From a virus: a DNA stretch of 26,682 bases. The position numbers were made by a program, and so were the translations under genes. Position 1 is the first letter of the stretch. Each line of letters opens with the position of its first letter. The stretch lies in IMG/VR virus record IMGVR_UViG_3300044641_001154, positions 1-26,682 of that record. One strand, given 5' to 3'. This document shows, piece after piece, positions 1 through 26,682 of the stretch. The notes under the pieces were generated by a model that saw nothing but the letters and a program-made list of their open reading frames with translations, was not told the DNA's origin and searched no databases.

Positions 1-238
1 AAATCCAAATGCCATCACTTCTGAGTTCGAGAACGGTCACATCCGTATCCGAGTCTAGGTCTGCCCCAGACTCCAACGAATTGTAGAACTTTAATAGTTT
101 ATCCCAATCTCCGCAACCCCCGTAGATGCTCTCTTGTCCCTTACGGAGCTTCTCTACGAGGTAGAAGGAGTCATCACCGCTGACCATCGAATCTGCGGCA
201 ATTTCTCCCGTAGACGCTCTGGCAGCGATGGTGGTCAT
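1..238 (-). CDS. HslV/proteasome-beta-like Ntn hydrolase (N-terminal part, cut by window edge)
   Basis: Only the first 79 codons lie in the window; the gene runs off the left edge. The protein opens MTTIAARASTGEIAADS, the signature of HslV/proteasome-beta Ntn hydrolases, in which the Thr after the initiator Met becomes the catalytic nucleophile. Counting that Thr as 1, Asp15 and Lys29 lie near the positions of the family's conserved Asp17 and Lys33, and a YGGCGDW segment resembles the strand after the active-site loop. Such proteins would act as cytoplasmic peptidases or autoprocessing hydrolases; the phage substrate is unknown. The ATG overlaps the holin stop as ATGA, so translation is probably coupled. 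The C-terminal half cannot be checked here. Family assignment is fairly secure; function is not. Confidence 0.72.
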   Translation of the reverse strand, partial: MTTIAARASTGEIAADSMVSGDDSFYLVEKLRKGQESIYGGCGDWDKLLKFYNSLESGADLDSDTDVTVLELRSDGIWI

Positions 239-396
239 TTAACGACTAGGCTTAGCAGTAGGGCGATTATGAAAGCGGCAGAGCCAATCAGGATATGCTC
301 CAGGCGCTTAAGTCTAGCGTTTATCCCAAGATAGCGTTCAGCACAGACAGCTTCGTGGGTGTCAAGTTGGCCTTTGACCTCTACGATTGTTGACAT
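235..396 (-). CDS. XhlA-like holin / small membrane protein
   Basis: A 53-residue protein with a charged amphipathic N-terminal half (residues 1-33, including the stretch HEAVCAERYLGINARLKRLE) and one strongly hydrophobic C-terminal segment (about 35-52) followed by Lys. This is the layout of haemolysin XhlA-type holins: a coiled-coil-like cytoplasmic part plus one membrane helix. The ATG at 396 is chosen over the longer reading from 483 because it overlaps the upstream stop as TAATG and the extra N-terminal residues are out-of-frame coding of the neighbouring gene. It likely acts in the inner membrane during lysis. No endolysin is visible, so the rest of the lysis cassette would lie left of the window. 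Confidence 0.72.
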   Translation of the reverse strand: MSTIVEVKGQLDTHEAVCAERYLGINARLKRLEHILIGSAAFIIALLLSLVVK

Positions 397-920
397 TATG
401 CGGGCCATCCTTGGTTGCCAATTACCGCAATCAGAGCCTCGACAGTCGTGCAAGCCGCAATCGCAGCCTCTAGCCTGTCGCACTCAGCCACAATAGCCGC
501 ACGCTTTGCGACCACCGATGCCGGGATGTCTACATTGCGCTCTGCCTTACGGACTACCATCCAATCGGTCTGGGCAAGCATAGAACCAGCCGTGGTCTTG
601 ACCTGGGCAGTCCATTGGCTCTTAAGTCCCTTGGTTACTAGACGCTCTGCTGAGTCAACCATTGCAGGTTCGCCATTGACCACGCCCAAGACCTGAACGT
701 ACATGGGGTTGCCCTGCTCGTCAGACTCCTCACGGTCATTCAGGAGTTTAGGATTATCAGGCGACCAGAAAAATCTTTGGTCATAGGCAGGTGCGTCTGC
801 TACCTCAGTCACGCCTAACTGCTCACGCAGGGCTGGGTCACGCAGGTGTGGATAGCGTATCGAATTTATGGTTATTTCGGAATCAATGTTTACAGGGTTG
901 CCGTTTAAGAGGAATGCCAT
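396..920 (-). CDS. Tail fibre assembly / chaperone-like protein
   Basis: A 174-residue protein directly after the tail fibre/adhesin locus. The C-terminal third contains TDWMVVRKAERNVDIP followed by a helical Ala/Glu-rich tail (about residues 130-170). This resembles the end of tail-fibre-assembly (Caudo_TAP) and DUF4376-type proteins, which fold or cap trimeric tail fibres. The ATG at 920 has a strong ribosome binding site (AAAGGAG, 7 bases upstream) lying inside the end of the HNH gene. The family match is by pattern only. It could instead be a minor virion component, but its position after the fibre genes favours an assembly role. Confidence 0.55.
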   Translation of the reverse strand: MAFLLNGNPVNIDSEITINSIRYPHLRDPALREQLGVTEVADAPAYDQRFFWSPDNPKLLNDREESDEQGNPMYVQVLGVVNGEPAMVDSAERLVTKGLKSQWTAQVKTTAGSMLAQTDWMVVRKAERNVDIPASVVAKRAAIVAECDRLEAAIAACTTVEALIAVIGNQGWPA

Positions 921-1402
921 GAATCTACTCCTTTGTAAGTGTTGTGCTTTTTCATATTTTCCTTGATTGGAAGATATTGCAAATTGTATTCAACATGAAG
1001 CCCACAAACATTCCTTCCTCGCAAAGGAACAATATGGTCTACATGACAATCCTCTGGGCGGTTGACATATATCTCACGAATCTTTGCCATGTCTGCCCAC
1101 TTTGGTCTTTGACGAATCTCTGCAATCTCACGCAATCTTGAGTGGAATCTACGATAACCTTTTGTGTAAGACTGCCCATGCTTTGTGTTTGCTTTACCCT
1201 GCGCTGGACACGACACCTCAGTCCGATAGCATCCGCATGACTTGGTGTGACCTGTGCGTAGTTTCTTGCCATCAACCACAACCTTATTCCCGCACTCACA
1301 AACACAGTTCCACGCCGCACGGGTTTCTTGATTAGGCGCACGGGCAACGACAGTTAGTCTGCCGTGTTTCTGCCCAACCATGTCAATTAGAAAGCCCATC
1401 AC
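905..1402 (-). CDS. HNH endonuclease (free-standing homing type)
   Basis: A 165-residue protein. The N-terminal domain (about residues 8-60) opens with GQKHGRLTVVARAPNQ and carries a zinc-knuckle arrangement (C33, C35, C37, C56, C58) common in phage HNH proteins. The C-terminal HNH nuclease core has HVDHIVPLRG (about 120-129), Asn140 and the NMKKHN end (149-154), giving the His/Asn/His metal-binding set. It would nick or cut double-stranded DNA and typically spreads itself among related phages. The GTG at 1402 overlaps the adhesin stop as GTGA; the ATG at 1399 is an equally possible start. It interrupts the otherwise coherent tail fibre to assembly-protein order, as expected of a mobile gene. 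Confidence 0.88.
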   Translation of the reverse strand: MMGFLIDMVGQKHGRLTVVARAPNQETRAAWNCVCECGNKVVVDGKKLRTGHTKSCGCYRTEVSCPAQGKANTKHGQSYTKGYRRFHSRLREIAEIRQRPKWADMAKIREIYVNRPEDCHVDHIVPLRGRNVCGLHVEYNLQYLPIKENMKKHNTYKGVDSWHSS

Positions 1403-4221
1403 CGCCCCAAGGAATATTTGAAAGGATTTTCCGCTAGTGCCATATATATGTAGGTTCCACCAGATTCATTATGGCTTGAAGTTCTAAACTTAAATCCGTT
1501 TGACAAAAAGTCAATGTCGTAAGTCGATGTAACTTCTGCGCTTGATGAATTTGCCCATACCCGACTATTTGTTGTGTTGTATGTGTTTCTAGCGGCATCA
1601 TGAATAGCCCAATCAGATGTGCTGTCGGTTCGTTTCATCATCACATATCTAGGGCGAAAGTTCAAAAACACAAAAGGCCCATCCGAGGAACCATTGCCCA
1701 CATAACTACCAAAGGCAGAATAGCCAGCCACGGGTGCAAAAGCGTAGCAAATCATGCCAGCCGCATTACTGCCATTTGTCTTGTTGTCTGTACCGACAGA
1801 GAACACAGTAGATGTTGGCGTTGTGTTGTTCCAATAAGCGGCACTTGTTCCTGACTGGGCGTTTGTGCTGTTAAGGTTTAAAAGTCTTTGATTGCCAACA
1901 GACACATGATAAACAGCCCAATTGTCTGCATTACCGCGTTCTTTAATAACAATCATACTTGGCGCAACACCCAAACCATGCCCAACAGTAGCGTTAGCAC
2001 CAGTACCCGTATAAGTAACAATCGAAAACCCGCTAGTCGTATTCGCCCTGACTGTGCTGGTTATGGTGCCAGAGGTGTTGGTAGCGTTAGAGCCGCCAGC
2101 GTTCCAATTCCACGCTACATAGGTTTGACCGCTGTCATTAACTTGAGTTGACCCAATACTGAAACCATTGGTGTCAAAAGAGGTTAGGCCACTTGCGTCA
2201 GTTGCCTCTGCGTTTGTAAGACTTGAGTAAAGGATTTTAGATGCACCACGAACCGCATCAAACAAACGATGGTTGGCGGCATTACTTCTTGATTTAGCCC
2301 ACACCCAATCAGGCTGGAATCCAACCCCTGTAATGCTTTGCGTAGACCCATTACCCGTGTACAACACCGTATTAAAGTAATCATTTGCCTGTGTAGTGCT
2401 AGTAGCACCGATAGTCGGCGTAGGCAGATTAGTTGTACACAATGCCTTAGCACCAGATGGAGCGGTGTAAGCAAAAGGTCGTTGACCGCAATTTAATGTT
2501 TCTACCCCGGCTCCACCAATACCAGCGGCAATTGCATAAACAACGCCACTATTAAGAGTTATAGTTGAACCCTGTAAAACATTGTTTTTGTAGAACGATA
2601 AAGTCGGCGGTGAAACCGTTGCATCAAATAAACCGCCGATTATGTCACCTGATGTATATGTTGCTCCCCAAGAACCAGTACTTCCTGCCCCACCTGTGTA
2701 AAGTGTTCCGTTGTTGTAATATGCCTTTGCATAAGTTGTTGAGTAAAACGGTTGCGTTGAAACAGGTGAAGTTACATCGCAAATACCTACGTTTGTATTG
2801 CTTCCAGCAAGTTGCTCCCAATACCATTTTCCGCTAGAGGGAAACGGAATTGTGACTCGCTTGGTACCGCTATCATTAACAATCTCAAGGTTTCCGTTTG
2901 TTGGGGATGCCCCGCTACGGTCAATTGGATTCCAAGTACAGTAATTCCCACGCACCTCACCACCAACACCAGTATCGGTTCCGTAGGATGTGGGCGAATC
3001 TACTAAGGAGTCATTGCCAGCACCAGCGGTTACAGAGAAGTTATTAGTTTGCCATTGATTGACACCAAAACTACCGGTTTCATACAACATGACTTGCCCA
3101 AATCTAGTATTGTTTGTGCCGTTTCCATTTATTACAATCCGATGGTATCTATAAGCCGTTGAAGTTGTGATTCCACTTGTTACCAAAACGGATTGATTGA
3201 ATCCTGCTGGTGTTGTTCCTGAATATAAATCAACAACGCTACTTGAAAAATTATCCGTACTTCCTTGTAATTTAAATCCAACTGCAACTTGATTGCCAAT
3301 AAAACCGTCGTTTGTTGGGCTGTTTATTTGAAACGCCGTGATGGTTTTTGTAACTCCAGAACCCCAATCTTTTCCAACTGAATTCGTTGTTACATATCCA
3401 CTTGTAGTAGTTGAGGAAACAGCAGAAGATGCCTCATTGTTAAATGCACCGTTAAATGCTGCCGCAAGACCACCATTAGAAGTCATTCCTCCGATGTTAG
3501 TGCCGCTTGTAAGTCGCTTACTAAATGACCCAGTTGCGCTGTCGCTTGCAACATCAACAAGAGTGCTATTGTCTGAAAACGATAATTCAAAGCCGTTAGT
3601 GCCGTATGTGCCGGTGTAAGGTATTGGCTCCCATACGCCTGTTGATGCGTTGGTTTGACCAAAGGAAGATGGCGTTAGGGCTTGACCGTCAATGAAGTTT
3701 ACTTCGGTTATGTAGCCGTTGAAGTATGAAGCACCAAGATTATTGCCTATACGATGACTTGCAGCAGTATTTATACCAAGGTCTGCATTCTGACTTGGGT
3801 TATTTAGAGTTCCAAAACTTGTTTCTTCAACTCCGTTGATGTATAAACGAATTCGATTATTTGCGGTTGCTTGTGTAGTGTCAACTGTACAAACAATGTG
3901 ATACCAAGCAGACGGGTCACGGAATACTCTAGTAGTGGCTCTCCAGTTAGTTGACCAACCTTGTATCAAAATCTGTTCGGATGAATTAAAAGTTATGCTG
4001 AAATATCCATTGTCATCGCTAGATGCGCTGGCGGCAAAAAGAGGGTCATTACTACCTAACGAACTTCTCTTAACCCAACCACTCCAAGTCCAAGTCTTAC
4101 GGTTTGAAGCAGAGCCTGGTGTTCTATTCAGATACGTACTATCCGCAAAGTTAAACCGCAGACTGCGCTCTATCTGATAACCCCCCGCAGAGGTATGGGC
4201 ATTACCTTGAATTATGCTCAT
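1399..4221 (-). CDS. Large tail adhesin with LamG, SPRY-like and DUF7483-like modules
   Basis: A 940-residue virion protein, probably the distal receptor-binding fibre or spike. The N-terminal segment (about 20-190) is LamG/concanavalin-like: WTWSGWVKRSS, WYHIVCTVD and LYINGVEE are classical LamG strands. A middle segment (about 270-385) ending YHRIVINGNG resembles a discoidin-type beta-sandwich. A segment near 430-590 with GKWYWEQLAG and NVGIC is SPRY/B30.2-like. The last third has GFQPDWVWAKSR and YVAWNWNAGG and matches what I know as DUF7483 of phage tail proteins. Very Ser/Thr/Gly/Asn-rich composition suits an exposed beta-structured adhesin. Its ATG overlaps the upstream fibre stop as ATGA. 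Domain limits are estimates from motif reading. Confidence 0.8.
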   Translation of the reverse strand: MSIIQGNAHTSAGGYQIERSLRFNFADSTYLNRTPGSASNRKTWTWSGWVKRSSLGSNDPLFAASASSDDNGYFSITFNSSEQILIQGWSTNWRATTRVFRDPSAWYHIVCTVDTTQATANNRIRLYINGVEETSFGTLNNPSQNADLGINTAASHRIGNNLGASYFNGYITEVNFIDGQALTPSSFGQTNASTGVWEPIPYTGTYGTNGFELSFSDNSTLVDVASDSATGSFSKRLTSGTNIGGMTSNGGLAAAFNGAFNNEASSAVSSTTTSGYVTTNSVGKDWGSGVTKTITAFQINSPTNDGFIGNQVAVGFKLQGSTDNFSSSVVDLYSGTTPAGFNQSVLVTSGITTSTAYRYHRIVINGNGTNNTRFGQVMLYETGSFGVNQWQTNNFSVTAGAGNDSLVDSPTSYGTDTGVGGEVRGNYCTWNPIDRSGASPTNGNLEIVNDSGTKRVTIPFPSSGKWYWEQLAGSNTNVGICDVTSPVSTQPFYSTTYAKAYYNNGTLYTGGAGSTGSWGATYTSGDIIGGLFDATVSPPTLSFYKNNVLQGSTITLNSGVVYAIAAGIGGAGVETLNCGQRPFAYTAPSGAKALCTTNLPTPTIGATSTTQANDYFNTVLYTGNGSTQSITGVGFQPDWVWAKSRSNAANHRLFDAVRGASKILYSSLTNAEATDASGLTSFDTNGFSIGSTQVNDSGQTYVAWNWNAGGSNATNTSGTITSTVRANTTSGFSIVTYTGTGANATVGHGLGVAPSMIVIKERGNADNWAVYHVSVGNQRLLNLNSTNAQSGTSAAYWNNTTPTSTVFSVGTDNKTNGSNAAGMICYAFAPVAGYSAFGSYVGNGSSDGPFVFLNFRPRYVMMKRTDSTSDWAIHDAARNTYNTTNSRVWANSSSAEVTSTYDIDFLSNGFKFRTSSHNESGGTYIYMALAENPFKYSLGR

Positions 4222-5072
4222 GCTAACGCGCCTGTCGCAGATATGTAAACATTGGTTCCGTTAGAGAAGTAACTCACCCAGTACGTCCCAGTAGCCGATA
4301 GTGCCGTAAGCACGCCAGTTCCAACCTTCGTGTTGGTGTGGGCAGATACCGTGTAATTGCTACCATTTACTAGCAGAATGTTACCCGATTGTCCGCTAGT
4401 TATGTTAGTAAATGTAAGCGTAATCGACCCCGTAGGCGTGCAGGTAAAGTTGTTTCCTGCGGTCATGTCAAAGCTGCCGTCGTTGTCCGTTACCAGGCTT
4501 CCCTTGGCTGCGCCCGAGAAGGTAGAACCACCAGAGATAACCTGCGTCCCTGAGAAGGTGTTTGTCCCGCTAGAGTTGATGTTCCCAGAGATAATCGCAG
4601 ACCCGGAAATCGTATTTGTACCTGACAGGATATTGCCGCCAGAGAATGTATTTGTGGTTCCCGACGAGTTGATATTCCCGGAAATAATTGCCGAGCCAGA
4701 GATGGTGTTAGTACCTGACAGGATATTCCCACCGGAGAACGTGTTTGTAGTCCCAGAGGAATTGATGTTGCCGGAAATGATGTTGGAGCCGGACAAGGTG
4801 TTCGTAGAGGACAGAATCGTGCCTCCAGAAGCCGTCAGAATCCCCGTCACGGTCAAGGTGTTAGCCGACCCACCCCCAGATATGAACATACCGCCAGCGA
4901 CCGTCAGAGGGTCACCAGATGAGCCTGTCTGGAACTCTTTTAGGTGAACCATTAACTCACGGATAGCATTGTTTATGCTACTTGGGGGACACCCCTCGTC
5001 GATGTTAATGCTTTCTATGTCTGTGTTAGCAGAGTTGGTCGTTGAGTATTCTGAAATCTTATTCTTAGGCAT
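4218..5072 (-). CDS. Tail fibre protein with Gly/Ser/Asn/Ile repeats
   Basis: A 284-residue protein. Its N-terminus (NKISEY, then SINNAIRELMVHLKEFQTG) is the standard virion-attachment segment of many short-tailed phage fibres. Residues about 60-190 are repeats of NT-x-SG-x-x-I-x-SG type, probably forming a trimeric triple-beta shaft. They include two perfect 31-residue copies (110-140 and 141-171, the second lacking one Thr). The C-terminal ~90 residues look like a beta-rich tip. It is followed with ATGA overlap by the large adhesin, so the two may form a proximal and a distal fibre part. The structural role is well supported; the exact place in the tail is inferred. Confidence 0.8.
   Translation of the reverse strand: MPKNKISEYSTTNSANTDIESINIDEGCPPSSINNAIRELMVHLKEFQTGSSGDPLTVAGGMFISGGGSANTLTVTGILTASGGTILSSTNTLSGSNIISGNINSSGTTNTFSGGNILSGTNTISGSAIISGNINSSGTTNTFSGGNILSGTNTISGSAIISGNINSSGTNTFSGTQVISGGSTFSGAAKGSLVTDNDGSFDMTAGNNFTCTPTGSITLTFTNITSGQSGNILLVNGSNYTVSAHTNTKVGTGVLTALSATGTYWVSYFSNGTNVYISATGALA
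4560..4745 (-). repeat. Tandem 31-codon repeat in tail fibre gene
   Basis: Two adjacent units of about 93 and 90 bases encode the same amino-acid sequence (NTFSGGNILSGTNTISGSAI and on). Over an 81-base aligned stretch I count 17 base differences, all silent. A degenerate third copy precedes them and a partial one follows. Confidence 0.85.
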
Positions 5073-5075
5073 TTC

Positions 5076-6881
5076 TTACTCCAATCCAAAAATTGAGCCA
5101 TATCCGAGGTTTACTGCTCGGCGTTGCAGTTCTTGCGAAATCGGTTCCATAGTTGTGGTTGTTGCTTTTTGCATAAGTCTCGCCGCCAACTTTGGGTCAA
5201 GCATAGCGTCTACTAACACCTCACGAATGGCATCGTCTGTGCCATTGTAAAGCCAGTTTAATGGCGCAGCCACCTTGTTTAAGAATGGGCTAGTCTCGCC
5301 AAATATCTGTTTGCCAACAATCCCACCAATTACGTTGGCGGTAGACATATTCTTGAAGGTATCAGAGCCAGGAGACTTAGCTGCGCGGGCAAGAACCCCG
5401 TCGTCTAAATCTTTGCTAACCCGTTGCAATACGCCAAACTGTGTCCTAGATAATCCCCCAAGTTTGGGGTCATCTTCTAGCGAACGAATGGCGCGGGTAA
5501 AGGCGGGTTGCGAAATCAAGAAGTCTCCGACACGCCCGATGTCTGGGGTGGTAGATAGGACTCTCTTGCGAAAGTCTTGAACAGCCTCTAGGCGTTCAAT
5601 GCCACGGCTAGATGCAGCGTATTTGCTAAGATAATCTTTATACCCCGGAGCAGAAGATTCTAGTACGTCGTCAATTGACCGAATCACCGTTTCTAATTCG
5701 CTCTTGGCTAGGTTGTAAGCCGACCCCTCTTTATTGAGAAGCCCTTGCGCCGCGTCTCGAAGGTCTTTACGAACCTCATACAGTCTTTCTGGTGTCGTTC
5801 CATCTTTTAGTCTGTCGCTGGCAAATGCCATTGCGTCTTTAACCGGCTTTCTTGCTCCAGGAGCAGAGACTAAAATGTCGTCAATTGACTTTCCTACTGT
5901 TGACGCAACAGAAGATTGGAAAACCTCTGGCGAAACCGTTGCTTGAGCAAAAGCCGATTCTCTCAACGGGTCTGCAACCTCGTCACGCTTGGCGATTGCG
6001 CCTGTTAGTGCTTCCTTGTCTTTAGCCATGCGGTCAAGGATATTTGTACGGGCTTGATTTGCTTGGCTTGTCTGTGCCGCAAACTTACCCGTAACGTCTA
6101 ATGCGCGGATTGGTGTCTCTGCGGCTACTAGACCAACATCGCGTGTAGCCTGTGCGGTTGTCGGGCGGTAGCCAGGAATTGTCGGCTTGTATGCTAACGC
6201 GCTAGTGATAGCGGCCTCTGGCTGAGCAGATAATTGGCGCAGTACATTACCGGCAATTACTTCCCTACCGGCTTCTGTAAATGGGCGCACAGTTTCTACT
6301 GCACCACGCGCACCGCGACCTGCGGCAGTAGCCATTGTTCCTGGTGCAATTGTTCCACCTAAAGCGGCTAGTCCAAGTTGTCCTAGAGGGCCAGCACCTT
6401 CTTCTCTGCCCATACCGGCTGCACCAGCAGCACCAATAGCACCTGCGGTTTGCATACCAAGGCGTTCTGTAAGAGGGGCAACGGCTTGTCCTAGAGGGCG
6501 AAGCATGGCGGCAGTACCGCCAACGCCAGCCATACCAGAGGCAATGTCTTGCACAACCCGTTCTCTAGCGGTCTGCGCTTCTGGCAACCCCGCTTGGGTC
6601 ATTAACTGCTGTGCGGCTCTTGTTGGGGACGGGAAAACCTCGCGCCCAGCAATTGTGTTGAGCAACGCATTTAACCCCTCGCCAAACATAAGAGGTAATC
6701 CTGCAACCCCAGTAAGACCGGCGCGAGCAGTAAGACCCAATTGGCGGCCTATTTCGCCACCAGTTTGTTCGCTTCCAGTTTTTAGTTGTACTTGGCTAAT
6801 TATTTCCTGTTCTGATAGTTCTCTGTCGGACTTGACCTCAAACTTGCCGACATTTGGAATATCAACTTCATAGGTAGGCAT
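5076..6881 (-). CDS. Large internal virion / DNA ejection protein
   Basis: A 601-residue protein, the largest of the ejection block. The first ~33 residues (YEVDIPNVGKFEVKSDRELS) resemble the short N-terminal domain on many phage tail or internal proteins. Residues about 45-190 are rich in Gly/Ala with hydrophobic stretches (GLTARAGLTGVAGLPLM and similar), suited to membrane insertion. The rest (about 200-600) is charged and mainly helical with coiled-coil tendency. No lytic transglycosylase or peptidase motif was recognised. By size, composition and position next to other internal proteins it is probably ejected with the DNA to form the trans-envelope channel. The specific function is inferred from context. 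Confidence 0.62.
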   Translation of the reverse strand: MPTYEVDIPNVGKFEVKSDRELSEQEIISQVQLKTGSEQTGGEIGRQLGLTARAGLTGVAGLPLMFGEGLNALLNTIAGREVFPSPTRAAQQLMTQAGLPEAQTARERVVQDIASGMAGVGGTAAMLRPLGQAVAPLTERLGMQTAGAIGAAGAAGMGREEGAGPLGQLGLAALGGTIAPGTMATAAGRGARGAVETVRPFTEAGREVIAGNVLRQLSAQPEAAITSALAYKPTIPGYRPTTAQATRDVGLVAAETPIRALDVTGKFAAQTSQANQARTNILDRMAKDKEALTGAIAKRDEVADPLRESAFAQATVSPEVFQSSVASTVGKSIDDILVSAPGARKPVKDAMAFASDRLKDGTTPERLYEVRKDLRDAAQGLLNKEGSAYNLAKSELETVIRSIDDVLESSAPGYKDYLSKYAASSRGIERLEAVQDFRKRVLSTTPDIGRVGDFLISQPAFTRAIRSLEDDPKLGGLSRTQFGVLQRVSKDLDDGVLARAAKSPGSDTFKNMSTANVIGGIVGKQIFGETSPFLNKVAAPLNWLYNGTDDAIREVLVDAMLDPKLAARLMQKATTTTMEPISQELQRRAVNLGYGSIFGLE

Positions 6882-6884
6882 TTA

Positions 6885-8090
6885 TTAGTCCTTTATGCGA
6901 CGAACAGTTATTCCACCCATAACTCCACCTTGCATCATTTCTTGAACGGTAGGAGTACTCATTGATGGGGCTTGCCGTGGCTCTGCCCGTTCTTTTGTCT
7001 CTGGAAGTATTGCTGGAGCGCCAACGGCGCGATTAACGTCTAACCCATAAGCCTCTGCCAATCCAGCATACTCGTTACGCTTTTGGTTATATGTGCTGGT
7101 TGCTGTTGAGTAAAGTTTGTCTGCCAAAGACTGAAAATCTTTGCGCTGGTCTGGTGTTAGTTTTTGTCCGCTTAGTCTTAGGTTTGCGTAATTCACCATT
7201 CTGTCTAACGCGCCAGAGGCTTGCATGGCTAAATAAAGTTCAGACTCTCGAACTACCGAACCTGGGTCAAGAAGTTTCATAAACTTAGTCGCGGCAGCCA
7301 AGTCACCTGCGGGGGAACTTTGTCTTAAAGAGTCTGTAATTTGACCGTATGCGGACTGCATCTCTTGACGGGCTTTGTAAACAGGTTCGCTAGCAAACGC
7401 GGAACGAATCTTCATTTCGTTTTCAAGACCCTGTTGCCCACCAATAATGTTCTGCACTAAAGGCTTTTTAACTTGGCTAATGTATTGCTGTAATGTCGTA
7501 TCTTTTGGGATTAGCCCACCCGCTATTGCAGCTTGGTATTCACCAACTACACCAGGCCCAGCTTTAGGCGCGGACAGTTGTGCTATGTCTAAAATGCGTT
7601 TAGCGGACTCTGGGTCGATATTGGGGTTCATAGCCAAACCTAATACTTCTTGTTGGCTCATGGGTTGACGCTGACCAATCATTTCTGCTCTCTGTACCGT
7701 TGGCCCAACTTGACCGCTTGGCATGGCAAGCGCACCCTGCGGGGTAAGTCCAGACATTCTTTCGTAAGCCTGTTGCAATGCGGTACGACCAGCCTCAGAT
7801 TGTTTGCGCTTTGCTAACAAATCCTGAACCTGCAAGTTCTTAAGAGTGTCTGCTAGCGTCTTATCAAACGACTGTTGGTAAGCCTGTAACCCTACTGGGC
7901 CAGCCTGACCAATAACCTGTCCAAGGCTAGGCTTGCCCTGCCCAGGTTGACCACGGGAGGATTGCAACAGAGCAAACCCAAGGTTTGTTAGCAAGGCGTT
8001 TTGTGCGCGTTGCTCTGCTGCTTTCATCTCTGCCGGAGACAATAACCCTTGCGGTAAACCGCCGCCCAAAAGTTCTTGAAGTGTAGCCAT
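6885..8090 (-). CDS. Internal virion / DNA ejection protein
   Basis: A 401-residue Ala/Gln/Leu-rich, mostly helical protein. It starts MATLQELLGGGLPQGLLSP and has a Gln-rich helical region around residues 70-170, with many MxQQ and GQ segments. It is not a recognised enzyme. It sits between two other low-complexity virion proteins with only a few bases between genes, as is usual for the internal (ejection) proteins of short-tailed phages. A structural role is likely; assignment as an ejection protein rests on composition and neighbours. The C-terminus (MMQGGVMGGITVRRIKD) ends 3 bases before the start of the next gene. Confidence 0.55.
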   Translation of the reverse strand: MATLQELLGGGLPQGLLSPAEMKAAEQRAQNALLTNLGFALLQSSRGQPGQGKPSLGQVIGQAGPVGLQAYQQSFDKTLADTLKNLQVQDLLAKRKQSEAGRTALQQAYERMSGLTPQGALAMPSGQVGPTVQRAEMIGQRQPMSQQEVLGLAMNPNIDPESAKRILDIAQLSAPKAGPGVVGEYQAAIAGGLIPKDTTLQQYISQVKKPLVQNIIGGQQGLENEMKIRSAFASEPVYKARQEMQSAYGQITDSLRQSSPAGDLAAATKFMKLLDPGSVVRESELYLAMQASGALDRMVNYANLRLSGQKLTPDQRKDFQSLADKLYSTATSTYNQKRNEYAGLAEAYGLDVNRAVGAPAILPETKERAEPRQAPSMSTPTVQEMMQGGVMGGITVRRIKD

Positions 8091-8094
8091 ATAT

Positions 8095-8754
8095 TTACCC
8101 TAACAAAGTCGTGAGGTTTGGTACGTCTGGTTGGTACTGCGTTCCTAGCAATCCGGTTTGTGGTTGGCGGGACGCAAGTAGGTTTAGCACCCCAGAATAA
8201 TCCACCCCAGACGGCGTTGCTTGTTGAGACATTTGCTGCGCCTGTGGGATTGCAGTTGGTTGTTGCTGTCCACCCATTAAACTACTAAGTGAGTTTGCGG
8301 CTTTCAACACATCCGTGGTGCTAATTTTGGAAGCTGACTTTCCAACTTCTGAAACCGGTATCGTGTTGTTTATGTATGAATAAATCTCTGCCTCTGGCAG
8401 TCCCATTCCAGCATAAGTTGCGGCTGTTTCTGCGAGTCCAGTTGGAACCCCTGCGTATGACAGGGTAGAGGATATTTGGGCTGTTGAAAGCCCCTGATTG
8501 GCAAGTTGGGCTGCATCTGCTGCAATAAACTGAGCCTCTGCCGCAGATAAACCTTCTGCTCCAAAACTAGGCATACCATAGTAAGTTGCGCCACCAAGCG
8601 CGGCAATCGTATACCAACCACCTGGCACTTCTTCGTTTACCCAATCGTCAATATCTCTACCGACTTCACGGATGTCCTCTACGGCTTTGTTTACTGGCTT
8701 ACTTAACTCGTCAATCGTTAAGTCAATCCCTGTATTTTTTTCAACCCAACCCAT
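8095..8754 (-). CDS. Small internal virion protein
   Basis: A 219-residue protein. It has an acidic N-terminal segment (about 1-45), a short hydrophobic Gly/Ala stretch (about 48-60), an Ala-rich helical middle with repeated LSAAEAQ / LSTAQI / LPEAEI motifs (roughly 70-130), and a Gln/Pro-rich tail. The evenly spaced (G)LS/LP-x-A-E/Q-I motifs suggest short tandem helical repeats. A GGTGGGAAA ribosome binding site precedes the ATG, and the start lies 14 bases inside the upstream gene. It is probably part of the ejection complex. No enzymatic motif is seen. Confidence 0.5.
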   Translation of the reverse strand: MGWVEKNTGIDLTIDELSKPVNKAVEDIREVGRDIDDWVNEEVPGGWYTIAALGGATYYGMPSFGAEGLSAAEAQFIAADAAQLANQGLSTAQISSTLSYAGVPTGLAETAATYAGMGLPEAEIYSYINNTIPVSEVGKSASKISTTDVLKAANSLSSLMGGQQQPTAIPQAQQMSQQATPSGVDYSGVLNLLASRQPQTGLLGTQYQPDVPNLTTLLG

Positions 8755-9133
8755 TTTCCCACCTTTGTAGTTTGGTTATCCCTTTGTGAGTCCCTAGACT
8801 TTTATCGTCTGACATCACAACTTCATCACCGTATCTTGAATAGACCGACTTTAACCTCTCGTCAGTAAAGTAAGTAATTGCGTACTCTTTGTCTTTAATC
8901 GCATTAAAGAAGTCTCGTAGATTTTGCAAGAACTCTTTGATGCTATCTGCGTTAATCGTGTGATAAAACACCGCAGAATCCGTGACCCTGAATACTATAA
9001 AAATCGTGTTTCCGAACCTGTAAAACCTTGCACCATTCTTGCTGTGTAGTGCTAAAGACTTCTTCGCATCCTCTATCGTGATGCTCTTGTTGTTCCGCTT
9101 TATGTCCTTTGCAACTAACTCGCCAATGTTCAC
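8741..9133 (-). CDS. Unknown protein, possibly GNAT-like
   Basis: A 130-residue protein with well-ordered globular composition, unlike its low-complexity neighbours. It has alternating strands and helices (FYRFGNTIFIVFRV, then VFYHTINADSIKEFLQNLR, then AITYFTDERLKSVYSRYGD). The order strand, strand, acidic helix, strand, terminal helix is reminiscent of the truncated GNAT-like fold proposed for some podovirus internal virion proteins (T7 gp13 family), but I see no clear acetyl-CoA loop. The GTG at 9133 overlaps the previous stop as GTGA and no good ATG lies near, so a GTG start is likely. The reading frame is well supported; the function is a weak guess. Confidence 0.5.
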   Translation of the reverse strand: MNIGELVAKDIKRNNKSITIEDAKKSLALHSKNGARFYRFGNTIFIVFRVTDSAVFYHTINADSIKEFLQNLRDFFNAIKDKEYAITYFTDERLKSVYSRYGDEVVMSDDKSLGTHKGITKLQRWENGLG

Positions 9134-9822
9134 GCTGCTACATATTTACTATCGTCTACGTTGTTGGGGTGGAACTTTGGTAGGTAGATTCTAAGCATCG
9201 GCAATCCAATCTTAAATCCAACATAACCAAAGCACACCGCTAGGTCTTTCCATGTGGATACCTTCCACAATAACTTTTCTTCCTTGAGTTTCTTAATTGT
9301 GTAACTTAGCAAGAATCCAATCACATACTTCTGGTTGACGCGGGCAATCTTGCGTAATTCCTTGCGCGACAGTCCTAGGTAGTCCCACAGGTCTAGGGCT
9401 AGGGTTTTGTGCCCAAGTTCTTCCTTCGCGTGCCAGCAGAACAGTTTGAAGTCTCGACCTTCTCTGGTTCCCCAACGGTCAATGTAAGACCTTGCCATGC
9501 AGGAGGCTAGGTGTTCTATGGATACCATAGTCCCTAGCCAGAAAGTCATCCCCGGTCTGCGGTGGATTATCTTGGTATTCGCAAACTCTTGCTTCTCTGC
9601 ATCTTTGAGGTTGTGCCTGTCGTTAAACGACTCATGGGCACTTGCGTGGGACATTTCCTCTTGGACAAACTTAATCATCCGTCTGCGTAAATCTTCGTCC
9701 TTTACGCTTGGCAGGTGGTGGTTAATGACTGCGGCAAAGGCTTTCTCCCACGCTGGGAAGATGACGCTAGACGCATTTCCGTAGTGCGTCCACACCGCCG
9801 AATTGTCACACCAGTAGGTCAA
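9130..9822 (-). CDS. Ferritin-like diiron protein of the PF10118 (metal-dependent hydrolase) type
   Basis: A 230-residue helical protein whose putative ligands follow the diiron four-helix-bundle pattern: E26 (FPAWEKAF), E56-x2-H59 (QEEMSHASAHESFN), E103 (SIEH), and E135-x2-H138 (WHAKEELGHKTLALD). These segments match what I know of PF10118, called predicted metal-dependent hydrolases, whose members have a FP-x-x-E start, a QE-x-x-H motif and a WH-x-x-EE-x-x-H motif. It would bind two irons (or Mn/Fe) and could act as an oxygenase, oxidase or hydrolase; the substrate is unknown. The TTG at 9822 overlaps the upstream stop as TTGA with a GGGGG-containing site upstream; the first internal ATG (residue 50) would remove the first ligand helix. 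It is an enzyme gene embedded in the ejection-protein operon. Confidence 0.8.
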   Translation of the reverse strand: MTYWCDNSAVWTHYGNASSVIFPAWEKAFAAVINHHLPSVKDEDLRRRMIKFVQEEMSHASAHESFNDRHNLKDAEKQEFANTKIIHRRPGMTFWLGTMVSIEHLASCMARSYIDRWGTREGRDFKLFCWHAKEELGHKTLALDLWDYLGLSRKELRKIARVNQKYVIGFLLSYTIKKLKEEKLLWKVSTWKDLAVCFGYVGFKIGLPMLRIYLPKFHPNNVDDSKYVAA

Positions 9823-10940
9823 AGCAATAGACCCCCTAGACCACCAAGAATTGCGCCTGTCTGCGACCCAGAAAGACCGCCAATACCGCCAAACATACTT
9901 CCCACCTGAGAACCAAGCATTGCCCCGCCTAAACCTTGCGTAAGGTAGTTCGTCTTTGGCTCTGATGGTGGTGGCGCAAACTGCGAACTTCCCATCGGGG
10001 TTCCGTAGACAGAGGACAAGAACCCTTGTAACTGCTGGTACGGAAGTTGTTGCGAATACTGGTATCTCTGTATTGCCTCTTGCAAGGGTTTGGCGGCAAT
10101 TGCTTCCCGCGCTGCACCAACTTGAGCCAACGTCTGAGCCGGTAGGAAGGAAGACTGATAGAAACTTGGGGCGGCTTGAGCCAATGCTGCCTGTCCAAGC
10201 TGCGCCTGTTGTTGCAATCCGCGCTCACGGGCGTAATCTTGACCAATGATGTTGGCAGAAACGTCGCCTAAAGCCCTTCCGTAGGCTTCCGTAGCCCCGC
10301 CAAGGGCACGTTCCATCGCTCCTGACCCGTAGCGTCCAGCGCGTGAGTAGAGGCTTGCGATACCCGGAACAATCTGCTCACCATATTGTTGTGTAAGAGG
10401 TCTTGCAGCGGCTTGAACCATAGCCTGTTGGTATGGGTTGCCTTGTAAGAACCCACCTGCGGCGGTCTGCCCAATCTGTCCCAAAGACGACAGGTAGCCC
10501 TGTTGCCCTGCGCTTATAAACGGAGATGCCGCACCAGCCAACTGCTCTTGCATCGCCAACGCCTGTTCGGTCTGCTGGCTTGGGGAGACGTACATCTGTC
10601 CAGGGTATAGGCTAGGTTGTGGCTCTCCGAAGAAAAGTCTCTCTGCCCTCTGTAAACCCATCTGGAGGTACGGTGCTAGGCGTGGGTCAATCCTTGACTC
10701 GCCACTAGCTGCGCCACGGGCGGGGGATAATTCACTAGGAGAACCGCCTGGAATGGTAGTTGGCGCAATCGCCGTGGGTGTCGCGGTGGTTGGTGTAACC
10801 GCCTGTCCAACTTGCTGTGTCGCTACCGGTGCTACTGGAGCAAATGCCGACCCAAAAAAGTTGCCGAACATTCCGGTCGGTAATGTTGTTCCACCCGTTT
10901 GTGGCTGGGCGACAGCAGAGACGTTAGAGAATGAGGACAT
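9819..10940 (-). CDS. Ala/Gln/Gly-rich ejection protein with C-terminal glycine zipper
   Basis: A 373-residue protein. The N-terminus (1-80) is Pro/Thr/Ala-rich and likely disordered. The middle (about 85-310) is Ala/Gln-rich helix with short motifs around QQYGEQIVPGIASLYSRAGR and YGSGAMERALGGATEAYGR. The C-terminus (about 335-373) is a glycine zipper (GGAMLGSQVGSMFGGIGG) of the kind that packs helices in membranes. This composition is typical of podovirus internal proteins that enter the host envelope with the DNA. A site reading AGGTGAT lies just before the ATG. It opens the ejection block, after the tail tube/stabilisation genes. Confidence 0.6.
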   Translation of the reverse strand: MSSFSNVSAVAQPQTGGTTLPTGMFGNFFGSAFAPVAPVATQQVGQAVTPTTATPTAIAPTTIPGGSPSELSPARGAASGESRIDPRLAPYLQMGLQRAERLFFGEPQPSLYPGQMYVSPSQQTEQALAMQEQLAGAASPFISAGQQGYLSSLGQIGQTAAGGFLQGNPYQQAMVQAAARPLTQQYGEQIVPGIASLYSRAGRYGSGAMERALGGATEAYGRALGDVSANIIGQDYARERGLQQQAQLGQAALAQAAPSFYQSSFLPAQTLAQVGAAREAIAAKPLQEAIQRYQYSQQLPYQQLQGFLSSVYGTPMGSSQFAPPPSEPKTNYLTQGLGGAMLGSQVGSMFGGIGGLSGSQTGAILGGLGGLLL

Positions 10941-10959
10941 ATATCACCTATTATAAAGA

Positions 10960-11754
10960 TTATCCAACCAAAATGTAAGCATAAGTCTTGTCTGCCGTAG
11001 AGTTGGCATAGTGGCTTATGGTTGCCTGTCCCTGCTGTTGGGCAGAGACGTAAATGTTTGAGTACGCCGCCGGAGCAATGTAGTTCACGGTAACGATTAC
11101 AGACGGGGTTGACGGTCTTGTTGGGCTTGTCTGCGCCGCCAGATGCTCGATTCCGCAGTCCGTGTCGGTTGACGACCAAGCAAGCTGAACGTAGTCGTCT
11201 GCCTGTAATTCTAGGAAAAAGTTAAGCGCCGCAATCAGGTGTCCGTCTGTGCCGCCGTGGCTCTCTGGAACTGAGAACTTGCTGTTACTTCCCGCGATGT
11301 TGGAAGCAGCCCCGCTTCCGCTACCTTTTTTGAACCATATGTCTACGTCTTGAATCTGGTTGTCCGCGTTGGCAAACTGGATGCTAAATTGAATGTTATA
11401 AATCCCGTAATTACGCACACGGAACTTGTTGGTGTTATCTAAAACTACCCCGTTGCTGTAATCAGTCGTGTTGCAACTGATGATGTACTCGTTCGAGGTC
11501 GTCGTTACGTTCTGGTCTGTCGTGTCCTGAAACGCACCGTATGGGGCAGAGTCCGCTTCTGCCGCGTCCGAGAATGGAATCAGGACAATTTTTGTGTATA
11601 CAGAAATACGCTCGTCTACCAGAGTAGTCGTGGTCGCATTGCCCGTGGCAAGCGTAATCGTCCCAGTATTATTGGACTTGCCGTTCATCAGGTTGTTGAC
11701 CACCTCGGAAATCTGCCGTGGGTCTCCACCTTGGTACGGTAGAACGCGAAACAT
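10960..11754 (-). CDS. Virion surface or tail protein with jelly-roll-like domain
   Basis: A 264-residue protein. The N-terminal half contains TGTITLATGNATTTTLVDER followed by IVLIPFSD, a segment that recurs in phage structural proteins. The second part has YNIQFSIQFANAD, DVDIWFKKGSG and FFLELQADDYVQLAWSSTDT, which read like C1q/TNF-type jelly-roll strands used in phage decoration and receptor-binding proteins. The ATG overlaps the previous stop as TAATG. It probably decorates the head or tail, or contributes to a trimeric appendage. No symbol is justified. Confidence 0.6.
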   Translation of the reverse strand: MFRVLPYQGGDPRQISEVVNNLMNGKSNNTGTITLATGNATTTTLVDERISVYTKIVLIPFSDAAEADSAPYGAFQDTTDQNVTTTSNEYIISCNTTDYSNGVVLDNTNKFRVRNYGIYNIQFSIQFANADNQIQDVDIWFKKGSGSGAASNIAGSNSKFSVPESHGGTDGHLIAALNFFLELQADDYVQLAWSSTDTDCGIEHLAAQTSPTRPSTPSVIVTVNYIAPAAYSNIYVSAQQQGQATISHYANSTADKTYAYILVG

Positions 11755-13181
11755 TATCTAGTCCCTGCTTGTTGAATCTCTACATCCATGCCGATAGCTG
11801 TCGTCCAATCGCCCGACGGCTGGAGTTTTACCCTGTGGTATCTGCCGTAAGACCTAGTGCCTATGCGGTTCTCGCTGTTGGCTGCGGAAACCGTAGGGAA
11901 TGACACGGTCTGGTTAAGTTGTAACCTAGAAGCCACAGAAGCACTACCCGTCCCGTTGTCTACGATTGGTTTTAGCATGGTAACCATCGACTGATTTGCG
12001 TCTGCGGAAATATCTGCCGTTTCAATTGTGGCTGTCTTTGGAACGCCAGTAAACGTAATGAGTTTTGAGCCGTTAATCCCAAGAAGTAGCAGTTTCCCGC
12101 CTAGCCATGTCCTGCTGTCTAGCGGTATATCCAAAGCATCAAGGCTTGCGCTAAAAGCGTCCAACCCCTCTAGGGTTATGGATGGCGTAGATACTGGAGC
12201 CACACGAGTTGCCGTTGAGTCTGAGTACGACCATTTGCCCGTAGGAACGTGGTAGACCAAAACCCTGTAATTTGTGTCAATTGTCGGGTATCCCCAAACC
12301 ACCAGGTTGTTGATGGGGTCAATGGCGGCGCTCATATTGCCTAAATCTGACTCTTTTAGCGTGTTAAAGAAGTACCGATTGACCTTCTCCGCGCCTATGT
12401 TCTTTAGGTTCTGCCCGTCGCAAGCGTAAAACCCGTCGTCGCCCAAGAAGTAGGTGATTCCCTGCCATTGAATGACCGAGTTTGGCTCAAAGCAACCACG
12501 GTTCCTAGCGATGTTGTCGAACTGAAATATCAGCGGGGTTCCAACATAGGACATCCGCACGATACTGCGCTCTAGCAGGACTAGCCCGAACTCGCCACCC
12601 GTGACACCCTGCACAAAACCGCCGTCAGGAACGTCCTGAAAGTCGGCCTGTGTTGTGGCAGAGGTAGTCCACGTTTTCTCGTTGTTAATCCCCGACCATT
12701 GGATACGGCTTTTGTTGTCCGACTGATAGCCAGACACCACAAAGTCCCGCACCACGGTCACGAACTTGGCCTTGGGAGCGTCTACCGCTAGGTTTGCAAA
12801 TGTAGTCCCCGACATAACGTCGATGTACTGCATGGTATTGGACTCGTTAGCCGCAATCAGGGAGTTCCCGAACTGCGTAAACTTCCACCCGCTTGTCCCG
12901 CTATAAGTTGTGGCAGAAATGTCGTCCCAAGTGAAGTCATTGGTGTCTAACTTGAACAACCGAGTCGTACCAGCGGCGTAGATACTTGTAATACTGTTGG
13001 TGTCCTTGGCGGCAGCGGCAGCCGTCAGGTTTTGAGGGGCGGCAGAAGAGTAATCTACTTCCTCTGGGAACGGGCCATAGCCCACCGCTTTTGGGAAACA
13101 GTTCTTAGCCGTGGTCAGCGCACCGATAACCCCTGGTTGGTCAGGTAGCCACTCTCCAAAGGTAACTCTTGTTATTGCCAT
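11754..13181 (-). CDS. P22 gp10-like packaged-DNA stabilisation / tail nozzle protein
   Basis: A 475-residue beta-rich protein. It shows repeated blade-like segments (TTRLFKLDTNDFTWDDIS, FGNSLIAANESNTMQYIDV, KFVTVVRDFVVSGYQSDNKS, ITYFLGDDGFYACDGQNLK, RVLVYHVPTGKWSYSD), matching the propeller-like tail hub/stabilisation family (P22 gp10, Phage_stabilise). Such proteins plug the portal-adaptor channel and hold packaged DNA. Residues 335-359 contain a SLDAL motif shared with the neighbouring gene. Its start lies 10 bases inside the upstream gene. The size fits P22 gp10 (about 470 residues). A podovirus tail tubular protein B analogue is the main alternative name for the same role. Confidence 0.72.
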   Translation of the reverse strand: MAITRVTFGEWLPDQPGVIGALTTAKNCFPKAVGYGPFPEEVDYSSAAPQNLTAAAAAKDTNSITSIYAAGTTRLFKLDTNDFTWDDISATTYSGTSGWKFTQFGNSLIAANESNTMQYIDVMSGTTFANLAVDAPKAKFVTVVRDFVVSGYQSDNKSRIQWSGINNEKTWTTSATTQADFQDVPDGGFVQGVTGGEFGLVLLERSIVRMSYVGTPLIFQFDNIARNRGCFEPNSVIQWQGITYFLGDDGFYACDGQNLKNIGAEKVNRYFFNTLKESDLGNMSAAIDPINNLVVWGYPTIDTNYRVLVYHVPTGKWSYSDSTATRVAPVSTPSITLEGLDAFSASLDALDIPLDSRTWLGGKLLLLGINGSKLITFTGVPKTATIETADISADANQSMVTMLKPIVDNGTGSASVASRLQLNQTVSFPTVSAANSENRIGTRSYGRYHRVKLQPSGDWTTAIGMDVEIQQAGTR

Positions 13182-14143
13182 GTGTTACTTCCCGAAGATT
13201 GTTGTGTCCAAACGTCGTTTTGGGCAGAAATAGGTGTCCATGTGTCCGAACTGGTCGATGCCTGTGTCCATGTGTCGCTTTGGAAATTAGCCGCAGTCCA
13301 TGTATTTGGCTGGTCAGGGACTAAAACCCACTCCTCGCCAAACTTGTAAAGCGTGCAGGTAAGATGTCCGTTGCTTGCCACCTGCCCTGAAACCGAGTAA
13401 ATAATCCCTGCTAGGGCGTTCAGAGTGCCTGTCGCCACAACATCGCCGTGGACATCAAACTCGAATCCTGCGTTTGCGGTTAGGAACCCTTCTGCCGTTA
13501 TAGAACCGTCTACAAGGCGAAGTCTTACCGCGTCTGATACTAGGTTGCCAGAGGCGTTTATAGCCCCCACAACGTCCCGTAAACGCGCCGCAAGCGCGCT
13601 TACCGAGCCTACCGCAGAAATACTACCCACCACGCTTGCAATTGTGTTGGCGGTTGTGCTTAGCTGCCCGTTGGCAGAGACGCTACCATCCGCAAACCTT
13701 GTGCGCTGCACAGAAGCAACAACATCGCCAGCAGAGGTAATAATTGCCCCTACCAATCGGGTTCTTGTACCGTCAGCAGAGACCGTTCCCGAACCATTAA
13801 CCGCACCCTGAATCGTACGCAATCTCGTACCATCTGCCGAGACCTGTCCGTTAGCCGTAATTAGGGCTTGTGCGGTCTCAAAGAACTGAGGTATAGCGTT
13901 TACAGTACCCACGCCCGTGATGTTCTGGGGGGCGTAGATGAGGCAGATTTCTGTGTCGGCAGAAGTCCAGATTGGGCTATCCAAACTAAACGCTAGTGCG
14001 TCAATGCTGGTGCTAAAGTAGTCTAGTTCTTCTAGCGTGTACGGGCCTTGAATCCCGCAATCCATCCAGTTCGAGTCTAGCGAGAACGGTAATGAATCAA
14101 GACTCCCGAAGCGGTCTAGTTCTTCAAGGGTCAGTAATGCCAT
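13172..14143 (-). CDS. Repetitive virion structural protein
   Basis: A 323-residue protein built almost wholly of repeats. Residues 4-59 hold two copies of a TLEELD-x-F-x-S-x-DAL-x-FSLDS motif also present in the downstream gp10-like protein. Residues about 88-266 contain eight or nine degenerate repeats of about 21 residues, each roughly G-x-I/V-x-A-x-G-x-VSA followed by an Arg-rich linker, probably a beta-stacked rod. Residues 280-323 are four copies of a ten-residue repeat with a TWT core. It sits between the Gp80-like protein and the gp10-like protein, so it is probably an elongated tail or head fibre. The ATG directly follows the upstream TAA. I do not recognise a named family. Confidence 0.65.
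   Translation of the reverse strand: MALLTLEELDRFGSLDSLPFSLDSNWMDCGIQGPYTLEELDYFSTSIDALAFSLDSPIWTSADTEICLIYAPQNITGVGTVNAIPQFFETAQALITANGQVSADGTRLRTIQGAVNGSGTVSADGTRTRLVGAIITSAGDVVASVQRTRFADGSVSANGQLSTTANTIASVVGSISAVGSVSALAARLRDVVGAINASGNLVSDAVRLRLVDGSITAEGFLTANAGFEFDVHGDVVATGTLNALAGIIYSVSGQVASNGHLTCTLYKFGEEWVLVPDQPNTWTAANFQSDTWTQASTSSDTWTPISAQNDVWTQQSSGSNTWQ
13175..13306 (-). repeat. Ten-codon TWT repeats at C-terminus of structural protein
   Basis: Four consecutive decapeptide units (NTWTAANFQS, DTWTQASTSS, DTWTPISAQN, DVWTQQSSGS) then a terminal NTWQ. Trp falls at the same register in every unit. Confidence 0.8.
13345..13882 (-). repeat. About 21-codon degenerate beta repeats
   Basis: Eight to nine protein-level repeats such as AVNGSGTVSADGTRTRLVG, SISAVGSVSALAARLRDVVG and AINASGNLVSDAVRLRLVDG. 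The period is about 20-22 residues, with Gly before and within each unit. The limits are approximate. Confidence 0.75.
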
Positions 14144-14530
14144 TTAGTCCAGCGTAACGGTCAGGTTGCCAGATGTAATCTTGAGAATGTCGCCCGTGTC
14201 GATTGTCTTAGCAGTCGTCAAGGCTGTGTGCATAAGCAAATTGCCGCTAGTAATAGCGTCCAAAATGCCAATGAACCCAACAGAACCCCACGAAGCCGTA
14301 CATTGTGGGAATGTAACGTCTGCGCTAGAGGTAACGATTCCACCCGAAGCCGTGGTCACGGACAGGACTTGGCGGGCATAGGAGCCACCAGTTACTTCCG
14401 TACCAGAGTTCGTGTCCGTAGGATTGGACGTATAAAGCCCAACGTACACCGTCGTGGGTGAAGTGTAAGATGTGTTGCGGAGAACGTGGTCTAGGACTTT
14501 GTCCTCTAAATAATCGCTAAATTCTGCCAT
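14144..14530 (-). CDS. Gp80-like phage structural protein
   Basis: A 128-residue protein starting MAEFSDYLEDKVLDHVLRNT, followed by TTVYVGLYTSNPTD and GGSYARQ. This is a familiar pattern of small phage structural proteins annotated as Gp80-like or tail fibre proteins, with an N-terminal helix and a beta-sandwich of about 100 residues. It probably decorates the head or joins the tail complex. A GAGGTAATAAA site precedes the ATG, and only 4 bases separate it from the adaptor gene. The assignment is from pattern memory; the exact virion location is unknown. Confidence 0.6.
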   Translation of the reverse strand: MAEFSDYLEDKVLDHVLRNTSYTSPTTVYVGLYTSNPTDTNSGTEVTGGSYARQVLSVTTASGGIVTSSADVTFPQCTASWGSVGFIGILDAITSGNLLMHTALTTAKTIDTGDILKITSGNLTVTLD

Positions 14531-14534
14531 TTTA

Positions 14535-15155
14535 TTACCTCGTTGTAACGGTCATAACTAAGGGAACACCAGAAAACTCACTCTCCTCGTCGGAGGTGTT
14601 GATGCGGGTTATTGCTTGGTTGTAGAGGCTTGACCACGTTTGTGTACGCGGGTCGTTCATAAGGTACGGCTCTGCCTCTAAGAGGGAAGCGTAGAGCAGC
14701 GCGTCTGGGTAGTTAGCCAAGAACTCGTTGCTAGTATTGCCTGACGACAGAACCACGGGCTTGAAGTAGTAAAGCATCTGCAAGACGTAGGCGCTGTCAG
14801 GCTTTGGCGCGAACTCTAGCTCGTTGCTCCGCATTGTGTAGAACACCGGCAGTCCAATCTGGTCTGCGCGGGAGTTGCTAGAGAAAGCACTTGGTGAGAG
14901 GTAGGTCACTACCGTTCTCGGTAAACCCTGAATAAACACATCACGGATGGACAAAAAGTCGCTTGGCAGTCCTACCGTCGGGTCGCCTACGGTCATGGTA
15001 GCCGTAGAGGTCTTGAGCATCCTGCGGGTACGAATGTCGCGGGATAGGCGCAACTCCGCTAGGGAGATAAAGTCAGGAATCTGGCTGGTAAGGTCACTCC
15101 GTCCGAGGTAGTTGGCTACCGATGTCTGGAGGTCGCTGAAAGTCGCTAGGGCCAT
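14535..15155 (-). CDS. Head-to-tail adaptor (connector) protein
   Basis: A 206-residue protein, start chosen at the ATG at 15155 (MALATFSDLQ). The longer reading from 15188 would need a TTG and adds residues with no family support. It has MALATFSDLQTSVANYLGRS, then ISLAELRLSRDIRTRRM, then a beta part and FLANYPDALLYASLLEAEPY near the C-terminus. This is the layout of short-tailed phage adaptor proteins (P22 gp4 / T7 gp11-like role) that bind the portal base and start the tail. The gene overlaps the end of the glycosyltransferase gene by 62 bases. Placement between head and tail genes supports the call. Confidence 0.7.
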   Translation of the reverse strand: MALATFSDLQTSVANYLGRSDLTSQIPDFISLAELRLSRDIRTRRMLKTSTATMTVGDPTVGLPSDFLSIRDVFIQGLPRTVVTYLSPSAFSSNSRADQIGLPVFYTMRSNELEFAPKPDSAYVLQMLYYFKPVVLSSGNTSNEFLANYPDALLYASLLEAEPYLMNDPRTQTWSSLYNQAITRINTSDEESEFSGVPLVMTVTTR

Positions 15156-15834
15156 TGTAGTCGTTCCATGAATAAGTGTAAGACCCAACGTGTCCTATTG
15201 CGTTGGACAGGTGGTGGTCTAAATAAGTATCGAATCCTGCGTCCTTTGCCTTGATGCAGAAGTACACATCCTCGCCTAGCAGCTTGTCGCCAGGTATCTT
15301 CTCGAACCAGAACCAAGGTCTCGGCGTGTTCTCAAACACCTCCCGCTTGACCATCATCACCCCGCAACCAATCGCGGTCACACACTCTAGGTGGGTCTTG
15401 TCTTTAGAGACGATTGGAATCCAATGATTCTCTTTCTTCTCAAAGTCTATCTCTAGGTTCTTTGCCGTAGGTCTTACCGGCGAGGTTCTCGTTGTAGCGT
15501 TCACCCCAACGATGGGCTTGTCGTGCGCGAGCAGTACCTCTATCGTGTTCTTTGGAAACCGCATATCTGCGTCAATCCACAGAATGTAGTCAGCGCCCTC
15601 TTTCAGGGCTTCGGCTGCCAGCTTCTCCCTCTGGTCAAATATCAGGGTTCCCGCTACCGTGTACACCGCTTGGTGTCCGCTACGGTTGCGTGCGTCGTAG
15701 GCACACATTACCGCCAAGTCAAACGCCGTTCCTATCTCCATCTCTCCACGAGAAGGGATACAAATGGCGACTTTCTTATCTTCCCACGGTGCTTTTTGTT
15801 GCTTTGCTTTAATCTTGTCGTGAACCTTGCCCAC
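15094..15834 (-). CDS. GT-A fold glycosyltransferase
   Basis: A 246-residue protein with a GT-A signature: VAICIPSRG strand (22-30), DQREKLAAEALKEGADYILW helix/strand, the metal- and sugar-nucleotide-binding DAD at 88-90 (WIDADMRF), an IGCGVMMVKREVF segment (155-167), and GEDVYFCIKAKDAG (187-200), which in family-2 enzymes carries the catalytic base. It would transfer a sugar from a nucleotide sugar; the acceptor (virion protein, DNA base or host glycan) is unknown. The GTG at 15834 shares a base with the upstream stop (TAGTG) and has a strong GGGGAGGA site. It is the only biosynthetic enzyme inside the head/connector block, which may mean it modifies a structural protein (inference). Confidence 0.78.
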   Translation of the reverse strand: MGKVHDKIKAKQQKAPWEDKKVAICIPSRGEMEIGTAFDLAVMCAYDARNRSGHQAVYTVAGTLIFDQREKLAAEALKEGADYILWIDADMRFPKNTIEVLLAHDKPIVGVNATTRTSPVRPTAKNLEIDFEKKENHWIPIVSKDKTHLECVTAIGCGVMMVKREVFENTPRPWFWFEKIPGDKLLGEDVYFCIKAKDAGFDTYLDHHLSNAIGHVGSYTYSWNDYNGPSDFQRPPDIGSQLPRTE

Positions 15835-16163
15835 TAAATCCTCCCCGGTCTTGTCCGTAAAAAACGGTTCTCCGGGTCGTTCAGAAAGGCTTTCATTCGT
15901 TTCTGGTCTACCACCGCGAACCCCCTCATAATCCCCTTCACATTCAGGTCTGCAATGACCGAATTGGGAATCTCCGCTACCCGCGCACCATCACCCCAAC
16001 GTGCGCGTTCGTCTATCTGGTTATAAGAAGCCTTGTTGGCCTCTAGGATTGGTGCGACGTTTTGTTCGTCCCTGATGACAAGCCCGCCATCTCCGTCCGC
16101 AAACCAAGTACGCTTTCCCTCTATCGTCTGTTCTTCAGCCAGTTTTCGCATCTCTAATCCCAT
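15834..16163 (-). CDS. Conserved head-region protein of unknown function
   Basis: A 109-residue protein. It contains DGDGGLVIRDEQNVAPILEA, NQIDERARWGDG and a C-terminal FLNDPENRFLRTRPGRI, a combination I recall from small proteins next to capsid genes in other short-tailed phages. It has no named function. The start codon lies immediately below the capsid terminator hairpin, within the T-rich tract. It is coupled to the glycosyltransferase by TAGTG. It could be a head completion or connector factor, but this is inferred from position only. Confidence 0.6.
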   Translation of the reverse strand: MGLEMRKLAEEQTIEGKRTWFADGDGGLVIRDEQNVAPILEANKASYNQIDERARWGDGARVAEIPNSVIADLNVKGIMRGFAVVDQKRMKAFLNDPENRFLRTRPGRI

Positions 16164-16193
16164 AAAACCGACGGTGGGAATACCCCACCGCCG
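16164..16193 (-). terminator. Intrinsic terminator after major capsid gene
   Basis: The minus strand reads CGGCGGTGGG, loop GTATT, CCCACCGTCG, then GTTTTATG. The stem is 10 bp with one G-T wobble. The run of T merges with the ATG of the next gene. It probably lowers transcription after the abundant capsid gene. Confidence 0.8.
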
Positions 16194-16206
16194 ATTCTAT
16201 CACAAG

Positions 16207-17160
16207 TTACGCTGCTTTGATGTCAAAGATACCGCCGTGTGCTTTCTCGTTACGAACTTCGAGGGTCAGTTCGGCAAGAATCTGGGTCTTCTCAGAGTCG
16301 CCGGTCTTTGCCAGGTCGTTCGTTTGGAAAGGACGGAGGTAAGCCAGAGCTGCATACTCAGAGTCGAGCATCAGGGCATCGCGTGAGCGCATAAAGCGGT
16401 CAGGAACGATGCTGATGAGGCCGAAGTCCGAGAGGTATGCACCTGCTGCGGCAACGATAGTCGTTGGCTCTGCGCCGGTAACGTAACGCTGCTCTGCAAC
16501 ACCAGTAAAGCCAGACACAGTTGCCTTGAGTCCGGGAGGAACAACCAACATCTTGGGTGTGCCGCCGTCTTCGAAGATTTGCTGTGCTACGTCTTTGAGC
16601 ATGGACTCAAGGAACGTACGGGTCGTGGTGTCCGAACGAACATCAGAGCCGTCGCCAGTTGGGTTTGTACCAGCCGAACCCTTGCTGACGTTGGAAGTGA
16701 TGTAAGAAAGGAGCGAACCCATGACGCGAGCGCCAGAAGTAGCCGTACCGTTGCTCTTCGCTTGGTTGGCTGTGATGATGGTCTCGATGTCGCGCTTGAT
16801 TTCGGAAGCGGCTTTAGCCAACTGATAAGCCTTCTCAGACTTACGACCGGCCTTGTCTACTGCCTCGAGCGTGCCAGAAATCTGGACAGTCTTACCAACG
16901 ATTTGCGTGAAGTTGCCAACACGGGTCGTGGGCGAGAGCGAAGCGGCTGCTGCGTCGTCACCTTCAATCAGGGCGTTAGCCGTGGTTGCGGCGGCGAGAG
17001 CATCAGTCTGCCACTCATGGTTGGTCTGGGTTGCTTTAGCCTTGCCGATGGACGACATGATAGGCGTGTCGGTGGGGCTGATGTCATAAATGACGTTTGC
17101 TAAGTCCTCGCGTACACCAATCGAGGTGTAGCGCAGGTAGGTATTTGAGGGTACTGACAT
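16207..17160 (-). CDS. Major capsid protein (SU10/DUF5309-like)
   Basis: A 317-residue protein. The N-terminal GVREDLANVIYDISPTDTPI followed by MSSIGKAKATQTNHEWQTD is the hallmark of DUF5309/SU10-type major capsid proteins, which have an HK97-like fold. Later segments (TQIVGKTVQISGTLEAVDKA, PKMLVVPPGLKATVSGFTG, DFGLISIVPDRFMRSRDALM) fit the rest of the family, and the length is normal. It follows the scaffold gene and is followed by a terminator. AAAGGAAT upstream of the ATG is a good ribosome binding site. No separate decoration or protease domain is seen. Confidence 0.88.
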   Translation of the reverse strand: MSVPSNTYLRYTSIGVREDLANVIYDISPTDTPIMSSIGKAKATQTNHEWQTDALAAATTANALIEGDDAAAASLSPTTRVGNFTQIVGKTVQISGTLEAVDKAGRKSEKAYQLAKAASEIKRDIETIITANQAKSNGTATSGARVMGSLLSYITSNVSKGSAGTNPTGDGSDVRSDTTTRTFLESMLKDVAQQIFEDGGTPKMLVVPPGLKATVSGFTGVAEQRYVTGAEPTTIVAAAGAYLSDFGLISIVPDRFMRSRDALMLDSEYAALAYLRPFQTNDLAKTGDSEKTQILAELTLEVRNEKAHGGIFDIKAA

Positions 17161-17171
17161 GATTTATTCCT

Positions 17172-18119
17172 TTATAAGAATCGTTCAAAGAGTTTGGCAG
17201 CGTCACGCGGCCTTCCGGTCGCCTTTAACTGCTTGGTTAGTTTCTTCGCCATCTCTCCGTCTTTATCAAGACGCGGAGAGCCTACCCCTGGAGTCAAAGA
17301 CTTGGGGGCTTCTGCTACCCGTTTCTGAACAGCAGGTTTTGACTTCTGCAATTTCTCGAATTGCATCGCCCGGTACAGAGTTAGGACGGCGCGGTGGTCG
17401 TACACCTGCGACAACTCTTGGTCTGACCAGCCTACCGATTTTGCGTAATCCCGTATCTCCTTGCGGATAACCTCGCCTTTTACCTCGTCGCTAAATTCAG
17501 GGATGGCAGAACGTAGACGCTCGGCTTCCTGTGCGATGTGGGCTTTCAGTCGCTCTTGGTTCTCTGCGACCTGCTTGGCTTGGACGGATTCGCGTTCGGC
17601 GCGGACAGCGGCGAGTTGCTTTTCTCGTTCCATATTCTCTGCCACCTTGATTGCGTACCCCACGGGGTCGTTATCTTTTAGGGCGGTCAGGTCTTCCGTT
17701 GGTTGTGTCAACATTTGCTCGATGACTTGCAACCGCTGGGCGTAAGTGTCCCGAAGTTTGGCGGCTTCATCTATCTTCGTGCGCTCGGATTCGACTGCCT
17801 TGCGCTGCTCGGCTAGATTCTGCGTCTTTTTAGTGTAGTCAGATGTGCGTGAATAGCCCTTAATCAGTTCGTCTAAGTCCACTTCCAGTTCTTCGTTGTC
17901 AACCTTGACCCGAAACCTTTGTGGTTCTTGGACTTCTTCTTGGACTTCCTCGCCTTGCTCATCCTCAGATTCCTCGGCTTGCGCCTCGTACTCCTCGGTC
18001 ACTTCTTCGGCTTGTGCCTCGGCTTGGCCTTCCGGCTGCTCTGGTTCAAGCATCCCAAAGATTTGAGCTGCTGCATCGTCTACTGTTTTTGCACTCCCTT
18101 GCGGGTTGGTGTCTTCCAT
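17172..18119 (-). CDS. Head scaffolding protein
   Basis: A 315-residue, highly charged protein. It has a very acidic Glu/Gln-rich N-terminus (about 25-68), a patch FRVKVDNEELEVDLDELIKG (68-88), long coiled-coil helices (about 95-215) and a basic C-terminal end (EMAKKLTKQLKATGRPRDAA) that would bind capsid subunits. This is the usual layout for podovirus scaffolds, which guide procapsid assembly and then leave. It lies directly before the capsid gene, as expected. A GTAGGAG site precedes the ATG. The two genes are separated by 11 bases. Confidence 0.82.
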   Translation of the reverse strand: MEDTNPQGSAKTVDDAAAQIFGMLEPEQPEGQAEAQAEEVTEEYEAQAEESEDEQGEEVQEEVQEPQRFRVKVDNEELEVDLDELIKGYSRTSDYTKKTQNLAEQRKAVESERTKIDEAAKLRDTYAQRLQVIEQMLTQPTEDLTALKDNDPVGYAIKVAENMEREKQLAAVRAERESVQAKQVAENQERLKAHIAQEAERLRSAIPEFSDEVKGEVIRKEIRDYAKSVGWSDQELSQVYDHRAVLTLYRAMQFEKLQKSKPAVQKRVAEAPKSLTPGVGSPRLDKDGEMAKKLTKQLKATGRPRDAAKLFERFL

Positions 18120-18137
18120 TTGGAACTCCTACTGTGG

Positions 18138-18371
18138 TTAAAAAACCATAAACTTGCGTTTCTTATCTATTTCCTTGTTGGCAGAGATAGACCGGAGTGA
18201 CGCAATAAATTCTTCTAGCCCCTTGAGTTTTAGACGCTCGCGTTCACGAACATCTACGTCCTCGTCAGAACTATCTAATATGTTGGAAATATACATCAGG
18301 CGTTGCTTTTCTACAACACCCATAAAGAACTCGTCTTGCAAGAGGGCTATTGCCCGTTCTGTTTCGTTCAA
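18138..18371 (-). CDS. Small protein between portal and scaffold, unknown
   Basis: A 77-residue charged helical protein (LLQDEFFMGVVEKQRLMYIS, then LDSSDEDVDVRERERLKLKG). The start is TTG at 18371, overlapping the portal stop as TTGA, with GGAGATACC upstream; the first ATG would leave about 60 residues. Small helical genes at this position occur in related phages and may aid head assembly. I recognise no domain. The reading frame is well supported by its tight coupling. Confidence 0.6.
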   Translation of the reverse strand: MNETERAIALLQDEFFMGVVEKQRLMYISNILDSSDEDVDVRERERLKLKGLEEFIASLRSISANKEIDKKRKFMVF

Positions 18372-20449
18372 CCAGGTATCTCCACGTTGCCTGTAATCTG
18401 TGCGCCGACCTTGGCGGCTTTAAGTTGTGCCTCGGCTTGGAACTCTGCCGTCTTGAGTTGTAACTGTGCGGCGGCCTTCTCGCGCTCCAACTGAATCTGG
18501 GCGGCGGCTTTACCCTTGGCAATCTCGATGTCGTTTAGAGCCTTGGCGCGGTCAATCTCAATCTGGGCTTGGGCTTGTTGCATCAGAGCCGCCATAGCGG
18601 GGTCAGGCTGAGGTTGCTGTGGCTGGAGCATCTGTTGCTCCATCTCAGGCGTAATCTCGCGGAAGAACTCGTTGGTATCCTTAAACCCTGCGGACTCGAT
18701 GAAGCGACCAAGGGTATTGCGGTACTGGCTTGGGGAAACAAGCGGGTTAGCCATACCCATCTGGGCAAGAATCTGCTCTTGCTTTTGCAGGATTGCGGCT
18801 ACCATCGCCATCTGTTGCTCGCGGTTGCCGGTTCCCAGACCCACGTTTACCGTCAGGTCGTACTCGTTGCTCCACTCGCGGGGGTCGATGGACACGAACT
18901 TGCCACGCATCCGCACGATTCTTTCCTTGTCCTGATACTTGCAGACTAGGTGCAGGATGGACTTGAACAGGTCTTTTACCCCTGTCTCGGCAAATATCCG
19001 AGCAATCAACTCCACCTTTGCTGCACCTGCGTTCTGAACCATAGCCACGGCGGTAGCGGTAGCGTTTTGCAGGATATTGGGGTCTAAGCCCTGAGAAGCG
19101 TTTGTAACGCCTGTGCGCTTTTGCTGTACCTCGTCCATGTAGGCAAGCATTGGGAAGGCTTGACCCGCGACCAATGGGACGGCAAGGGGCGTGATAGCTT
19201 GGTTGTTTTTGACCCGAACTATGCCACCAGGTGTGACTGTGAGCATATCGTCTAGGTTGACCTGACCATCTACCACCGCCATCCGAGCGTTGTTAGAAAG
19301 ATACAGGTTGTCCAACATCTGACGGGTAATCGTGGTCTTAATCTTCTGGATGTCCACAACCCTGTCTGCAAGGCTATGCCCGAAGAACTTGTGGGGCATG
19401 GGGATTGGGCAGACGGAGCAAAACGGGATGAAGTCTGCTTCTTCGTTCTCTAGGATTGTGCCGCCAGCGTAGAACACCCTGCGGAGTTCGGCAATGCCGT
19501 CCTCGTCGTAGTCTGTCCTGATGTAGCACTCAAACGTCTCAATCTCGTCCATGCTGGTATCGAGGCTGGGGTCGTCTGGTTGCTCGCCGTTAGGGAATCT
19601 TGCAACCCTCTCAGGGGTGAACGTCAGGTCGTCGTAGGCGGGCAGAGCGTCAATCTCGTCTGCATCGAACCCCATGCTGATTAACTCAGAACGGGTCGTG
19701 AGCCTACGGTGAGCCACAAACGGTGCATCCGCAATCCGGCGGGCTTTCTTGGAGATTAGGAACTCCTCGGGCGGTACGTTCTCGACCTTGACCGAACCCT
19801 TCTTATCTATCTTCTTGACCGTGACATCGTAGGCAAACACGGGCTGCATCATGGGAGCAGGTGGGGGTAGACCTTGAGCCATCGCTTGCTGAACCGCCAT
19901 CGGGTCAACAGGCATAGGCACTTCCCCAATCTGTGTCTGCTTTTGCTTGACGACTTCCATCTGCCCGTCAGAGAGCAACATGGTCAGTTCTTCCTCGGAG
20001 AGGTTCTGATACTTCTCTTTGTCAACCGAGGTCTCGTCGTTCCACCAGACCTTGATTACGCCGTTCTTTTGCAAGAGCGCGTCCTTGAACCAAGTTTGGA
20101 ATACCTCGAAGCCTGGGTTGTCGTTCATCAGCACCCAGTTGCAGTACTCGGTGGCTTGCTTTGCCTTCTCCTCGTCGCCGGGAGCCTTTGGCTCAAACCG
20201 TACAACGTCGTCGGACTGTGTAAATACACGCAGGAGTTGTGGCAACGCACCATCTACGGCCTCTGCTACCTCGCCTGTAACGATGGTGGAGCGTCCCTCT
20301 ACCTCGTTGCCGTAGGGTTCGCGGTTGTACGCCATGAGCGAGTCGCGGCGTTCCTCTACGGTCTCGGTATTGATGTAGCCGAGAGCGTTGTCTATCTCGT
20401 TCTCAATGATGGCTTGTAGGTCAAATTCTTGCATTTTCACACTATCCAT
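18368..20449 (-). CDS. Portal protein (P22-like short-tailed phage type)
   Basis: A 693-residue protein. The N-terminal part has AYNREPYGNEVEGRSTIVTG and EAVDGALPQLLRVFTQSDDV, typical of the P22-like portal family of short-tailed phages. The middle contains the DRVVDIQKIKTTITRQMLDN helix with YLSNNARMAVVDGQVNLDDM, then GLDPNILQNATATAV. The C-terminal ~90 residues are Gln/Ala/Lys-rich helix (barrel-like or flexible). The ring-forming portal serves as packaging motor seat and DNA exit. The annotated ATG overlaps the TerL end by 13 bases and lacks an obvious ribosome site; a second ATG (20434, MQEFDL) is a reasonable alternative. Confidence 0.85.
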   Translation of the reverse strand: MDSVKMQEFDLQAIIENEIDNALGYINTETVEERRDSLMAYNREPYGNEVEGRSTIVTGEVAEAVDGALPQLLRVFTQSDDVVRFEPKAPGDEEKAKQATEYCNWVLMNDNPGFEVFQTWFKDALLQKNGVIKVWWNDETSVDKEKYQNLSEEELTMLLSDGQMEVVKQKQTQIGEVPMPVDPMAVQQAMAQGLPPPAPMMQPVFAYDVTVKKIDKKGSVKVENVPPEEFLISKKARRIADAPFVAHRRLTTRSELISMGFDADEIDALPAYDDLTFTPERVARFPNGEQPDDPSLDTSMDEIETFECYIRTDYDEDGIAELRRVFYAGGTILENEEADFIPFCSVCPIPMPHKFFGHSLADRVVDIQKIKTTITRQMLDNLYLSNNARMAVVDGQVNLDDMLTVTPGGIVRVKNNQAITPLAVPLVAGQAFPMLAYMDEVQQKRTGVTNASQGLDPNILQNATATAVAMVQNAGAAKVELIARIFAETGVKDLFKSILHLVCKYQDKERIVRMRGKFVSIDPREWSNEYDLTVNVGLGTGNREQQMAMVAAILQKQEQILAQMGMANPLVSPSQYRNTLGRFIESAGFKDTNEFFREITPEMEQQMLQPQQPQPDPAMAALMQQAQAQIEIDRAKALNDIEIAKGKAAAQIQLEREKAAAQLQLKTAEFQAEAQLKAAKVGAQITGNVEIPG

Positions 20450-21693
20450 TTCGTGTTCACGTTAAGCGGTTTGGCCCAAGTAGACGATGTGTTTAAGCCC
20501 ACAGCGAGATACCGGAAGGCATCTGAGGCATGGGATGAAAAATCATGCAAGGGCTTGTCGTAGAAAATATTGCGCTTCTCATCGTACTCGCGTCTGTAAT
20601 TGCGTAGTGCATCTGTGCCTTGTTTAACCCGTGGATGGAAGTAGCAATTAGGTAGAAACCTTCTAACGGCTTGTATCCCATCATCGACTGACATTCGGGG
20701 GCAGACGGTAATGTTGAGTCCGAGGTTTTGCAGGGCTTCTTTTCGGCTCTTTCCTGTCCCCAACTCGCGTACCTCGACATCATGGGGAAGAATATGCTCG
20801 GCATTTGTGTATTCATTGTTGCGTATCCAGTTCACATACCAATCTAAGCCGACTCCGTGGTTCTCCACGAAATCAAGTAGCCTACGCTCTTGCCCCGCAA
20901 TTTGGCAGACCCAGATAGCCGTCGAATCACCAACGCCCAAGTCCCATGCGGTATAAGTCTTGCATAAATCATCCCGCGCAAATTCCTTGAATCTCTCCGC
21001 TGGCAAGCTGTTAAGCGTAGCAGCGTAATACGCGCCCTCAACCGGACTGTCAAAGGAACACTCGAACTCCTGGGCATACTTATCATCACCCATTTCTTTC
21101 TTAGCAGCGAGCAGTTCCTCTTTTGCAAGTATGTTCGTCTGCGAAGCCCTGAACTCCAGTAACTTCCACTCTGGCTCTTTCTCCGCTCGGTCTCTAAAAT
21201 CTTTGAAATGGTTTGCACCCTTTGGCGTTCCTAGAAATAGCGCCCAACCCATACGGTCTGCGAGAGCAGGACGAATAATCTCGTTCCATATCTTTGGGTT
21301 CTGGTCGCCAATCTCGTCCAAAATAACGCCATCGAAGTATTGGCCTCGCAAAGAATCGGGGTTGTCTGAGCCATAGAGCTGTATTCTCCTGCCGTAGAAG
21401 TCTACACGCAACTCCGAGATGTTTGCCTCGGCTTTGAGCGGTCTCGTGAAGTTGCATAGGTAGTCCCACGCAACCCGCTTGGCCTGTCCGTAAGTCGGAG
21501 CAATGTAGGCAAATCTTGGGTCTGGCTTGTCGCATTGCAAGGAGGCGTGGATGAGCTGGTTAAGCGCAGCCACAGTCTTTCCCATCCGGCGGTGAGCCAC
21601 AACCACAACAAAGCGGTGACTCTCCACGGCATCGTGAATCTGTCTTTGCTCTGCCCTTGGCTTGTATCCGGTCTCAATTACCGCTTCGGTCAT
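20437..21693 (-). CDS. terL: Terminase large subunit
   Basis: A 418-residue ATPase/nuclease. The Walker A variant is HRRMGKT (34-40), Walker B is GVILDEI (122-128), the coupling motif is FLGTPKG (153-159). The RNase-H-like nuclease region has AWDLGVGDS (D251), a mid Asp near PHDVEV (303-308) and the terminal acidic SHASDAFRYL (D391). It forms the packaging motor with the portal and cuts concatemeric DNA. Its ATG overlaps the small-subunit stop as ATGA. The length is typical of the shorter podovirus terminases. Confidence 0.92.
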   Translation of the reverse strand: MTEAVIETGYKPRAEQRQIHDAVESHRFVVVVAHRRMGKTVAALNQLIHASLQCDKPDPRFAYIAPTYGQAKRVAWDYLCNFTRPLKAEANISELRVDFYGRRIQLYGSDNPDSLRGQYFDGVILDEIGDQNPKIWNEIIRPALADRMGWALFLGTPKGANHFKDFRDRAEKEPEWKLLEFRASQTNILAKEELLAAKKEMGDDKYAQEFECSFDSPVEGAYYAATLNSLPAERFKEFARDDLCKTYTAWDLGVGDSTAIWVCQIAGQERRLLDFVENHGVGLDWYVNWIRNNEYTNAEHILPHDVEVRELGTGKSRKEALQNLGLNITVCPRMSVDDGIQAVRRFLPNCYFHPRVKQGTDALRNYRREYDEKRNIFYDKPLHDFSSHASDAFRYLAVGLNTSSTWAKPLNVNTKWIV

Positions 21694-21992
21694 ATTCCCG
21701 TGACCACCTTAATGGTCAGCGGGCCGTTCTCTGCGCCAGTTACTTCTGTTCTCGCTAGTTTGGGGATGTGGTACTCAATCGCCTTTAGGTAGATGTCGCA
21801 CGCCTTTTCAGGACTCTCCGCTGCGACCTTTGTGAGCCACTCTGCGAACTTCTCTGCGTTGTCCTCTGCCATCCTAGCAATGGCCTCTCTGACCGCCGCT
21901 GTGGACTTGTTAGGCGTTCCTGGTGGCCTTCCCTTGCCAGCGTTAGGCGGGAGCTTGCGTTCTGTAATTTCACCTACTTTACTGATTTCCAT
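21690..21992 (-). CDS. Probable terminase small subunit
   Basis: A 100-residue protein immediately upstream of TerL with ATGA coupling. Residues 19-31 read GKGRPPGTPNKST, an AT-hook-like DNA-binding motif found in DUF5681-type phage proteins. The rest is helical (AAVREAIARMAEDNAEKFAE and IYLKAIEYHIPKLAR), compatible with oligomerisation. It would bind the packaging site. An AAGGA sequence lies about 8 bases before the ATG. Assignment rests on position and motif; a general DNA-binding protein is the alternative. Confidence 0.68.
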   Translation of the reverse strand: MEISKVGEITERKLPPNAGKGRPPGTPNKSTAAVREAIARMAEDNAEKFAEWLTKVAAESPEKACDIYLKAIEYHIPKLARTEVTGAENGPLTIKVVTGI

Positions 21993-22042
21993 GTCCGAAT
22001 CCTTAGTGGTTGTTCGGGATAAGTGTTGCTATTCTACAACAA

Positions 22043-22117
22043 TTATAAACCTAGTTTTGCACGAATACGGCTGACGAGTAATTTAATGTCTGACCATAGG
22101 GCTTGTAACTTATCCAT
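22043..22117 (-). CDS. Putative 24-residue protein
   Basis: A short frame starting MDKLQALWSDIKLLVSRIR. The stop of the methyltransferase is followed one base later by its ATG, and AGAAGGATTGAT gives a plausible ribosome site. The peptide is an amphipathic helix. A small expressed protein is possible, but the size makes this uncertain. Confidence 0.42.
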   Translation of the reverse strand: MDKLQALWSDIKLLVSRIRAKLGL

Positions 22118-22118
22118 A

Positions 22119-22649
22119 TCAATCCTTCTTGAGAATGACTTGCAGGGCATCTACGGCACGAGGGGTACGCAAGACAGTTTCTTTTGCAATCTTGTTTTCT
22201 AGTAACTCGTGTCCTAGGTCTGAGAGTTCAAACCCCATCTGCGTGCAGGTGAACTTCTCCTCCCAGTTTAGATACCAATGCCAATCTGTGTAATATAAGA
22301 ATGAGTTTTCGTTAAACGCCCGCACATGAGTCGGGTCTTGCCACGCCCCTAGACTTAGGTCGTATGGCACATGGATGTGCATCTCGCCTCCCCGCTTTAA
22401 CAGGTCTCGGCAGTTAGTCATTGCGGATACTAGGTCTGGGATGTGTTCCAAGACATCGTTGGCGATAATCTCGTGGAACATTCCCTTTTCTACGGGGAAC
22501 TTACCCAAGCGGGTGTCTATCACCTCTCCCCACGGTACTTGTGTAATGTCTAGCACCCAATCGGGTTTCTTCTGCGGCTGGATGTCAGCGTTTATGCAGT
22601 CCTTGCGCCAATCTTTGCCAGACCCAAGGTTAAGTTTTACGGTAGACAA
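22119..22649 (-). CDS. SAM-dependent methyltransferase 2
   Basis: A 176-residue class I methyltransferase. Motif I is KLNLGSGKDW (5-14), the acidic ribose-binding loop is NADIQ (20-24), motif IV region is ANDVLEHIPD (63-72), and post-motif is LLKRGGEMHIHVPY with WQDPTHVRAFNENSF (103-117). The last segment is typical of small methyltransferases linked to sugar or lipid modification. The start is TTG at 22649 with a GGGGAGAT site about 7 bases before it; no ATG precedes motif I. It overlaps the first methyltransferase by 20 bases. Its substrate is unknown. Confidence 0.78.
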   Translation of the reverse strand: MSTVKLNLGSGKDWRKDCINADIQPQKKPDWVLDITQVPWGEVIDTRLGKFPVEKGMFHEIIANDVLEHIPDLVSAMTNCRDLLKRGGEMHIHVPYDLSLGAWQDPTHVRAFNENSFLYYTDWHWYLNWEEKFTCTQMGFELSDLGHELLENKIAKETVLRTPRAVDALQVILKKD

Positions 22650-23130
22650 CTATGAAATCTCCCCAATGGTTGTCTAGTAACTTTGTGTACTCGACGACGC
22701 AATTATAACCGTTGCGCTTTGCCCACTTGAGCAAGGCTTTGGCTGCGTCTGGGTAGAATCTCCAACAGTCCTGTGGGAAGGCGTGGTACTCGCCTCTAGA
22801 CGGGGCGTTTAAGTAGAACAACCCACCAGGCTTTAGGATTCTCACGCCCTCTAAAAAGGTTAGCCAGAACATCTCTGCGTGTTCAAAGCAACTACTTGTC
22901 ACGACAATGTCCGTACAGCCGTCTGGCAGGGGGAACTTGTACTCGTCTTCTAGGACTATATCCACGCCGTTAGCAGGGGAATAGTCTATGCCCGTATAGG
23001 AATAATGCTTGGGGCATACGTCTCGGAGCGAACCGTTGACAATCTGCGACCCTATCTCAACCACAGAGGCAGTCTCTAACGGGAAGCGGTCAAAGAACCT
23101 GTTTGCTTCCTCTAGTGCGCTTGCGTGCAT
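22630..23130 (-). CDS. SAM-dependent methyltransferase 1
   Basis: A 166-residue class I methyltransferase. Motif I is VVEIGSQ (23-29), acidic loop GIDYSPANGVD (47-57), motif IV DIVVTSSCFEHAEMFW (74-89), motif VI LKPGGLFYLNAPSRGEYHAF (99-118) and CWRFYPDAAKALLKWAKR (122-139). It is shorter than DNA methylases and lacks a DPPY/NPPY-type catalytic motif, so a small-molecule, sugar or protein substrate is more likely than DNA. The ATG overlaps the upstream stop as TAATG. It pairs with the second methyltransferase and may act in one modification path. Confidence 0.78.
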   Translation of the reverse strand: MHASALEEANRFFDRFPLETASVVEIGSQIVNGSLRDVCPKHYSYTGIDYSPANGVDIVLEDEYKFPLPDGCTDIVVTSSCFEHAEMFWLTFLEGVRILKPGGLFYLNAPSRGEYHAFPQDCWRFYPDAAKALLKWAKRNGYNCVVEYTKLLDNHWGDFIVVYRKT

Positions 23131-23468
23131 TACTTGGGCTTATATCTCTCTTTTAGCCTTGTGCCGAGCGCCTTGAGGTCTTGGAGGTCGGCTTGGTTTT
23201 GCGGGACTTTGGCTGCCCAGCGTTTGAACTGGAGCGCGGCTGGCGTGGCTCTGCCTTTTTCGTCTTTAAGAGGGTGACCTGCGCTGAGAGCTTGGGCTGC
23301 TTTGCGGTAGATGAACTTGGCGCGGTCGTACTTGTCGCCCGTTGAGGCTCCTTTGAGCGACCTAACAGGTGCGCGAACATCTCCACCAGACCGATTATGT
23401 TCGGCCATTTTCTTCGTAGTTGCTCTGTCATAGGCTTCGAACCGCTTGGCAGCGTCCTTTATCTTCAT
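23130..23468 (-). CDS. Basic 112-residue protein, unknown
   Basis: Highly basic, mostly helical protein (MKIKDAAKRFEAYDRATTKK, then KYDRAKFIYRKAAQALSAGH, KERYKPK end). It is coupled both upstream and downstream (ATGA, TAATG). It belongs to a run of Lys-rich small genes between the late terminator and the terminase genes. Nucleic-acid or head binding is possible but unproven; I recognise no named domain. Confidence 0.55.
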   Translation of the reverse strand: MKIKDAAKRFEAYDRATTKKMAEHNRSGGDVRAPVRSLKGASTGDKYDRAKFIYRKAAQALSAGHPLKDEKGRATPAALQFKRWAAKVPQNQADLQDLKALGTRLKERYKPK

Positions 23469-23623
23469 TTCTTGGCTTGCGCCCCGCGCATATTGGCGAG
23501 CAGGGAGGGGTATTTAGTACCCGTAGACTTGGCGAACCGCTTGGCGGCAGCCTTCTGGTTGGGGCTGAGAGCCTTGGGCTTGCCTAACTTCTTGGGTCTA
23601 GCCTTCTCGTAGACTTCCTTCAT
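23465..23623 (-). CDS. Lysine-rich 52-residue protein
   Basis: A 52-residue basic protein starting MKEVYEKARPKKLGKPKALS and ending with KYPSLLANMRGAQAKK. Start and stop are each in ATGA overlap with neighbours (23620-23623 and 23465-23468), which strongly supports the frame despite its size. It resembles small Lys-rich proteins found next to phage packaging genes. Function unknown. Confidence 0.65.
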   Translation of the reverse strand: MKEVYEKARPKKLGKPKALSPNQKAAAKRFAKSTGTKYPSLLANMRGAQAKK

Positions 23624-23778
23624 TTCTTTACCCTTTTCGGTAGTTTCTTGAGGCTAGACTGACCTTCCTTGACCATCTTCTTGGCTACCTTCTGGGGGAC
23701 ACCCGTAGCCTTGGCGACCTTTGGGGACGCGGCTGCGGCAAACATTAGTTTGGCTTGCTGCTTAGAGCGAAATGGCAT
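23620..23778 (-). CDS. Basic 52-residue protein (MPFRSKQQ type)
   Basis: A 52-residue basic protein (MPFRSKQQAKLMFAAAASPK, then TGVPQKVAKKMVKEGQ). The ATG at 23778 is preferred over a longer reading to 23877, since an AGGAG site sits 7 bases before it and the extra N-terminus is not family-like. The pattern of an MPxRSKxQ start and a VAKxMVKEG segment is familiar from small phage proteins of unknown role. DNA or head association is possible. Confidence 0.68.
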   Translation of the reverse strand: MPFRSKQQAKLMFAAAASPKVAKATGVPQKVAKKMVKEGQSSLKKLPKRVKK

Positions 23779-23810
23779 TTTAATCTCCTGTTGGGCAGTT
23801 AAAGAAGTCG

Positions 23811-24146
23811 TTAATCCGATTCTTCTTCGTCTTCTTCCATGCTTTCCCAAGCGTCGCAGACGTTTTCCTTGGAGCACTTAAATTGATAAACGTCGCAAAA
23901 AACCTCGTCCTTGCCGAGTCCACAGCCCTTTAACTTCATGCCGTACTCGCAGTTACCGCACTTTTCTTCGCCCTCGCTAGGGCCGTATTTGGCGGTCAGG
24001 ATGGCTTTTTGCTTGTTGCCCTTGTTGATGGTCTCGTCCTGCGTCGCAAGCGGACACTCGCCGCCCTCGTCTAGCAGACCGCCTTCCATCTCCTTGGACT
24101 CCCTTGGTTTCCCAAGCAGCCCAATCATAATTGTCGGCCCCTTCAT
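23811..24146 (-). CDS. Cysteine-rich protein, HiPIP-like pattern
   Basis: A 111-residue acidic protein. After a Gly/Glu-rich N-terminus it has a cysteine block C63, C66, C75, C84, C91, C97 followed by DAWESMEEDEEES. The EKCGNCEYGM and VCDAWE parts recall high-potential iron-sulphur proteins and similar small proteins of marine/freshwater phages, but the spacing is not an exact match; a zinc-binding domain is equally possible. It is coupled by ATGA to the preceding 24-residue gene. Function is not assigned. Confidence 0.65.
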   Translation of the reverse strand: MKGPTIMIGLLGKPRESKEMEGGLLDEGGECPLATQDETINKGNKQKAILTAKYGPSEGEEKCGNCEYGMKLKGCGLGKDEVFCDVYQFKCSKENVCDAWESMEEDEEESD

Positions 24147-24217
24147 TTCTTGGGAGCGTACTTGCCAGGTGCTTTTTTAGCGGGCTTGGCGGGCTTCATT
24201 GGCTTTTTTCCGTACAT
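24143..24217 (-). CDS. 24-residue Lys/Pro-rich peptide gene
   Basis: A tiny frame starting MYGKKPMKPAKPAKKAPGKY with AAGGTGAT upstream of its ATG and an ATGA overlap with the next gene. It is the first gene after the intrinsic terminator and has a PAK/PMK-like repeat. Its coupling and the similar genes after it make it credible. Function unknown; the charge suggests nucleic-acid or head binding. Confidence 0.55.
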   Translation of the reverse strand: MYGKKPMKPAKPAKKAPGKYAPKK

Positions 24218-24235
24218 GGTTATCACCTTATAAGA

Positions 24236-24266
24236 AAACCCCCCCAGCTTTTGACTGAGGGGGTTT
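24236..24266 (-). terminator. Strong intrinsic terminator between early-type and late genes
   Basis: The minus strand has AAACCCCCTCAG, loop TCAAAAG, CTGGGGGGGTTT, then TCTTATAAGG. The stem is 12 bp with one wobble pair. It separates the right-hand small-gene cassette from the 24-residue gene that opens the structural run. The stem could also act on the plus strand. Confidence 0.85.
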
Positions 24267-24301
24267 GAGGGCTTGAAGGAGTAGGCTGAGGAGGAGGCGC
24301 A
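24267..24301. other. Short non-coding stretch with GGAGTAG-type repeats
   Basis: The heptamer GGAGTAG lies at 24278-24284 on the plus strand. Its reverse complement CTACTCC lies at 24302-24308 and again at 24319-24325 in the end of the adjacent gene. The arrangement could form a hairpin, but the loops are long; no further function is supported. Confidence 0.4.
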
Positions 24302-24538
24302 CTACTCCACCGATGATTCTACTCCTTTTTGTTGAGTTTTTGCAACATATCCCCAGATATTTTTTCGCCCTTTTTCTGCGGTTAGTTGCACCCGTTCTAT
24401 CTGCCCAGACTTGAGAAGGCTTGCAAGGGAACCGGAACAGATACCCGGCTTCATGTCCAGCGCCGTCTTTATTGCGTTCAAGGTTACGGGTTCCTTCGAG
24501 TTGAAGATTACCTCGTAGATTCTAGTCGTGTTTTTCAT
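24302..24538 (-). CDS. Small winged-helix-like DNA-binding protein
   Basis: A 78-residue protein with the order helix, helix, recognition-like helix, basic hairpin: IYEVIFNSKEPVTLNAIKTA (about 7-26), then ICSGSLASLLKSGQIERVQL, then the wing AEKGRKNIWGYV. This resembles MarR/winged-helix mini-domains of phages. It could regulate phage or host genes. It is the last gene before the strong terminator, and its ATG overlaps the preceding small frame (TAATG). The target is unknown. Confidence 0.6.
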   Translation of the reverse strand: MKNTTRIYEVIFNSKEPVTLNAIKTALDMKPGICSGSLASLLKSGQIERVQLTAEKGRKNIWGYVAKTQQKGVESSVE

Positions 24539-24728
24539 TATCTCGTCCTGTAACCGGCGATTGCGAAGGCGATGGCTGCGTAGAGAACCAGCGCTTCTGT
24601 TGACAGTCCATACATTTCCATTGCTTGTTTCCCTTTCTAATTATGTAACTTCCGTTTTCCTTGTTTCTGTCCCGTTGGCATGAGAAGCAAAACTTAGTCT
24701 TCAGCACGTTGTCCATCTTTAGGTTCAT
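24522..24728 (-). CDS. Small zinc-ribbon protein
   Basis: A 68-residue protein from an ATG at 24728 (MNLKMDNVLKTKFCFSCQRD). It carries CxxC at 14-17 and a second CMDC at 39-42, a four-cysteine zinc ribbon with ~21 residues between pairs, followed by QQKRW. A longer TTG start (24776) and a shorter ATG (24716) are possible. It may bind nucleic acid or a protein partner. Its tail overlaps a small membrane-protein frame and the winged-helix gene start, so the true C-terminus is uncertain only if a frameshift exists. Confidence 0.55.
   Translation of the reverse strand: MNLKMDNVLKTKFCFSCQRDRNKENGSYIIRKGNKQWKCMDCQQKRWFSTQPSPSQSPVTGRDNEKHD
24538..24621 (-). CDS. Possible 27-residue membrane microprotein, nested
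   Basis: A frame within the zinc-ribbon C-terminal coding part. It starts MEMYGLSTEALVLYAAIAFA and ends GYRTR, giving one transmembrane segment with a basic end. AAAGGG lies about 8 bases before its ATG, and its stop forms TAATG with the next gene. The hydrophobic, positive-inside peptide and coupling suggest a real gene, but it shares DNA with a probable coding frame. Confidence 0.4.
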   Translation of the reverse strand: MEMYGLSTEALVLYAAIAFAIAGYRTR

Positions 24729-24903
24729 CTCTACGAACCCTATAAAAGGTTCGCGCACCGACTCTGACTTCTTCAACTTTGCCCTCCAGTAGTAACGACA
24801 CGCAAGCGTTGTAAGCCTTGCTTTTGCTGACCGAGAACCTCTCTGCCAGGTGGGTTGGGTGAACTGGCTTCACGCTCGCCAGAATGTAATCTTCGATTTT
24901 CAT
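24694..24903 (-). CDS. Small winged-helix DNA-binding protein
   Basis: A 69-residue protein with MKIEDYILASVKPVHPTHLA, then RFSVSKSKAYNACVSLLLEG (about 22-41) as helix-turn-helix, and a wing KVEEVRVGARTFYRVRR. It would bind DNA and probably acts as a phage regulator. The ATG at 24903 lies within the upstream 69-residue frame, and the start is supported by the complete domain beginning right there. Two such proteins occur in this cassette. Confidence 0.62.
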   Translation of the reverse strand: MKIEDYILASVKPVHPTHLAERFSVSKSKAYNACVSLLLEGKVEEVRVGARTFYRVRRDEPKDGQRAED

Positions 24904-24982
24904 CTTCTACCATCTTTCTATATCTTTTCATGGACTCTCTCAAGTCTGTTTTGTCTGCGGGAATGTAGGTAAACCTACTCAT
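24773..24982 (-). CDS. Small protein of unknown function, overlapping
   Basis: A 69-residue frame starting MSRFTYIPADKTDLRESMKR. The first ~29 residues look like a natural phage protein (the sequence PADKTDLR is a familiar small-protein opening), but the remaining 40 residues overlap the winged-helix gene in another frame and look like shadow coding (Ser/Pro/Gly/Gln-rich). Either this is a true overlap or the start of a longer original protein lost by frameshift. Its ATG lies inside the end of the 55-residue gene. Confidence 0.42.
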   Translation of the reverse strand: MSRFTYIPADKTDLRESMKRYRKMVEDENRRLHSGEREASSPNPPGREVLGQQKQGLQRLRVVTTGGQS

Positions 24983-25142
24983 CTATCCCTCGCGCCCACT
25001 TGTAGATTTCGTGTGCTGAGTTCTCAATTTCCTGACATAGCGTCGTGATGGTGTCTCTGTCGGGAGCATACGAGTTAGCCATCTCATGCTGGAGGCGATT
25101 GCCCAGACTAATAATCTTAACCGCGTGTTCACTCTCATACAT
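24975..25142 (-). CDS. 55-residue protein, unknown
   Basis: Small helical protein starting MYESEHAVKIISLGNRLQHE and ending YKWARGIDE. GGAGAGGAAAAACC directly before its ATG is a strong ribosome binding site, and the frame is preferred over a longer basic reading in another frame from 25183. It follows the Rap1a-like gene by 30 bases. No domain recognised. Confidence 0.6.
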   Translation of the reverse strand: MYESEHAVKIISLGNRLQHEMANSYAPDRDTITTLCQEIENSAHEIYKWARGIDE

Positions 25143-25172
25143 GGTTTTTCCTCTCCAATGTTTTGTTGGTTG

Positions 25173-25499
25173 TCATACCCCACCCCTATTGTTTTGGTTA
25201 GCGCAGGGCCATGCCTGTTTCAGGGCTTGGTTTATCAAAGACTCTGCGGTTTTGTGGCGAATGGATGGGTTGTTATCAAAATAACCTCTAACCATATCCG
25301 ATACCTGACCGACGGTTATGTTATTCGGGGGGCAGATTGTGACGTTTACATACACATCAAAGACCCCCTGAACAAAACCCAAGGCAAGCATCTTGTCGCC
25401 AAAGTCCCCGTTCATTTTGCTGTACAGGTTGTTGCCGCTCATAAACTCGGCACTCGCCATACACGGGACAAACAGTAGACTAGCAAGCAGTTTTCTCAT
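25173..25499 (-). CDS. Exported Rap1a/Tai-like protein
   Basis: A 108-residue protein with a clear signal peptide (MRKLLASLLFVPCMASA, cleavage probably after 17). The mature part has GFVQGVFDVY (41-50), ICPPNNITVGQVSDMV (55-70), YFDNNPSIRHK, SLINQALKQAWPC (ending at 99). The C-P...Q...Y-x-x-x-x-P...AL-x-x-A-x-PC pattern is that of Rap1a/Tai immunity domain proteins, which in bacteria neutralise type VI secretion effectors in the periplasm. The conserved cysteines C56 and C99 could form a disulphide. AAGGAAGAATT gives a strong ribosome site. A phage role could be envelope protection or exclusion (inference); no partner effector is seen. Confidence 0.75.
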   Translation of the reverse strand: MRKLLASLLFVPCMASAEFMSGNNLYSKMNGDFGDKMLALGFVQGVFDVYVNVTICPPNNITVGQVSDMVRGYFDNNPSIRHKTAESLINQALKQAWPCANQNNRGGV

Positions 25500-25695
25500 A
25501 ATTCTTCCTTTTCAGTCGTTTGTTAATCTCAGCCGCTAGTTCCTCTACGTCGCTGTAAACATCCGAACCCCAAAGATTACAAGACTCTGCAATCGATTTT
25601 AGTTCTAGGATGTCTAACTCCTGCCACGGTCTCTGTGGCGACAGGTCTAAGACCCGTCTTTTGCTACACAGGTACTCTAAATGTTCCCCCGTCAT
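25480..25695 (-). CDS. 71-residue protein, unknown
   Basis: An acidic-then-basic small protein (MTGEHLEYLCSKRRVLDLSP, then VYSDVEELAAEINKRLKRKN). It overlaps the upstream gene by ATGA and extends 20 bases into the Rap1a-like gene. No known domain. The strict coupling and ordinary composition favour it being real. Confidence 0.55.
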   Translation of the reverse strand: MTGEHLEYLCSKRRVLDLSPQRPWQELDILELKSIAESCNLWGSDVYSDVEELAAEINKRLKRKNYEKTAC

Positions 25696-26168
25696 GTGTT
25701 CTTCTCCTTCAATAAATTTTCTAACTCAATTAATTTTTCTGGATAAATCCAATGGGCATATTCCTCAAATTCCTCATCCGTTAGCCCAACCCACTCATGT
25801 TCATGTTTTGCAGTTTCATCGACACGTTCTTGCGATATGTCGATGGCGTGTACAGGTGCAGTTTTAGAGCAAGCCCCAACGCATCCGTTTGTTGCTTGGC
25901 ATTTTGGGTACGAGCATTGCGCCACAGGCTCTTGCTTCTCTGCCTCTGCAATGGCTTGGCGTAGTGCGGTGATGGCCCCACCATTCAATTCGTACCCATC
26001 TGTAGAAATTCCAGTTTGCTCAAAGCGTTGTCGCTGTCTGCGTTCAACCAATGACCGATACAACTTGTCGTCACTTTTCGCCATGTCGCCATAGGTATCA
26101 ATGTCATCAATGATGTCCCAGAGTTTTTCCAAAGCCTCCAATGCTTGCTTCATTGCTGAAATGCTCAT
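25692..26168 (-). CDS. 158-residue phage protein, unknown
   Basis: It begins MSISAMKQALEALEKLWDII and has GGAITALRQAIAEAEKQEPV in the middle (about 63-82), a combination very common in small accessory proteins of phages. A Cys-rich segment CSYPKCQATNGCVGAC (85-100) may bind metal. The C-terminus is acidic (EHEWVGLTDEEFEEYAHWIY). Its ATG directly follows the TAA of the 56-residue gene. Function unknown. Confidence 0.65.
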   Translation of the reverse strand: MSISAMKQALEALEKLWDIIDDIDTYGDMAKSDDKLYRSLVERRQRQRFEQTGISTDGYELNGGAITALRQAIAEAEKQEPVAQCSYPKCQATNGCVGACSKTAPVHAIDISQERVDETAKHEHEWVGLTDEEFEEYAHWIYPEKLIELENLLKEKNT

Positions 26169-26339
26169 TTATTTCACCTCAAATTGTTCGTAGTCAGCGT
26201 ACTCAACAGTTTTATCTTTACTCAACTCATCTACACGAGCCTGTGCTTTTTCTCTTGAATCGTAGACACCGTCCCATACAGAACCGCCAACATGACCAGC
26301 AAAATCTTTTTCTTGATAAGTCACAAAGAAAACATTCAT
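26169..26339 (-). CDS. 56-residue protein, unknown
   Basis: A small protein starting MNVFFVTYQEKDFAGHVGGS and then VWDGVYDSREKAQARVDELS, a compact alpha/beta pattern seen in short phage proteins. Its ATG forms ATGA with the preceding gene and its TAA directly abuts the next ATG. These links at both ends support it. Confidence 0.65.
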   Translation of the reverse strand: MNVFFVTYQEKDFAGHVGGSVWDGVYDSREKAQARVDELSKDKTVEYADYEQFEVK

Positions 26340-26608
26340 TTTTCACCACTTGCTCTGATTCGTTCCGCAGCCTTCAAAAGCACCAATCCGCCGCCGCCTT
26401 TACCACGAGCATCGGCATCAGCCTCAACTACCTTCGCACACGCCTCACGCTCGACTAACACAGCATCCGGTTCAGGATGCGCTAGTCGATTTGTCAAACG
26501 AATAATGGTGGCGTGGGGGTCACAGGCTCCGTCTACCTTCCAATCACCAGCGTTAATAGCAGATAGCATAGCTTCTAGTGCTTCCTGCATTAGTTCACGG
26601 TCTGTCAT
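26336..26608 (-). CDS. 90-residue phage protein, unknown
   Basis: The start at ATG 26608 (MTDRELMQEALEAMLSAINA) is preferred over a GTG at 26644, since it overlaps the upstream stop as ATGA and begins a well-known phage N-terminal motif. The rest is VLVEREACAKVVEADADARG and a Gly/Lys segment. Proteins of this style occur in many phages beside each other without known function. Confidence 0.65.
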   Translation of the reverse strand: MTDRELMQEALEAMLSAINAGDWKVDGACDPHATIIRLTNRLAHPEPDAVLVEREACAKVVEADADARGKGGGGLVLLKAAERIRASGEK

Positions 26609-26682
26609 AGCATCACCAGTACGGCGTAGCCTGTAGCGCAACACGCTCCAAAGGCTAGGGTGTCAAGCAGCCAGTTCTGCTT
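26605..26682 (-). CDS. Hydrophobic small protein, C-terminal part (cut by window edge)
   Basis: An open frame entering at the right edge and ending in ATGA overlap. It reads NWLLDTLAFGACCATGYAVL followed by a short hydrophobic end, consistent with a membrane segment. Only 25 codons and the stop are visible, so length and start are unknown. Confidence 0.42.
   Translation of the reverse strand, partial: KQNWLLDTLAFGACCATGYAVLVML

Follow-up and report, generated by a model that had tools for sequence, protein, structure and literature searches.

A predicted ferritin-like diiron protein of family PF10118, encoded next to a GNAT-fold partner as an optional gene at a fixed site in the ejection region of uncultivated phages

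Several groups of uncultivated phages, with otherwise diverged genes, carry beside their tail, nozzle and ejection genes a gene for a PF10118 protein, predicted to be a ferritin-like diiron protein and coupled to a gene for a GNAT-fold partner. In our preferred reading, to which we assign a probability of roughly 50%, it is an O2-activating diiron enzyme that would be carried with its partner in or on the virion, enter the host and oxidize a small or lipid-like molecule. The gene was analyzed in a window of 26,682 nucleotides, the whole stretch of DNA under study (IMG/VR record IMGVR_UViG_3300044641_001154). The positions of the features are collected in Table 1.

Table 1. Features of the diiron locus in the window
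Feature	Position	Strand	Basis
DNA-ejection protein, family phrog_4287, upstream neighbor	9819..10940	minus	E 1.4e-13
TTGA overlap, upstream gene stop / diiron gene start	9819..9822	minus	sequence
Diiron gene, PF10118 ferritin-like diiron protein	9130..9822	minus	230 aa, TTG start
E26 codon, putative metal ligand	9745..9747	minus	invariant 46/46
E56-x-x-H59 codons, putative metal ligands	9646..9657	minus	invariant 46/46
E103 codon, putative metal ligand	9514..9516	minus	invariant 46/46
H131-x3-E135-x2-H138 codons, putative metal ligands	9409..9432	minus	invariant 46/46
GTGA overlap, diiron gene stop / partner start	9130..9133	minus	sequence
GNAT-fold partner, 130 aa, GTG start	8741..9133	minus	model and GNAT structure matches
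Low-complexity protein after the GNAT-fold gene, presumed ejection protein	8095..8754	minus	position and composition

The open reading frame singled out by an earlier, sequence-only reading of this DNA is real, and its strand, which that reading had left unstated, is the minus strand. The plus strand of the same interval is stop-rich, and the TTG start is backed by an ATG at the same codon in relatives. The resemblance to PF10118, previously noted from motifs, was borne out by an HMM search: hmmscan scored the protein at 123.8 bits (E = 1.3e-35; curated cutoff, 33.2), with a match spanning profile positions 15 to 247 of 247. Searches against the PHROG and NCBIfam profiles and against the sequences of solved structures gave no match, and no signal peptide is evident. 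Close phage copies of the gene show dN/dS values of 0.02 to 0.05, with differences that are almost all silent. The phage gene is under strong purifying selection.

The residues E26, E56/H59, E103 and E135/H138, first listed as a diiron pattern from the letters alone, are all present, as are the motifs WH-x-x-EE (W130-H131-A-K-E-E) and FP-x-x-E (F22-P23-A-W-E26). These six residues are invariant in 25 aligned phage-type homologues, down to 42% identity, and no homologue lacking them was found among 26 phage and 20 cellular proteins. A seventh putative ligand, the AurF-type histidine H131, was absent from the original list. With this residue included, the pattern E26..E56-x2-H59..E103..H131-x3-E135-x2-H138 occurs in all 46 aligned PF10118 proteins; H63 is also kept in 46 of 46, and E134 in all but one.

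This pattern is known from the three-histidine diiron N-oxygenases AurF, CmlI, AzoC and DnfA (PF11583). The published ligands are E102, E137, H140, E198, H225, E229 and H232 in AzoC (PMC6783550) and E88, E123, H126, E182, H209, E213 and H216 in DnfA, the latter stated to be identical in AurF and CmlI (PMC9478400). Ligand pattern and local spacing are the same in the phage protein, including the histidine four residues before the last glutamate. A global alignment lines up the HxxxExxH motif with that of AurF-family proteins. Taken as single comparisons, hhalign alignments of PF10118 with the AurF-family proteins assembled for this analysis gave E-values of 5.7e-5 for the cellular sequences, 1.5e-4 for the combined set and 3.7e-3 for the phage sequences by themselves; the control families ribonucleotide reductase R2, PaaA/PaaC and DUF455 reached no better than 0.033. 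Kinship of PF10118 with these controls was discarded, as none gave a convincing profile match. Because of the ligand pattern, the hhalign preference and the motif register, we conclude that PF10118 resembles, and is probably related to, the three-histidine diiron oxygenases. The phage protein shares with them the E..ExxH..E..HxxxExxH pattern, the fold class and profile similarity; however, it is shorter, and identity is only about 10%. The AurF/CmlI profile PF11583 was absent among its hits at E-values up to 1, and judged by profile it falls outside that family.

Structure prediction agrees with a diiron bundle. The AlphaFold model of the protein, made with 25 sequences, has a pLDDT of 94.6 and a pTM of 0.90, and it matches diiron bundles over its whole length, as the sequence-only reading had anticipated; the presumed clustering of the putative ligands around a single metal site is placed by alignment and helix positions. 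Foldseek returned weak E-values, the best being 0.06 for an Arthrobacter protein of ferritin-like fold, and a search of BFVD for structural relatives gave none that were significant. In a second alignment of the Foldseek candidates, CmlI came out on top (Z of 12.6 over 208 residues at 5.0 Å), tied with R2, R2lox, aldehyde-deformylating oxygenase (ADO), methane monooxygenase (sMMO) and others including AurF, at a Z of about 12, which for a helical bundle falls short of the guide value (about 13) given for the tool. The matches listed in this alignment are diiron proteins, with oxidases and oxygenases ranked best. Since helical bundles score high in general, these matches are supporting and not decisive. 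From the model, the protein is predicted to be of the ferritin-like diiron carboxylate fold class.

A ferritin-like bundle with two ExxH motifs would also suit an iron-handling or oxidant-scavenging protein, similar to ferritin or rubrerythrin, that protects phage or host or carries iron. We regard this as very improbable: structure and profile comparisons favor oxygenases, the third histidine is an AurF-type ligand, and flavin monooxygenases lie near the cellular relatives in some loci.

The cellular members of PF10118 (Metal_hydrol, "predicted metal-dependent hydrolase") have with the phage protein a near full-length profile match and all seven putative ligands in common, and they share with the phage copies the motifs FP..E, WHxxEE and FHP. 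In contrast to the cellular proteins, the phage copies begin at profile position 13 to 15 or thereabouts and have invariant residues of their own (C5, W25, R69, W95, R111 and N163). The predicted fold gives no support to the label "hydrolase"; fold and putative ligands would instead argue for an oxygenase. In the class around one metagenome-assembled genome (MAG), 185 genomes were sampled and PF10118 occurs in 17 of them. Among 93 neighbors of cellular PF10118 genes, 4 are FMO-like and 5 are Pyr_redox proteins, and AraC regulators and FMO-like flavin monooxygenases stand near a minority of the cellular loci. This context weakly fits oxidative metabolism over hydrolysis. In a tree of 46 PF10118 proteins, the phage sequences form a clade apart from the cellular ones with 100/100 support and a long branch, although long branches in this tree call for caution. 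Recent capture of a host gene finds no support, as the phage copies form a single deep clade to which none of the sampled cellular proteins belongs.

Within the window, the diiron gene is coupled into the ejection operon, which would be expressed late. The stop/start coupling on both sides, noted earlier from the sequence, is real. The gene was also described as lying between two low-complexity ejection proteins. The upstream neighbor is indeed an ejection protein (phrog_4287), but the downstream one has a GNAT fold; the low-complexity protein that follows the latter had no significant family match. Elsewhere in the window we observed an SU10-type major capsid protein (PF17236; 16207-17160), a likely tail fiber of 940 aa that contains Laminin_G_3 and DUF7483 (1399-4221), an Anp1 or glycosyltransferase-like match among capsid and tail genes (15094-15834; E = 5.7e-7), and two adjacent overlapping genes that each match methyltransferase domains (PF08241; 22119-23130).

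The AlphaFold model of the partner (pLDDT 88.9) was compared by Foldseek and a second aligner, and the matches listed are acetyltransferases almost throughout. Pfam and PHROG profiles gave no confident family match for the partner, and by eye there is no RxxGxG-like acetyl-CoA loop between strand 54-61 and helix 65-78. The aligned partner sequences are too diverged for use in a collection scan. The partner thus has the GNAT fold of phage acetyltransferases such as phrog_1249, and occupies the slot that a canonical GNAT holds in one locus of the window's own group (L111), but unlike the phrog_1249-type proteins its family lacks a visible acetyl-CoA loop and any Pfam or PHROG match. The Rac-type phage GNAT was dismissed as a same-site counterpart, being located elsewhere in its genome.

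The association of the two genes is constant in one direction. Downstream sequence of 420 nt or more was available for 44 distinct diiron genes. A partner-family gene follows directly in 43 of 43 phage genes among them, the exception being a cellular gene (L071). All 44 diiron genes, the cellular one included, end in ATGA, GTGA or CTGA (an xTGA junction). Nine loci that appeared to be partnerless proved to be artefacts of ORF picking or of contig ends. We rejected a pairing that is obligatory in both directions, because in 25 loci the partner occurs alone; the reverse was never seen. The diiron gene depends on the partner, and the partner does not depend on the diiron gene.

These 25 loci come from a survey of 117 loci around three anchor proteins, drawn from lists of the best 80 per scan, some of them capped, and with enough downstream sequence. 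The diiron gene is present in 19 of them, each time with the partner; some loci share one contig, and the counts are not population frequencies. Among close relatives, some have only the partner and some have neither gene; the diiron gene by itself occurs in none. The comparison of L279 and L286 gives a clean one-gene difference at an empty site: in one, an 86-aa gene is joined to the GNAT gene by ATGA, and in the other the diiron gene stands between these two genes with ATGA on both sides. A relative from the window's own group (L110) encodes a 475-aa structural protein identical to that of the window and lacks the diiron gene, with a different small ORF, weakly phrog_610-like, in the slot. 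In the cultured relative Venkman there is no annotated counterpart at the site. The site is fixed across several groups, and it is empty in many close relatives. The diiron gene is an optional unit of one gene there, and since many close relatives do without it, ejection in this phage lineage does not require it.

This distribution bears on the possibility that the diiron protein is a non-catalytic virion or assembly protein, its diiron bundle being a structural or metal-stabilized component of the ejection apparatus on which the GNAT-fold partner is scaffolded. Such a role would suit the fixed position and the obligatory partner, which, having no visible acetyl-CoA loop, may itself be structural. 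Yet close relatives eject without the diiron protein, and all seven putative ligands are invariant both in the cellular relatives and in phages down to 42% identity, so we consider a non-catalytic protein unlikely. That the diiron protein has enzymatic activity is, in our view, highly probable.

Other small genes also occupy the slot. L415:8842-9543 encodes a PP-loop protein resembling QueC (PF06508; E = 3.1e-8), and L370:7023-7670 is an ORF similar to it, which suggests an exchange site for different small enzymes. In L325, two unassigned ORFs of 145 and 186 aa lie at the slot (5847-6284 and 6286-6846); the second is cupin-like by eye and had no Pfam match. The slot genes of L415 and L370 also give weight to a serious rival of virion delivery, namely that the protein is a late auxiliary enzyme that uses the ejection operon for late expression and acts, unpackaged, on a metabolite or lipid before lysis. 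We rate this as a real possibility, though not the favored one. The optional, one-gene nature of the unit, the enzyme-like genes at the slot in L415 and L370, and the catabolic flavin enzymes near some cellular relatives are all consistent with it. What stands against it is the constant site and the invariable GNAT-type partner across phage groups with differing flanks, because one would expect a free metabolic gene to turn up at various sites.

A first scan of IMG/VR yielded 25 viral loci that carry the diiron gene and a second one 46; the carriers are uncultivated phages, mostly from freshwater. A scan of genome contigs added a single locus with a phage-type neighborhood, in a Limnohabitans MAG. 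The contig concerned (L059; CAMDXR010000008.1) has a phage-type diiron gene together with tail genes and is probably a phage contig binned with its host, which makes Limnohabitans a hint at the host. Among annotated phage records, none had the diiron gene on clear phage DNA. Two apparent cases were set aside: a contig filed as "Acinetobacter phage MD-2021a" (L191; CAKLQH020000030.1) carries the bacterial housekeeping genes EF-Tu, ftsK and trxB and looks like host DNA filed as phage, and the match in OQ658364 (Pseudomonas) lies beyond the annotated attR in an unannotated stretch. In one locus (L052:9995-10996), the diiron frame lacks the C-terminal part and runs into unrelated sequence to the contig end; it may be a fusion, a truncation or an assembly join.

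Returning to delivery with the virion, the diiron gene would be translated late with the ejection proteins, directly before its GNAT-fold partner. The two proteins would form a unit that is carried in or on the virion and, as infection begins, would pass into the envelope or the cell of the host. There, the two irons would activate O2, and a small or lipid-like molecule of the host would be oxidized. We judge the chances that the diiron protein is packaged in the virion to be about even. The suggestion of a small or lipid-like substrate has two grounds, the moderately hydrophobic C-terminal helix and the cellular context, and a hydrophobic substrate is doubtful. No electron donor was recognized in the window, where the main ORFs were scanned. 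A small cysteine-rich protein is encoded at 23811-24146 (CxxC and further cysteines, no Pfam match); it is possibly a metal or iron-sulfur protein and conceivably a redox partner.

In its position in the ejection region, the diiron gene resembles the genes of podophage ejection proteins (T7 gp14/15/16 and P22 gp7/20/16), but unlike these it is optional at its site. The transglycosylase T7 gp16 sets a precedent for an enzyme among ejection cargo and has an ejectable enzyme domain (PMC8954989), to which the likeness of the phage diiron gene is one of gene position. We tentatively propose a virion-borne diiron oxygenase that is ejected with the genome and, with its GNAT-fold partner, would chemically alter the envelope or a metabolite of the host as infection starts, encoded at a slot that holds different small enzymes. 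As supposed in the sequence-only reading, no phage function is described for a PF10118-type enzyme in the sources searched; literature searches by COG or InterPro name, and in phage or alkane contexts, returned nothing on such an enzyme, and a single paper in the library covered names the PF10118 accession.

The placement of PF10118, until now labeled a hydrolase, with the three-histidine diiron oxygenases as a probable relative provides a testable chemistry for an uncharacterized family. In phages, it links a putative O2-dependent enzyme with both the ejection operon and a single partner. Should this enzyme be ejected, oxidative chemistry directed at the host would form part of phage entry.
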